Of a DNA stretch of 64,000 nucleotides, positions 1 through 64,000 are shown one piece after another. The notes below the pieces were generated by a model. It did no database searches, was not told where the DNA came from, and saw only the letters and a program-made list of their open reading frames with translations. How positions within the stretch are numbered: position 1 is the stretch's first letter; each line of letters begins with the position of its first letter. The position numbers and the translations under genes are program-made. Source of the DNA: Tetraselmis striata (taxonomy: Eukaryota; Chlorophyta; Chlorodendrophyceae; Chlorodendrales; Chlorodendraceae); NCBI GenBank assembly GCA_006384855.1, contig VCJN01003121.1:1-64000 (forward strand). Direction: 5' to 3'.

Positions 1-1423
1 CAGCAGGAATTACATCATTCCTTTTATCTGTTACAGGACAGACCTGCTCAGCATTTAAGTCCCCAGCTACTGGTCTGTCAATACCAGCAGCTGCCGGGCA
101 CCCCTATTTACTCGGACACTCTTTAAACGTATGACCCTTTTTACCACATGTAAAACATGTGCGATTATTAAAGTGTTCACTGACCTTAGCTTTGCCGATT
201 TTCTTGGCCATGGTGTCGTACTCCTGTTTACGTCGCAGCGCCTCGCCAGTGAGTGGGTTGCCGTTTTTGTCCGTTGATGTGTTTTTCTTGGGTCGGCTTA
301 TAGAGCTCGACGGTTCGTCGACACGACGCCTTTTGTCGCCATTGAACTTGCGCTTACGTTGACTCCTATCGAAGGTGTCGACGTTCCTCGCTCCGGTAGT
401 CGCGACGCGGTCGTCGACTGCTCCGCGGTGGCCGTTGCGAGTTCTTTCGCCGAGAGTGGTATTTCCATTAACCAAACCATTACAGTTAGTGGTTCACCAG
501 TACAGCGATCGTGACATCGATCGACTTACGCTTCTCCTCCGCCAAGAAACGATGAGCTGCTTTCCTCAGCTCTGGATGACTAAGGCCTTCGCTGAACTTG
601 ATGCACATGAGTTCATCACACATATATTGCTTTCACTCGACGACGACCCTACAATTTTCGAGTTGATGTAACGAGTATGCTTTTCGTATCTATATGAGAT
701 GCTTTACTACCAACAAACGTATCAGTAGGTGCATCTACAGGGGCATTAACATTAGGGGCTGGAGCAGTAAATGGTGATACCTCATCATTTATAGAAACAG
801 CAGGAATTACATCATTCCTTTTATCTGTTACATGACAGACCTGCTCAGCATTTAAGTCCCCAGCTACTGGTCTGTCAATACCAGCAGCTGCCGGGCACCC
901 CTATTTACTCGGACACTCTTTAAACGTATGACCCTTTTTACCACATGTAAAACATGTGCGATTATTAAAGTGTTCACTGACCTTAGCTTTGCCGATTTTC
1001 TTGGCCATGGTGTCGTACTCCTGTTTACGTCGCAGCGCCTCGCCAGTGAGTGGGTTGCCGTTTTTGTCCGTTGATGTGTTTTTCTTGGGTCGGCTTATAG
1101 AGCTCGACGGTTCGTCGACACGACGCCTTTTGTCGCCATTGAACTTGCGCTTACGTTGACTCCTATCGAAGGTGTCGACGTTCCTCGCTCCGGTAGTCGC
1201 GACGCGGTCGTCGACTGCTCCGCGGTGGCCGTTGCGAGTTCTTTCGCCGAGAGTGGTATTTCCATTAACCAAACCATTACAGTTAGTGGTTCACCAGTAC
1301 AGCGATCGTGACATCGATCGACTTACGCTTCTCCTCCGCCAAGAAACGATGAGCTGCTTTCCTCAGCTCTGGATGACTACGGCCTTCGCTGAACTTGATG
1401 CACATGAGTTCATCAGACATATA
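1..1423. repeat. 797-bp tandem duplication inside a gag relic
   Basis: Bases 1-626 recur almost exactly at 798-1423 (offset 797), including the whole zinc-knuckle ORF. A handful of differences are visible, for example acaggacag versus acatgacag near 36/834. The copies diverge after 626/1423. The right-hand copy joins the body of the gag gene; the left-hand copy begins inside gag and runs off the window edge. This is a segmental duplication of the gag 3' part plus the sequence that follows it. Confidence 0.93.
104..475 (-). pseudogene. Duplicated Gag C-terminal fragment with zinc knuckle
   Basis: This 123-codon segment encodes the same residues as 901-1272 and is the second copy created by the 797-bp duplication. 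It contains the basic stretch and the CCHC knuckle. It lacks the capsid part, because the duplicated unit starts only about 150 bp further upstream on the minus strand. As in the other copy, the frame after the TAG stop stays open to the window edge. Confidence 0.75.
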
Positions 1424-2664
1424 TTGACGAGTCCGTGCAAGCGTGGTCTCGAATATCTGTACATATACATAAAAAGTAGCAGGCGACTTGTTACGCCCCG
1501 CATTGATTTGTAGTAACGAGTTGAACTTGATGCACGCCTCTCTCCGTAGATCTGGTACTTGTGCCGAGTTGCTTACGGCTGTGATGAATTCTGTAGCCGT
1601 TGTAGGCCTTTCGGTATCAGGCTTGTTTTCGAATGATTGCCACCAAAGCTCGAACTCTCCAGTAAGTTGTTGTACCACATACATTAGTCCATCAGGCGTA
1701 TCTGCCTTTAATCCAACTTGTCCAACCATACTCGGTATTTTATGTAGCCAAATGTCCAGCGCCTCTATGTCATCATTGTTGATCTTGGGCTGTTGTTGCG
1801 CCGATTTTTGTTGCGATTCTGTAAGCTGCGCCTCCGTACGTTCATACCATGGTACTGGTCCATCACTTTCCATTTTATCCAACTCGGCCGCCAGGTCGAT
1901 AGTCATATACTCATGAACTACCTCCCACAATGGCGACTCATCATATCCAAAACGAAATGGGACTGTAACAGGAATGCCTGGGTAGGCCCTATTAGTCCAA
2001 ATTCCAGACGTCGACGCGGCCTTATATACATTAGACCATTTGTCAACGACTGCCGAGTGAATAGCATTCGCTGCGACATAGGGCTTGGCACGACACCATT
2101 GCCCCCGCAGGTGCTTAGCTATCTCGGTAGTATACGACGGACGACTGTTGCCCGGTTCAATTGTTATACGATCAGGAAAACGCGGACCGATATATACTGG
2201 TGGAGCTGCCGCTGTCGCTGGCGTTAGCGGTCCAACAAACGGTATTAAGTTTTCATTGACGAGCTGCTCCGCACGGTACGGCCAACGGGTATCATTTTTC
2301 AGCTCATAGAAGTTCAGGTGCGCTTCATAAAGGAAACAATCCATGCCATCAATCGGTACGCAGTCGAAGAGAATCAAGTCAGCTGGATTTATAGTGATTC
2401 CTGTTTCCGCTTGCAGCATACGAACTGCGACATCGCGTACTGACAGGTCTATAAGCGTCGAAACTCCACATGGAATGCTGTATTATTATGATTTGGTTCG
2501 ATTGTCAGTACGATATCACGCTCAGCACCCACTCCGGTGCCTGAAGTGACGATGACAGCCGCAGACACTCCGCTGTCGAATGGTAGCTTGGTATCGGCGT
2601 CTTTTTCAATAGCCGCCAGTTGCGCACGGGTATACTTGTTGCGCCTCATAGCAGCACTCATCAT
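901..2664 (-). pseudogene. Ty3/gypsy-like Gag polyprotein, frame-broken
   Basis: Minus-strand reading gives three consecutive open segments: 2664-2449 (N-terminal 71 codons), 2419-1283 (378 codons) and 1272-901 (123 codons). They are separated by frame changes near 2455 and 1280. The middle segment has the look of a retrotransposon Gag capsid domain: a WLHKIP segment, then WWQSF, then a helical region ending in FLAEEKRKS. The last segment is basic and ends in a CCHC zinc knuckle (C-x2-C-x4-H-x4-C, starting TCFTCGKKGH) that would bind nucleic acid. The element would continue leftward into pol, off the window. No protease or reverse transcriptase is visible here. Family assignment is by overall layout, not by a database match. 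The breaks suggest an inactive copy, although a programmed shift cannot be excluded. Confidence 0.7.
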
Positions 2665-5600
2665 ACAACAAACGAGTATATGTAGCAGTGGAAGACTTGA
2701 CGAATGTAGAGCTTGTTTAGCTCCGAAACCAGTGCAACAGTCTCAGCTAGACTGACGGGAACAAACAAACAAAGGTGGGGTGCAGTGGTGGTGGTGGTGG
2801 TGCAAAGGCGAGAGACTTCCCGAGAGGAGAATACAACAATAATTGGTTACAACGTTGTCACCACCCGCTGCTATATATACTGAGGCTAGTGTCGGCAGTG
2901 GTCATGAGACCATGCCGACCTATAGCAGCACGCCCACTGCGAAGAGCGTCACCTTGGAGAGACGATCAGAAGTCCAAACGTCTGCCTCGTTTTGGCATGG
3001 CATTGCTCAGTATATTGCCTGGTACTGACAAGTCCCAAGCAGACATATACGGACCTTGGGTAATCGATACCCGGTACGAGTACTAGTGCGCGCGTCGTGC
3101 GCGCCCTCGTACTAGTACCTGTCGTACCCGTAGAATGTTACGCCACTCTGCGGTACTGGTACTCGTACAGTATTATGTCAAAGATAGTGCAGGACAAGTT
3201 ACACAAAAGTATAACTGTCACACATGCATGGTTTGTTTGCTCACGACGCTTACCTCCTCTCTCCCCCCCCCCCCAACCCCCCACCCCCTTAACCACACGG
3301 CTCAATGTGTTGCCAAGTTTTTTTGCCTAGGCCGGCGCGTGGCGGGACTGTCCGGTGCGCATGCAGAGTCGAATACAACATGCAAGACGGGGACGAAGAG
3401 GCTTAAGATAAGCAACGAATTGGGGTCTACCGCCACGACGACAGCGCCGACGACAGTGCGACCGTTGCCCACTGGTGCTTGGTATATCCTTGCCGCTCTC
3501 GGGCCAGAAGTACTTCCAGTGGACCGCTGCTGCCACTATTTTAAGCCGGATTTTGGCGATGGTGGGCACTATCCTCCGACCGGGTTCTCGTAGGCCGGGT
3601 GGCTTGGATGGCGCACACATGGACTACAGCCGGCACGCTGTAGATTTATGAAGCATGGCCACCCACAGGGGGGTCCCACCTCGCCTCAAGGGTGCGGGAT
3701 TAGGAATGAGTTGCCCAGCCAGCCAGCCACGTTGGAAAGAGATGGGGTAGTGGGTAGTGATGCTGTTGGCCCTGTGATTGATTGCAGTGCGCAGCGGACG
3801 CTGCAGCTTTATATTTCGGAAGTAAATGTGTAACGAATAAAGTTGTCTGCCCGGGTGATACAACATCCTGGAGGGTTTGAATATTGGACGTGCGCTGCCA
3901 ATATTGCGGCGTACGCAAATAGATACCGCAAATACCGCATTGACGAAATGCGCACCGACAAGCGTATGCGGTGATACACACGCAGCATAGCGCACCGCAC
4001 ACACATGCATGAATGGTTGCATGTTGTTGATATCCACCACACATGCGCATACGCATACGCACTCTCCACTGACGCATATGCCGCATCTCCCTCATCATCA
4101 GCTTCATCGCACACAAACTACAGAGCGGCCTTCGGGATTAGGAGCAACCCTACGGTCGCCGACAGACGAGCGGACAATATTGATGCTGCCTCTTGGAGGA
4201 AAGAAAAGTTTCTTTGAACTCTTGATCCCGGTGAGTCTTATTGGTCAGGACGAGACGCATCCCGGACATGGCACTGTCAAAGAGCGTGGTGGTGCTGGAC
4301 GTCTACTATGGCTCTTGAGCGATACACCGGGTCATCGGGAAGTTGCCACTGGTAGGTTACTATCATATAATATTCGCACAAGCAGACAATCTACGGACCG
4401 CCACCACGTGGGTCGAGCATAGTCCGAACATCCTAGTACTGGTATCAAAAAGGCGCGCTCCTAACCGCTGTATCATTTTCTGGTAAAAGATAGTACTGAA
4501 GTACTATTTGATACCCGGGGCAGTGCATATGGGGACAAAAATTAGTCCGTAATGCCCATGGTTGCCTAGAGATATTTCATGTTGACATGGCTCCATGTTT
4601 CCCTCCGGCCCAACCACGGTGACATGCCACTATTCTGCCTTGATGCATAATTGCAAACATGCAGCAGCGATATACCGCACAAATGATGCACATGATTGCC
4701 ATCACGATTTCACTATGCAGCTCTCACGCAACGGGTATGCTTCACATCATCATGCCATATGGGAAGTGGCATCCTCTACTCTCCAACCATAGCTACAAGC
4801 GTGTCAGCATTGCGCACGGCCTCCGCCTTACCAGTCGCAGCAAGATCTTGATCCACCAATTTCTTCACCACTTGAGATTGTTGGCGGGATTGTGCTGTGG
4901 GCGATCTGCACGTAGTTCATTGCATACAACAAAAATACTGGACATGCCGGTAGCTCATGGGAACTCTGCTGAGCTCACTTAACAGTAGGCTAGCTCCGCG
5001 GCCGACACATGCTCGATGGCATGCGTGACTTCGAAGTGAGCGAGCATTCCATACTTCCACACTCATTTCGGTTGTGTCAAGCATCTCGGACACTTGATAC
5101 GTATGTTGGTGCACGAGGGGTCAGTGGCATACTTGGAGTGGTTTCCTCTGTATCTAATTCGACCGAACTACTCCAGGCGGTTTCCTCCATCCCGGTAGTG
5201 GAGCGTTGTAAAACAAACAACGCTGGGGAGCGCTGAGTGGAGGTTGCCCACGCAACGGCTCAACAATGCAGCGACGATGGGCGTAACTGTCGGGCCGACG
5301 CGGGCGTTGGTTGTACACGCCGTTGCCGCCGTCGCAACGCCCCGCGTATTAGCGCTCGCGGTGGATGGCGCGTAATCCACGCGCAAGTCGCACTACCTAC
5401 GTCGTCCTCGCAACAAAACAGTGACATGGAGTACTTAGATTGTTAACTGGGGAGAAATCTCACCAGACTGCACCAAACATACAATATGCGCGACTCATTG
5501 GGAGCTGGTGCGGATGATGGCTGAAAGGTTGCTATTAGAGCATGCCATTGCTGCGTGGTTGCAGACACGATCCCTAGCAGGGCCCCGCCATAATGCCTCG

Positions 5601-7190
5601 ATTTGGAAAATTGGCCCGTTTAATTTGCCGCCGCGTTTCCTCCTTCAATTGGACCATCACAACTTGATTTATTGTTGTAGCTGCCTTTTTATCCCTAAAA
5701 AACCGGACATCGGCAAAACAAGATATACTTAATCCCAAACCGCAAATAGTGCTGTATTGAAGAAATCGTAGCGAGGCGTATGGCCGCGCCGGGTCACATG
5801 TATCCGTGCGCGCTATCCTTGGCGGCGCCACGTCGGTTTAGGAGGCTCCATTCGACATACTCGCCGCCGAACACTGGCCATGCCATTGGGCATCACAACA
5901 CTCACTTTCACAACAGCCACCCTCACCACGCCCCTGAAACTGATTGGTGGCATTCTATCAATATGCGTGAGCGTCATCATCATCAACGTGTAATAGTTCA
6001 AGCCGTTGTGGAAAAATGCGACGGAACTCAGCGCCCGGTAGGTGGCGACATGCTCGGGGGTTATGTTAACAATAGTTCGTCGTCATGCGTTGTCTTGCCC
6101 CCGCCTCTCTACAGCTTCACGATGCCGCGGTTGTCGCCATGCTGAGTGTCCCCAGGAACCCCGCCGACACCGCGCAAGATTGCGCTGCGTTTATCGACGA
6201 TATCCTCTTCGACGCGTTGGAAACGCTTGATGTGGCTTTCCAGCCTCTACTTCACACGTACCCTCCCGGCAGAGGCGCGCCTAGCGCTGGTGAACCCTAT
6301 GCCGCGAATGATGACGGTAGCGACATTTGGCAACCGCAATCTACCCACGACGCGGCACTCCGGTGACCTCGATAGTAGTCCGTCGATGGTAGTCTGTCGA
6401 GGAAGTAGAAACGACACAATAAAGTAGACTAGCTTGTGTCTATGGAAGTCGGGTGGACGGCCGATACAACCAACATGGTTGGACGTGACTTCGTGCAGCA
6501 AGCGCACCTCGCGATGTTCCCGTGAAGCTCACCTGAGAATAGCAAAAAGAACGGCGGGGTGTGATTCCTCTATGTAATGTGCTTACTGCGCAAGCACATA
6601 GCATAAGCCTGGCATTATAGACGAGGCCTTGACCATGCAATGGAGAATTGTGTTGAGTGTTTGCACATGCAAGGGAGCCAAGCCACTCGCGTACGACGGG
6701 TGCGCGACAATGCCGGAGCAGAGAGGCAGGCGAAACAAAGCAAGGAGGCCATGCGCGCATAGAGAGCAGCAGCTCAGCAGCAATCGGCAACAACTCAACA
6801 GTAGCCTGCAGGTAATCAGGCGCGGCGCACGAGGGCACCCGTCTTGCCCAACTCACCCATGCGCAGCGTCAAAGAGCACATACGAGTGACATATAGTAGC
6901 ATGCATTCATCATTACAAAGCCATAGTATGGTAGGCTTCGGCTGGGAGGGCAAAAGGTTAGCACTTCCACACTGTAATGATGTTGTTTTTCTTCATAATT
7001 GTCTTCTCTTGTGCATATAATGCTGGAGGCAATAGCTTGCCGGCCAATATGTGCTAGCAAGACATCACCATCAATGATGTAACCGCCCAATTGCATCTTT
7101 TGAAGTGCTTTTAACAACGCTTTGTTGTACATGTGGATGCAGCATGAGAAAAAAAAGAGGCGCTCAAAAAGGGGGAGCAACTACAACGAC
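2665..7190. other. No supported gene; AT/GC-mixed intergenic DNA
   Basis: Short ORFs occur in every frame, but none shows a recognisable motif, a family-like length or splice-consistent exons. Contents noted: a C-run near 3262-3275, an imperfect inverted repeat at about 3071-3124, CA/GC-rich simple sequence around 4000-4100, and many GTAC-containing short palindromes. No LTR or terminal repeat paired with the gag relic was found. Confidence 0.6.
3071..3124. repeat. Imperfect inverted repeat rich in GTAC and GCGC
   Basis: The left arm GTACGAGTACTAGTGCGCGC faces a right arm whose reverse complement is GTACTAGTACGAGGGCGCGC, with almost no loop. The arms match except for a few positions. It could form a short cruciform or hairpin; no gene context is apparent. 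Confidence 0.6.
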
Positions 7191-7209
7191 AAATCAAGGT
7201 GTGATGGCC

Positions 7210-8000
7210 TTAGACAGCTTCCGACATCCAACCGACATATGGCAGCGCGAGGTGCGCCAGGGCTCCCGTACATATCGGCGGGCGAGCAGTCGGCGCATTC
7301 CGGAAGCTAGAAAATTTCTGCAAGGACGGGCTGAAGAACGTTCGCGCGCGGGTCGATGAGGGGTCGGTGCCGTCTTCCGGGTGCTCAATCACAATGTGGA
7401 TCGAAGCTCGGCGAGGAATCTGACGGCCATAGGGGAGGGGGAGTATCGCGCCCCAGCCCATGTCTTGCACGAGGCGAGCGCCCTTCACGCCCAGCAGTTC
7501 AAGCTAGGCGAAGCCAGAGCACCGGCGGAGTTCCCGCACCTCGCGGAGCTCCGGCACCTCCATCAGTGTGTTGGCCCAGCGGGATTATCTTGTCGGTTGC
7601 TGTCATGTCTACGTCGCAATCTGCCCCACCTCCGCGTGTATGCCGCTCGTTGCAAGTCCTCGGCGGCTTGTGGCGGCGGCTGCGCCGGTTCGGCATTGGC
7701 TGGGGTGGGATCCACGTCGTTGACGGGCAGGAGCCCCTCCTTCCGTCATCGCCACAGTCGTTCGGCCTCCGTGTGGCCGCGCAAAGATGCGGAGCGGATC
7801 CAAACCTGGTGGATGGGGCGCTCCATATGTCGGCAAGGAGAGTGGCGCCAAACAGGTGAATGGCGCAGCAACGGCACTGGCGGTCAAGGATGGCCCTACC
7901 GTAGTCGATCCATTGCTCGTGCATGATGTCGTCCGCGGACTCGCAGCAAGGGAGGCGGACGAACACGGATCCGGCAGTCGTGGGACGTCAAAAGACTTCA
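7210..8000 (-). pseudogene. Relic related to the 10.5-12.9 kb ORF block
   Basis: Minus-strand frames here carry a segment (ORF 7966-7499) with the string AILDRQ followed by a block that aligns by eye with AILDRQGRRC in the larger block at 12.4-12.8 kb: a W, a short gap, AILDRQ, basic/Cys residues, LFGA or LLGAP, then D-I. The remainder is interrupted by frame changes. Sharing the same short peptide landscape on the same strand suggests two diverged copies of one element. The family is not recognised. Confidence 0.4.
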
Positions 8001-8099
8001 GTGAAGTCGGTAGTTGCCGCGCCCGGTTTTGGAGGCCGGCGGGCTACGATGCGGACGTCAAAGTAACTCACGTACTCCGGTTGTGTCGGTGAGCAGCTG

Positions 8100-10480
8100 G
8101 ATCAATCCACAGTCCACAGTACGCGTGCGCGCAGCCCCGTCTAGTGCATGGTTATGGTTTTTCACGACCATATCATTGAATAGCAGCGCGAGAAATGTGT
8201 GTGACTGTTATACCTTTGTGCAACATGTCTTGCACTATCATCGGCATAATATTGTACGGGTATCAGCACTACCAAAGGATGATGTATCATTAGGCAGGTT
8301 CGATTGAATGGTATTATGTTTTAGTACTCTACTTCCCGGAGAAACAGAGGGGGGGGGGGGTCACTTTTTAAGTGGCCTCAACTTTATGTTCACGTACTTA
8401 AGCAATACTCGGCGGCTAGGAGCGGTGCATGAGCGGCTGGCGGGGGCTCAGCCCCGCACCACCGACCGCCGTTAATATCCAGGCCAGGCATATCCTTGGA
8501 CGGCGCTTGGCCGGGCTGGACAAACACCTCCCGCTGGCCCACCCTAACCCACCATATCACCCCTCCTCGCCAAGATGGCAGACGACGACGACTTCTGCCC
8601 GAAGATCACTGTGATATGGGAAGGCCGGCTTCTTGCCAAATCTATGCTCGATTTCGAGCGGGGGTGGCTGGGGCCAGCGGTCGCACCTGGCAGCGCCTAC
8701 TGAACAACCAACACGGCCGGCTGCTAGGCAAGACACGGCCACTGCCGTGTCGTCCCGTGCTCATGTAGTTGGCAATCGGACGGGACTCCAGATCGGAGGC
8801 ATTGGACGGCTGCGTGGAATTGTGCGATGCAAGGAGTCGGACTGCCAGAAGCCGAGGTGCATCTTCTCTCGGCAAGCATATTGCAACATTTTGCTTCCAT
8901 CGCGAGCTAATGACGAGGAACCAGCTCTCACACCACATGAGACAACAAACTGGCGGTGAGCTGCTCTGCCTCCCTCTGCATGCCACATTCAATATATCAT
9001 CTGCAGCTGACCCGCCAATGATCAACCATCATGTCACCTTGCCGTGGCGCAGGTGGATGGCTGCCAATGGCCTTGCAGATGGTCAAAACTCTGGCACATG
9101 TGTGGCATGCAACCTCTGGATGAGGACCATCCTCATCACGCTTTCATTGTGTGTGATTCCCGCTCGACCTGTGCTGCTATGGTGGAGATTGAGTATGACA
9201 CCCACAAGAAGAAGAACCTTACTTGGGAGTTAATCCCCACCTTGTGTGCAGTGTGTCCAGGGTCATCAAGTGAGGCTTTCTGCCATCTCTGCACCCCCTT
9301 CTTGCCTCATTACCTGCCATGTGCCTTATCTTAATGTCTGCCTTGCTATGTTGTGCCCACTGATTATGCATCGCGCTGATGGGCAGGTGAGGCATATGGA
9401 GGCCTCAATGATGCTGAGTTACAGACTGCCTACAACATTCTTTTTTCCCTATGCAAAACATGTGAGCTTGCTGCCGGGATAGGTGCTCGTGAGGGGCGCC
9501 AAGGCCAGCTGGGATGACAAGCTGCATGAGCTAGATAGGCAGACATCATTGCGTAGCATGGGTGAGCAGAGGGCAGAACAGACACAACAATAGCAGCAAG
9601 TAGCAGCGACATACATCAGATTAGCGGCCGCATAGCATAGCATGGAGGGGTGGATATGGCCACCATATGGTTGGGTTGCCTTGATGCTGACTGTAATTTG
9701 TTGATGGTTCCAAAAAGTGCCCCTCCCCTCTTTATTTTATGCTTGCATATGGCAGGGAACACCCTTATGCACACAGCCATGCATTGAAACCATAACAAAA
9801 GGTCATGCCAGTGGTAGTTATTATGCAACGTTGGGCATGTTCTACTAAGTATTGTGAGATCAACATAAATAAATTAAGATTGAAATTGATTCCAACTACC
9901 AGTCTGCTGCATCCACTGGCCCACACTGAGTTGTTCGTAGGACTTGCTATCTCTGACCATTATAGGGAACACTCGGTGTAATTACAGCTCAAGCTAACGG
10001 CCTTCCTCCAATGTGCCCAAGCCCCTCCTCCTTCCAGCGGGCTGAAGCTAGGACAGCAGCGCCCCCCTGCTGTCCCTACCTAAGTCAGGTCTATCCCATT
10101 CAAAGCTCAGCAGGCAAGCTTAGGCAGCCGAAGCGTACCGCCTGCAGCGATTAAGGTGAGATGGGGGAAGGGGGCTGACCTGAATAGCTATGTGGTACTC
10201 GGTATTTATCCACCGCTAAGCCCGCTAGTATGATTGGTGGGGGCTGCGATGCCCTCCGACATGTAATTGGGTAGGTGTTGCTTGTTGTGGTTGTGGGAAT
10301 CAGCGGTGTGTGTTCTGTATGTTTGGTGAGTTTCCGGGTGTGTGTTGGGGTATGAGCTGCACCGGGCACAGGGTTAGTGGTGGGCGGTGGTCTTGAGTCA
10401 TCTGGCTTGGTTGTCGCTGCAGTGGCTCGCTCAGGAGCTTACTGGTGCGAGCTGCTAGACGGGTGAGCTGCATCATCGTC
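8100..10480. other. No supported gene; intergenic
   Basis: Nothing recognisable was found in six frames. A G-run lies at about 8350-8360. The 9640-10000 stretch is distinctly AT-richer than its surroundings. Confidence 0.55.
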
Positions 10481-10486
10481 CGTTTC

Positions 10487-12860
10487 CTACTCGTTGTCTG
10501 AGCCGCGGGGGCCAGAGAGGCGTGGCTTGCTCTTGCTGCGGTTGCGGGCGGCGCCGTGCGTCCGAGCGGCGACGGCCCCTGGGTTGCTTATTCTTATGTT
10601 TGGCAGTTGTGGCTGTCTTGCCCTTGCCGCTGGGGTGGGCTGGCTGGGGTGACGTTCTAGCTGGATGGAGAGGCGCTGCGGGTTGCGCAACTGGTGTGAC
10701 TCCGCTATGAGGCTGGCCAGTTCGGCGGCTATTGCGGGTTGGCTGACAAGAGAGGACTGTGCAAGCAACTCTGTGCTTGCGGTGGTGAGGTGGTGACGTT
10801 CTGCCAGTCGTTCTGTGGTGCCATTGGGTTTGTCCTCCCGGAATGTGCGGTGCACTGTTGAGCGTTGGGGGGAAACGAGTGATATGTCAGCCAGACATGG
10901 TGTCTTTGCTGCCGCACGCTGGGCGGTGTTCACCTCCATGGCGCTATCGTTCTCCTCGTAGTTGAATTCAAAGTTCTTCCTCGTCGTCCGCCTGCGCTTC
11001 AGGCATGGCAGTTACCGCTGAGGCTGTGGTTGTAGGCGCAAGGGCTGGGTGGGTTGTTCCGGGGGCGCGCGCCGTTGCTGCTACGCGCTGGTCGATGGCT
11101 TCCACTACATATGCAAGCGCTCCTCGCCTCGGTGTTCTGTGCTCGAACCCAGAGGGGGAGCGTCGCGGACTTGGGGTGTGGTCTGGGCTGCTGGGGTCGC
11201 TGGAGGTGGCAGTTGGTTCGGGCATGCTGGTGGTGGGGCTGGTGATGTGTCGGCAGGGCGCCTCTCGGTTGGCGCCGGAGTTGGCCCGGCCTTGATCTTC
11301 CCGCACGTTGTTGACACTGTCTTGCGCCACTGTTATGTTCTGTCGGTGCCGCGGGTGCCACCGATGATTCTGTGGTGGTGGGCGGTCAGCTGCAGGGTGA
11401 GGGTGAAGACTAGGCGTCCGGCGGCTCGTAGGGCAAGGACCGCGGGGGCGGACTTCCGGGCCTTCTTACGCAGGCCTATCGCTGCGCGTCGGATCTGGTT
11501 GTGGCCAGTGTTGCCTCCCAGTTGTCCCGCCTCCCGGATCGTCTGGCTGAAGGGGTGGATGAACATCTCCGAGGGGTCGAACTCGGACTCCGTGAGGTAG
11601 ATGACGATGGTGCGGAGGCGTATCGCCCGCAGTAGTGTGAAAGGGGAAGTGAGGGCCACTGCCAGGCGAAGGGTGTCCGCGAACTCCTCGTCTTCCTTGC
11701 CGAGGGAGATGGCGCAGAGGTTGTCGTCTCCCCCGCGCCGCAGTGTCGGCTCGGTGTGGTGGTGGCGCATCTCGACGCCAGCGGCTCTCATGGTGTCCGT
11801 CAGCCACTGTGCGTGTTGCGGCTCTGGGGGTATGTTGATGCGCTGGCTGATGGTAGCTGCGATGGCCTCCGCAAGCTGCTCCACCGTCGGTAGCTCCAGG
11901 TTGGCCCCAGGGGGCCGTGCAGATCGCTTTGGCCGTCAGTGCGCATCGGAAGAACTATTTGGATAGTGGCTGGTCCTCGCGGTCCTCGCTAGGTTCTATT
12001 GTGACCTGGATCACTGCTCGGCCTTGCGAGTGGTCGCGAAACGGCCTTGCGACTGCGTCGCGGCACACGTCCTGTAGTAGGCGCGCCGCATCAAGATCGA
12101 GAAGTTCGAGGCGCACCGAGTCGGCTGAGCGGCGGGCTTTCCATACCTTGCGGACCTCCAAGAGGGCCAGTAGTGTGCGGGTCGGGGGGCAGATGACGGC
12201 GTCGTCTGCGTCTGTGTCGGCCTCGTACTCGGCCCAGGCGATCACTCCAGCGAGTGCTAGGACGTCTGCTGGTGTCGCCGCCGGTTGGTATATCGCCGGC
12301 TCGCTTGGCTCGGATTGGTCGTACGCTGGCAGGAGGCCCTCCGCCAGGTGTAGCCACATGTCGGCCTCAGTGAGGCCTATGAACGAAGGGGGGGGGGGGG
12401 GGGGGGGTTGGGGGGGGGGGGGCGAAGCCATACCTGGTGTACCGGTCGCTCGATGTCGTCGAGGTGCGGCGCTCCGAGCAGGCGGGTGGAGCAGCGGCGG
12501 CCCTGGCGGTCGAGGATCGCTGTGCCCTCCCATATCCATGGGGTATGTAGAACTCTCGCGGCTGTTTCTCGGCGGGCTAGTCGTAGGATGACGGACCCGG
12601 TGGTGGTGGGGAGCCTAGTGCCACTCAGTCCAGTGGTGTCGGCGGCGGCGGGCTTGGGGGGGCGGCGAGTCACCACTCTGACGTATGTTGGTAGAATTTG
12701 GACGCCGATTTTGGGGCTGAGGGTGCGGATCAGGTTCGTCACAGTCCGGCCGCGCGACTCTTCGTCCATAGCTTGGTCCTGGGCCACCCGATCGCCGAGC
12801 AGTAGGGCCACATGGGTGTCATCGTCCGTGCCGGCGAAGAGGCCGGTTAGTAGAAGTAGG
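10487..12860 (-). pseudogene. Unidentified element-like ORF block, broken
   Basis: Four minus-strand open segments follow one another in coding order: 12811-12377, 12539-11955, 11884-11333, then 11330-10968 and 10939-10487. The first two appear to be one reading frame interrupted at a G-run on the plus strand (12389-12420), because the proline tail of the first meets the proline head of the second. The third starts MEQLAEAIAATISQRI and looks like an ordered domain. The last two are Pro/Ser/Thr-rich and end in acidic or basic tails. No enzyme motif was identified. The layout, and the diverged partner at 7.2-8.0 kb, fit a transposon structural (gag/ORF1-like) protein, but this is inference. Confidence 0.4.
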
Positions 12861-13623
12861 TGAGAGGGCGTAGGAGCACGCGTATGTGGCGGCGGGTTGC
12901 TGGCGGGAGTTGGGTGCCTGCGATTTTTTTTGGCAGTTACGACCGTGCGGATCGCCGGCTGTTGCGCTCTGCCGCCGCGTAGCGCGGCTAGGAAGGTGCC
13001 GGCCCCGGCGTCTTGTTGCTACTCAGATCTGTCTGTGTCCATGCTGGCTGTGGTGGTGTCCTCCTGGAAGGCCTGCTCTTCACGCCACTGTGGGCGCATG
13101 CCGGCAGTTGGCCTGGTGGTGGGTCGTTCGGTCGTCGGACGGTCCGCCGTTTCACAGGAGGATCACGCTACCAGTACCAGTAGCCGCGCCGGCTCGCCCG
13201 GATTTAGTACATATGCAGTACTTCGCCCGGTGGAAAAGGCCGGCTTGAAAGTGAAAAGTCCAAAATAAATAAAGTAGAGGGGGGGGGGGGTCTAAAACAT
13301 AACATTAAATCGGACCTGCCTTATTCTACGGATATGTTCTAGACTAGATTATGTGCTGGTTTAAAAGTTGAGTCTGGTTTTGCCAAAAATATCGCTTAGA
13401 CTGTTTTATATGGACAAGAGCCGAAATTGGCAGGAAGGTTAAAAGTGAACGCGCGGAGGGGAAACGGAGTCAGGGGGGCGCTGCGTGTAAAGCAGCGAAA
13501 CTGGAAGATGGCAGGCTCAGTTGTTATGGCTGCTCTTATGTCTACTCGTGCTGCACCAAAAAGGGCGCAACGACAAGTGCCTAGTAACCGTACCACTGAG
13601 CAGTAATGTAGCCGGAAAAGCAG

Positions 13624-14374
13624 CTAGGGAAAGGAGGAAACCCCATAAACAAGTTTAGAACATTTCAAAGTTGAGTCTGGTTTTGCAAGTGACGAGCGAA
13701 CGGAGAGAGCGGTGGATTGACGGAGAAGGAGTAGCGCCAGGTCACGAAGGGGGCACCGGGAAGGCCACCGCTGCTTGGTCTCGTTGGACTTGGAAAAAGT
13801 GGCGGAGGGATGCGATGTGACCGGAGAAGAACCATGCGTCAGGCGAAGGAAGGGCTTTGGGGTCGATGTAGTCCAAAACGACGTCGGAGTTAAGGCTCCG
13901 ACCGCCTTGATAGCGAATATGGGAAAGAGTTCCGATGGCGTTAGCAGCATATGCTGCTCCCTCGCGAAGGCTGTGAGAGCTCCAAGAAGTGCCGGCGGGG
14001 CGGGGCGCGGGGGGGGGGGGGGGGGGGCTGGGGGGGGGGGGCAACACCGACAAGACGAACGGTCGTAGTAGAGAGCGAGTCCGACATTGTGGCGGCAGTC
14101 CAAGGCTTGGACTGCTCGCTCGGGGTGACCGCCCCGAAGCTTATTTCGGCAAAGGCAGTACGCGCAAGTTGTAGTTGGGGCCGCGTCGACCGGCGCGGCC
14201 TCTCTCGCGGTACACCGCATGCTGCATTGTAATGTTGTAGTCGTCGACATGCACGTCCCGCACTCGGCAAGACACGCCAATAAGTCCCCGGGCAAAGAAC
14301 ATGAAGTTGACAACCGCGGCCATGAAGGCTCGGAAGTCAAACTGGTTCTCGGGGAAGGGAGCATACACAATCAT
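13624..14374 (-). pseudogene. DIRS-type tyrosine recombinase, frame-broken
   Basis: Tyrosine recombinases of DIRS/PAT/Ngaro retrotransposons use Arg...HxxR...Tyr chemistry to insert circular cDNA. On the minus strand, 14374-14141 reads FFARGLIGVSCRVRDVHVDD followed by a basic KxR-like stretch and LRVLPLP, which matches the N-terminal half of the catalytic domain. After a frame change and a plus-strand G-run (about 14011-14041), 14053-13742 reads HSLREGAAYAANAIG, a hydrophobic segment, and then LDYIDP. This gives the HxxR motif and the nucleophile tyrosine in the expected order and spacing. Sequence just downstream of the stop (13620-13700, minus) matches the terminal motif of the dispersed repeat family nearby. 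No RT or RNase H is attached, so this is a fragment. Family assignment rests on these motifs. Confidence 0.62.
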
Positions 14375-14562
14375 TCAACTATGCACGCTCGACGAAGCCG
14401 TAAGCGACGTTAGCAATCAAGGGCATCTCGCAAAGGGGCAGCCTCTAGGCGGCATTGCCTTAGCATCAGGCCACGACGAGCCGCGGTAAGGTGCAGGCTG
14501 TCCTTGGCGATCGGGTCGAGGTTGTATAGCTCAAATAAAGAAAGTGTTGATTGCTAACATGT

Positions 14563-16095
14563 AGGGTTGTAACGACTTAGCCCCAACGGCTCGGTCCGGC
14601 GCGTCTTCGACGCATCCTACTGCAACGTCGCCGTCACAAGGACCACGGCAACTTGCAGCTGCCCGCCGGGGGGCGGCTATACCACATGGTGTGCTCGACG
14701 TCTCGTCGTGGTAACCGTAACTACCCCTGTCCGACTCCGGGTTCGAAACCTTGGCGGCCGTCGCTAGTGCAGCAACGGCGGCCGCCTCGCCATTACCCTC
14801 GTCCCTACAACACTATAATCGTTATGGGGCAGCGTAGTAGGCTATTAAAGCCTTTACGCCGGCCAACCCGTTCCCGACGTCAAGACATTCCACCTTTGAC
14901 GACATGAGCTGCCCGCCGGGGGGCAGCCCCGCCACTCAACGCGACCTATATGCGTTTCCTGGCGTCATCGTAGGTCTGCGGCGTGCGGGGTGGTCGGTGG
15001 CCGTCGCTGATGCAGCAGCGGCGGTCGCCTCGCCGCATTCTGCGATGCGAGACCCGCGCCGACAACTTACCGAGTCGGCGGGGTCTTCTGCGACGTCGCC
15101 GGCATCCGACCCCGACACAAATCATAACCGGCATGGCACGTTCACACTTGGCCCCTTGTGCCCGCGCCCCGGTGCGCTATGTTTGAGGTGCGGGCCCTCG
15201 TGCAAGGCGGCGAAACGACTGCCGCTGGTGATGGTAGCGGCCGTACATCGCCGTTGTCGCGCGGGTTCACGTGTCTACAGCTCGTAGCGTACGTCGCTAA
15301 TACAAGTGCAGGGTTACTGTCGCGTCGCGTACAACGTACCGTACTTCACCTGGCAGTACGCGACGCGCTCGCGGGCCCACGCTCGGGCAGCTCGTACTCG
15401 CCTACCTCTACCGCTTTGCTGGGCACTCGTCGCCAACCTACCCGCTCTTGCTGGCCGGCGTTTGTACATGCATGGCGCCGTTGAGGGACGGTGCTTTTAT
15501 TTCGCGACAGGTCCAACCTATGTCGGGCCGATATTCGTGCTGCCCATGATCGTCCGTTCCGCGCCTGCCCCTTGATTAGGGTTCTTGAACCTCTCGGCGC
15601 GAGACCCCTTCTACAACTCGAGACATCTCCCGCCTTCGTCTGTTCGGGACGCCTGCCGACTGCCCGCGCTCGCATTCGTAAACGAACTGCGAGTGAACTG
15701 ACAAAACCAGACTCGATTCCATGCTTGAAATAATCTAAACATGTTTATGGGTTTCCCGACAATTTGATTGTCCTAGTGCGACCCGTACAATCTGTTGATG
15801 GTATTAAACGGTTAATTTACCAGCACCATCGGGTTTAAGTTCGGGTTGCCCCATCGGCCGCGAGCCTTGCGCTCTCGGCCGGGGTGCTACTTCGCAGAGC
15901 CACCAGCAGCTCGCTTGCCATCTTCCAGCTCGAAGGCAGCGCCCTCCCGCTTTCGTTTCCGCCTTGAATATGCTTCTCCTCCTCCTCCGCGCCCCCCCCC
16001 CCCCCTTTCGCTGAACCTTCCTAGCCATACAATGGCGATATTCCGTGTAAAAAAGCCTCCTCTTCTTTTTGGCAAAACTAGACACGATTGCATGT
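14563..16095 (+). repeat. Dispersed repeat family, copy R1
   Basis: This copy aligns by eye with R2 (16181-18345), R3 (44941-46480) and R4 (55170-56130). Shared landmarks, in order, are a GC hairpin motif CTGCCCGCCGGGGGGCAG (first at ~14656, again at ~14907), an AAACCAGACTCGATT block, TTCTAAACATGTTTATGGG, a CGCTCTCGGCCGGGG block, and a CCTAGCCATACAATGGCG block at ~16018. No intact ORF is present. The shared end motif with the recombinase fragment at 13.6-14.4 kb suggests a DIRS-related or non-autonomous element. Confidence 0.7.
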
Positions 16096-16180
16096 TTGAA
16101 ATGCTGCGCTATACCAGTACGTATGTAAGCGGGACGTGTTTACGCGGTGTGACGAAACATGCGCATGGTCTCAACACAGT

Positions 16181-18345
16181 TATGTTCTAAACGTGTTTAT
16201 GGGGTTTCCTAACGGCTTTAGTTGTCCTAGTGTGACTCGTACGGCTACTGGTTAGTGGTTTTAACCAGTTGGGAACTGGTACCATCGGGTGTTTAGTACG
16301 CGGGCTGCCCCATCGCCTGCAAGCCCTGCGCTCCCGGCCAGGGAGCTACTAAAAACACCCACCAGCAGCTCGTCTGCCGTCTTCCAGCTCGCCGCCTTCG
16401 ACAGCGGCTTCGCGTACTCCGCGCGAGGGTCGCAGAGGTGAAACAAGTCCGCACCGAGGTTCATTCACCCGGCAGTGAGTCGTCGTGCCGCGCACATGCG
16501 TTATAACATCAGGCAGCGACAGACATCCCTCGGTAATGTGGTTTCCCTACTCGTGCGCCCGAGGTCGTTTTCCGTTTTTGCCCTTGCCTTGCCGCTATGA
16601 CGTTTTCGGGTAGCGATGCGCACGGCAAGGAATTGGAGCTGGCTGGGGGTCCCCGTTGGCGGGCTTTAAACCTCAACACCCAAAGTCGAATCAGAGTACA
16701 TGCCTTTGGGGCTCCCGCAGTGGAGCACCCTCTCGCAGGAGTCAACGCTTGAGGTTAGCTTAGGTGGACACGCTCGGCACCATGGCCGCTGCTCGTCACG
16801 GTTGTCAACGACGACAACTACGCCTACCGCAACTAATCGGCGCGGACGGAGGAGGACGTTTGTGTCGTCGGGGTGGCCACTTGCTGTCCCGCAAGACATT
16901 TCGACCCGGTCCGCGTGTCCTCGCAACATGGCGACGTGGCATCGACGGTCGTTACACACCGTGGTTTTCCATGACTACCCGCGTAATTGTTTCGTTACGA
17001 GGGTGGCGCCGCTCATGCGCCGGTGTTTTGAGAGGGCTCGTTGCCCTCGCCCTAATCATGCTTCAGAAATGTTTGTTGTGGTCACAATGGGAGGCGTTTG
17101 TACGGCTCGTCCCGACGCGTCTCCGACACCTCCTACTACAACGTCGTCGTCACAAGGACCACGACAACTTGCAGCTGCCCGCCGGGGGGCAGCTCTACCA
17201 ACACCTAGCGTGCTTGACGTCTCGTGGAGTACGCAACTACCCCTGGCCGACTCTGAGTTTGGAACCTCGGCGACCGTCGCTAGTGCAGCAGTAGCGACCG
17301 CTTCGTCGTCACCCTCGCCCCGACATCTTTGGCATCGTTACGGGCCAGCATAGGCTACAAGGGCCTCTACGCCGGCCAACTTGCTCCCGACGTCATGACG
17401 TCTCATCTGTGACAAAACGAGCGGCCCGCCGGGGGACAGCTCCGCCACCTAACGCGACTTGGTGCGCAGAGTTACCATCGTTAGCAGGTGTAGAGTTACC
17501 ATCGCGTCGCGTACATCGTACCAGTACTTCACCTGGCTGTACGCGGCGAGCTCGCGCGCTCGTGCGCGCAGCTTTACTCGTCGTACTAGTGCCTGTGCAA
17601 CTGATTTGCTGGGCGCTCGTCGCCAACTTGGCCACGTCTACCCCTGCTTCTATTGGCATGCAATTCCGGCTCGTGCTGCACGACACCACGGCGCGCAGCA
17701 AATGTTGTAGGGCGCCATCGGGAGACGGCACTTTAATTCCGCGACACGTCCGGCCGATGTCGCGCCGGCGTCAACATCTCTCGTCCGTCTATGTTATGCG
17801 CCTGCGCCTCGATCGAGGTTTAACCGCTCGGCGCGAAACCCCTTTTACAACTCGACACCTTCCGCCTTCGTCTGGTCGGCACGCCTGCCAACTGCCCACG
17901 CTCGCATCCGTAAACGAACCGCGTGTAAACTGGCATAACCAGACTCGATTGCATGTTGAAAAGTTCTAAACGTGTTTATGGGGTTTCCTTACAACTTTAA
18001 CTGTGCGACCTAGTGCGACCCGTACGGTCTGCTAGTGGTTTTAACCAGTTGCTTGGGAATTGCTTGGTACCATCGGGTTTTCAGTACGGGCTGCCCCATC
18101 GCCCGCGAGCCCTGCGCTCCCGGCCGGGGAGCTACTTAGGGCAGCCACCAGCAGCTCGTCTGCAATCTTTCAGCTCGCTGCCTTCGGCAGCGCCCTCCCT
18201 TTTTCCGCCTCCGCCCTGCGGGCTCCTCCTCCGACATTCCCTCCCTTTCGCGGAACCTTCCTAGCCATACAATGGCGCTTTTCAGTGTAAATGAAGCCTC
18301 CGCACTCTTTTTGGCAAAATCAAACTCGATTGCATGTTGAAATTG
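16181..18345 (+). repeat. Dispersed repeat family, copy R2, with direct terminal repeats
   Basis: This is the most complete copy. A terminal block beginning TTCTAAACGTGTTTATGGGG occurs at ~16185 and again at ~17963, both followed by TAGTG(C/T)GACxCGTACGG, a TTTTAACCAGTT segment and the GGCTGCCCCATCGCC block. The copy is therefore bounded by direct repeats about 1.78 kb apart. Internal hairpin motifs sit at ~17172 and ~17420. Sequence 16600-17350 aligns with 45350-46100. No intact protein is visible. Structure fits a non-autonomous LTR-like or split-repeat (DIRS-like) element. Confidence 0.7.
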
Positions 18346-19255
18346 AAAGTTGTTTACATACAAAAAATGGGGAGATCACAATACTACATATGATTACATG
18401 AGCTAGCAGCAGAAGGCGATATCGGAAAGGTCCTCTACAGCGACTGCGGGGTGGAAGCAGTAACATGAGAAGACGTGATGAGAAGATCACAATACTACCA
18501 GGTACTACTTTAGTACAGCAGCAGTCCCGTAGCTATTGTAATAATATAAAGCCGGCGCGGTAGCATGAACTCACGTAATCCTTACATGGCGGTTATGTAC
18601 CCTGTACCCCTGCCTCTGGGACTCCGTCTGCCGCCGGCGGGCGGGGGGGGGGGGATGGGTCAGGGTTTCCCTGCGGATGGAAGATATGACCTGCTGATGC
18701 TGCTGATACAAAGGGGCACATACATATAGTACATTGTCGCGGTATCATGTATATTTCATGTATAAAAAGATATTCTCCTGCGCAACAGACGAGTACTTAG
18801 ACAGCACCGTGCTCGTAGTAATTGTTTTTCCCGCCCCGGGACAGGACTGGCAACAGTGAAACCCTTTGCAGCGCCTAGTTGTAATAATGAGGAAGCTTCA
18901 TATATTTCAGGCGCTTTTTCGGCAGATCGCACAGCCTCCCTCACCCGCGCACGATTTTTTTTTTTAAATACGCCGCCGCAGCCCCGCCGCCTAACGTGCT
19001 GCGAGTGATGACGGCAGAGGCAGTACTACTACCTACTGGTACTGCTACTGCTACGGGCCCGCGCGGCACAAAATAACAATGCGTGTAGTACATGAGGCTT
19101 TGGGCAGTCGCCAGGCCCACTTTCTTAAGCTTCGCTGAAACATCGCTATATGTTCGTCTAGCTAGGAACTAGAAAGGCTGGCATTTTCTTATCAGCAGGG
19201 CCGGGTGAATTTTCTACCCGCCTTACTGATGCCGCGTGGTCACCCGTACCTGTAC
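18346..19255. other. No supported gene
   Basis: Contains a G-run near 18643-18653, a T-run near 18956-18965 and many GTAC/AGTACT motifs. No coding or RNA feature could be supported. Confidence 0.55.
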
Positions 19256-19294
19256 CTTTTCTAATTATGGGGAACTGCCCTTGTTGTAATTCAC
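19256..19294 (-). repeat. Orphan terminal repeat of the 19351-21686 element
   Basis: A 39-bp match to the right-hand end of the neighbouring element (TAATTATGGGGAACTGCCCT, ending GTAATTCAC). It faces the left terminal repeat of the complete element across 56 bp, giving two terminal repeats head to head. Confidence 0.75.
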
Positions 19295-19350
19295 ACCTGT
19301 ACCTTGCCGGCCTAAATCTGGTATCCTGTACCAGTATACCTGGTACCTAT

Positions 19351-19459
19351 GTGAATTACAAAAAGGGCAGTTCCCCATAATTAGAAAATCAACACAGCAA
19401 GGCGCCTAAAATAAGCGGGCCGCATCCCGCATAAGGCGGGATGGATGAGTGATGCGCAC
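19351..19459 (+). repeat. Left terminal inverted repeat
   Basis: Begins GTGAATTACAAAAAGGGCAG and ends GATGCGCAC. It is the inverted counterpart of 21581-21686. Confidence 0.88.
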
Positions 19460-19529
19460 CTGGTACCACCGACCGCCTTCGTCAATACTACAGCCCCGTC
19501 CTGTACTGTACCAGTAGGTAGCTGGATTT

Positions 19530-21550
19530 TTGGTGGGCCTTCCGGAGCACGTTTGGCCGGCTCTTCACGCCTTCCGCACGTCCATCAAGGCGTCCGTGGG
19601 GCTTGAGGTGAGCTTCGACAAGATGCATGCGTACAGCGCAGACATGGAGGCCGCGCGGCGTGAGGCTCCGGCCGACATCGAGTGGCCCGAGTTAGATGGC
19701 CATCACGGCATCGCGGTCCTCAACATGCCGCTCGGATCGCCGGAGTATGTGCAGGCGTACATGCGCGGCAAGGCGGAGGAGCTACGACAGGAGGTGGACG
19801 CTAGCCTGAGCAAGCTTCTATCTGCCAAGCCCAGCCGTCGGTACACCCACGCCTTGCTTGCATCACCACGCATGGGCCCTGCTCAAGCATTGCATGCAAC
19901 ACAAGGCGGGGTATTGGCTCCGCAATTGTCTTCCGTCCGAGGCGGAGGCCTTTGCGGAGGCGGTGGACGCCACCATCCTCGCGGCGGTCGAACGGGTGCT
20001 AGGGGTCTTTTTTGATCCCTCCACGTACGGCACTGCAACCAATCCGGTGGTCACCGATTTCTTGGCGGAGCTTTTGCACGACCCCGACCCCATGGCAGCG
20101 GAGGTGGCTACCTTGAGCGAGGGTGCAGTGGCCAGGGCGCGCAGCAGGCTTCACCTCGCTCCCCACTCGGTTGAAGGGAGATGGCATCCGCCGCATGGCT
20201 ACCGTTCGTGATGCCGCCTTCATCGGCTGCATGAATGCCATCCTCCCAAAGTTCTTGACTAGGAACTCCGGCACCAACTACACCCCCACCCGTGGTTTCT
20301 TCGACTACCCACAGCTCGGGTCCGTACTTGGCCGAGGCAGCTTCAACGCAACTTCTTCCGCCCGCCAGTACGACCACTTCCTCAACGATGCTCATGGGTC
20401 GGACAGCTACGCCGCGGAGATGCGCGAGGCGTGGGGCCGCCTCCAAGCGGCTACTGCTAGCCATCTTGGCGACGCAGATGCGCGCCAAATGGAGCGGGAA
20501 ACGGAGGCTGCGTCGGGCTCGCAAAAGGAGCTAACGGCATTTCTAGACCATGCCAACAACTCTCGGCTTCGAAATGAGATGTGCGCTCTCCCTGCCACAT
20601 GTAGGGAACGGATCTTGTTCAACCAGCTCGACGCGGCGTCAGGCATGTGGACAGTGGCCATCCCCACCTCGCGGACGGTCATGACTCCGCATGAGCTGCG
20701 GGAGGTCGCTGCCGGGTACTTCCTTCTGCCTAGCCTGTGCTTGGCCCCGGTGGTTGGGAGCTAGATCATTCTGCCCTCGACGGAGCACAACCCCGTCACT
20801 GTTGACCTATACGGCGACGCGCTCATGAACCTCCCGGCGCCCGGAGACGCTCACTAGCGTGTACAGCACGACGCTATCGCATATGCCTTCCGCGATCACT
20901 GTGTTCACAACCTAGGTATCGCGGTGCGGCGGGAGGTGGATGACTTGTTCCAGCAGGCAGTGCCTCTCGGCAACACCGTGCCCAGGGATGAACTCAAGGA
21001 CCTAGTGCCGGACGCAGAGCTCTCCCTTCCGGCGTTCAACGTCGTGACCGGGAGTTATGATCCCCGGATCTTGAAGTCCACCCTGCCGGAGTTCAAGACT
21101 ATGCGGTACGGGGTCAAGTACACTGCAGTGCCCCGGGCCACGGCTGTGGATCGGTTTGAGCGCTCCCTGTTGGGCGACATACAACGGGGGTTGGCTGCGC
21201 GGGATGCGGCGTGGCACAACACGGAGCACGGACAGAAGATCTTCGAGATATCCTGGATATGTCGGAGTACACGGGCATGGTCTTCGGCACAGCGGATGAG
21301 GTGAGCAAGGGGGTGCGCCGCACAGTGCGTGGTATCGCATGCTTGGCTGCGGATCGGGGTGCCCTCTCATCGCGGGGCACTCGGTGCATGACCGGGGCCC
21401 ACCAAGAGGCCTTACTCGCAAGAGATTTCCTCGGGGTCTTGAGCTTGGTGGCCGCTCGAGAGCGCGCTCGCTGCCTCATCAGACGGCGCAGATTCGTCTG
21501 CCATCCCGTTGCTGAAGCTGCACAGCACGTCCGAGGATCACCCACGCACA
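19530..21550 (+). pseudogene. Decayed RT C-terminal / nuclease-like ORF
   Basis: Successive plus-strand open segments in different frames (19530-20015, 19858-20211, 20123-20764, 20924-21304, 21211-21648) read as one protein broken by at least four frame changes or stops. The segment near 20150-20260 has an LPTRLKGDGIRR ... DAAFIGCMNAILP pattern like the region after the catalytic core of non-LTR-type reverse transcriptases. The later part (LPAFNVVTGSYDPRIL, then GVKYTAVP, then GMVFGTADEVSKGVRR) resembles a C-terminal domain I recall from RT-bearing ORFs of algae and protists, possibly nuclease-like. The catalytic RT palm (xxDD) is not present. The assignment is from memory of family patterns and needs a profile search. 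Confidence 0.5.
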
Positions 21551-21580
21551 CACGTGCACGCGTGGCCCGGACTGAACCGT

Positions 21581-21686
21581 GTGCGCATCACTCATCCATC
21601 CCGCCTTATGCGGGATGCGGGCCGCTTTTAGGCGCCTTGCTGTGTTGATTTTCTAATTATGGGGAACTGCCCTTTTTGTAATTCAC
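21581..21686 (-). repeat. Right terminal inverted repeat
   Basis: The reverse complement matches 19351-19459 over almost its whole length. Confidence 0.88.
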
Positions 21687-22933
21687 ACCAGTAGGTAGCT
21701 GCTCCGGGAATAATTTCTGACGCTCCAAAGGGGGATAAATAAAGGCGTTTTGTACGGTAGAATGATAATTTATGCATTTATTTCGTCATAAAATATATAT
21801 AGTCATAACAAATGATGATATTTACATATGCAGACAAAATCGGTGCAGGCGCTGCAAGTGCTTTATTGCGAAGCAAAATAGTAGGGGCGTATACGGGTAA
21901 CGTTGCACACTGCACGTTTCATTTTAGTGCGCCAGGCTTGCATGTTTGTGATAAACGCTTTGGGAACCATCCACAACAGAAACACGATGCAGTTAACCAA
22001 GTCAGCTGCAAATATGCTGCTGCACCGACAGACTTAGCGCCAACTACTCTGATACAGAGTAATTATGCTCTGATTGCGTCATGTGTGAGCATCATCTTCC
22101 GATTGTGCAAGGATAAGATGCTGCTAACCAGATCAGATTTCAATACAACACATCTTGCTTCGGCCATGGTATGATATATTGGCATCATCCAGGGCTGTCC
22201 CACCACGCATTCGCATCGACCAGTGCTGGCACGCATGAGCACACCAAACAGCCAAAAGACCAAGGGATAAAGTTGATATAGCAAAGCCAGCAGTAGTATA
22301 TCGCAATATGCATTCCTGGTAGGGTGGTGAGATACAGGTAGTCAGCGTACTTTATAGTGCATTGGATAGCACATAATATAGCCGCAACAGCCGCTGAACA
22401 CGAATGCTTGGCACTCAGCGTACTCCCCCCAAACCACCAGCAGAGTACGTCGGAAATACGACTAATCTCGAGTGCAGTAGAGGCCACACATATTGCTGAG
22501 CTAAGCGCGCACGCTGAGCGATTGTTCCCCCCAGACGCAATGGTTTGAAAGCAGTACAACCAATATGTTGCATGCTTGTTTTCAGGTTTCATGCCACAAG
22601 CTATGCCATCACTTTCTCTATTATCCTTACATGTATTTCATTACCATTGTCTTACCGTTCAGCATGGAAAGCATCGCCCCGCCCCATGGTGCACATATGG
22701 TACAATGCTCAACAAGTCAAAACTCTGAAGTGTCGATCATCGCTGCACAAGTTAACGTATCCCTCATGAATAACAGCTTCATGCTCATCACAGGTAACGA
22801 GAAGGGCCAGCAGACTTTCCACGTGCAGATAGGCTATCCCGGAAACCAGGCATGGACGGGCTGCCCTGCACAACAGAAAGCAACTGCGGGTAAGAAGCTC
22901 AATCCATCAGTATGGTATGGATCCAAATACTGG
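21687..22933. other. No supported gene; 3' flank of the SBP gene
   Basis: AT-richer than the neighbouring DNA. A 120-codon ATG ORF at 21812-22174 (plus) has no recognisable motif and is not called. On the minus strand a TGTAA motif (plus-strand ttaca at 22627-22631) lies about 300 bp past the SBP stop and is a candidate poly(A) signal. Confidence 0.55.
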
Positions 22934-24449
22934 CTAGGCGGGGCGAGCCCGTACCTCGTCTCCACCAGAGCGCTGTGGTGTCTTGGGCCTTCGGTTGCCA
23001 CGTAGCTCCTCGTGCAAAGGGGCGCCGAATGGGTGTGGCCCCACACGCCCGGGTAGGGCAGGGAAGTGCCGCGGGTAGGGTGCCATGGGTCCTTCCTGTG
23101 CTGGGTATCGCCTCATGGTTTCTTGCACGTGTCGCAACCATAGGTGAAGGTTTGGATCCACTGATGGCGCATCCATCGCTGGCCTTGACCCCATCCAGGT
23201 TGAGTACTCTGGTGGAAAGGGATAAGGTGGAGGAAATGGGGCTCCACCCCAGTAACGACCAGCCTCAGACCACAACACCTCTCCCATGTCATCAGATGTG
23301 CTATGCGTGCTTCTTGTTGTCCAACGCCTGCCCGGTGGACTCGCTCTCGTCCTTCGGACCTGATCATCCTCTGATCGAGAAGAGCCAGCACCAGGTGCAA
23401 TGCCCTCAAGGGCACGCATTGCAGGGGAGACGCGAGCAGGCAAGCCAGGCACCCTGTCGGACCAGTAGTTCGGCAGACTCCTGTCCCCCACTGGTGCTCT
23501 TTGCGGAGGATCCTCCGAAAACTTGTAGTACGCAGTTGATGCCCGGCTTGCATTGTACATCGGTACCTTACTTGGCCTCATGTCGCCACCCACATGTGCA
23601 GGATCAAAGCCATATTCATCTTGCATCTGCCATGACACGACACATGCGGCATATATAAGCAGGGGCTCCTCGAATGAAAGAACTGAACATGAGGGACCAT
23701 ATCTATAGTTCTGAAGCGGCACGCGAGTGTACCTGGCCAGTGACGGGGTCGCGGACACGCTTACTACCCTGCCCTCTATGCTCCTCACGCGGGAGGCGAA
23801 CTGGAACGGCGTCTCTGCCACCAGCCTGCAAACCCACAGGCCAGGCACGGGTTTCAGCAACAATTGTTTTTATTGGTATTCGCGTATCTCGTGACTCGCG
23901 CAGCGACCGGAGAGTGACCGGCAATTCAAGCGCTCTTCACGCCCGGAACCAGCGTTTACCTGGCTGCGCTCTTGCTCGTCTTCGGAGTCTGCCGTCGGCT
24001 TCTTGTGCTTCAGCTGCCGCCTGAGACAGCGATTAGCCCAAGCGACTGCTGTCAGTCAAGTGAACCACCGCCGAGGCGGAGAATCAAAACACACGCCCAC
24101 ACTTGCAGATAGACATCACACCATCTAGTCGCTGCACAGGCGTTGTTCGGAAGCGGCTGGATCAAGAGGCGGCTGGAAGCGTCAACTCGTGGTTCGTACC
24201 TCCGGTTGTGGCGATCCAGGCGTTCGCGACACCCGCGCTTGTCTCCGTCGAACATGTCGAGGGTGTGGAAACGCACGCACTGCTGACAGTACCGGTGGCC
24301 GACGCCATCTACCTCCACCATGTCAGCCCGCTGGTGGGCGCGACAAGTCTTCACCTGCCAGTTTCTGAGGGGTTCTGTTCTGAGGTCTACGCCACATCCC
24401 TCGATCTGGCAATACTTCAGCTTCCGTTGTTTCTTGGGCTTCTCCGCGC
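22934..24449 (-). CDS. SBP-box transcription factor (5' end not found)
   Basis: SBP proteins are Viridiplantae-specific nuclear DNA-binding factors recognising GTAC-core sites. Exon 24449-24200 encodes the SBP domain: first zinc site C-x4-C ... C-x2-H (starting YCQIEGCGVDL), second site RYCQQCVRFH ... C, all eight ligands present, then a basic HNRRR tail acting as nuclear localisation signal. The donor AG|GTACGA (phase 2) joins acceptor CTCAG| at 24020, giving exon 24020-23960 (QLKHKKPTADSEDEQERSQ), with donor GTAAAC. Exons 23825-23733 (31 codons) and 23626-22934 (231 codons with stop) follow in phase 0. The last is Pro-, Tyr- and Arg-rich and low in known motifs. The acceptor for the SBP exon is GATTAG|GC. 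N-terminal exons upstream were not identified. The first two junctions are well supported by domain continuity, the last two by phase only. Confidence 0.8.
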
Positions 24450-26440
24450 CTAATCGAACGAGCGACCGGGAGGAGAGGGAGTCAACCCCACCACTATAGT
24501 GGTGCCCCACGAGGTTGGCTGCCGAAGGGCGAGATATGTAAACTCGGCTGTTCCGCTCGGGTAACCCCCCCCCTCTCCCCGAAGAGAGTAAATGCATGGC
24601 AACCTACACATGCCCTTTAGGTAAATGCAAAGAGTTCTCAGGATGATGGAAGCGAGCCTGTATGTGAGAAGGCCGCTGCGGCAGAGTTCGGGGCGTTCGC
24701 CGCAAGGCCGCGTTGATAATAGTGCGTGCGGCCAGGGTATGTATCGATCTGCGTATTCGAATATCCATATTTGTACCCCGGGCAAGACGACGCAGTCCTG
24801 CGAGGGGAAGACACGCGGCGGCAGCGAGTCTATTTGGGTCATAGAGGGGGCACTGCGAGAGCTACAGGTGCACAGGGGGGCTTGTCGCTCGCCGTTGTGG
24901 CCCTCGGGTGCTGAAAGGGTGAAGTCAGAACGCGAGGGAGTACAGCAGTGGCGTATAAAACGCAAACTACAGGTACATGTACTATGAAGAACCCCTTGAG
25001 CGCTGAAGTATCGCATCCACTGCGCACAGTGGGTTGCAGTTCGGCAGACGCTACATGACCACACAGGGCAGATAATATGCAGGCGGCACCGACCTTGAAT
25101 GTGATCCGGCAGGGTGGGTGACGTGTCCATATCCACCGCTACCGCGTGTTCGTGGCAAGGGAGTTCCTTTCAGGCGAGGTGGTAGTGAAGTGGTAGGAAT
25201 GTAGTGGAGTTGCAGTACAGGCAGAGGGTACATTTGTAGAACAAGCGACTACTCGGTTTCACAGGGCGTGGGCCTGCTACTTTTTCGCCGGTGCTGATCA
25301 TTATTCCGAGCGGGGCGCGCCAGCAGGCGGCGGGATCGATTGCCCATCAGGCAAGGATACGTCACAGAATACCGTATCATTCAAAAATTGCAATTTCTCG
25401 GGCACCTGTACGATTACATGAGCTAGACGCAACATTCAAGAAATCCACACAGAAATCCAGAAGGAAATCCAGAAGGAAATCCAGCTACGGGCCAACAGAG
25501 GCAGGAACCGCCATGGTAGCCTGTACTGTATCTTACCCGTCGTCGCTGATGATGATGGATGATGATGGGGCGCTGTTTTTCTGCAAGAACGGTAGTATTA
25601 ACAGGGGTAAACCCCTGGTATTAATACCCTGTTCGTTGTAAGGATTATTACGCGTGTGTCCTGCTGGTACGTGTCGTATTAATCCGTATGATATTAAGCT
25701 GGTAGTAGTGTAGTACTGCTTATGTACACACATTGCGGAGTAAAACAGAGGACGAAGAAATTGTACCGGACCCGCGCTTAATCGTACCATGTACTAACGG
25801 CGGCCAGCGTTTCTGGTGATACGAGCAATACTGGTACATGTACGGGTGTAGGCAATCCTTATTTGTCGTAGAGCGACTATGGGTTGTTCATGCTGCCAAT
25901 CCTGCTGTGCGCCGGCTGCTGACACGAGTAGTAAATTATGCGACCAATACGTAGCATATTGTGCTGGTATTAAATGTATATGATACGATTTATACCAGTG
26001 TACCCCCCACAATAACACAGATCGGTACAGTAATGGATCTCGGGGAAAGCTGCGCGCATCAGTACCGGTAGCAGCATCATATTTTGTGGATGAGAATGCT
26101 GGCACGCTGCGATCCGTACCTGTATTAGATGTTCTGTTTGTTCAGGATACCACGGTTTGGGCGACCAATATGCGAGTGCATGTTAATGGGTACTCCGACT
26201 ATTTTTTCGTTCGGTGACCGCGTTGCATCGGAACGTGGGTGTTGTGTGGTAATCCGGTCGCCGCATCGGGCGCGGGCAGCCGGCGCGCCCCACCCATGTT
26301 GGACCTGTGTCCGGGTGGGGGGAGGTTTAGTGACTCAACGGCCACTATATTATCTAGGCATATTTGCCCACCGGCTCACAGAGGAAACCGTATCGGGACC
26401 GCTTGCGCGAAGAGTTGGCGCGGCTTCGTACGAGTTATCA
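24450..26440. other. No supported gene upstream of the SBP exons
   Basis: Presumably holds the promoter and 5' exons of the minus-strand SBP gene, but no exon could be justified. Small simple repeats occur (AGAAGGAAATCC units near 25440-25480; GATGATGATG near 25550). Confidence 0.5.
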
Positions 26441-26457
26441 TAGGGTATTGATCGTGG

Positions 26458-26483
26458 TGGGGGGGGGGGGGGGGGGGGGGGGG
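26458..26483. repeat. Poly-G run
   Basis: About 26 consecutive G residues, at the upstream edge of the LINE relic. Confidence 0.9.
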
Positions 26484-26499
26484 AATGGAACATGGATAA

Positions 26500-27660
26500 A
26501 AGGGAGTTGGTGGCTCTACTCCGGCGTTGGCGGTGCCTCCTCGAGTCCTCGTCGGTAAACCCATGCGGCCGCATGGTGTATCGGCGCGCGTACGCGGCAA
26601 TTGCCGCGTTCTCGACCACATCATCGCATGCCCCCCTCCCCCCTCCACCATAGGCCCTCCCCCTCCGCTCTCGCCCTCGGCATGGGTGGACTACAACTCT
26701 TGGAACACCTCCGATCACTTCCTGGTCCTGTCTTTTTCCATGTGGACGCCATTCGTGTGGATACCCGTCCACCTCATATGCATGAACGCATGTCTGCAAG
26801 GTTCATTCCCAAATCGGCACACGATGACTCTCCCTTTGAATGGCCGAAGCTGTTCCACGATTTCGTCACCGCTAGTCCGTCCTTTCACGGTGCTCGCCCC
26901 TATGGATGACCCACATGTACATGGCAGGCCCTCGGCAGGGGGGATCCCTAGACACCGGCGCCGACCGATTTATCCAGGCATTATGGTATGCGGCGCGCGG
27001 GGTAGGGGTTGTTACCAAGCCCAAGCCTAGGGCCGCCGCTGCAACGGTCTATCCCATCAGGGGCGATTAATCGTCGGAGCATGGCTTTTGTGGCATGCCA
27101 GGCGGGACCATATGCTCTGCGGATGCCGATCTAGCCTCGGCACATTATGCTGTTACACGGCATAGGGTTCGGACACTAGTACGTAACAACCGCCGCCACC
27201 AGAGGGAGCGGGCCGCGCAAAAAGCTGTTTAGGATTCCAAGAAGGGTGGTGGGAGACGGGAGTTATGGAAGTCAGCGTGCTCTCTCGTCCGTAAGGGGCA
27301 GAGCCAATTCATTAGAGGGCGCGAGCGACCAACTAGTAACCGATCCGGTATCGGGGGTACTTCACACTACCGAGCCGGGATAAGTCAATGCGTGCTGGGC
27401 ACGACACTATCTAGAGCTACTGCGTGACCCCAAGCACCCCCTAGCACAGTGGATTTCGACATATACCGTGCGGCGTGGAAAAGCGCAACGGCACATCGCC
27501 ACGCACTGCCCCCGCACTAAACGGGATTGATGGGCCTATGGGAGGAACTGGTCAAGGCTCTTAGACGTTTAAAAAATAATAGTGGAGGCCCGGCCCGGGG
27601 CAGGTTGGGATTTTACTGCGGAGGCTTTAAAATTGGCGATATACGCACCGAATAGCCATT
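26500..27660 (+). pseudogene. LINE ORF2 relic (AP-endonuclease end to pre-RT region)
   Basis: The plus frame at 26527-27030 contains RVLDHIIACPP followed after a proline stretch by NTSDHFLVLSF. These resemble the LDH and SDH motifs that close the APE-type endonuclease of LINE retrotransposons. Further downstream, frames interrupted by several stops read RNNRRHQRERAAQKAV, YRAAWKSA and LVKALRRLKNNSGGPARG, which is the kind of sequence lying between endonuclease and RT (the last resembling the LK-x-KAPG entry to RT). The RT core is absent. It is a decayed, truncated copy, and the motif calls are by eye. Confidence 0.45.
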
Positions 27661-29341
27661 CTGGCAAGGCATTGCTGGCCTTAATTTAACAGCGGCCAGT
27701 TTGTCCCCCCCCCCCCCCCTACCCCCATCCCCTCCCCCCCGTCACTATAGGGATGTGTCACTAAAAACAATGGTGTCACCACTTTAGGGGTGGTCAAATC
27801 TGCTTTTTTTTTTGAACACAGGGAAGAAATCCCGCCCCCCCCCCCCCTCCCCCATGTGACTAAGGGTAGTGTCACTCTATATAGTATGATTTTTTATATT
27901 ATTAGGGCTTTTATATATGCGCACTACAAAGAGAACTAACAGCAACTATGAAAGGTCGCCAGCAAAAGAGAGACATAAGCCTGAAACCAAGGTCGAGCAG
28001 GAGGCAAGGGAGCCAAGAACCAAGGAAGAGCCAAGGGAACCACGAAGTCGCCAAGCTGCTAGCAAATAACGGGTCAAGGGAAGCACTGAAGCCAAGGAAC
28101 GACCAAATAGACCGAAAGGGGAACATGAAACCAATTGGGATGTCCGCCCCGTAGTATGTAGGCCATCAGCCGCGACGAGTACGCCTGCAGCCAATGACAT
28201 GCTGGGTCATGGCAACACATGCCGACGAGCGACGCGACGCATGCGCAGGAGCACCATCACGTGCCGCACGCGCGGCCGCGACCCCGCCAATAACGTTGTC
28301 TGCATGTGCCATGTTGATGAGCAAGGAGAAACGGCGGCGCCACGCAGACAAGAGCTGGCCGATTTTTTGGCCAGTGTGTGTGGCTAGCTTTCGCAAGCTC
28401 CACCAAGAAGGCCTCGGCGCGCGGGGCCAGCGAGCCGAACTCGGAAACGGCGAAAGGAACAAAGCGAAGCATGCCGGCGGCGTTTCGGATACCCTCGTCA
28501 TATTTTTGGATTTTGTGGCGCTCTGCAGCCCGCAATGCGGTCGTCACTATATACATTATGGTGTCACTATAGGGGTAGGTGCTGTCACTGTATACCAGTG
28601 TCCCACGAATGCAATACTGTATATATGGAGATACCATGGTGTGGCCCACCTGGCGGTATGGCGTGACGTCCTCTCGCCCCAGGCTGGCGCGGGTCAACGT
28701 TTTTTGAACAGCGCTTTGAATTATATGAAAAACCAGGAAATGGCCAGAAGACGTGTTGTCCCGGGGGCGAAAAAAAAGGACGTGTTGCATGGAAATAGCC
28801 CTTTTGAGCGCGCAATATTACACCGTGACTTTACGCGTTATAGTCGCTAATACTTTTTGGTTACATGGAGAGCGTCAAGGGAACGCACGGAAAGTACTGG
28901 GGAAGGAAAAAGCCTAGTCGCTACATTTGAGCAGAACTCATACTCCCGGGCCGCTACTGGGCCCGGCGATGTGGCAGGTACGGGTACTTGTCGGCCGGCC
29001 GGCCTAAAAGATCTTCATCCGCCCCCGAAGCCGAAGGGACGCGTTATACCGGAGAACATATGTACTGCAGGGCATCCCGCGAAGGTAGTCGCTGGTCGCA
29101 GCCTGTAAGGATTCCTCGCGCTGAGAATATATCGTTTGCTGCTCGCTGTAAAAATATAATAACTTTAGCGACTATTTATGAAACGTATTTCTCTGCTTGT
29201 TGGGAAGCCCCAGCAACCCGAGGTTGCCGACCTATTGAGTCGCCACTCACTCTGTGGCCTGTGCGGCAACGACTTGCTAACATACTTGCTCAGCTTACTG
29301 GCTGCGGCCAAAGCCGGACAGTCCCTACAAAAGGCGGCTCC
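27661..29341. other. No supported gene; C-run-rich intergenic DNA
   Basis: C-runs at about 27706-27719 and 27834-27847. A recurring short sequence, TGTCACTATA with variants, appears near 27735, 27868, 28543, 28560 and 28580. It is the 5' flank of the heme lyase gene, and no promoter element could be defined. Confidence 0.5.
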
Positions 29342-31420
29342 ATGGGGGGCTCCACCTCAAAGCCGGACGATACAGCAGCCTCCGGCGCGAGATGCCCTGT
29401 GCCGGAGGCATCGAGCCCGCAGTACGACGTGTACAACCAGCGGATCGACACGACTGCACCGCTGGTGAGAGTTGGGGGGGGGGGGGGGGGGGGGGGGGGG
29501 GACGGGCGCCAGCTGAGGCGCCGTCGGCGGGCCTGAGCTGCAAGTGGCCGCCACGTAGCTTCCATGCAGTTGCCCCGCCGCTGTAGCGCGGCTGGTGCCT
29601 CGAGCTGAGGGCAGTCGGCGGCGCACTCGCAGGCGGCGTGCCCCAGTGTGTGGAAGGGCGCCGACCTGATCGACCCCAAGAACAACATGCCGCTCGCCGC
29701 CAACCAGCAGCCGTGCCCGGGGCAGGTGAAGCCGCTGCCCACCGAGCGCGTGGCGTCCACTATCCCCAAGGGCGGCACGCAGTCCACGTGGGTCTACCCC
29801 TCCCCGCAGATGTTTTTTAACGGTGATGCCGCCCCGCCCACCCCCCCCTCCCCCCGCGCGCCCTGCCTCACAACCCTGCCTACTGTGAACCCGGCGCAGG
29901 CGGCGACTTCCTAAGGGTGCACAGGGTAGGGGTTCAGTAGCCGAGTGCGGGATGTGAACCGGCGGTCGAATCCCTCGCCGCTATACAAACCCGCAGTCTC
30001 CCACGGGTGCCAGCGCACCCATAAGAATGCTTCTTAAAAGCCTCAAATCAGGCTTGCAGGCAACCTATCAGAACAATCGCTGGTATTCCCGTAGTGTTTC
30101 GTCTACCCTTTGCCTCTGACAGGCATGGCAGTTTCCCATGCGCAACGTTCTTTTTATCGTGCCGGCACCTGCCCATGCTGGTACACAGTAGAAACCTCTT
30201 TTAAGCCTTGACATGCCCACTTTGGAGTTGTCACATCACATCATATCATATCGCAGACAGTGGCGAACAAGCCGCCCATGTCACCATCATCATGACGATG
30301 CCAGGGTCAAGAATGACCAGTAAACAGCCCCTGACAGCAATCCAACTTGGCAACTTTGATTTCATGTTTGCAGTAGTTTCTGTCGCCAAGTCCACGCATT
30401 CCCCGATCAGTGCTACCGTTGACCCCCCCACCCTCCTCACCCTCCCCTTGGGAGTGAGAACTGCCCTGCCGCCTCCCTGTGCTACCCCTGACCCGGCCCG
30501 GCCTTGCCCCGCTATCTGCAATGAGCGCAGCGTTGCGGCGCAAGGGGAAGGGCGATGACGTGGAGGAGGACGACATGGTGTCAGTGGTGACGGCGCACAA
30601 CGGTGGGTGACCGAGGTGGTGACAGCACACGGTGGGGTCGCAGGGCGAGCTGGGCTGCTAGCTGCGCCACGAGAGCGGGGCCGGCTGCGCACTCACTTGC
30701 GCCCCCCCCCCCCCCCTTTGCCCCCGCCCCCGGGCCATCCCGTGCGATGCGGCTTGCGCAGCTATGAATGAACAGACGTGGAACAAAGTGGCAATATGGG
30801 AGAAGCTGCACACGGATACGTGTGGGAACCCCACCCTGATGCGCTTCCTCGGCCGCCCGGACGACCTCAGGTGGGCAGATCTACCCCCCCCCTCCCCCCT
30901 CGCAACACACACCGACCACCACCACCGGTCGCGTGATGCCTTTTAAATGCCTGTCAACTCATGCGCTGCTTGTGCCGGTGGGGGCGCAGCCCGAAGGCCC
31001 GGCTGCACAGCTGGCTCACGGGGGAGCTGCCCTTTGACCGCCACGACTGGTACGTCGACCGCTGCGGGCAAGAGGTACGCGCCTCCTGGGCGGCCCCAAC
31101 CCTACGCCCCCTCCCCCCCCCCCCCCCCCCCTGTTTAGGACCTTTAGGAGGGGTTCCAGACTGGCTCTCATCCCCCCCCCCCCCCCCCCCCTGGCGCCGC
31201 TGCACAGGTGCGCTACGTGATAGACTTTTACTTTCACGAGGACAAAGCTGGCACGCCCGAGGCGTTTTCGGTTGACGCGCGCCCCGCGCTGGACTCGCCC
31301 GGCGCGCTGCTCGACCGCACCAAGATGTGGATCTACCTCAAGTCGGCGGAGTACGGGCTGCCGTGCCCCGTGAGCGGCCACCCCGGCGCGCTGGTGAGCC
31401 AGGGGCAGCAGGGGGAGTAG
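29342..31420 (+). CDS. HCCS: Holocytochrome c synthase (cytochrome c heme lyase)
   Basis: Attaches heme covalently to the CXXCH of apocytochrome c in the mitochondrial intermembrane space. Five exons join in phase: 29342-29464, 29633-29822, 30762-30870, 30990-31074, 31208-31420. They give 720 bp and 239 residues, the normal family size. All introns are GT-AG. N-terminal CP motifs lie at C18-P19 and C44-P45. NNMP and [15 protein letters not shown] are the first conserved block, [11 protein letters not shown] the second, and ELPFDRHDW the third. H159 of that block corresponds to the histidine shown to ligate heme in human HCCS (His154). RYVIDFY and a C-terminal helix follow. The start ATG reads MGGSTSK, lacking an obvious presequence, as usual for this protein. 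It converges on the thioredoxin gene. Introns 1 to 4 all carry G- or C-rich runs close to the donor. Confidence 0.93.
29474..29501. repeat. Poly-G run in heme lyase intron 1
   Basis: About 28 G residues beginning roughly ten bases after the donor GTGAGA at 29465. Confidence 0.92.
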
Positions 31421-32253
31421 CACCGCCGGCTTGCTGTCTTAAGTGAGGAGTGATTGTGTCCGCCGCAGTGCTGCGTGCACGGCCGCACAATCTATATGCA
31501 AAACAGCAACCTGCTCTGCCCTGGAATTGCCTCCAGAACCTGCTGGCGAAAGCATTCTGGCAGCCATCTGGAGTATGCAGAGGGAGAAGGGGAAAAGCAG
31601 GGTTGGGGGGGGGGGGGGGGGGGGGGGGGGCATCGTAGGGCCACCGTCTGGGCGGACATCGGATGATGGTGGGCACTCCCCTCCTGCATGAAGCGCATGA
31701 CCGCACCCTGCCTGGGATGCCCGGCTTGCCTCACAAGCGCTTGGAGAGCTGGATGGGTGGACCATCCCTCGAATCCCTGGCCTGGGTCGCCGCACTCGTC
31801 GGGTCAGAACCACGGGCCATCACCGTGGAGGGCCATAGTAAGGGGGTCGGTATGTTTTGAGGTTGTGCTCTTGTGCCGCGGCACTTTTCCAGAAACAAGT
31901 TGCCGTGGAAGGGGGGGGGGGGGGGGGGGGACATCGCTGCACCTGGCGCGCTCACGATGGCGTCTGCCTATGCTGGGCAGGTCACCTCCACTGCCTGGCA
32001 GCGCAGCTGTTAGGAGTTTCCTGCTGGTGCGACCTTCCGCGTTTCTGTGAGCGGTGATGAGGGCTATCCAGCATCTAGAGCGGGCTGGCGAGGAATGCAC
32101 GCAGGCGGTACGGAAGACGAGGAGGGCCCCGGGATAGCCGAGGGGGGTTGTGGGGGGGGGGAGGGGGGCTTCTGGCAGCCTCAGCCACAGGGCGTCGGGC
32201 CTGGCATACACATAAGTGACTTTCATTCATTTACAATGAAGCCGTGCGGCCGC
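31421..32253. other. Convergent 3' intergenic region
   Basis: Lies between the plus-strand heme lyase and the minus-strand thioredoxin. G-runs at about 31604-31630 and 31911-31930. A minus-strand TGTAA (plus ttaca at 32231-32235) sits about 20 bp past the thioredoxin stop and is its likely poly(A) signal. No equivalent TGTAA was found close to the heme lyase stop. Confidence 0.6.
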
Positions 32254-32814
32254 TCAAGGGGGCAGGCTGCCCTCCCGCGCCTTGTCGTTCCATATCTCCG
32301 CCATGCCCATCACCTCCCCCAGCTGCCCCACCCCGCTGAAGCGCCGCAGCTCCGAGCCGTTGCGGTACAGGATGACCGTGGGCAGCTCCTGGATGCCCAG
32401 CTCCGAGGCCAGCTCCTCGTTGCCGGCGTCCTCGCAGTCGTACTTCCCAAACAGGACGCGCTCGTACTTGAGGGCCATCCGGGCCATCTCCTTCTCCACC
32501 ACCTTACAGGGGCCGCACCACTGCGGGACCGCGCAGCGAGGGCCATGCTCAGCTGAGATCAGCTGCTTCCCCGGTCACCCCCCGCCCTCTTCCCATCGAC
32601 CCCTCTTCCCCTCGACATGCCCCCACCTTGGTGTAAAAGTCCACCATGGCCAAGTTGGGCCCGCCCCGGGCCAGGAACTCGGGCAGCATCTCCGCGGTAA
32701 GCGTCTCCACCTCCTGGGAGTCCTCCGACACCGCGGCGTCCGCGTCATCGGAGGATCCAAATGGATTTCGGAGCCAGGAGGCGCGCAGCAGCTGCGGCCG
32801 CTTGGTGCGCCTGC
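32254..32814 (-). CDS. Thioredoxin with WCGPC active site (5' end uncertain)
   Basis: A disulfide reductase. Exon 32627-32814 (start 32810 or 32814 depending on which of two adjacent CAG acceptors is used) encodes a basic stretch (RRTKRPQLLRASWLRNPFG), an acidic linker, and the first thioredoxin strand ending VDFYTK. The donor AAG|GTGGGG and acceptor CGCAG| bound a 106-bp intron (32521-32626). Exon 32520-32254 resumes in phase 0 with WCGPCK, the redox-active pair, followed by YDCEDAGNEEL, the cis-proline segment ELPTVILYRNG, and a C-terminal helix. The basic leader suggests an organelle transit peptide. A further upstream exon is hinted at by a splice-like GTGAGC followed by a C-run at about 33241, but it could not be joined with confidence. 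The sub-class (m, f, x, y or other) is not assigned. Confidence 0.86.
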
Positions 32815-33865
32815 CTGCATTCGCCCAACGGGGGCAGAGCGGCTGTCAGCGGCCGCCATCCTGCCGGCCCTCCTCGGCCGCAATCCAGCCCCACCCCGGC
32901 CCGCTGCCAGCGGCGCCTCCGTGTCTCTGTGCAGTGTTCGCCGACCCTCTCCAGACTCTGGATAACCCACATGCTCCCTCGCGGAAAGGAAAAATCATTA
33001 GCCTTAGCCAAGCGGGGTAATGAAGCCGTCGCAAAGGCGTTAAGGGGGGGGGGGGGGGGGGGGGGGGTCGGGGGAGAGCCCAGCGATGCCCAGCGTCCCT
33101 TTTCCACTTGCACTTCCTCCGCCGCCTTTCAAACCCCCGAACACCTGCACAAAAGGCGAAGACCGCAGCAAACACAGCAGCAGAGAGACGGTGTGGGGGG
33201 GCGGGGGGGGTGGGGGGGGGGGGGGGGGGGGGGGCTCACCCGTCGCTTCCCTTCCTCTGCTGCCGCGAATCCCCGGCGCCGTGTTTGCTGTTGGTGAGGA
33301 GGCACCGTGGGAGTGGTAGCGTCGCGTGCCTTCCCACCGGCTGCGCACGGCACGGCACGGCACCAGGATACCTGTGCAGCGGACGGCGTCATATCATCAG
33401 CGCTCCCGCAAGGGCACCTCTCGCGTCCTGTACATGTCGTACTCGTAGGGGCGACGCAACCCGACCGCGCGCCTCCGCACAAGCCCACCCTACCCCCACC
33501 GCAGCTGACCAAAAAAACCTGCCGCCATCCGAGCAAGGCCGAGCTGTGGTCCGGGGGGCTGAGGGGACGTAGCGCTGCTAGGTATTGGCAAGGCGCACCC
33601 TGTGGGGCGCTCGCCGGGGTTGTCACGACAGAGGCAGCGCCGCAATTCATCTTATTGCCGCCAATTCTTGCCCCTGCTGTAGCGGTCCAGGCGGCAATTG
33701 TCAGCCAGCGTGCGACAGCTCCTCGTCACAGTCCGAGTAGAGCCGCCTGTTCGCACGACCGGCGGGATGACTGACGCAGCAACTCCGACCGTCGCAAAGC
33801 TGTGGATTTATGTAGTCGCCCGCTGCATGGGAGAGGAGACGAGTGGCCGGGGAGGCGCTGGGCAG
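32815..33865. other. 5' region of the thioredoxin gene; G-runs
   Basis: G-runs at about 33043-33067 and 33201-33233. Minus-strand open sequence at 33650-33241 ending at GTGAGC plus a C-run, and a TTTTGTGCAG acceptor-like site near 33164, could represent thioredoxin 5' exons, but the frames could not be reconciled. The copia element is inserted immediately upstream, at 33866. Confidence 0.4.
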
Positions 33866-34378
33866 TGTTGAGTAGTAATAGATTACACTGGTCTGTTACT
33901 GATCTACTGATCTAACTGTAAGGCCACCAGCTGCAGTGTTAGGCAGACTGCACTGCCCACTGAGAGCTGCATGTGTTGCGCCGATATTTGGAAGTAGTAC
34001 TTAGGTATAGTACATAAATGGCATAATGTATTAAGGAGCTGAGAGCTCCACCAGGAGCCCAGTTCCTAGAGAGCCATCAGCAGGCATGAGGCGAACATGC
34101 CCACTCTAGAATGACCTCAGATGGTCATGCAACTCTGGGCACCACCTCAGCCAGTAGTTTAGAGACAGGAGCCGCCAGAATGGCGGCTCAACATGCTTTA
34201 TATATTAGAATACAGCAGTGCCAAGGTGCACCAGCTAGCATCCCCAGCTGAGCCCTATAGCCAGCAGGTGTAGCTGCTGATAGTACTAAGGGCTCTGTTG
34301 AGCCCTGAGAACTGTAACAGATTCTAAGCCACCCCCAGCTGCTGCTTGTCTCCAAGGCAACCTGCATCAACTTCAAAA
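33866..34378 (+). repeat. 5' LTR of the copia element
   Basis: Begins TGTTGAGTAGTAATAG and ends CAACTTCAAAA. No difference from 42214-42726 was seen on base-by-base reading. Boundaries are fixed by the GGCAG target duplication and by the adjacent primer-binding site. The terminal dinucleotides are TG...AA rather than the usual TG...CA. Confidence 0.94.
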
Positions 34379-34392
34379 GGTTATGGCTTACT
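34379..34392 (+). promoter_or_regulatory. Primer-binding site, initiator-Met half-tRNA type
   Basis: GGTTATGGC starts at the base after the LTR. GGTTATG is complementary to CATAACC of the initiator tRNA anticodon region, which is the internal priming mode known for copia-type elements. The exact extent of pairing depends on the host tRNA, which is not in the window. Confidence 0.6.
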
Positions 34393-34808
34393 CCACGCTG
34401 GTGTTGCCTTGCTGACACTCCTCTGTGGGCGCGTTGCTCTGTTCCGTGGGTGCTGCATTGGCTGCCCCCACCTGGTCTCTTGTGGGCTGCCTTTTCGGTT
34501 GCCCCTCTCGGTTTTCCGAGCGCTGGTGGCGCTCTCGTTTCCAGCACCGGTGTGCTGAGGAGGGGTGTGTCGGTCACACTCCTAGGCAGGCTTCTGTGCA
34601 GCTGCTTGTACCCCTTTGGGTGTGCGATTTTCGAGCCCTCGCTGACATCAGTGCTTTGGCACTGGGGTGTTTCTAGCTGGTTGTGTCGGAGCAAGGTGCC
34701 CAAGTCTAACAGAGAGGCGGGCGCAGTGGCACCAGGCCTCACCTTGCGGGCATATACTAGTAAGAACCCCTTAGTCTGCGTAACTCGCCAACCTTCGCCA
34801 CCTTCGTC

Positions 34809-37800
34809 ATGGCGGACGCTAACCCGCCAGCACCTGTAACCAGTGGCATCATCACTGATGGTGCTGCGCCTGGAGCAGAACACTCTGTGTCTGCTGACGC
34901 AGCCGCTGCTGTCATTGCTGCGGAGGCCCAGGCTCTTGCTGCTGCAGAGGCTCATGCGGCAACAACTGCAGCTCGCGCTGCAGCTGCTGCCCAGGCTGCG
35001 GCAGATGACCGCCAACTACGCCGTGACGCAGAACTCAGGCCCAAGCAGTTCACATACCTCCAAGTGTCAGACTGTCACGATGTCGCAGCCTTCCGCATGT
35101 TCCTCGTGCAATTCAAGCAATCCATCAAGAATGTGCAGGGCTATCGCACCATCTTTGAGCCCAGTGAAGCCGATGACACCTGCAGCGCGTATCACCACCA
35201 GCAGGTCTCCCAGCTGCTCTTGTCGCTGCTTGACAAACACCCAATCGCAGTCAATGCGATTCTGACAGCCCGTGAGGATGCTGGGCCCAATGGTCGGCAA
35301 GCTTACCACTGTTTGGAAGCTCTGCGTCTCGAGTTCATCCCGAGTCATGAAGGTGAAGCCCTCGAGCGGCGTCGTGACCTGGATGAGAAGCAGCGCTCAA
35401 CCGAGTCGGTGCGTGACTACGCTCGCCGTCTGGAGCAATGCCGCAGTGCGCTCTTGGATGCAGGTGGTCACATCACAGATCGTGAAATGTTGACTCTCTT
35501 CAAACATGGCATGAATCCCGAGATGGAGATGTACCGCGTTGCACTGCGCATGGACACCTCACTCACCACTTTTGCTCGCTACAAAGCTGCGCTCTTCCAA
35601 TCACTCCCAAGTCCCAGCACGGACCCGACTGGAGCCTTCACCGCAGTGTCTGGTCGGGCATCCGCACCCCCACTGGCAACCGTTTCATCACCGCCAACCG
35701 CTCCATCCGGTGACATTGCCGCCCTGATGGCGAAGATGGAGCAGATGCAAACTCAGATCCAAGCTCAGTCACAAGAACTCACCCGACTCCGGGGCCGCCA
35801 CACCGGTCCTAGTGGCCCTCGCATCTCTCGTCCGTTCACTGGCAAGTGTTGGACCTGCGGGCGTCCGGGGCACCGTGAATCAGAATGTCGTGCCAAGACC
35901 CATGTTGCAGTGGACGCTGTTCCCGCACCTACCGCAGCTACTCACGACTTTGGCGCATTGTCATTTAGCTTCCTTGCAGATGACGCGAGTCTCCCACCCG
36001 CTGCGACCCCACTGCCCCCAATGCCGCCGCAAGCCTGGTCGGTTGACAGCTCCGGTGTCAAATTGGTGCGCAGCTCCCCAGTGTCCCTGCCGCAGAGCCC
36101 GTTTGGCACTCTCACCTTTGTCGACGAGAGCCAACCGCTCATAATCTCTGCACCAGTCCGCTCACCCACACCCGAGCCTATCTGTGCGGGCTCAAGCCCT
36201 CCTGTGGCACGCCGCTTGTCAGAGCGTGCCAAGGGCAAAGGTCCGGCGCCCATGCCTGATGCGCGCAGTCCCAGCGCGCATGGAGGGGATGCAGGCATGT
36301 GGCAGTGGGTGCCAACCAAGACTCGTCATGGCATCGGCGCAACAAGCGCGGTAACTACTCCGTTGACAACGACCACAGTCAACCCGTACCAAACATTGGC
36401 AGGAGGGCGTGGCCTTGGTGGCCCTGACGAAGAGCCTCTCCTTGTGCGGCAGCGTGAGACACTCGCGCGAGCGCATGCCCTCGCAGTGAAAGAACGGGCC
36501 ACACAAGCCACGATGGAGGAAGTGGCTGCAACACCTGTCATGGAAATCAAGGAGCTGGTTTCGGAGCCAGCAATCCTCAGCTCCTCGGAACGCCGTGACG
36601 AGGAGCTCAAATGGCTACATCAGTACGTGTACGCATGTTACCTCAAGCGTGTACCAGCTGCATCGCCGCACCTAACAGCCCTACCGCCGAGTGGCTGTCG
36701 CACCAAGCGCCAGATGTGTCAGGCTTTCAGCCGCATGCGGGGCAGACACCAGCCCCTGCCGAAAACGGCTGCTCAACCGGACAAGACCCATATGGCTCGC
36801 CAGTCCGACGCAGAACAGATTGAGAGCTTAGCTGCAGTTGCGGCTGTGGAAGCGTTTCAGAGCACACCTCAGGACTACGACTTCTATGGGTCTCACCTGC
36901 TCGCGAGACAGCCGAGGGGCAGTTCGATGCGCTCGACATCCGCCATGAACATCCCGCGCCCGGCGCGGTATTCACTGTCGACGCACCCCAGACGGCTGCG
37001 CAGCACTCCAGGCCTAGGCAACCTGATGCATGTCAGCAATACCTACACTACCCAGACAGACAGTCATGGAGACATGCCTGACCTCGAATCCAACTCTGAC
37101 ATGTCAGATGACTCTGCTGAGGATGAGCATGAGCGCACTGCCCACACCGCGCACACCGAGGGAGACATGCCGTCTCTCGCTCTTGACTCCACCAATGACA
37201 ACAGTGATCCGGACTACGATGATGATTCTCCTGGAGGTGCTTACTTGAGGCGTGCGCTAACGGCGCTCGCAGAATTACACCACGATGAAGCTCGTCACCA
37301 TGACAATGGGCTGATTGACCGCGATGCCAAGCGACGTTGGCGACGCCGCACACAGCGTCAACGCCGCCGAGCTCGCCGCCGCGCGCAGCAATGGTGCACC
37401 CACACTGACGCTACAGACCAACTGTCAGCATGGGCTGCGTGCCAACAGCAAGAGCGTGACATCCAGGACAGCATTGCCCCTCTCACAGAGATTCAACACC
37501 TGAAACCCGATAGCACAGCCTTCAGCAAGTCACGGCCTATTCACTACGTTGGCCTCTGCAGCGGAGCAACTTTCGCCATCCTTGGAGAGCTGTGCTCATT
37601 AGGGCATCGGTTCAGTATGGTGACACTGGTAGAGAGCGACCGTGCAATCGCAGCAGCGGCTCAGTCGGAGCTACATACCCTGCAAAGCAAATGGTCTCAC
37701 AGCTTGCCACGTGCGGCCGTGGACAATGCGTTTGATCGCCTCCCATCACAAGATGTGAACCAACTCTCGGCTGAGGACTTCCAATCTCTGCCACCTGTCG

Positions 37801-40799
37801 ACCTGGTGGTCAGCTCCCCACCGTGTCAACCGTTCTCTGCTGCGGGGCTCGGTCTAGGCCTACGAGACGACCGAGCACAGGCATTCTATGCGACGACCAG
37901 ACTCATTTATGGGATCCAGCGCCAACAGCCGCGTGGTCTAAACTATGTGGTTGAAAATGTCACTGGCGCGGCTCGGTCACCACAGATCCGCGCAGCCCTT
38001 GGGCAGCCCATGCTCGCACGAGCGCACGAACTGGGCTCCACTGCCCGACGTGACACCCTATTCTGGACCAACATTCACAGCCTTGCTGACCTGCGACGAC
38101 ACTATCAGCGATGTGTGAGACCACCAGTGACAGTGGATGACATGCTTACCCGTGGCAACTTCTCGCCTGCATGGGCGGCTCCCCCGCATTTGAAAGACAG
38201 CGTCCTTCCAAAACTCCTGTCTCGCAAGGGAACCTGGGCATACAGAATGCACGGCCCAACCCCGGGCCGCGGCATGCTGCTCCTCGATGGAGTCTGGACG
38301 GAACCTGACTGCGACATCCGCTGTGAAAGCATGGGCTTCGATCAGTCCACGCTCAACCTTCCTGGCATATCTGAGGACCTACGACGTCGTGCACTTGGAG
38401 CGTGTATTGATGCCAACGTTGCTCGCTGGTTGGCTCTCGCTATCTCTGTGACATCCTGGAAGGATGAAACAGCCTTGCCCAGCATCCACACCTTTCCTGA
38501 CCAGTGGGTGTTCGACACCGGCGCCACGTCCCATATGGCCGCTTGCTTCGCAGACTACGCCAGCGCCGGTGATTATCGAACTATAACCCGACGATGGATC
38601 AGTGGGCTTGGCGCGTACGCAGTGGGTGTGGGCACAGTCCACCTTACCATGCAGACTGAGGATGGACGCTCTGTGTCTTCCATGGTCCGCAACTGCTTGC
38701 ACGTCCCCGACCTGGCATCGAAATCAAATGGACGCGTACTTCGGCTGTTCAGTGCGCGGGCCGCTCAGATAGCCAATCCAGATTTCAAAGTGCTGATGAC
38801 AGCTCAGCGCAATGCCATGCAGCTATCCGATGCTGTATCTGTCCCCATTGAGATCAATGGTCAGCTCTTTGTGCTGAACACAGCAATCACTACCGCTCAG
38901 TCATCGCTGTCCGCCGACACATCTAGCTCCACAGGCCTGCTAGCCGTGCGCTTGTCGAAGGAACATATCAAGATGCTGTGGCACGCTCGTCTCGGTCATC
39001 TCCATGAGCGTGCAATGGATGCCGCCCTGGCAGACCACGACGTCCCCCGCTATGGTCACCTCCAGCACATCAGCTTACCGTTCTGTGAGGCATGTGCACT
39101 GGTCAAGTCGACCATTGCACCGATGCCGCGCCGATGCCACGACAAACCCACTGTGCCCTTCTCACTGGTGGGCTGGGACTTCTGGGAAACCAGGACTCCA
39201 TCTTTGCAAGGCAATACATACTGCTGTGGCGCCTTCGACTACGCCTCGTCCATGGCATGTCTGTACTTTGTGCGCTCTCGCTCTGCGGCAGTTACTTGTC
39301 TCCGCGCCTTCAACACAATGGTCGTCAACCTCGGATTCACTGTACAAGCCCTGCGACTTGACAATGACACCGCGTTCCGGAGCGCATCATATATTGCCGC
39401 CTGCGACGACCTACAAGTGCGTCGCACATATGCAGCCCCGTACAGCCAGTTCCAGAATGGCCTCTCTGAACGCTCGTGGCGCACTCTCAGTACCTGGACG
39501 CGCTGCATGCTTACCCATGCCGCTCTCGCGGACTCGTACTGGGAGTTTGGTATGATGGTCGCCGTCCATATCCACAACCGCACCATGCGGCGAGGCGTCG
39601 CGGATATCCCACTGCGGAAAATCACCGGCGCCGTGCCCGACCTGTCCTACCTGCGAGTGTTCGGATGTCCAGCCTATGTCCACACCCCCCGAGAAAATCG
39701 GCGCAAACTCGCTCACTCAGCCCGCAAGGGCATCTTCGTTGGCTACTCGCCCGACTCCCCAGCGTGGCTAGTCTACATGCCTGACACACGCACCGTCATC
39801 GCCAGCCGGTCTGTCGCCTTCGATGAAACGCCCCATGGTCCCGCCGTGGCGACTGATGTGCCAGATGAGTGGCCTGCTGCCACTCAGGAGGGGTTGAGAC
39901 CACCATCAGGCTCAGGAGGGGCGTCCACCTCTGGAGGGGCGTCCACCTCAGGAGGGGCGTCCACCTCAGGAGGGGCATCCACCTCAGGAGGGGCGTCCAT
40001 CTCAGGAAGGGCATCCTCCTCTGGAAAAACCCCGAACCCCCGCTGCCCCACATGCGCAGCACCGCAGCCCATCGACCCGCTACCTCTTGCCTGGGGCTCT
40101 ACCCGGAGCTGCAACCGTATCCACAGTGACAGCGACAGCGACAGCGGCAGCGACGACAGCAACCACAGTGATACTCCTGACAGCACCTTACCCCCGGCTC
40201 CCAGTTCCTCAGAGCCTACAGCGCCTCGCGAGCCAACACCTCCGCCTCCGAGCAGAGAAATCACTCCTCCCCCTCCTATGCCACGAGCTCAGCCCCCGAT
40301 TATCACCCCACTGCCCTCGACACCAGTCATTCGCGCACCAATCGTCCCCAATCAGCCACTACAATCCGGCACTGTACCTGCGACCGCACCGTCTTCATCA
40401 ACCGCGCCAACGCCAGCTGCAGCAACGCGTACCCGACAGGGCACCCGAGGAGTGCGCAACAGACACCGCAGAGTGTACAACCCAGATGATGGTTCGTGGC
40501 AGACTCAGTCCTATGCAGCAGCGGTGATGACTGGCGAGTGCCCCGTACAGGATGAGCTGTCATTCCTGTGCTTCACCCGCAACATTGACCCAGCCGACTG
40601 GGCACTCGTGGCAGGCGAGGCGCCTGGTGACCCTATCACATTTGAGGAGGCGATTAATGGCCCCAAGGCACCACAATGGATGGAGTCCATGAGACATGAA
40701 TACACGTCACTGGTTAGCCGTGGTACGTGGAAGTTGGTACCCAAGCCTGGAGGTGGTCGCAGAGTCGTTAAATCCAAGTGGGTGTACAAAACCAAATAA
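34809..40799 (+). CDS. Gag-DNA methyltransferase-protease-integrase polyprotein
   Basis: 1996 codons from ATG 34809. Residues 1-60 are Ala-rich. About 70-260 form a copia-type Gag helical domain. A CCHC knuckle (CWTCGRPGHRESEC) spans 347-360. About 361-840 is a Pro/Ser-rich, then acidic spacer. 841-865 is strongly Arg-rich. About 908-1215 is a cytosine-C5 methyltransferase (separate entry). Protease DTG follows with D1236 (WVFDTGATSHM). Integrase has an HHCC site (HARLGHLHERAM; C1426 and C1429) and catalytic D1457, D1518 and E1554, the last pair spaced exactly D-35-E. After the core is an SGGAST repeat, then Pro/Ser-rich linker, then the start of RT. The frame ends at TAA 40797 just after KSKWVYKTK, a conserved RT entry motif, so the stop is internal to pol. 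The methyltransferase is in frame with both neighbours, so it would be made as part of the polyprotein and presumably released by the protease. Confidence 0.95.
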   Translation: MADANPPAPVTSGIITDGAAPGAEHSVSADAAAAVIAAEAQALAAAEAHAATTAARAAAAAQAAADDRQLRRDAELRPKQFTYLQVSDCHDVAAFRMFLVQFKQSIKNVQGYRTIFEPSEADDTCSAYHHQQVSQLLLSLLDKHPIAVNAILTAREDAGPNGRQAYHCLEALRLEFIPSHEGEALERRRDLDEKQRSTESVRDYARRLEQCRSALLDAGGHITDREMLTLFKHGMNPEMEMYRVALRMDTSLTTFARYKAALFQSLPSPSTDPTGAFTAVSGRASAPPLATVSSPPTAPSGDIAALMAKMEQMQTQIQAQSQELTRLRGRHTGPSGPRISRPFTGKCWTCGRPGHRESECRAKTHVAVDAVPAPTAATHDFGALSFSFLADDASLPPAATPLPPMPPQAWSVDSSGVKLVRSSPVSLPQSPFGTLTFVDESQPLIISAPVRSPTPEPICAGSSPPVARRLSERAKGKGPAPMPDARSPSAHGGDAGMWQWVPTKTRHGIGATSAVTTPLTTTTVNPYQTLAGGRGLGGPDEEPLLVRQRETLARAHALAVKERATQATMEEVAATPVMEIKELVSEPAILSSSERRDEELKWLHQYVYACYLKRVPAASPHLTALPPSGCRTKRQMCQAFSRMRGRHQPLPKTAAQPDKTHMARQSDAEQIESLAAVAAVEAFQSTPQDYDFYGSHLLARQPRGSSMRSTSAMNIPRPARYSLSTHPRRLRSTPGLGNLMHVSNTYTTQTDSHGDMPDLESNSDMSDDSAEDEHERTAHTAHTEGDMPSLALDSTNDNSDPDYDDDSPGGAYLRRALTALAELHHDEARHHDNGLIDRDAKRRWRRRTQRQRRRARRRAQQWCTHTDATDQLSAWAACQQQERDIQDSIAPLTEIQHLKPDSTAFSKSRPIHYVGLCSGATFAILGELCSLGHRFSMVTLVESDRAIAAAAQSELHTLQSKWSHSLPRAAVDNAFDRLPSQDVNQLSAEDFQSLPPVDLVVSSPPCQPFSAAGLGLGLRDDRAQAFYATTRLIYGIQRQQPRGLNYVVENVTGAARSPQIRAALGQPMLARAHELGSTARRDTLFWTNIHSLADLRRHYQRCVRPPVTVDDMLTRGNFSPAWAAPPHLKDSVLPKLLSRKGTWAYRMHGPTPGRGMLLLDGVWTEPDCDIRCESMGFDQSTLNLPGISEDLRRRALGACIDANVARWLALAISVTSWKDETALPSIHTFPDQWVFDTGATSHMAACFADYASAGDYRTITRRWISGLGAYAVGVGTVHLTMQTEDGRSVSSMVRNCLHVPDLASKSNGRVLRLFSARAAQIANPDFKVLMTAQRNAMQLSDAVSVPIEINGQLFVLNTAITTAQSSLSADTSSSTGLLAVRLSKEHIKMLWHARLGHLHERAMDAALADHDVPRYGHLQHISLPFCEACALVKSTIAPMPRRCHDKPTVPFSLVGWDFWETRTPSLQGNTYCCGAFDYASSMACLYFVRSRSAAVTCLRAFNTMVVNLGFTVQALRLDNDTAFRSASYIAACDDLQVRRTYAAPYSQFQNGLSERSWRTLSTWTRCMLTHAALADSYWEFGMMVAVHIHNRTMRRGVADIPLRKITGAVPDLSYLRVFGCPAYVHTPRENRRKLAHSARKGIFVGYSPDSPAWLVYMPDTRTVIASRSVAFDETPHGPAVATDVPDEWPAATQEGLRPPSGSGGASTSGGASTSGGASTSGGASTSGGASISGRASSSGKTPNPRCPTCAAPQPIDPLPLAWGSTRSCNRIHSDSDSDSGSDDSNHSDTPDSTLPPAPSSSEPTAPREPTPPPPSREITPPPPMPRAQPPIITPLPSTPVIRAPIVPNQPLQSGTVPATAPSSSTAPTPAAATRTRQGTRGVRNRHRRVYNPDDGSWQTQSYAAAVMTGECPVQDELSFLCFTRNIDPADWALVAGEAPGDPITFEEAINGPKAPQWMESMRHEYTSLVSRGTWKLVPKPGGGRRVVKSKWVYKTK
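37530..38450 (+). other. Cytosine-C5 DNA methyltransferase domain within gag-pol
   Basis: Transfers methyl from S-adenosylmethionine to cytosine C5. Motifs in canonical order: I, VGLCSGATFAILGEL (residues from 914), the SAM-binding loop, less glycine-rich than the textbook FxGxG; II, LVESD; IV, SSPPCQPFSAAG with catalytic C1006; VI, VENV with E1049 and N1050; VIII-like, ARRDTLFWTN; a variable target-recognition region about 1090-1170; IX/X, CESMGFDQ then RRRALGACIDANVARWL. The order of I to X is unpermuted, unlike plant DRM. The FW-N and GF...LG pattern recalls the DNMT3/DRM branch, whereas PCQ is the general C5-methylase form. All key catalytic residues are present and there is no stop or frame change across it. 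It contains no visible chromatin-reader domain. Precedent: methyltransferases carried by retrotransposons have been reported in dinoflagellates and a charophyte alga. Confidence 0.92.
39911..40026 (+). repeat. 18-bp in-frame tandem repeat (SGGAST) in pol
   Basis: Six or so units of an 18-bp sequence containing GGAGGGGCGTCCACCTC, encoding Ser-Gly-Gly-Ala-Ser-Thr, with later units degraded. Lies in the linker between the integrase core and RT. The period is a multiple of three, so unit-number changes keep the frame. Confidence 0.9.
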
Positions 40800-42219
40800 A
40801 CACAATGCAGATGGGACTGTGTCAAAGGAGAAAGCCAGGCTCTGCGCCAAAGGCTTCACCCAAGTGCAAGGCCTCGACTTCACGGAAACCTTCGCACCGA
40901 CAGTGAAGTTCACCACCCTCCGAGTCATCTTCTCCATTGCTGCTCACCTTGACCTGCACATGGAACAAACTGATGTCGACTGCGCCTTCCTCTATGCCAG
41001 CCTGGATGAGGAAATCTACATGGAGCAACCAAAGGGCTTTGTTGAATATGGCCCTGATGGGAGCCCCCTCGTCTGCCGCCTCCTCAAAGCCGTCTATGGA
41101 TTGAAGCAAGCGCCACACAATTGGCACCGTGTTCTTCAGGACTTCATGACCACCATGAACTGCCGACAGCTACGAACAGATCCTGGTGCTTATGTCTACC
41201 GCAGCAGTGACTCAGCAATCCTGGCAATCATCGCCATCTACGTCGACGACATCCTGATCGCCAGCAACTCTATGACCTGGATCGCATCATTCAAGGAGTC
41301 CATGGCAGCCCGATTTGACATCAAGGACCTCGGCAGCTGCTCATGGCTATTGGGAGTCAAGGTTGAGCGAGACCGAACAGCACGCACCATCACCATTCAT
41401 CAGTCAAAGTACATCCATGACCTGCTCGCTCGATTTGGAATGGAGCAGTGCTGTGCAGCCAAGGTTCCCAGTGTGGCCAACGACCCCCGCGAATCCGAGC
41501 AGTGCACCGAAACTGAGGTCAGCACCTATCGCAGCCTTGTGGGAGCTCTTCTCTACGCCGCAGTCGCCACTCGGCCAGATATTGCTGAGTCAGTCGCCCG
41601 ACTGTGCCGATTCATGTCTACCCCAACCAAGGCACACATGGAGGACGCACGACACTGTCTGAGGTACCTCAAGGGGACACACAGCCGTGGAATCACCTTT
41701 GGTGGAGACGACAAGCTGGCACTACATGGATACAGTGACGCCAACTTCCCGACGACCTACCCCAGTCAATGCAAGTCTACTACTGGCTACGTTTTCTTCC
41801 TTTGCGGAGGAGCAATCAGCTTTCTGTCGAAATTACAGGCACTGGTGGCCCTGTCCACAGCAGAGGCAGAGTACATCGCTCTCTGCATGACAGTGCAAGA
41901 GGCAGTGTTCCTGCGCCAAATGTTAGAAGAACTGGGCTTCCAACAAACAGCACCCACTCCCGTCGGTGAGGACAACCAGGCGTGCATAGTCATCGCCACC
42001 ACGGATGTGACATCAGCGCGCACCAAGCATTTGGACATCCGACTTCACTTTGTGCGGGACGCCCATCAAGCAGGTGCCGTGCACATCCACTATGTGCCCA
42101 CTCATGAGATGCTTGCAGACATGTTTACCAAAGCACTGCCACGACTTCAATTCGAGGCACTCAGGGCTGAAGTCATGAATGACATGCAAGCTGCAGCAAC
42201 CAGTGAGGAGGGGTGTTGA
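40798..42219 (+). CDS. Reverse transcriptase-RNase H part of pol, +1 frame
   Basis: This open segment continues pol in the next frame after the internal TAA. RT motifs run from NADGTVSKEKARLCAKGFTQ through QTDVDCAFLYA, YGLKQAPHNWH and the catalytic IYVDDILIAS (Asp pair at 41245-41250). RNase H follows with YSDAN, KSTTGYVFFLCGG and STAEAEYIAL, and the KHLDIRLHFVRD segment. It ends at TGA 42217-42219 inside the 3' LTR. The first ATG in this frame (40696) lies upstream of the natural junction and its leader is not RT-like, so separate initiation is unlikely. Expression would need a +1 shift at AAA-TAA-A or a repaired sister copy. All catalytic residues are intact. Confidence 0.92.
   Translation, partial: KHNADGTVSKEKARLCAKGFTQVQGLDFTETFAPTVKFTTLRVIFSIAAHLDLHMEQTDVDCAFLYASLDEEIYMEQPKGFVEYGPDGSPLVCRLLKAVYGLKQAPHNWHRVLQDFMTTMNCRQLRTDPGAYVYRSSDSAILAIIAIYVDDILIASNSMTWIASFKESMAARFDIKDLGSCSWLLGVKVERDRTARTITIHQSKYIHDLLARFGMEQCCAAKVPSVANDPRESEQCTETEVSTYRSLVGALLYAAVATRPDIAESVARLCRFMSTPTKAHMEDARHCLRYLKGTHSRGITFGGDDKLALHGYSDANFPTTYPSQCKSTTGYVFFLCGGAISFLSKLQALVALSTAEAEYIALCMTVQEAVFLRQMLEELGFQQTAPTPVGEDNQACIVIATTDVTSARTKHLDIRLHFVRDAHQAGAVHIHYVPTHEMLADMFTKALPRLQFEALRAEVMNDMQAAATSEEGC
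42205..42213 (+). promoter_or_regulatory. Polypurine tract
   Basis: GAGGAGGGG, all purine, abuts the 3' LTR and also encodes the penultimate residues of pol. Expected to prime plus-strand DNA synthesis. Confidence 0.75.
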
Positions 42220-42726
42220 GTAGTAATAGATTACACTGGTCTGTTACTGATCTACTGATCTAACTGTAAGGCCACCAGCTGCAGTGTTAGGCAGACTGCA
42301 CTGCCCACTGAGAGCTGCATGTGTTGCGCCGATATTTGGAAGTAGTACTTAGGTATAGTACATAAATGGCATAATGTATTAAGGAGCTGAGAGCTCCACC
42401 AGGAGCCCAGTTCCTAGAGAGCCATCAGCAGGCATGAGGCGAACATGCCCACTCTAGAATGACCTCAGATGGTCATGCAACTCTGGGCACCACCTCAGCC
42501 AGTAGTTTAGAGACAGGAGCCGCCAGAATGGCGGCTCAACATGCTTTATATATTAGAATACAGCAGTGCCAAGGTGCACCAGCTAGCATCCCCAGCTGAG
42601 CCCTATAGCCAGCAGGTGTAGCTGCTGATAGTACTAAGGGCTCTGTTGAGCCCTGAGAACTGTAACAGATTCTAAGCCACCCCCAGCTGCTGCTTGTCTC
42701 CAAGGCAACCTGCATCAACTTCAAAA
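42214..42726 (+). repeat. 3' LTR of the copia element
   Basis: Identical by eye to 33866-34378. The pol stop codon (42217-42219) lies six bases into it. Confidence 0.94.
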
Positions 42727-42949
42727 GGCAGTTAATCCTTAGGCGTTGGGCGCGTTCGAGGGCTCGAGGCCTCGCGTGCTCATCATCCGGGCGGGTAGGT
42801 CGCTACTGCCCAAGTTATCGTTGGCATTCGTCAGTGAAACTCCTACCATGTAGAAATCACATGGATTCTTCCGGATTACCCGACTGTAGGAAATAACGGT
42901 CGCCGCGCGCCCGTTATCATTCGTAGGTCGGTGATGTCATTTTCCCCCG

Positions 42950-43230
42950 CCGATGAATGGTCGGGAAAACGTAAAAGTAATCCTTAAAGTTCGCCCCGGA
43001 ACATCGACCGAAGCCGCCACAGCACTCGACTTCTTGCGCCAACTGCAGTCGTAGGTCTGGCATAGCCCGCCTAAGACCATTGCCTCATTCGAACCCCGAA
43101 GGAGTAATGATGCATCAACCGGGTAAAGCCGGGACACGCCGGGCCGATATTGCCGAATTATATCGACTAAGAATCGATCCCGGGACCTCTCGCGTACAAG
43201 ACGACCGCTCAACCGAGCGGACAAGGGATG
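42950..43230 (-). repeat. tRNA-derived SINE, copy 1
   Basis: On the minus strand, 43227-43171 reads as a tRNA-like head: an A-box-like GCTCGGTTGAGCGGT and a B-box-like GGGATCGATTC. It is followed by a body with TTTACCCGGTTGATGCAT, CCTTCGGGGTTCGAA and CGGCTTCGGTCGATG, then GGGGCGAACTTTAAGGA and a TTACTTTTAC tail at about 42980. The same body occurs in copies 2 and 3. Confidence 0.68.
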
Positions 43231-43979
43231 TGCCGTTGTAGGAGCTCATTCCTCCGACCGGAAACCCCCCCCCCCCCCCCCCCCCCGCCCTCCCATTGTA
43301 GGAGCGTAATTCCTCCAATAGAAGCCACCAGGTGACGCCATGGCGGCCTTGGCGGGCGATCGCCCCGAGCATGCCCCTCCCGCCCGGCTTGATTCCTCGG
43401 CTCACAGCTCCTACCGGGATGCGAGGCCTCGCCGTCGGGGTGCGCCGCATGCCAGCGCAGCATGTGCATGCGCCTTTTGTTGGGCATCGCGAAGGCGGGC
43501 TGGGCGCGTCGCGCTTGCGGCCCTTCGGGCTGCCCTCGCCGCCGGCGGGGGGAGGCCGGCTGAACTCGTGCAGCTTTGTTCGGCTCCTAGGCAGCCACAT
43601 GAGCCTGGGGCTGACAGCGCGGAGCTCCGCGGGCTGCGCCCCGACCTCGGCGGGGTAATGGCTGTGCTGGGGGCCTCGGGCTTAGCTGCCGGCTGGCCGG
43701 CCATACCTTAAGGCAGCAACAACTGTGTATAGCGCTTAGACCGCCGGGCCCGGCATGCACGTCTCCATACGCGAGCTGCTGGGTATGATTATGACGATGC
43801 GTGTCTTTAGGAGGAGGCCGGAGCGGACGTATTGCGCGTTCGAGAGCGTATTGCGCGTCCCGTGCGCTTGTTTCATTGGCGAATCATAACTTGGGGTCGG
43901 CTGCGGGTGCTGACCGTCGGAGAAAAAGCATGGTTTTATCGGCGGGTGCCGCGGTTCCCACAATGGGCGCATACTATGC
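43231..43979. other. Between SINE copies; no supported gene
   Basis: Contains a C-run at about 43266-43286 and GC-rich sequence with ORFs in several frames but no motif. The duplicated phrase TTTCATTG(A/G)CGAAT at about 43871 and 43990 may mark a partial extra SINE head. Confidence 0.45.
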
Positions 43980-44245
43980 GCACGCGTACGTTTCATTGAC
44001 GAATGATAACTTCTGCCTAAAGGTCCCCGGATCGATTCCCGGCTGTCATTTCATGGCAAAATCGTCCGGGCCCGTGTCATGGGTTTACCCAGTTAATGCA
44101 TTTGCCCTTCGGGGTTCGAAATGAGGCAACGGTCTAATGGCTATGCCAAACCTACGAATGCATTTAGCACACGAGGTCAAGTGTAATCCTTAGTAGGGAC
44201 GGCTTCGGCACATAACCCGGGGCAAACTTTACTTTTACTTTTACT
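43980..44245 (+). repeat. tRNA-derived SINE, copy 2
   Basis: A-box-like TTTCATTGACGAATGAT and B-box-like CCGGATCGATTCCC, then the shared body (GGTTTACCCAGTTAATGCAT, CCTTCGGGGTTCGAAATGAG, GACGGCTTCGG, CCCGGGGCAAACTTTA) and a (CTTTTA)n tail ending near 44245. Confidence 0.65.
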
Positions 44246-44420
44246 GCCATGAAAACCCTTAGCGATTGTCTTGGTCGCTACTGTATCGCCTTTATAATAT
44301 AACTATGCTGACGGAGGTCCGCGGCGGATTATATATTGTGTTGAGTATGCGGCCCCATGTCGTGGCGGGCATTGCAATGATTACAAGTTGATTCCTCAAT
44401 TTTAAATGCGAGGTACATTC

Positions 44421-44770
44421 CTTGTCCGCTCCATTGAGCGATGGTCTCTTGGTACCTATACCCAAGAGGTCTTGAATTCGATTCTTGCTAGTTGATGCAC
44501 TTTTGGCAACGCCGGGTTTACCTGGTTGACACATTATTAGCCCCTTGGGGCTCACTTCGGACGAGGCTTTGTATATGTGTGTGTGTTCTTTTCTTTTATA
44601 TATGGTCTATGCCGGACTGACGACTGCAACCGGTGCGGGAGGTCAAGTGTTGGGGCGGCTTCGGCCGACGATCCGGGGCGAGCTTCGTGCCTCGGCCTCG
44701 GGCAAGTCGATAATACTTAAGGATTTCTACTGTACAGGTATTATCCTTACGACTAGTGGGCGTTTCCTCT
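44421..44770 (+). repeat. tRNA-derived SINE, copy 3
   Basis: Head GTCCGCTCCATTGAGCGATG with a B-box-like GAATTCGATTC, then GCCGGGTTTACCTGGTTGAC, CCCCTTGGGGCTCACTTCGG, and later GCGGCTTCGGCCGACGATCC and GGGGCGAGCTT. It is more diverged than copies 1 and 2 but has the same order of blocks. Confidence 0.6.
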
Positions 44771-44940
44771 AGTGCCTTTTCGGCGGGTGATTTCCCGATC
44801 GCCTTTTGCAGCTAGCCCAGCATGAAAAATGTATCTTTACGGGTTCCTATCGTAATGTTCTGCTCGCTCGGCAGGCGGAGTGGCGAGCAGTAGTCGTTAT
44901 TTAGATAGTTTCAGGTAGTACAGTACACGTACCAGTATGG

Positions 44941-46480
44941 TATGTTCTAAACGTGTTTATGGGGTTTCCTAACGGATTAAAATTGTCCTAGTGCGACCCG
45001 TACGGTCTTGAGTGATTTCAAGCGGTTACCATCGGGTTTTGGTACGGGCTGCCCCATCGCCCGCGAGCCCTGCGCTCCCGGCCGGGGAGCTACTTAGGAC
45101 AGCCACCAACAGCCCGTCTGCCATCTTCCAGCTCGTTGCCTTCGGCAGCGGTTTCGCGTACTTGTGCGCGCGAGGGTCACTGAGGCTCAACAAGTCCGCA
45201 CCGAGGTTTATCCACCCGGTAGTGAGTCGTCGTGCCGCGCACATGCGTTACAACATCAGGCAGCGATTGACAACCCCTCGGTAATGTGGTTTTCCCTTCT
45301 AGTACGCCCGCGGTCGTTTTCCCTCTTTGCCCTGGCTTTGCGCGGACGTTTTTGGCTAGCGATGCGCGGCGGCAAGGAATTGGAGCTGGGGGGTCCCCGT
45401 CGGGGGGTTTAAACCTCAACACCCGAAGTCGAATCGCAGTACATGCCTTCGGGGCTCTCGCAATGGAGCGCCCTGTCGCAGTAGTCAACTCTTGAGGTTT
45501 GGGTGAGGTGGGCGCGCTCGGCACCATGGCCGCTGCTCGTCACGGTTGTCCCACGACGGTTGTCAACGACGACAACTACGCCCACCGCAACAAATCGGCG
45601 CGGACGGAGGAGGACGTCCGTGTCGTCGGGGCGACCACTTGTTGTCCCGCAAGACAATGCAACCCAGTCCGCGTGTCCTCGCAGCAGGGCGTCGTGGCAT
45701 CAACGGCAGTTACATGTTGGAACCACTCGCGTAATTGGTATCCTACGGGGGTGGCGCCGCTCATGCGCCGGTGTTTTGAGAGGGCTCGTTGCCCTCACCC
45801 CAATCATGCTTCAGCAACGTTTGCTGAGGTCGCAGTGGGAGGCGCTTGTACGGCTCGTGCCGATGCGTCTCCGACGCTTCCTACTGCAACGTCGTCGTCG
45901 CCAGGACCACGACAACCTACAGCTGCCCGCCGGGGGCAGCTCTACCACCTGGCGTGCCTGGCGTCTCGTGGTGTACGTAACTACCCCTGGCCAACTCAGG
46001 ACTTCGGACTTTGGGACTTCGGCGACCGTCGCGGGTGCAGCAGCAGCGGCCGCCTCGTCGTCACCCTCGCCCCGACATCATTGGCATCGCTACGGGCCGG
46101 GATAGGCTACAAGGGCATCTACGCCGGCAAGCCCGCTTCCAACTTCACGGCAACGCACATGTTAGGCTGTTACAGCACGAGCCGCCCGCCGGGGGACAGC
46201 TCCGCCACCTAACGCGACTTGTGCGTATCGTGGCATCATCCTAAGCATGCGCTTTGTGGGGTGGTCAGCAACCGTTGCTGGTGCAGCAACGGCGGCCGGC
46301 TCACCGCTCTCCGCGAAGAAAGACTTACGGCGACAGCTTACCGAGTCGGCGGGTGTCCTGAGACGTCGCCGACAACCGACCCCGACACACCTAAGAGCCG
46401 GGGAACGACACGACCACACAGGGTCCCACGTTCCCACGCCCCTCAACGTCACTGTGAGATTCAGATGTGACGTAAATGTG
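44941..46480 (+). repeat. Dispersed repeat family, copy R3
   Basis: Starts TTCTAAACGTGTTTATGGGG, then the GTGCGACCCGTACGGTC and GCGCTCCCGGCCGGGGAGC blocks, then an internal region aligning with 16600-17400, including the paired hairpin motifs at ~45920 and ~46181. It ends near CCGACCCCGACACA (~46378) and the following degenerate sequence. No intact ORF. Confidence 0.7.
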
Positions 46481-47049
46481 CCCTACTGGTGACGAACGAC
46501 GACATACGGGGACGATACGGGACGGACGAGGGACGTGGATTTCATACCCAGTAGCGACGACTATCGCGCGCGACCTGTAAAGTACTATATGAATTTCTCG
46601 TTTCCATAATTTCATCAAATTGATATGCGCACGCGGGCTCGCGTGTCGCCCGCCGACGCGGAGCACCCGGGCTAAGTACAGGCGGATGTACGCACTCATT
46701 GCACATCGCCGCACATCGCTGACCGCACATCGCTGACCGCTGACCCCGCGGTGTGCCGCGATGTGCGGCACGACGGGCGGAGGTGTGGGCGGATGTAGGT
46801 GGTACGGTAGGTGGTAGGCGGTAGGTGGTGTTCGTAGGTGCGCGTTTTAATGCAGCCGCCCTAACTGCTGATGATTGTGTAACGCCCCAGCACGCGCATG
46901 AAGTACGGGGTCGCCTCACGGTCACCGCCGCTCACCGCTGAATCAAGCGCGGACAGCCGCGCACTCGCATCTGTGTTGCCTGCCGGTGGTGGGTTACATC
47001 CACCCCAACTCTCAACCCCCCCCCCCGCCCCCCGCGCGCGGCAGCAGGC
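46481..47049. other. Short-repeat-rich upstream region
   Basis: 46690-46860 is built of short direct and inverted repeats: CGCACATCGC(C/T) units, then CGCGGTGTGCCGCGATGTGC, then GGTAGGTGGT units. A similar CACCGCCGCA array lies at 53575-53620 beyond the next block. No gene is supported before 47050. Confidence 0.5.
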
Positions 47050-48530
47050 ATGCCGGCAAAGGGATGGATAGCGAGTGTGTCGAAGGATGGCGTGTACACA
47101 TGCAAGCACTGCCACGGCATCGTGACGGGTAGTAGTGAAAGGACGGCGCGAGAGCGGCACTTCCGGAAATACCCGAACTGTAGCCACTCGCTGAAGCGTG
47201 CGGCTAAGTTGCGCCGCAAGGCCGCCTTATCACAACCAGCAGCAGCAGGGGCGGCAGCAGCAGCAGCAGCAGCAGCAGCAACAAGCGCGGCAGCAGGAGT
47301 AGCTGCAGCCGTCGGAAACGGCCCGCCGGCGCCGGTCTCGGACGACGGCGGCTCGAAGGTGGACGATGTGATGGGCGTGGGGGAGGACCCCGTTGGCGAA
47401 GACGGTATGGACATCGACGCGCCTGCGTGGCCGCCGGCGGGCGTCGAACCCGCGATGAGGGCGTGATATGGAAAGGCGATCCCGGCGACTTCTACATGAA
47501 GGTCATCGCCAAGAAGTTCCGGGGAGTATGGCACTACGGCGTGATAACCGGCGTCGTTACCGAGTGGGTGTTGGAGGACTACGGCGGGGCGACCCAGTGG
47601 CGCGCTGTTTTCGAGGACGGTGACATTGTGGACCTTCTGCGTTCAGAGGTGAGTGGGCCCGGCCTGTGTGCTGGTGGCACCACTCACCTGCGGTTGTATG
47701 GAATCACACGCACCCACCCGGTCGGCGTGGCAGGTTGTGGAGGCTATGGCGGCTGCCCAGGAGCACCCCACTGTGGATGCGGACGGGGAGGCTCGCTTGG
47801 TAACCGTCCATCAAGGCGATGACTTGTCCAGTGAATCACGCACCTTGCCCGGCGTGCGTTCAACACAACCCGGCTGGCGGAGGCCAAGCAGAACACTGGC
47901 TGCCATGGCGTGTGCCATGTGCATGTGGTCCTGGGCTATGTCAACATGATCAACCTCTTCCCCCTCGCGCCGTTCCACCTGTTTTTTTTTGGCTTGGGAA
48001 GGGACTTCTGGAGGAAATTTGTCACCGTGCAGGGCCACATTGGATTCCGAGCTATGAAGCAGGAAGACCGGCGCCAGGCTTTAGTCCCGATACCCAGCAA
48101 CTTTGAACGCGGGTTGCGCCCTTCGTTTGCAGTGTCCAAGAATCGAAAGGTAACCCCCCCCCCCCCCCCCCCCCGGGCGTGGGCGTGGGCGTGGGCGTGG
48201 GCGTGACGGCATTCCCCTCCATGACTGCAGGGTCAGGCAAGGTGACGGTGCAGTCCGGCTGGGTCATGGAGGACTGCTTGCACCACATGGAAACGTTTTC
48301 CATTCTTAACGCCGGTCCGCTGCTCGAGGAGGCCCGGGTGAAGGCGATCATGACCGAGAAGGAGCTTCGCGTCCCTAGGCGGTGCTTGGGCACATGTACA
48401 AGCGCATGCAAGGAGCTGCGTGGTTCGTCACGCGGTGGGGGTTGCAGAATGTGGTGACGGAGGAGGACGGCCCCGAGCGCAAGGCGCAGGTGGACGCGCT
48501 CACTAGGGAGGGGAGGACTCGATACCCCGC
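47050..48530 (+). CDS. Unidentified zinc-finger / Tudor-like multi-exon gene, probably mobile-element derived
   Basis: The ATG at 47050 opens a 138-codon segment with YTCKHCHGIV ... RERHFRKYPNCSH, a BED-like zinc finger, then poly-Ala and an acidic tail. A frame change near 47461 leads to DFYMKVIAKKFRGVWHYGVI ... WRAVFEDGDIVDLL, which looks like a Tudor/Agenet-type barrel. The donor GAG|GTGAGT (47648) and acceptor GGCAG| (47733) give a clean intron into VVEAMAAAQEHP. Later open sequence (47910-48149) includes PFHLFFFGLGRDFWRKF and PIPSNFERGLRPSFAVSKNRK, ending at donor GTAA followed by a C-run. A plausible next exon reads SGWVMEDCLHHMETFS, then HMYKRMQGAAWFVTRWG. The latter runs straight into the minisatellite. 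I do not recognise the family. Zinc-finger plus chromatin-reader-like composition and the surrounding repeats suggest a transposon-encoded protein, possibly broken at 47461. Confidence 0.45.
48152..48173. repeat. Poly-C run at an intron donor
   Basis: About 22 C residues directly after AAG|GTAA. Followed by GGGCGT units. Confidence 0.9.
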
Positions 48531-49767
48531 GCGGCGCCAAGGCGCGGCGGCCGGGGCAGCGCGGCGCCAAGACAGCGGCGGCCGGGGCAGCGCGGCGCCA
48601 AGGCGCGGCGGCCGGGGCAGCGCGGCGCCAAGGCGCGGCGGCCGGGGCAGCGCGGCGCCAAGGCGCGGCGGCCGGGGCAGCGCGGCGCCAAGACAGCGGC
48701 GGCCGGGGGAGCGCGGCGCCAAGGCGCGGCGGCCGGGGCAGCGCGGCGCCAAGGCGCGGCGGCCGGGGCAGCGCGGCGCCAAGGCGCGGCGGCCGGGGCA
48801 GCGCGGCGCCAAGGCGCGGCGGCCGGGGCAGCGCGGCGCCAAGGCGCGGCGGCCGGGGCAGCGCGGCGCCAAGGCGCGGCGGCCGGGGCAGCGCGGCGCC
48901 AAGGCGCGGCGGCCGGGGCAGCGCGGCGCCAAGGCGCGGCGGCCGGGGCAGCGCGGCGCCAAGACAGCGGCGGCCGGGGCAGCGCGGCGCCAAGACAGCG
49001 GCGGCCGGGGCAGCGCGGCGCCAAGACAGCGGCGGCCGGGGCAGCGCGGCGCCAAGGCGCGGCGGCCGGGGCAGCGCGGCGCCAAGACAGCGGCGGCCGG
49101 GGCAGCGCGGCGCCAAGACAGCGGCGGCCGGGGCAGCGCGGCGCCAAGACAGCGGCGGCCGGGGCAGCGCGGCGCCAAGGCGCGGCGGCCGGGGCAGCGC
49201 GGCGCCAAGGCGCGGCGGCCGGGGCAGCGCGGCGCCAAGGCGCGGCGGCCGGGGCAGCGCGGCGCCAAGGCGCGGCGGCCGGGGCAGCGCGGCGCCAAGG
49301 CGCGGCGGCCGGGGCAGCGCGGCGCCAAGGCGCGGCGGCCGGGGCAGCGCGGCGCCAAGGCGCGGCGGCCGGGGCAGCGCGGCGCCAAGGCGCGGCGGCC
49401 GGGGCAGCGCGGCGCCAAGACAGCGGCGGCCGGGGCAGCGCGGCGCCAAGACAGCGGCGGCCGGGGCAGCGCGGCGCCAAGGCGCGGCGGCCGGGGCAGC
49501 GCGGCGCCAAGACAGCGGCGGCCGGGGCAGCGCGGCGCCAAGACAGCGGCGGCCGGGGCAGCGCGGCGCCAAGACAGCGGCGGCCGGGGCAGCGCGGCGC
49601 CAAGACAGCGGCGGCCGGGGCAGCGCGGCGCCAAGACAGCGGCGGCCGGGGCAGCGCGGCGCCAAGACAGCGGCGGCCGGGGCAGCGCGGCGCCAAGACA
49701 GCGGCGGCCGGGGCAGCGCGGCGCCAAGACAGCGGCGGCCGGGGCAGCGCGGCGCCAAGACAGCGCA
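48530..49767 (+). repeat. GC minisatellite, ~41 units of 30/31 bp
   Basis: Tandem units beginning GCGCGGCGCC exist in two forms. Type A (30 bp) continues AAGGCGCGG; type B (31 bp) continues AAGACAGCGG; both end CGGCCGGGGCA. Reading left to right the order is A B A3 B A8 B3 A B3 A8 B2 A B9 followed by a partial B. One B unit has GGGGGA in place of GGGGCA (~48708). No stop codon occurs in several frames of either strand, producing spurious ORFs of more than 400 codons on both strands. It begins inside an open frame of the preceding gene. Confidence 0.95.
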
Positions 49768-50713
49768 TACAGCGGAATCGGCGGAAAGGGATGCATTACA
49801 AGCTGTGGACGGCAGCCGCTGAAAACTATGCGGTCATGCCGCAACAACCCCAGCACTGGCTTCTGGATACCTCTGATCTGGCTGACGGCGGCGGGCTGCG
49901 GGATGCAGGGCCGCATGACTGAGGTGGCGGTGCTGGTGAGCCCGCAGAGTCTGCATGCGGCGGAGGCGGCGCAGCCGCATAGGCACTAGACAATGCTCTG
50001 AAGCGAGCCCCAATTGTCTGCCCAGCGCCTGCCCCAATGTAACGCACCAACTTGGCAGCAATTGGCAGCTCTTTTGCCCCCCCCCTCCACCCCACAGACA
50101 CACTACCAATACCAGTTTCTCATCCCGGCGGGCAGTTGATGCGTATACCCAGGCTTGTGCGTACGCGGTGCGGGGGGGGGGGGGGGGGGGGGGGGGGGGA
50201 TCACTATAGCTAAGCTAGTGATGTGAGATATGAGTGCAGCAACAGATATTGTGCAAGATATTATACGATGGCATGCAAGCGGGTCCCCGCTCTTCCACAA
50301 TCATTGGCCCTGCTCCCTCTTGCCCCGCCCCCGGTGCCCTTTAGCTGCTCTCAGCATCCCGAGTGGGATGGGCGGGGCAGCGGTTGCTACCGAGTGAGGC
50401 GTAGCATCGTTTGCAGTAGCAACGCAGCCTTTCCGGTGTGACGCCGCCTGGATGTAACCCAGCAGTACGCGCAAAGTGCAAGTGCAAGCTGCTGATGGCG
50501 GGGATCCCGCGCGGGGGGGGGGGGGGGGGGGGGCAGCGGCTGTGGGATAGGCGCGGCAGCGGTTGCTACAGAGTGAGGCGTCGCATTGTTTGCAGTAGCA
50601 ACGCAGCCTTTCCGGTTGCATAGTGTGACGCAGCCTGGATGTAACCCAGCAGTACGCGCAAAGTGCAAGTTTTACACGTCCGTGTGCCCCACCCAATGAC
50701 ATTGCGCCCGACC
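49768..50713. other. Minisatellite 3' flank and a G-run-bearing duplication
   Basis: One frame after the minisatellite (MHYKLWTAAAENYAVMPQQP, 49791-49915) looks coding and may be the C-terminus of the interrupted gene. G-runs at about 50173-50199 and 50513-50533. Bases 50365-50490 recur at about 50540-50668 (shared GCAGCGGTTGCTAC and TGGATGTAACCCAGCAGTAC), a ~178-bp tandem duplication with a G-run between copies. Confidence 0.6.
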
Positions 50714-51415
50714 TCACTGACGGCATGTCTCGCTCTCCTTCAGCTCCTGGGCCGTCCGCCGCCTCACCCTGCGCACCCTACCAGCCGCGCGTGCCTTCTC
50801 GGAAGCCTCACACACGGCGGCGCGAATCGCGTCGTGGAACGCGTCCCTGACATGGCGGAACTCCGCCCTCACCGTGGCCGTGGTCGGGCAGGGGACTGCC
50901 CGCTGATGGGTCGCCATGCATGGGTACTTGGGGCCGCACAAAGCCGGGGTGCCGTCGCAACAACACTCCCAGTCCGTCCGTTGGCCGCAGTCCACGCATG
51001 ACGGGCGTCCGGCCAGGACACGCACATGATAGTGCATGTGGCCGCCTCCCGCCACTGCTCGTAGTGCTCCGGTCAACATGGCGACGAGCAAGTCGGCATG
51101 TCCCGCAGGTGGCTGCGGGGCGGGTGGCGCGAGCGCAGCCTCGCTCGCCTCGACAACCCCCTCAGCCCGATCAGTCGCCTCGACCACGGCCTCCTCCGCC
51201 TCCTGACGCGGCGCACCAGGCGCCTCATCGTCGCCTGGCAGGGCGTCCCCCCCCGCAACGGCGCCGTCGGCGGTGGCCGACGCCGTCGTGGCGGGGTGTT
51301 GTGAGGAGGTGGCCCTAGACATAGGTGGGGCCGGCACCGCCATGTGTTGCTCCACATTCGGTGCGGTTCCTGACGCGACAGCTCCGTCGCACCAGTACCG
51401 GCGCCGGCACCCCAC
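50714..51415 (-). CDS. Hypothetical Cys-rich protein
   Basis: A 233-codon minus-strand ORF. The N-terminal half is Ala/Pro/Glu-rich. The C-terminal half contains CVDCGQRTDWECCCDGTPAL then CGPKYPC, a clustered-cysteine segment that could bind zinc, followed by a helical, Arg-rich tail (RRVRRRTAQELKE). The first codon of the open frame was not confirmed as ATG, and an internal Met (about 51341) is a possible start. It faces the short plus-strand ORF at 51608 head to head. No family recognised. It may belong to the same element as the gene at 47.0-48.5 kb. Confidence 0.4.
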   Translation of the reverse strand: MGCRRRYWCDGAVASGTAPNVEQHMAVPAPPMSRATSSQHPATTASATADGAVAGGDALPGDDEAPGAPRQEAEEAVVEATDRAEGVVEASEAALAPPAPQPPAGHADLLVAMLTGALRAVAGGGHMHYHVRVLAGRPSCVDCGQRTDWECCCDGTPALCGPKYPCMATHQRAVPCPTTATVRAEFRHVRDAFHDAIRAAVCEASEKARAAGRVRRVRRRTAQELKESETCRQ

Positions 51416-51607
51416 GCACGCCTGCTGGGCTTACCGCCAACCGGCATGTTTCCTTTGGGAGGCGGTTCATCCGCGTCGGAGGTGAGCGGCGGTGCCTGTG
51501 TGGGTGTGGATACTGCCCGGCCATTAGGGCTCCCGCCGCCTGTCGCTCCGCCGACCCACGCCGCGGCGTGTGCTGCGCCCCGCATAGTCGCCTCGAATAT
51601 AATATAC

Positions 51608-51946
51608 ATGACGCGGGGACGGGGGGGGATTCGTGCGTTTCGTATGTCGGCGGAAAGGCGTGCGAAGCTGCGGCTGGCGAAGGTGGTGGAAGTAAGCGTG
51701 GCGGCGTCGGCGGCGTATTACCGTGCGTGCATGCGTGCGCAACCCCGCGGCAGCAAGCGCCGGACTCGGCGTGTGCCAGCGGCAGAGCTGCGAAGCCATG
51801 GACACGGTACGGGATGCCAAGTCTGGCTAAGCAACTGCCGAGGCTGGCGGCTTAACCCCCATGTCCGGCGGTTGAGGGACGGAAAGTGCGTAGAAGTTGA
51901 TCGGGAAAGCGGGCATATAAGCCTGGCTGTGCTAGGTTCCTATTAA
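51608..51946 (+). CDS. Hypothetical small basic protein
   Basis: An ATG at 51608 opens a frame that stays open to TAA at 51944-51946 (about 112 codons). The first 60 residues are basic and helical (MSAERRAKLRLAKVVEVSVA, then GSKRRTRRVPAAEL). The remainder looks less protein-like, so a splice donor may lie near 51790. No domain recognised. Called only because composition is even and the start lies opposite the minus-strand ORF. Confidence 0.25.
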   Translation: MTRGRGGIRAFRMSAERRAKLRLAKVVEVSVAASAAYYRACMRAQPRGSKRRTRRVPAAELRSHGHGTGCQVWLSNCRGWRLNPHVRRLRDGKCVEVDRESGHISLAVLGSY

Positions 51947-51949
51947 GTA

Positions 51950-52368
51950 ATGGCGGTTTGTGCTAAGTAATTCTTAGGGGTAGACCATGCAGCGCAGGTA
52001 GGGGGGCGGTATAAATGAGGCCGGGCACATATACTGCTCCACGAAACGACACTGTCGCACGTGTTGAATAGACGCCCCCCCCCCCCCCCCCCCCCCGCCG
52101 GGTCGGCCCGCCGGGTCGGCCCGCCGACCCGCCACGGCATGTAATATCTGTCATGCATCGCCGGGGTATGTGTGAGTGGATGCCCCGCCGCCACATTCCC
52201 CCCCTTCCCCCCATTTACACTTGTGCACTCATTAAGTTTGGGCTGGTTTCGGAGCAGTACATGTACGTATGTATATACATACAATGGAACGTAGGACCTG
52301 CGCGGAAAGAGGGGGGGCTGGCGGAATGCGTTGGGGGTGCGTAGAGTAGCGTGTTGGTGAGATTCGGG
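51950..52368. other. No supported gene; C-run and lead-in to satellite
   Basis: C-run at about 52075-52096 followed by tandem CGGGTCGGCCCGC units. AT-rich GTACATGTACGTATGTATAT near 52257. Confidence 0.6.
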
Positions 52369-53475
52369 GTGCATCGGACGCCGGATGCCCATCCACCCAG
52401 CGTAAAAGACGCCTACGCAATATTCACACTATATATATTCACACGCAAATGTGTGAAAACCGGACATTCCGTGCCGGATGGGTGGGAATACGGCGTCCGA
52501 TGCAGCCAAAACCCCAGCAACACGCTATTCTATGCACCGCCAATGCACTCCGCCAGCACCGCCTCATTCTCTGTCGATTTCGAAAACGCCTTCACATTAC
52601 CCACCGCTAATTGCAATTGCCACCGTGTAATGTTGTCACGATGTGCGCACACAACAACACTTACTACCGGTTCCGACGCGGATGGAGGCGAGGCTTGCGG
52701 AGTGCGTTGGGGGTGCGTAGAGTAGCGTGCTGCAAATAATTGGGGTGCATCGGACGCCGGATGCCCACCCACCCGGCGTAAAAGACGCGTAATATTCACA
52801 CTTTATTAACACACAAATGTGTGAAAACCGGACATTCCGTGCCGGATGGGTGGGAATACGGCGTCCGATGCAGCCAAAACCCCAGCAACACGCTATTCTG
52901 TGCACCGCCAATGCACTCCGCCAGCACCGCCACATTCTCCGTCGATTTCGAAAACGCCTTCACATTGTCCACCGCTAATTGCAATTGCCACCGTGTAATG
53001 TTGTCACGATGTGCGCACACAACAACACTTACTACCGGTTCCGACGCGGATGGAGGCGAGGCTTGCGGAGTGCGTTGGGGGTGCGTAGAGTAGCGTGCTG
53101 CAAATAATTGGGGTGCATCGGACGCCGGATGCCCATCCACCCGGCGTAAAAGACGCGTAATATTCACACTGCTTTATTAACACACAAATGTGTGAAAACC
53201 GGACATTCCGTGCCGGATGGGTGGGAATACGGCGTCCGATGCAGCCAAAACCCCAGCAACACGCTATTATGTGCACCGCCAATGCACTCCGCCAGCACCG
53301 CCTCATTCTCTGTCGATTTCGAAAACGCCTTCACATTATCCACCGCTAATAATTGCAATTGCCACCGTGTAATGTTGTCACGATGTGCGCACACAACAAC
53401 ACTTACTAGCGCGCTACCGGTTCCGACGCGGATGGAGGCGAGGCTTGCGGAGTGCACTTGCGGTGCACAGACTAG
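52369..53475 (+). repeat. ~370-bp satellite, three tandem units
   Basis: Units start with GTGCATCGGACGCCGGATGC at 52369, 52745 and 53113 (periods 376 and 368), and the last decays after about 53455. Each unit contains an inverted repeat: the unit start is mirrored about 110 bp later by GGGTGGGAATACGGCGTCCG. Between the arms lies AATATTCACAC plus a CACAAATGTGTG palindrome. Minus-strand ORFs of about 90-123 codons recur in each unit, but they differ by indels and are not called as genes. Confidence 0.92.
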
Positions 53476-53574
53476 CGGGAGACTAGACCCATTGTCGCTT
53501 ATTTACAAGCACGGGCGGTGCTGCCAGACCTGATCGTCTACGGCCGATATAATATTCACACTATATTAACATCG

Positions 53575-53625
53575 GTGCACACCGCCGCACACCGCCGCAC
53601 ACCGCCGCACACCGCCGCACAACGC
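53575..53625 (+). repeat. 10-bp microrepeat (CACACCGCCG)
   Basis: Four near-perfect units of CACACCGCCG, the last decaying to CACAACGCTG. Confidence 0.9.
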
Positions 53626-53891
53626 TGCGCGCGCACATTCGTCGCACACATTATCCCGGATTCACTCGCCGTATCCATTACGCCGTGCTACTTCAACAAT
53701 AAACATTGCGAAATTACACCGACACAATGCCGCACCGACTAGCTCTTGACAATACGTGCATATAAATAGTAGTGGCGCGCTGCTCCTCGCCTCCGATGTG
53801 TCGTTGACTGCTGCGGAAGGCGGTCGTCGACTGGGTGTTAGTTTCTCCACCTCGGCCGCCCCCCCCCCCCCCCCTTCACCGCTCACAGCGC

Positions 53892-54478
53892 CATGGCCGA
53901 CCTCGCCCCCCCGGGCAAAAGTGGGCGGCGAGCCTTGTTGTCTCGCGTGTCCGCGCCGCCGGCATCGAGGAGGACGAGAAAGACATGAGGAAACCCGTGA
54001 CAAGGTGGGCGCGCAACAAAACACTCCATCCTCCGCATTAGCACGCACCCACTCGTGGCTAACTTGTGCCGCGCGCAGGTTCGTCCGGGAGCGCCGTAAG
54101 GCCCACCTCAACGCCAAGGCTTCCACAGTGCCAGCGGCGCAACTCGTGGTGGCCGAGGAGGCCGCATCCTCAACCGCTTAAAGGCGAAACGATTGTGGCT
54201 TGTTGTGGGTGTCTGGGCACAGGGGGCGTCCCGACGCCAAGGTAAGGAAGCTCATGGCGGCGTCGTCGACGGCACAGCCTCCCGGGGTGGTGAAGACACT
54301 TACTGACGGATGACAAGAAGCGGAAGAGGCCAGTGAAGAAACGCCGAGGTAAGAAACTGACGGTCGCGGAGTCGGAGGCGGAGTCGGAGGCGCAGGCGGA
54401 GGCGGAGGCGGAGGCGGAGGCAGCGAGATCGTCGAAGCGGAGGGTCCCCCGGGCACGCAAGAACAAGAACAAGCAGTA
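53892..54478 (+). CDS. Hypothetical basic protein, exons tentative
   Basis: The plus-strand sequence after a C-run and CTCACAG acceptor-like site contains ATGGCCGACCTCGCC (53892). A separate open segment, about 54296-54478, reads DDKKRKRPVKKRRGKKLTV, then an (EA)n acidic stretch, then RSSKRRVPRARKNKNKQ and TAG. The alternating basic-acidic-basic tail resembles nuclear proteins. The exons could not be joined convincingly and the region between has several frames open. No family recognised. C-runs follow the stop at about 54498-54517 and 54588-54612. Confidence 0.28.
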
Positions 54479-54479
54479 G

Positions 54480-55165
54480 CCCCCGCCCCCTTTACCCCCC
54501 CCCCCCCCCCCCCCCCCAAGGCGGGAGCGGCTGGCGGCGAGGGGGGGCGGGGGGGGGCGGGGCGGGCGTGGTCCCACCGCCCCCGCACCCCCCCCCCCCC
54601 CCCCCCCCCCCCGGGCCACATCCCCCGATGGCAGCTGTCGCGAATATTGTAATTCAATCATTCTTCGGCAAACCGCTGCCTGCCCCCGCCCTCCCCCTCG
54701 CGAATATTTATGTAACGTGAGCACTCTTTGGCAAAACATGGCAGCCAAACCGCCCATCTGATGACCTTTGATCGGACGGCTGGCAGGCCCGATCAGCAGT
54801 ACTAGTACTACAAATTCCCCAGTGTTACCAAGTACGTACGGCTGCGATTTGCGCTCCCATGTACTAATAGTCGTAGTTATCCACAGGACGACTAGGGCTC
54901 GTGCCCGGGTACCGGGTACCGGGTACTACATCCCCGGTACCGGCGTAATAAATATATCGCGTACTACCCGGTACCACACGGACAACCTTGTACCTTGTAC
55001 GTCAGTGCCATGTACGCTTCACCGGGCTGGTACGACTACCAGAATGATGACAAAAAGGATTTATCGCCCGCCGGCAATAACGCCGGATGTACTCGCACGT
55101 AACTAAATGGACGTGCCGCCACCAGCAGCAGCCTTCACGGATAAATAATAGTCGCTAGTAGTAGT
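54480..55165. other. No supported gene; C-runs and GGTACC repeats
   Basis: Two long C-runs, then CGGGTACCGGGTACCGGGTA units at ~54906. ACTAGTACTA-type motifs are frequent. Confidence 0.55.
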
Positions 55166-55169
55166 GCTT

Positions 55170-56130
55170 CGTCACCTGTATGTCACATCTGAATCTCACA
55201 GTGCGTTGTGCGTTTCACCCGCCGCTCTCCGCGCAAGGGGGCGAAACAACCACCGATGGTGATGGCAACAGCATTACATCGATGTCATCCCGCGTTGTTG
55301 CGTGTCCACCCCTCGTAACGTGCATCTTCAGTACAAGTACAGAGTTACCATCGCGTCGGGTACAGTGCACTAGTACTTCACTTGGCTGTACGCGGCGCGC
55401 TCGCGCGCTCGTGCGCGCAGCTTTACTCGTCCTACTGGCTGGTGCATGTGCCGCTGCTTTGCTAGGCGCTCGTCGCCAACTTGGCCACTTCTACCCCTGC
55501 TTCTACCGGCATGCAGTTCCGGCTCGTGCCGCACGCCACCACGGCGCGCGGCCAGTGCTATAGGGCGCCGCCGGGAGACGGTGCCTTAATCCCGCGACAC
55601 GTCCTGCCTATGTCATGCCGGCGTCAACATCTCCCGTCCGCATCTGATGCGCATGCGCCTCGATCGAGGGCGTCTTAGCGCGAGACCCCTTCCACAACTC
55701 AAAGACATCTTCCTCCTTTGTGTGGTCGGCACGCCTGCTGACTGCCTACGCTCGTAGTCGTAAACGAACCGCGTGTAAACTGGCAAAACCAGACTCGAAT
55801 GCATGACTGAAATGTTCTAAACGTGTTTATGGGGTTTCCTAACGGATTAACACTGTCCTAGTGCGACACGTACGGTCTGTAGTGGTTTCATCAAGCGGTT
55901 ACCATCGGGTCTTGGCACGGGATGCCCCATCGCCCGCAAGCCTTGCGCTCCCAGCCGGGGAGCTACTTAGGACAGTCACCATCAGCTCGTCCGCCATCTT
56001 CCAGCTCGCTGCCTTCGGCAGCGCCCTCCCGTGTTCCGCCTTCGCCCTGCGGGCTCCTCCTCCGACATTCCCTCCCCTTTCGCTGAACCTTCCTAGCCAT
56101 ACAATGGCGCTTTCCCGTGTAAAACAGCCT
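55170..56130 (+). repeat. Dispersed repeat family, copy R4 (5' truncated)
   Basis: 55180-55790 aligns with the 3' internal part of R1-R3 (GAGTTACCATCGCGTC, CGCTCGTCGCCAACTTGGCC, GCCGGGAGACGGTGCC). 55813 onward carries the terminal block TTCTAAACGTGTTTATGGGG, CGTACGGTCTGTAGTGG, AGCCGGGGAGCTACTTAGGA, and CCTTCCTAGCCATACAATGG. The hairpin-bearing 5' part is missing. Confidence 0.7.
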
Positions 56131-58949
56131 CCGCTCCCTCCGCACCCGCTCATCATCATATCGTAGCAGCAGCATCCAAGCGACGTCGGGTGTGAATAAT
56201 CCGACAATTACTGCTTCTAGCTAGCTAGCGAGCTGGGAAAGCACTAACTAACGTAACAAAACCGTTTTAACGTTGAGGGGGGCAAATTGCGTATGTAACG
56301 GTGTTAGCAATTAAGTTGCACTCCCCCCTATACTGCCCAGCACTATTAGCCGGCCTCCCTTTGGCATGTTGCATGATGGCCGACAGGCGACTGCTAATCG
56401 TCTGCTGTTGCTGCTGCTTCCGCCGCCCCGCTGGTGGTACAGGTACCGCGGCACGGCGCGCGACTAAATGTATACAAATAAATGAGCACATTATATTATG
56501 CACCAAAAACAAGTACTGTCCCCATGTATGTAAACGTACAGATACGGGTCGTGCGTTACATACAATGTTAAACAGATCGGGACATTGTACATTATTAGTA
56601 ACGGACTTTAAACCTTGCCCCTCGAACGTTGACTACTTCCCAGCTAGCGCGTGGGTGGCAAAAACGACGAGGCATGACGAGGCATGTCATGGCCGTGTTT
56701 TGCCAGCACTCTTCTAGAGTTTTCCGTGTATGTCGGATTATTATTTCACTACCGCTTCACGAGTACCAGTAATGGTACCTGCGTCGTGTTGCGGTCCGCT
56801 TTTATGAGAAGCGGCTTCTGAGGGTCAAGATTACGCAACGCGGATTCATCTGTAGCGGTAGGGGGGCATACTGAGCGGCAGCACGTCGGAAGCAAAAGGG
56901 GCGCGGGCACAAAGGAGGAAGGCCGGAAGCTGCATCCCTAATCCCTATAGTTCCTACAGCGGTTGGATAAAGCAGGTTATTATTATGAAAATCAACTCGG
57001 CTTGGGCAGTGGAGAGCAGCAAGTCAACATGCTGTAATTCAATTTCAATTTCGCTGTCGTCAACCACGCGAACGCCGCCGCCCCGCATACGGGCCCGGTG
57101 CGCCGCCTGCATGTATACGGGCTACACATGTTCGGGAACGCCCAATGTCGTTAAATGCAATATCTATGTACCGACGACCGCATATCGATTCATGCCGGTC
57201 CCGCGCCCGATGACGGCATCACGGAGCTCGATATTTCAAATAGATCCCGACCGCCGACGATGAAAGCTCCGAAACCAGCACCGCCCCCGATCCGTACCGC
57301 CGGCGGTCTGTGCTCGATACCCGCGAGGAGAAACACACGATCCAACCAGGCAGCCCCGCGCTTAGAGCGAGCAATGATACATGGGAATCCCAATTCTGTC
57401 AGCGCCTGGCGATACTGCATAGACAATGTTGACGCATTGAAGTTTCGTTATTGATCTATGCCGAGTCGCGTATAGCTTGCAGATCGAGGCTGACTACAGT
57501 CATACTGGCACGCGCCTGCACATTTATCTATATCGACACGGCCAACTCAAAAAACTCCAAAGGAGCATGATATAGCCCAGACACATCGCTTTGCAATAGG
57601 TGGCGAAATCTGGCCGCGACAGCCCTCCGCGTCGTCACATGCGGCGATAGTCTAGGGGATGTTGACTGCCTTACGAGCCACCGCCGGATCGTAGTGCTCG
57701 TGGAACAGCTCCGTGCACAGGAGCGCGCCGCACCGCTGGCCTACAAGTCCCTGAAAACATGCTCTCGGATGCTGCATAACGCTACAACACCAGTCGCCCC
57801 CTTTTGGTGGACGCAAGGCGTCGATGCGCCGAGCAGCACAAGAGAAGCCGGCTGCGAGTGATCTGGAAAGAACGATCGCTCCGAAACCACTTTCTAGTGC
57901 AGTAGCATCCTTACCGCCGCGCGTCGCTGCTTTGCCCGGAACACGGGAACTGTACTGGGTTTGGAGGGCCGGTGTGCCTCGACGCTGGAACACGTTGCGT
58001 TAGCCCTCTGACGACAACTAGCTTTATTGCCTCGGGAACGAGTGTCTTCCCCTGCTCATGTGCCGTGCACCCCCAGCGAGGAACGTGTTGCAGGCGCGCG
58101 ACGGCCCGTTGCTGATCGTCGTCGTCGTAGTCATCTATTGTACGTCGTCGCGCGCAGCGCGAATATACTGCGCGACGCCCATACTACGGTACGGGTACCG
58201 CCGCGCGCCGCGCAGCGTGAATACACTGCGCCGCGAAAACGTTGACGGCGCGGTTATTTTCCTCATCGCACCTCCGTGCATCGCTCATGCTCAGCTGGTG
58301 ACTAGTAACGTGGTCTGCGGTCGACTGACAAGCATGCTGCTCATTCCAATCTACTCACCCCTCCTGCTCCCGCTGCCACGCCCCGCAGAGCATGACGGCT
58401 GCTGCAATCCGGCAGCGTGTTGCCGCCTACTAGTATGTCTAATCGCAGCTCCCTACAATAGTACCTACAACAGACATGCCCGTGGTGGTGCCAAGTTGCA
58501 GCCGCGCAGATCATATGCTCCCAGCCGCAACTCTGCTGGTTCCGATCCTACAGGTAAGGGGTCCTAGTGCTCATGCCTGCCTTCGCTGGTAGGACGGGCG
58601 ATACCATCCGGTGTGCATAACCCTCTCCATGGCATGTTAAGCGGGATGAGAGATCTCAATAGAAAAAGCTTATTTATGCCAGCCATTTACATCTAGCTAT
58701 CAGTCACAATACGTGAAGTGGTGAACAACCCCATGTAGGCAATCAACTCGGCGGTGGAGTGCGGAACGTTATCGTGATTCAACTTCTGCTTCCCACACGC
58801 CACTGGGCCGCAGCGCGGGGTACCGCCAGGGGGAGGCGCAGAGCTGGCATTGCATCAGATTTAAAGATCGCATTACTTGTGCCCAGTCGTCGCCAAGATC
58901 CCGGCCAGGGATTCAACAGGGGGGGGGGGGGGGGGGGCATGGAGTGGTG
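56131..58949. other. No supported gene; 3' flank of diacylglycerol kinase
   Basis: Open frames exist but none carries a motif. On the minus strand a TGTAA (plus ttaca at 58687-58691) lies about 260 bp past the kinase stop and is its likely poly(A) signal. A G-run at about 58920-58937 lies just past the stop, in the putative 3' UTR. Confidence 0.5.
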
Positions 58950-61900
58950 TCACAGCATGGGGCCGAGGCGCGCGGCGAGCTCCCCGATGATGGCCTGGCG
59001 CTGCGCGAGGGTGAGCACCCCGCTGCTCTCGCAGCTCTCGAGCACCTCGCCCACGATGCTGGCCATCACGCCCGCGCTGTTGGAGCCCAGGCGGCGCAGC
59101 ATGAAGGCTTGCCCCTTGCAGTGGATGTCCATCTGGCAGGGGCCCTGCGGACAAGGGCAGCACACAACAGGGCGATTGTGTGTAAGCACGCTTGAGTTAC
59201 TTTGTCGAACGTACTTAAATGACCCTCGTAACTCACGGCACTTGAAGGGTACTGAGTTTATCCAAAGTCAAGCCTTGGGGTATTTCTGAAAGCAGCTTCA
59301 GAGCGCACACTTCCCTGCGGGGGGTTGCGCACCTGCATCCACGGCTCGCCGTCGATCTGCATGGGCAGTGTGCCGCTCATCACGAGCCGGATGTGCCGCC
59401 CTCGGGCGAGGCGCTCTGCCTTGGAGAGCCCCACCTGCAGCTGGCCGAGGTGCCACGTGCCGTACACGGCAACGACCTCCAGGATGCCGTCCGACATGCT
59501 CTGCGGCACGTCGCCCGGCAGCTGCTGGCCGTACTGCCACGGCGGCGGGGCGCCGCCGCTGTCCGCAAAGTCGTTGGGCTCCGCGGAGCTCCGGCCGCAG
59601 GTCCACAGGTTGACGCCGCCCATGTAGGAGGAGATGTTGAGCAGCATGAGGCCCTCGATGTCGTCCGGCACCGGCACCGGCAGGCCGTCTACCTCCAGGT
59701 GCACCGCGTGCGGCAGGCTTGCGCACGAGTGGCCGATCAGGTCGGTCGCGCCCACCACGCCGTACCACATCTTGTTGCCCAGCTGGCTCTGGAACCACTG
59801 CGGGTACTGCTCGCGCGTGTTGTGGAAGTCCAACGCCGCCTGGCCGGGCGTCAACAATCGGGCACGGCATAGCATGTTGAGGACAAAGGCACTGCCGATT
59901 CCAGCCGGCTATCAGATTCTATACCTGGACAATCAGATGTCAATTCTAAACCACGCACCCATCGGCCAACATGAAACAAAGGCAAACAGTGCCCCCTAGG
60001 CACATCACCACCTCCTGGCCCGCCTTGTTAGTGCTCCTAGCCACATTATGGCCGACCTCTTGTAGTTCTCCTTGTAGTGATGAGCAGAGCCGCGCACCCG
60101 GGGCATTGGCGCCCCGGTGGCCTGTAGCGTCATGAGCAGGGTAGGGCCCCGGGGTCGGGTGGGGGGGGGGGAAGGGGGGGGGGGAGACCTTGGCATCCAC
60201 GCCCAGGCCCAGGTAGTTGTTCATCGCCTTGTCCACCGTCGCCATGCGCGGCGCAGCTGCAGCAAACGCGCGGCGGCAGCGTCAGAAGGTTTGGGTACCT
60301 CATCGGAAGGCGTGCGCCAAGGATTGCGCATGGCTGGGCGCGGAGGGAGCCGACAGGCCGGATGTTGCTCGCTCAGTGGGAGTACAACAAAGTTGAGCCT
60401 AGCAAAACGCAAACCGTACTGACATGGAAGGACTGCATCTGCGGTGTCGGCTCGTGCGCGGAGCCGAAGCATAGCAGGGATACGCCCGGGCTTCTGGCAT
60501 GTGGCGACAAGTCACCGAGTATCAGCCGAACGCCAGACACCGCGGCACTGAAATTTAGATCAGTCCTGCACTGCTCGAATGTATGTAGAATCTACCGGAT
60601 AATGCTGCCTAATATGTACCGAGGTGATGCTCGAGTACAGACATAGTGCGCACCTTTCTTGCCCTCGGCCGGCAGCTGCGAGGTGATGGCGACGTTCCAG
60701 CGGTCGAGCAGCACGACTGCGGCGCGCTGCAGGTCGTACATGAGCGACGTCATGCCGCTCTCGCGCACGGTGTAGATGCCGCCGCCCCAGTTGAGGCAGC
60801 GCGCGAGGTCGTTGCCCGTGCCGAGTGGGAGCACGCCCACCGGCGGCGGCGTCCAGCGCGCCGGCGGCGGGTACTCGGGCGGCGACCCCGCGCCCTCCGG
60901 CATCGACTCCGCGTTCAGCTGCATCTCCTTCTCCCTCTGCCGCAACAGCGCACCCCGCCAGGCTCTGTCAACATCAAAATGAAGACAGCCGTCTCTAGCC
61001 TGCAAGCTAAGAATGCGGATGCCTCAGTTGTCAATATGTCACCATGTCCCAAACACTCATTGTCTACGGCATGTCAATATTGGCGATACTTGTCTCCCAC
61101 ACCAGCGCCAACCAGGCAGCTCATTGGGCACCCGTCCACGTGTATGTGCTTTGGTATGCGTGAGCTGAAACTCCGCATCACCAACGCCGCTATATATATT
61201 ATATTGTATATATATTTCTTAGCCTCGCAGGCGCGGCCGACCGCAGGCATCATCATGTCTGCCTCGGCCGCTCATTTTGTCAGCCGGTCGATGCCTCCTA
61301 GTACTTAGCATCTGCATCGCGCGTCATATCCCTGGCCCCATCCCCTCACAAGACCCACCTAGCTAGTACTTCACCCTTCATCCGGCTCACTCCCAAATAA
61401 CAAACCCCATCATAGCCATGATAGAGATCCGTTCAAAACAGGGGGAAAGACGGGGTAAGATGGGGGAGGAGGGACCTTGAGCACGTCGATGCAGCCGAGC
61501 ACCCAGCCGACAGTGCCGTCGCCGCCCACGACGAGCACGCGCAGGTTGGCCACGCCCGAAAAGAGGCGCAGCGCGGCCAGCGGGTCCTCGCGCGGCAGCT
61601 CCACCACCTGCAGCGGGTTGAACGCGCGCAGGAACCAGCGCCGCAGGCCCGAGCCCACCTGCGGGGCGCAGCGCAGCCGGCTCAGGGTGCGCACATAGGG
61701 CCCGCTCCACCGCCGGACGCCCAGCGAGCGGGCGCCCCTCTGAGAGCAGGCATGGTTGCTGGCGAAATGTATACAATTGCCGCCAAGCAAAGTTATGGCT
61801 ACTGTCTGCGTTAGATATAAGGGATGAGGAGGCCGCAGGGGCGCGGGGGGGGAAGGGGGGGAAACTGCAAATATGCATTGCGCAAGCTCTCCCGTGAGAA

Positions 61901-62565
61901 TGTAACGCAGCGTCATGGCAGATACAAAGGATCCTGCTTGAGCGTGTAGCGACCAGCTGGACCCTTCATTGTGAATCATTGTGTCTGCTCATCTCAGCGC
62001 GATTGCCGGAAATGTGCTTCGTTGTGTACTTGCAGTTATTATGTATGGTGTGGCAGATGTAGAAGTATACGTGGGGTGCCTTCGAGGGTGGGAGGAGCAA
62101 GTATGCGGGGGGAGTCAGACCGGCAGAGGGTGTGTGGGTGTGGATGTGTCCCGGGGGGGGTCACCTGCGGGCCGCTCTTGGTGTTGATGAAGACCAGCAG
62201 CGGGCGGTGCCAGGGCGACAGCGCGCCGATCGTGTAGGTGGGCTTGCCGGCGGGGCCGTGAATGCGCATCGTGCGCGAGCGCCCCTTGCGGTAGAGGCCC
62301 TGCAGCGGCACGCGGGTGGCAAGCCAGCCATTAACGGCTTGAGACTTGGAAAGCGGCGGCACGACCTACAACAACCTGTTGTACAAGCCCTGCATTTGGG
62401 TCACATGCAAGCGAGAGACACGAGGCGCAGTTTCGAAATGCAGTCGCCTGGATTCGACCTATGATAGGAAGGGCAGATACTTGTTGCAGTGACTTATCAT
62501 CGCACCCGTATGTATCATCAAGGGGGAGGTGACTCGGGGAACGGCCCGGGGGTTTGGGGGAGGGT

Positions 62566-62598
<33 letters not shown>

Positions 62599-64000
62599 CG
62601 CGTGCCTCAAGGAGCTCGTTGGCCTGCTGGCTGGCCTGCTTGCCGGCCTGCATGGCCCGGCTGGTCCAGCTCGCTGGCGAGGCCTCAGGGAAGAGCTCTT
62701 CCGCCGGGGGTGACGCCCCGCTGGGTGAGCTCGCCTCCGAGGGCGACTCCTGCTCCGGCTCCGCGCGCTGCTCCGCTACGGCCGTGGGCGGCAGCACCAT
62801 GCGGCCCACCAGGCCCAGGCGGCACACCTCCTTGTTCTCTGCCTCCAGCGCCGGCGGCTCCGCACGCCCACCCAGCGACAGCGCCGGCAGCGGCGGTCGC
62901 CCCGGCGTGAGCGGAGCTGCGGGGTCCGGCGAGCCGTGGCCCTCCCACCAGGCGTGGCTTCGCCGCCCCAGCATGGCGTCGTCGCAGCTGATGCGGTCCG
63001 GCTGCCCAGGCGCGCGGGGCGCTGCTGAGGCTTCATGCCCCCGGCAGGGGGGGGGGGGGGGGGGGGAGATGTCAGCGAATGCTTGGGAGCATATAAACCT
63101 TATCTGTATGTATCTGTATGTGGGGGGTTCGTAAGTGGCCGAAAGGTTTATCCGTCCCCAAGCATTCGCTGACATTCCCCCCCCCCCCCCCCCCCCCCCT
63201 CCCGCGCGGTCTTGCTGGGAGATTTGCAAAATATCCAGTTACCTACGGCGCGAGCAGGGCTACAATGAGACTCTGCCCACCCGTATCTTAAATGCCGACC
63301 TAATACGAATTATGAAGAAGCCCCTCGCCCGCCCTGCATGGGTCACCGGGACGTGATCGGAAAATCGCTGCATCGTAACATACAGATAAGGGCCGCTCTC
63401 TCACGTGCACTCATACACCCACGCAGGCACATTTGGAGTGGTTTCCAACTGGGAGAACAGCAGCCGGCTTGTGCCCGAGGGGTCCTCGAGGGCCGCCGTA
63501 CTTGGGAGATTGCAACTTGGGTTTGCGGTGCGTGTGCTTGTGAACCGCTCCTGGCTGCATCGATAAGAAGAGTAAGCCAAACGATGACAGGCGCGTAAAA
63601 CCCTAGCTGAGCTCCGACCTGCAGAATATTCTGCACAAGGACTTCAGCTTCTGTAGGCTTTAAGTACTCAAGTAACCCGTTACCCCCCCCCCCCCCCCCC
63701 CCACAACCCACCCCCTGCCCCCGCGCCCCGTCTGCCTCCCACAGCACCCTGCCCCACACGAGCCTAGGATAGGAGCAAAGTAAAGGGGAGGGAGGGGAAG
63801 TGGGGGGGGGGGGGGGGGGGGGGGAGGGGCAGACACCTTGGGAGAGGTCTTGGCTGGAGGTGCGCCAGTGGCTCTTGCCGCGGGCACTGCTGCTGCGCCT
63901 GCTTCTGCGCGACAGCTTCCCCGCCGCCGCGGGCGCGTTGAGGTCGGGTGAGATGGGTCGCAGCGGTCTGTCGGCCTCCTCGCCCGCTGAGAGCGCGCCG
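58950..64000 (-). CDS. DGK: Diacylglycerol kinase (5' end beyond window)
   Basis: Phosphorylates diacylglycerol to phosphatidic acid in lipid signalling. Exons in coding order: 64000-63837 (partial), 63024-62606, 62365-62165, 61658-61476, 60936-60654, 60256-60189, 59839-59333, 59144-58950. All junctions keep phase, with TGA at 58952-58950. N-terminal exons are Pro/Ser-rich. The catalytic domain starts RPLLVFINTKSGPQ; the ATP-binding loop is LRVLVVGGDGTVGW; then VGVLPLGTGNDLARCLNWGG. The accessory domain has MNNYLGLGVDAK, ALDFHNTRE, NKMWYG, LMLLNISSYMGGVNLW and the C-terminal EPWMQ|GPCQMDI. All exons fit the family order. Seven introns are GT-AG or, for exon 62606, apparently GC-AG (GAG|GCACGC). 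No C1 or EF-hand is visible in this part. Intron 1 contains an inverted repeat ending in G/C runs. Confidence 0.9.
62565..62598. repeat. Poly-G run (poly-C in the sense strand) in kinase intron 2
   Basis: About 34 residues, a few bases downstream of the GC-type donor of the preceding exon. Confidence 0.9.
63049..63199. repeat. Intronic inverted repeat bounded by G/C runs
   Basis: Left arm 63049-63098: G-run then GATGTCAGCGAATGCTTGGG and ATAAACCTT. Right arm 63142-63199 is its mirror: AAGGTTTATCC, CCCAAGCATTCGCTGACATT, then a C-run. Arms of about 50 bp flank a ~45-bp centre. The transcript would fold into a long hairpin. Confidence 0.9.
63683..63824. repeat. Opposed C-run and G-run in kinase intron 1
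   Basis: A C-run at about 63683-63702 and a G-run at about 63803-63824 (plus strand), potentially able to pair, directly downstream of the exon donor at 63836 (minus). Confidence 0.85.

What the first reader, a model, noticed from the sequence alone, without database searches (positions are those of the whole stretch)
33866..42726. A young Ty1/copia retrotransposon encodes its own cytosine DNA methyltransferase
Seen: intact LTR pair, target duplication, Gag knuckle, protease, D-60-D-35-E integrase, YVDD reverse transcriptase and RNase H, with an uninterrupted C5-methyltransferase (catalytic C1006 in SPPCQPF, VENV, terminal GF...ALG) in the same frame between Gag and protease. Known: I recall reports of retrotransposon-borne methyltransferases in dinoflagellates and a charophyte alga; the host here looks chlorophyte. 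Inference: the element may methylate its own copies (mimicking silencing, protecting cDNA, or escaping mutation-biased removal) or alter host methylation. The domain has no chromatin reader and sits after an Arg-rich stretch, so specificity may come from association with the element's own nucleic acid.
Basis: partly seen in the sequence, partly recalled or inferred. Interest (0 to 1): 0.96.

Follow-up and report, generated by a model that had tools for sequence, protein, structure and literature searches.

The report
Copia retrotransposons carrying DNMT3-like DNA methyltransferase
A recently inserted jumping gene in a green alga carries its own DNA-methylating enzyme, and many related elements in the same genome have kept that enzyme in working order, which suggests that it helps them to spread.

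Summary
Window 33866-42726 is a young Ty1/copia element: identical 513-bp LTRs, GGCAG target duplication, order Gag, C5-methyltransferase, protease, integrase, RT. This copy is not intact: its first frame stops at 40797-40799, before most of RT. A 99.8% identical sister at another site has an open frame of 2,483 codons.

The methyltransferase (37533-38510) is real: Pfam E 1.1e-8; an AlphaFold2 model (pLDDT 84.8) matches DNMT3 catalytic domains end to end (all 50 listed Foldseek hits). It is not a one-off. Related domains lie at 120 or more loci, 43 of 120 in uninterrupted frames of at least 1,500 codons. I read five Copia families, each with the domain between Gag and protease, and one LINE that also carries a PCIF1-like domain. 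Retained copies show purifying selection (median dN/dS about 0.2; internal branches 0.24-0.26, terminal 0.53-0.57).

Best mechanism, inferred: the domain is packaged with Gag-Pol and methylates the element's own cDNA. Activity, specificity and benefit are untested, and CpG content gives no support. DNMT-bearing retrotransposons are published for dinoflagellates and a charophyte; Copia families in a chlorophyte, and a related LINE, were not found in my searches. New variant of a known kind.

The parts
33861..33865 (.). left target-site duplication GGCAG
33866..34378 (+). 5' LTR, 513 bp, TGTTGAG...CTTCAAAA; CpG 5 observed, 31.4 expected
34379..34396 (+). candidate primer binding site GGTTATGG..., perhaps complementary to a half initiator tRNA-Met (inference; the tRNA gene was not found)
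   Evidence: sequence; no tRNA in the window
34809..40799 (+). ORF A, 1,996 aa: Gag, spacer, methyltransferase, protease, integrase, spacer, start of RT
35847..35888 (+). CCHC zinc knuckle (CWTCGRPGHRESEC)
37293..37382 (+). Arg-rich stretch, aa 829-858, 15 R/K of 30
37533..38510 (+). DNMT3-like C5-methyltransferase domain, 326 aa; catalytic Cys1006 codon at 37824-37826; VENV; RRDTLFWTN; terminal MGF...ALGACID
38514..38525 (+). protease active-site motif DTGA, directly after the methyltransferase
38979..39848 (+). integrase, zinc-binding region and DD35E core (rve, SH3_retrovirus)
40696..42219 (+). ORF B, 507 aa in another frame: RT (RVT_2, YVDD) and RNase H region
40797..40799 (+). stop codon that ends ORF A: the frame break of this copy
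   Evidence: sister frame open for 2,483 codons
42203..42213 (+). candidate polypurine tract GTGAGGAGGGG
   Evidence: sequence; role inferred
42214..42726 (+). 3' LTR, identical to the 5' LTR
42727..42731 (.). right target-site duplication GGCAG

Best explanation
The element is a member of an old, diverse group of Copia LTR retrotransposons in a chlorophyte alga whose single Gag-Pol frame includes a DNMT3-like cytosine-C5 methyltransferase between the Gag zinc knuckle and the protease. Shown by computation: the domain, its place, its catalytic motifs, its DNMT3-like fold, its presence in many families and its conservation under purifying selection. Inferred: because it is made as part of Gag-Pol it is packaged in the particle with RNA, RT and integrase, and it methylates the element's own double-stranded cDNA (or the newly inserted copy), which helps that cDNA persist or be tolerated by the host. 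Which benefit applies (protection from nucleases or deaminases, passing as host DNA, or restraint that keeps the host alive) is open. My odds: identity and selection about 0.95; cDNA or provirus as the main substrate about 0.5.
For: Domain: Pfam E 1.1e-8; all 10 members of an alignment of six families match PF00145. Fold: model with pLDDT 84.8 and pTM 0.85; the 50 listed of 173 Foldseek matches at E<=0.001 are all DNMT3A/3B/3C entries, some with DNMT3L, best E 1.4e-14, target TM up to 0.80 over about 310-320 columns. Place: in five Copia families read (window, L039, L040, L100, L098) it lies between knuckle and protease. Spread: 120 distinct loci, 43 of 120 in uninterrupted frames of >=1,500 codons. 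Selection: family B 74 of 105 pairs with dS>0.02, median dN/dS 0.20; family C 78 of 91, median 0.21; N/S per site on internal branches 0.243 (B) and 0.255 (C), terminal 0.531 and 0.572. Window against family B: domain 53% identical, between Gag (28%) or the spacer (34%) and protease (60%) or integrase (66%). Congruent methyltransferase and pol trees. Published: two SymbioDIRS-Dnmt3 domains methylate CG de novo in yeast.
Against: No activity, packaging, expression or methylation data here. CpG o/e of methyltransferase-bearing Copia is 0.80-0.96, and of a methyltransferase-free Copia 0.83, so no domain-specific CpG loss. Copia family O has no such domain and is at least as abundant among the best RT hits, so it is not needed for success. 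The best PDB match by sequence is HaeIII, not DNMT3A, and the tree places the group near DNMT3A only weakly (0.784-0.880). Selection was measured on retained copies: 11 of 43 fetched regions were dropped as broken or incomplete. In the published yeast test SymbioLINE and KnitGypsy domains showed no activity.
Confidence: 0.55

Rival explanations
1. The domain acts mainly in trans on host chromatin or on other copies, so that it alters host methylation or silencing of competitors.
For: DNMT3-like catalytic fold; many copies; in Symbiodinium a link between such elements and a hypermethylated genome was proposed.
Against: No nuclear localisation or chromatin reader detected by Pfam; no methylome at hand; the Klebsormidium methylome was reported as ordinary.
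Confidence: 0.15
2. The substrate is RNA: genomic RNA or the tRNA primer is methylated in the particle.
For: Profile matches include DNMT2, a tRNA methyltransferase; it adjoins the RNA-binding Gag end; RNA as substrate was proposed for SymbioLINE.
Against: The end-to-end fold matches listed are DNMT3, not DNMT2; the listing shows 50 of 173, so lower ranks were not seen.
Confidence: 0.15
3. The domain has become a non-catalytic nucleic-acid binder or structural extension of Gag.
For: The residue after the catalytic Cys varies (PPCQ, PPCA in L098, PCCE in L100).
Against: The catalytic Cys and ENV are invariant across the ten aligned members; PPCQP[FW]S in 41 of 41 regions that gave a frame (of 43 fetched) and ENV in 37 of 41.
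Confidence: 0.08
4. A passenger: captured once and not yet lost.
For: Many older copies are degraded throughout.
Against: Retention across families only about 30-50% identical and purifying selection on internal branches.
Confidence: 0.05

Closest known systems
KnitGypsy-Dnmt3 (Klebsormidium nitens; PMC5890265)
   Same: LTR retrotransposon of a green-lineage alga with a Dnmt3-related domain in the Pol polyprotein, under purifying selection (Ka/Ks < 0.2 reported)
   Different: Gypsy domain order with DIRS-like repeats, charophyte host; here Copia order with ordinary LTRs, domain between Gag and protease, chlorophyte host
SymbioDIRS-Dnmt3 (Symbiodinium; PMC5890265)
   Same: Dnmt3-type domain inside a retrotransposon Pol frame, many copies; activity on CG shown in yeast
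   Different: DIRS class with tyrosine recombinase; dinoflagellate host; no activity data here
SymbioLINE-Dnmt (PMC5890265)
   Same: LINE carrying a C5-methyltransferase, comparable to the L041 LINE here
   Different: There in ORF1 upstream of the RT ORF and of an orphan type; here in one frame between RT and RNase H, together with a PCIF1-like domain
Ordinary Ty1/copia elements
   Same: LTRs, Gag knuckle, protease, integrase before RT (RVT_2)
   Different: No methyltransferase, as in family O (L099) of the same genome
DIRS elements with Dam-like adenine methylase (mentioned in PMC5890265)
   Same: A retrotransposon with a DNA methyltransferase
   Different: Unrelated N6-adenine enzyme and element class

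Membership tests
Ty1/copia LTR retrotransposon | LTR pair with short target duplication | tested here: met
   513-bp identical LTRs, GGCAG duplication; sister with ATGTA at its ends
Ty1/copia LTR retrotransposon | protease-integrase-RT order and copia-type RT (RVT_2) | tested here: met
   rve and SH3_retrovirus before RVT_2; same in B, C, E, F (rve itself not listed for E)
Ty1/copia LTR retrotransposon | primer site for a (half) initiator tRNA | tested here: inconclusive
   GGTTATGG... after the LTR; no tRNA in the window; match to tRNA-iMet is recalled, not computed
C5-cytosine methyltransferase (PF00145) | family profile above cut-off | tested here: met
   35.3 bits against 22; family F member L098 is below it, 18.5 bits
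C5-cytosine methyltransferase (PF00145) | catalytic PC and ENV motifs | tested here: met
   C98, E141, N142, V143 invariant in ten members
DNMT3 clade | catalytic-domain fold of DNMT3 rather than of another type | tested here: met
   all 50 listed of 173 Foldseek hits are DNMT3 entries; the first, poorer model agreed
DNMT3 clade | monophyly with DNMT3 in a sequence tree | tested here: inconclusive
   near DNMT3A and HaeIII with support 0.784-0.880, from partial reference pieces; best PDB profile hit is HaeIII
DNMT-bearing retrotransposons (de Mendoza 2018) | methyltransferase inside a retrotransposon coding frame | tested here: met
DNMT-bearing retrotransposons (de Mendoza 2018) | purifying selection on the domain | tested here: met
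   on retained copies only; RT of the same copies was not measured
DNMT-bearing retrotransposons (de Mendoza 2018) | methylates DNA | not testable with these tools
   needs an enzyme assay or a methylome
KnitGypsy-Dnmt3 | Gypsy domain composition | tested here: not met
   integrase lies before RT and RT is RVT_2

The most novel reading that the evidence does not exclude
One methyltransferase module has long been shared among retrotransposons of different classes in this alga: it was fixed early in a Copia clade, diversified with it, and passed between Copia and a LINE that has added a second, PCIF1-like (N6-adenosine type) methyltransferase-related domain. Self-methylation would then be a standing strategy of these elements and not a chance capture.
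Probability: 0.35. Interest if true: 0.8.

Novelty: new variant of a known kind. Interest (0 to 1): 0.62.

Why it matters
Cytosine methylation normally silences retrotransposons, so elements that keep a methyltransferase under selection are a paradox. This genome offers a natural comparison: five Copia families with the domain, one abundant Copia family without it and a LINE with a related one, all in one nucleus. Native-read methylation calls across these families could test directly whether elements methylate themselves. The finding also adds a retrotransposon superfamily and a green-algal lineage to a pattern reported for dinoflagellates and one charophyte.

Tried and rejected
Rejected: (1) fully intact element: the pol frame is broken at 40797. 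(2) Allelic or assembly duplicate of the C2193 copy: flanks and target duplications differ. (3) Chance motif: significant profile and structure matches. (4) Specificity from the Arg-rich stretch as a shared feature: absent next to the domain in C and E. (5) CpG depletion as proof of self-methylation: not specific to domain-bearing families. (6) Recent capture from a phage or virus: no match in 50,697 phage records; only distant relatives in viral contigs (12 loci; 1; none) and in prokaryote genomes (3 loci). Giant-virus and phage enzymes do match by structure, so an old viral source is not excluded. (7) A pseudoknot or special fold at the frame break: RNA fold no better than shuffles (z +1.44), so no sign of programmed frameshifting there.

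Led nowhere: 18S search for host identity unanswered three times; pdb_via library absent; bootstrap trees with IQ-TREE timed out and were replaced by FastTree; the LTR of family O and the upstream part of the LINE could not be fetched, so CpG loss in LTRs of domain-free Copia and the LINE's endonuclease remain unchecked. RT dN/dS of the same copies was not computed for the same reason.

Counts and rows dropped: one search used the 120 distinct loci; adding 92 of the 123 rows (31 dropped as another methyltransferase family, host-like exons or terminal pieces) gives 151 loci; most were not read individually. In one search, of 43 fetched loci 32 plus the window were kept; L055, L058, L070, L074, L075, L076, L078-L082 were dropped as broken, short or without a PPC[QE] frame, which favours intact copies.

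Full report
Anatomy. The window element spans 33866-42726. Its LTRs are identical over 513 bp, and GGCAG flanks both ends. The near-identical copy on contig C2193 (99.76% over 6,133 columns and 99.79% over 4,229) has other flanks, ATGTA at its ends and one difference in 512 between its own LTRs. So these are two recent, separate insertions. ORF A (1,996 aa) carries the knuckle, methyltransferase, protease and DD35E integrase; ORF B (507 aa), in another frame, carries RT and the RNase H region. ORF A stops at 40797, while the C2193 frame is open for 2,483 codons. The window copy therefore has a broken pol frame. The RNA around the break folds no better than shuffles.

The domain. Pfam finds DNA_methylase in ORF A at E 1.1e-8, over motifs IV to VI. 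The rest is recognisable by alignment of six families: 32 invariant columns include the catalytic Cys, ENV, the Arg of the R(R/K)xxxxW.N motif and the terminal MG...LG...N (motif names are recalled). A first model was poor (pLDDT 63.8). With all six families in the alignment it reached 84.8, pTM 0.85. Foldseek against the PDB gave 173 matches at E<=0.001; the 50 listed are DNMT3A, 3B or 3C entries, some in complex with DNMT3L, with target TM 0.73-0.80 for most isolated catalytic domains and rmsd about 4 A. By sequence the best PDB match is HaeIII (1.4e-10), then DNMT3A (1.5e-8) and DNMT2 (6.4e-8). A small FastTree groups all six retrotransposon domains (0.806), next to DNMT3A plus HaeIII (0.784), on partial reference pieces. 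I call it DNMT3-like; strict membership of the DNMT3 clade is not proven.

Not a one-off. A family search of the host genome (224 Mb, 2,903 contigs) gave 123 rows. A search with the LINE version gave 150 rows at 120 distinct loci, 43 of 120 in uninterrupted frames of at least 1,500 codons, the window copy included. I read one element in full or nearly so for each of five Copia families: A (window), B (L039, LTRs 98.7% alike), C (L040, 99.6%), E (L100, 98.5%) and F (L098, LTRs not fetched). In each the domain lies between the Gag knuckle and the protease. A sixth, L041, is a LINE with RVT_1, a PCIF1_WW domain (E 7.3e-15), the methyltransferase and RNase H in one frame; the PCIF1 match is confirmed against solved PCIF1 (E 2.2e-6). 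Family O (L099) is a Copia without the domain and dominates the 150 best RT hits by frame length (1,561 codons).

History. Identities of the domain are A-B 53%, A-F 45%, A-C 33%, A-E 33%, A-D (LINE) 33%. Pol gives ((A,B),F), then O, then (C,E), with supports 0.996-0.999. The domain gives ((A,B),F) against C and E once the LINE is set aside, so the trees agree for the five Copia families. The LINE joins C (0.695) or C+E (0.409): its source is unsettled. O lies between the two domain-bearing groups in an unrooted tree, so either O lost the domain or there were two gains, or the root lies on O. I could not decide.

Selection. On 32 retained regions plus the window (11 of 43 fetched loci dropped), pairwise dN/dS has medians 0.20 (family B, 74 of 105 pairs with dS>0.02, maximum 0.86) and 0.21 (family C, 78 of 91, maximum 0.68); pairs are not independent. 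Parsimony counts on trees give N 30, S 41 on internal and N 48, S 30 on terminal branches for B, and N 33, S 43 against N 62, S 36 for C, that is per-site ratios 0.243 and 0.255 internal, 0.531 and 0.572 terminal. This is the pattern of a domain that active lineages must keep and dead copies lose. Window against B, the domain (53%) is far better kept than Gag (28%) or the spacer (34% of aligned positions) and below protease (60%), integrase (66%) and RT (71%). RT dN/dS of the same copies was not measured.

Methylation footprints. CpG o/e is 0.80-0.96 in domain-bearing Copia (A internal 0.80, B 0.81, C 0.92, E 0.96, F 0.86), 0.83 in domain-free O, 0.80 in the LINE and 0.95-1.03 in the window's flanks. 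Nothing here is specific to the domain. The LTRs of A and B are strongly CpG-poor (0.16 and 0.31), those of C and E are not (0.84 and 0.80). That could be a promoter kept free of its own enzyme's target, or old decay; the LTR of O could not be fetched.

Host. A rubisco large subunit on contig C1177 matches 1gk8 best (966 bits), which I recall as Chlamydomonas; the fit with a chlorophyte is good, but the species is not known.

Mechanism. Being inside Gag-Pol, the enzyme should be packaged with RNA and RT, where double-stranded cDNA forms (inference from Copia biology). DNMT3-type enzymes methylate unmethylated DNA de novo, and two SymbioDIRS-Dnmt3 domains did so in yeast, while SymbioLINE and KnitGypsy domains did not. 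So I favour methylation of the element's own cDNA or new insertion. The benefit is open.

Prior work. I read parts 1-4 of 7 of PMC5890265 and passages of it. It reports DNMTs in dinoflagellate LINE and DIRS elements and a charophyte Gypsy element, and says Symbiodinium Copia lack them. PMC12344493 (section 5 read) says in passing that some DNMT3s sit in 'LTR Copia and DIRS' elements 'as previously reported' in 2018; the 2018 paper calls the LTR element Gypsy, so this may be a slip, but it tempers any claim of a first Copia. PMC8226300 and PMC9998398 were seen as passages only: no mention of 'methyltransferase' in the first, nothing on Copia-borne methyltransferases in the passages of the second. 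Searches listed no report of a chlorophyte Copia with a methyltransferase, nor of a LINE with PCIF1 and DNMT domains; subscription papers and preprints are not in that library.

Noticed in passing
L041 (contig C2687), RVT_1, PCIF1_WW, DNA_methylase and RNase_H in one frame: A LINE carries both a PCIF1-like (N6-adenosine methyltransferase type) domain and a C5-methyltransferase related to the Copia one; four loci.
   Followed up: partly
L001-L006, L008, L103, L107: Another repeated methyltransferase of about 325 aa with PPCV, beside an ORF that may be a viral-type DNA polymerase start (recalled motif): perhaps a Polinton-like element.
   Followed up: no
window 33866-34378; L039:543-1020: LTRs of families A and B have very few CpGs (5 against 31.4 expected; 7 against 22.9), unlike those of C and E.
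   Followed up: partly
L106 (contig C2009): A 630-aa C5-methyltransferase frame that looks bacterial or prophage-like; possible contaminant contig.
   Followed up: no
contigs C440, C805, C1776, C1435, C1230: Methyltransferase-free Copia (1,561-codon frame) occurs in dense clusters on single contigs, as a centromere-type array might.
   Followed up: no
window 48000-50000: Stretch of 78% GC coding for a repeated RRPGQRGAKA-like peptide in overlapping frames on both strands; probably a tandem repeat.
   Followed up: no
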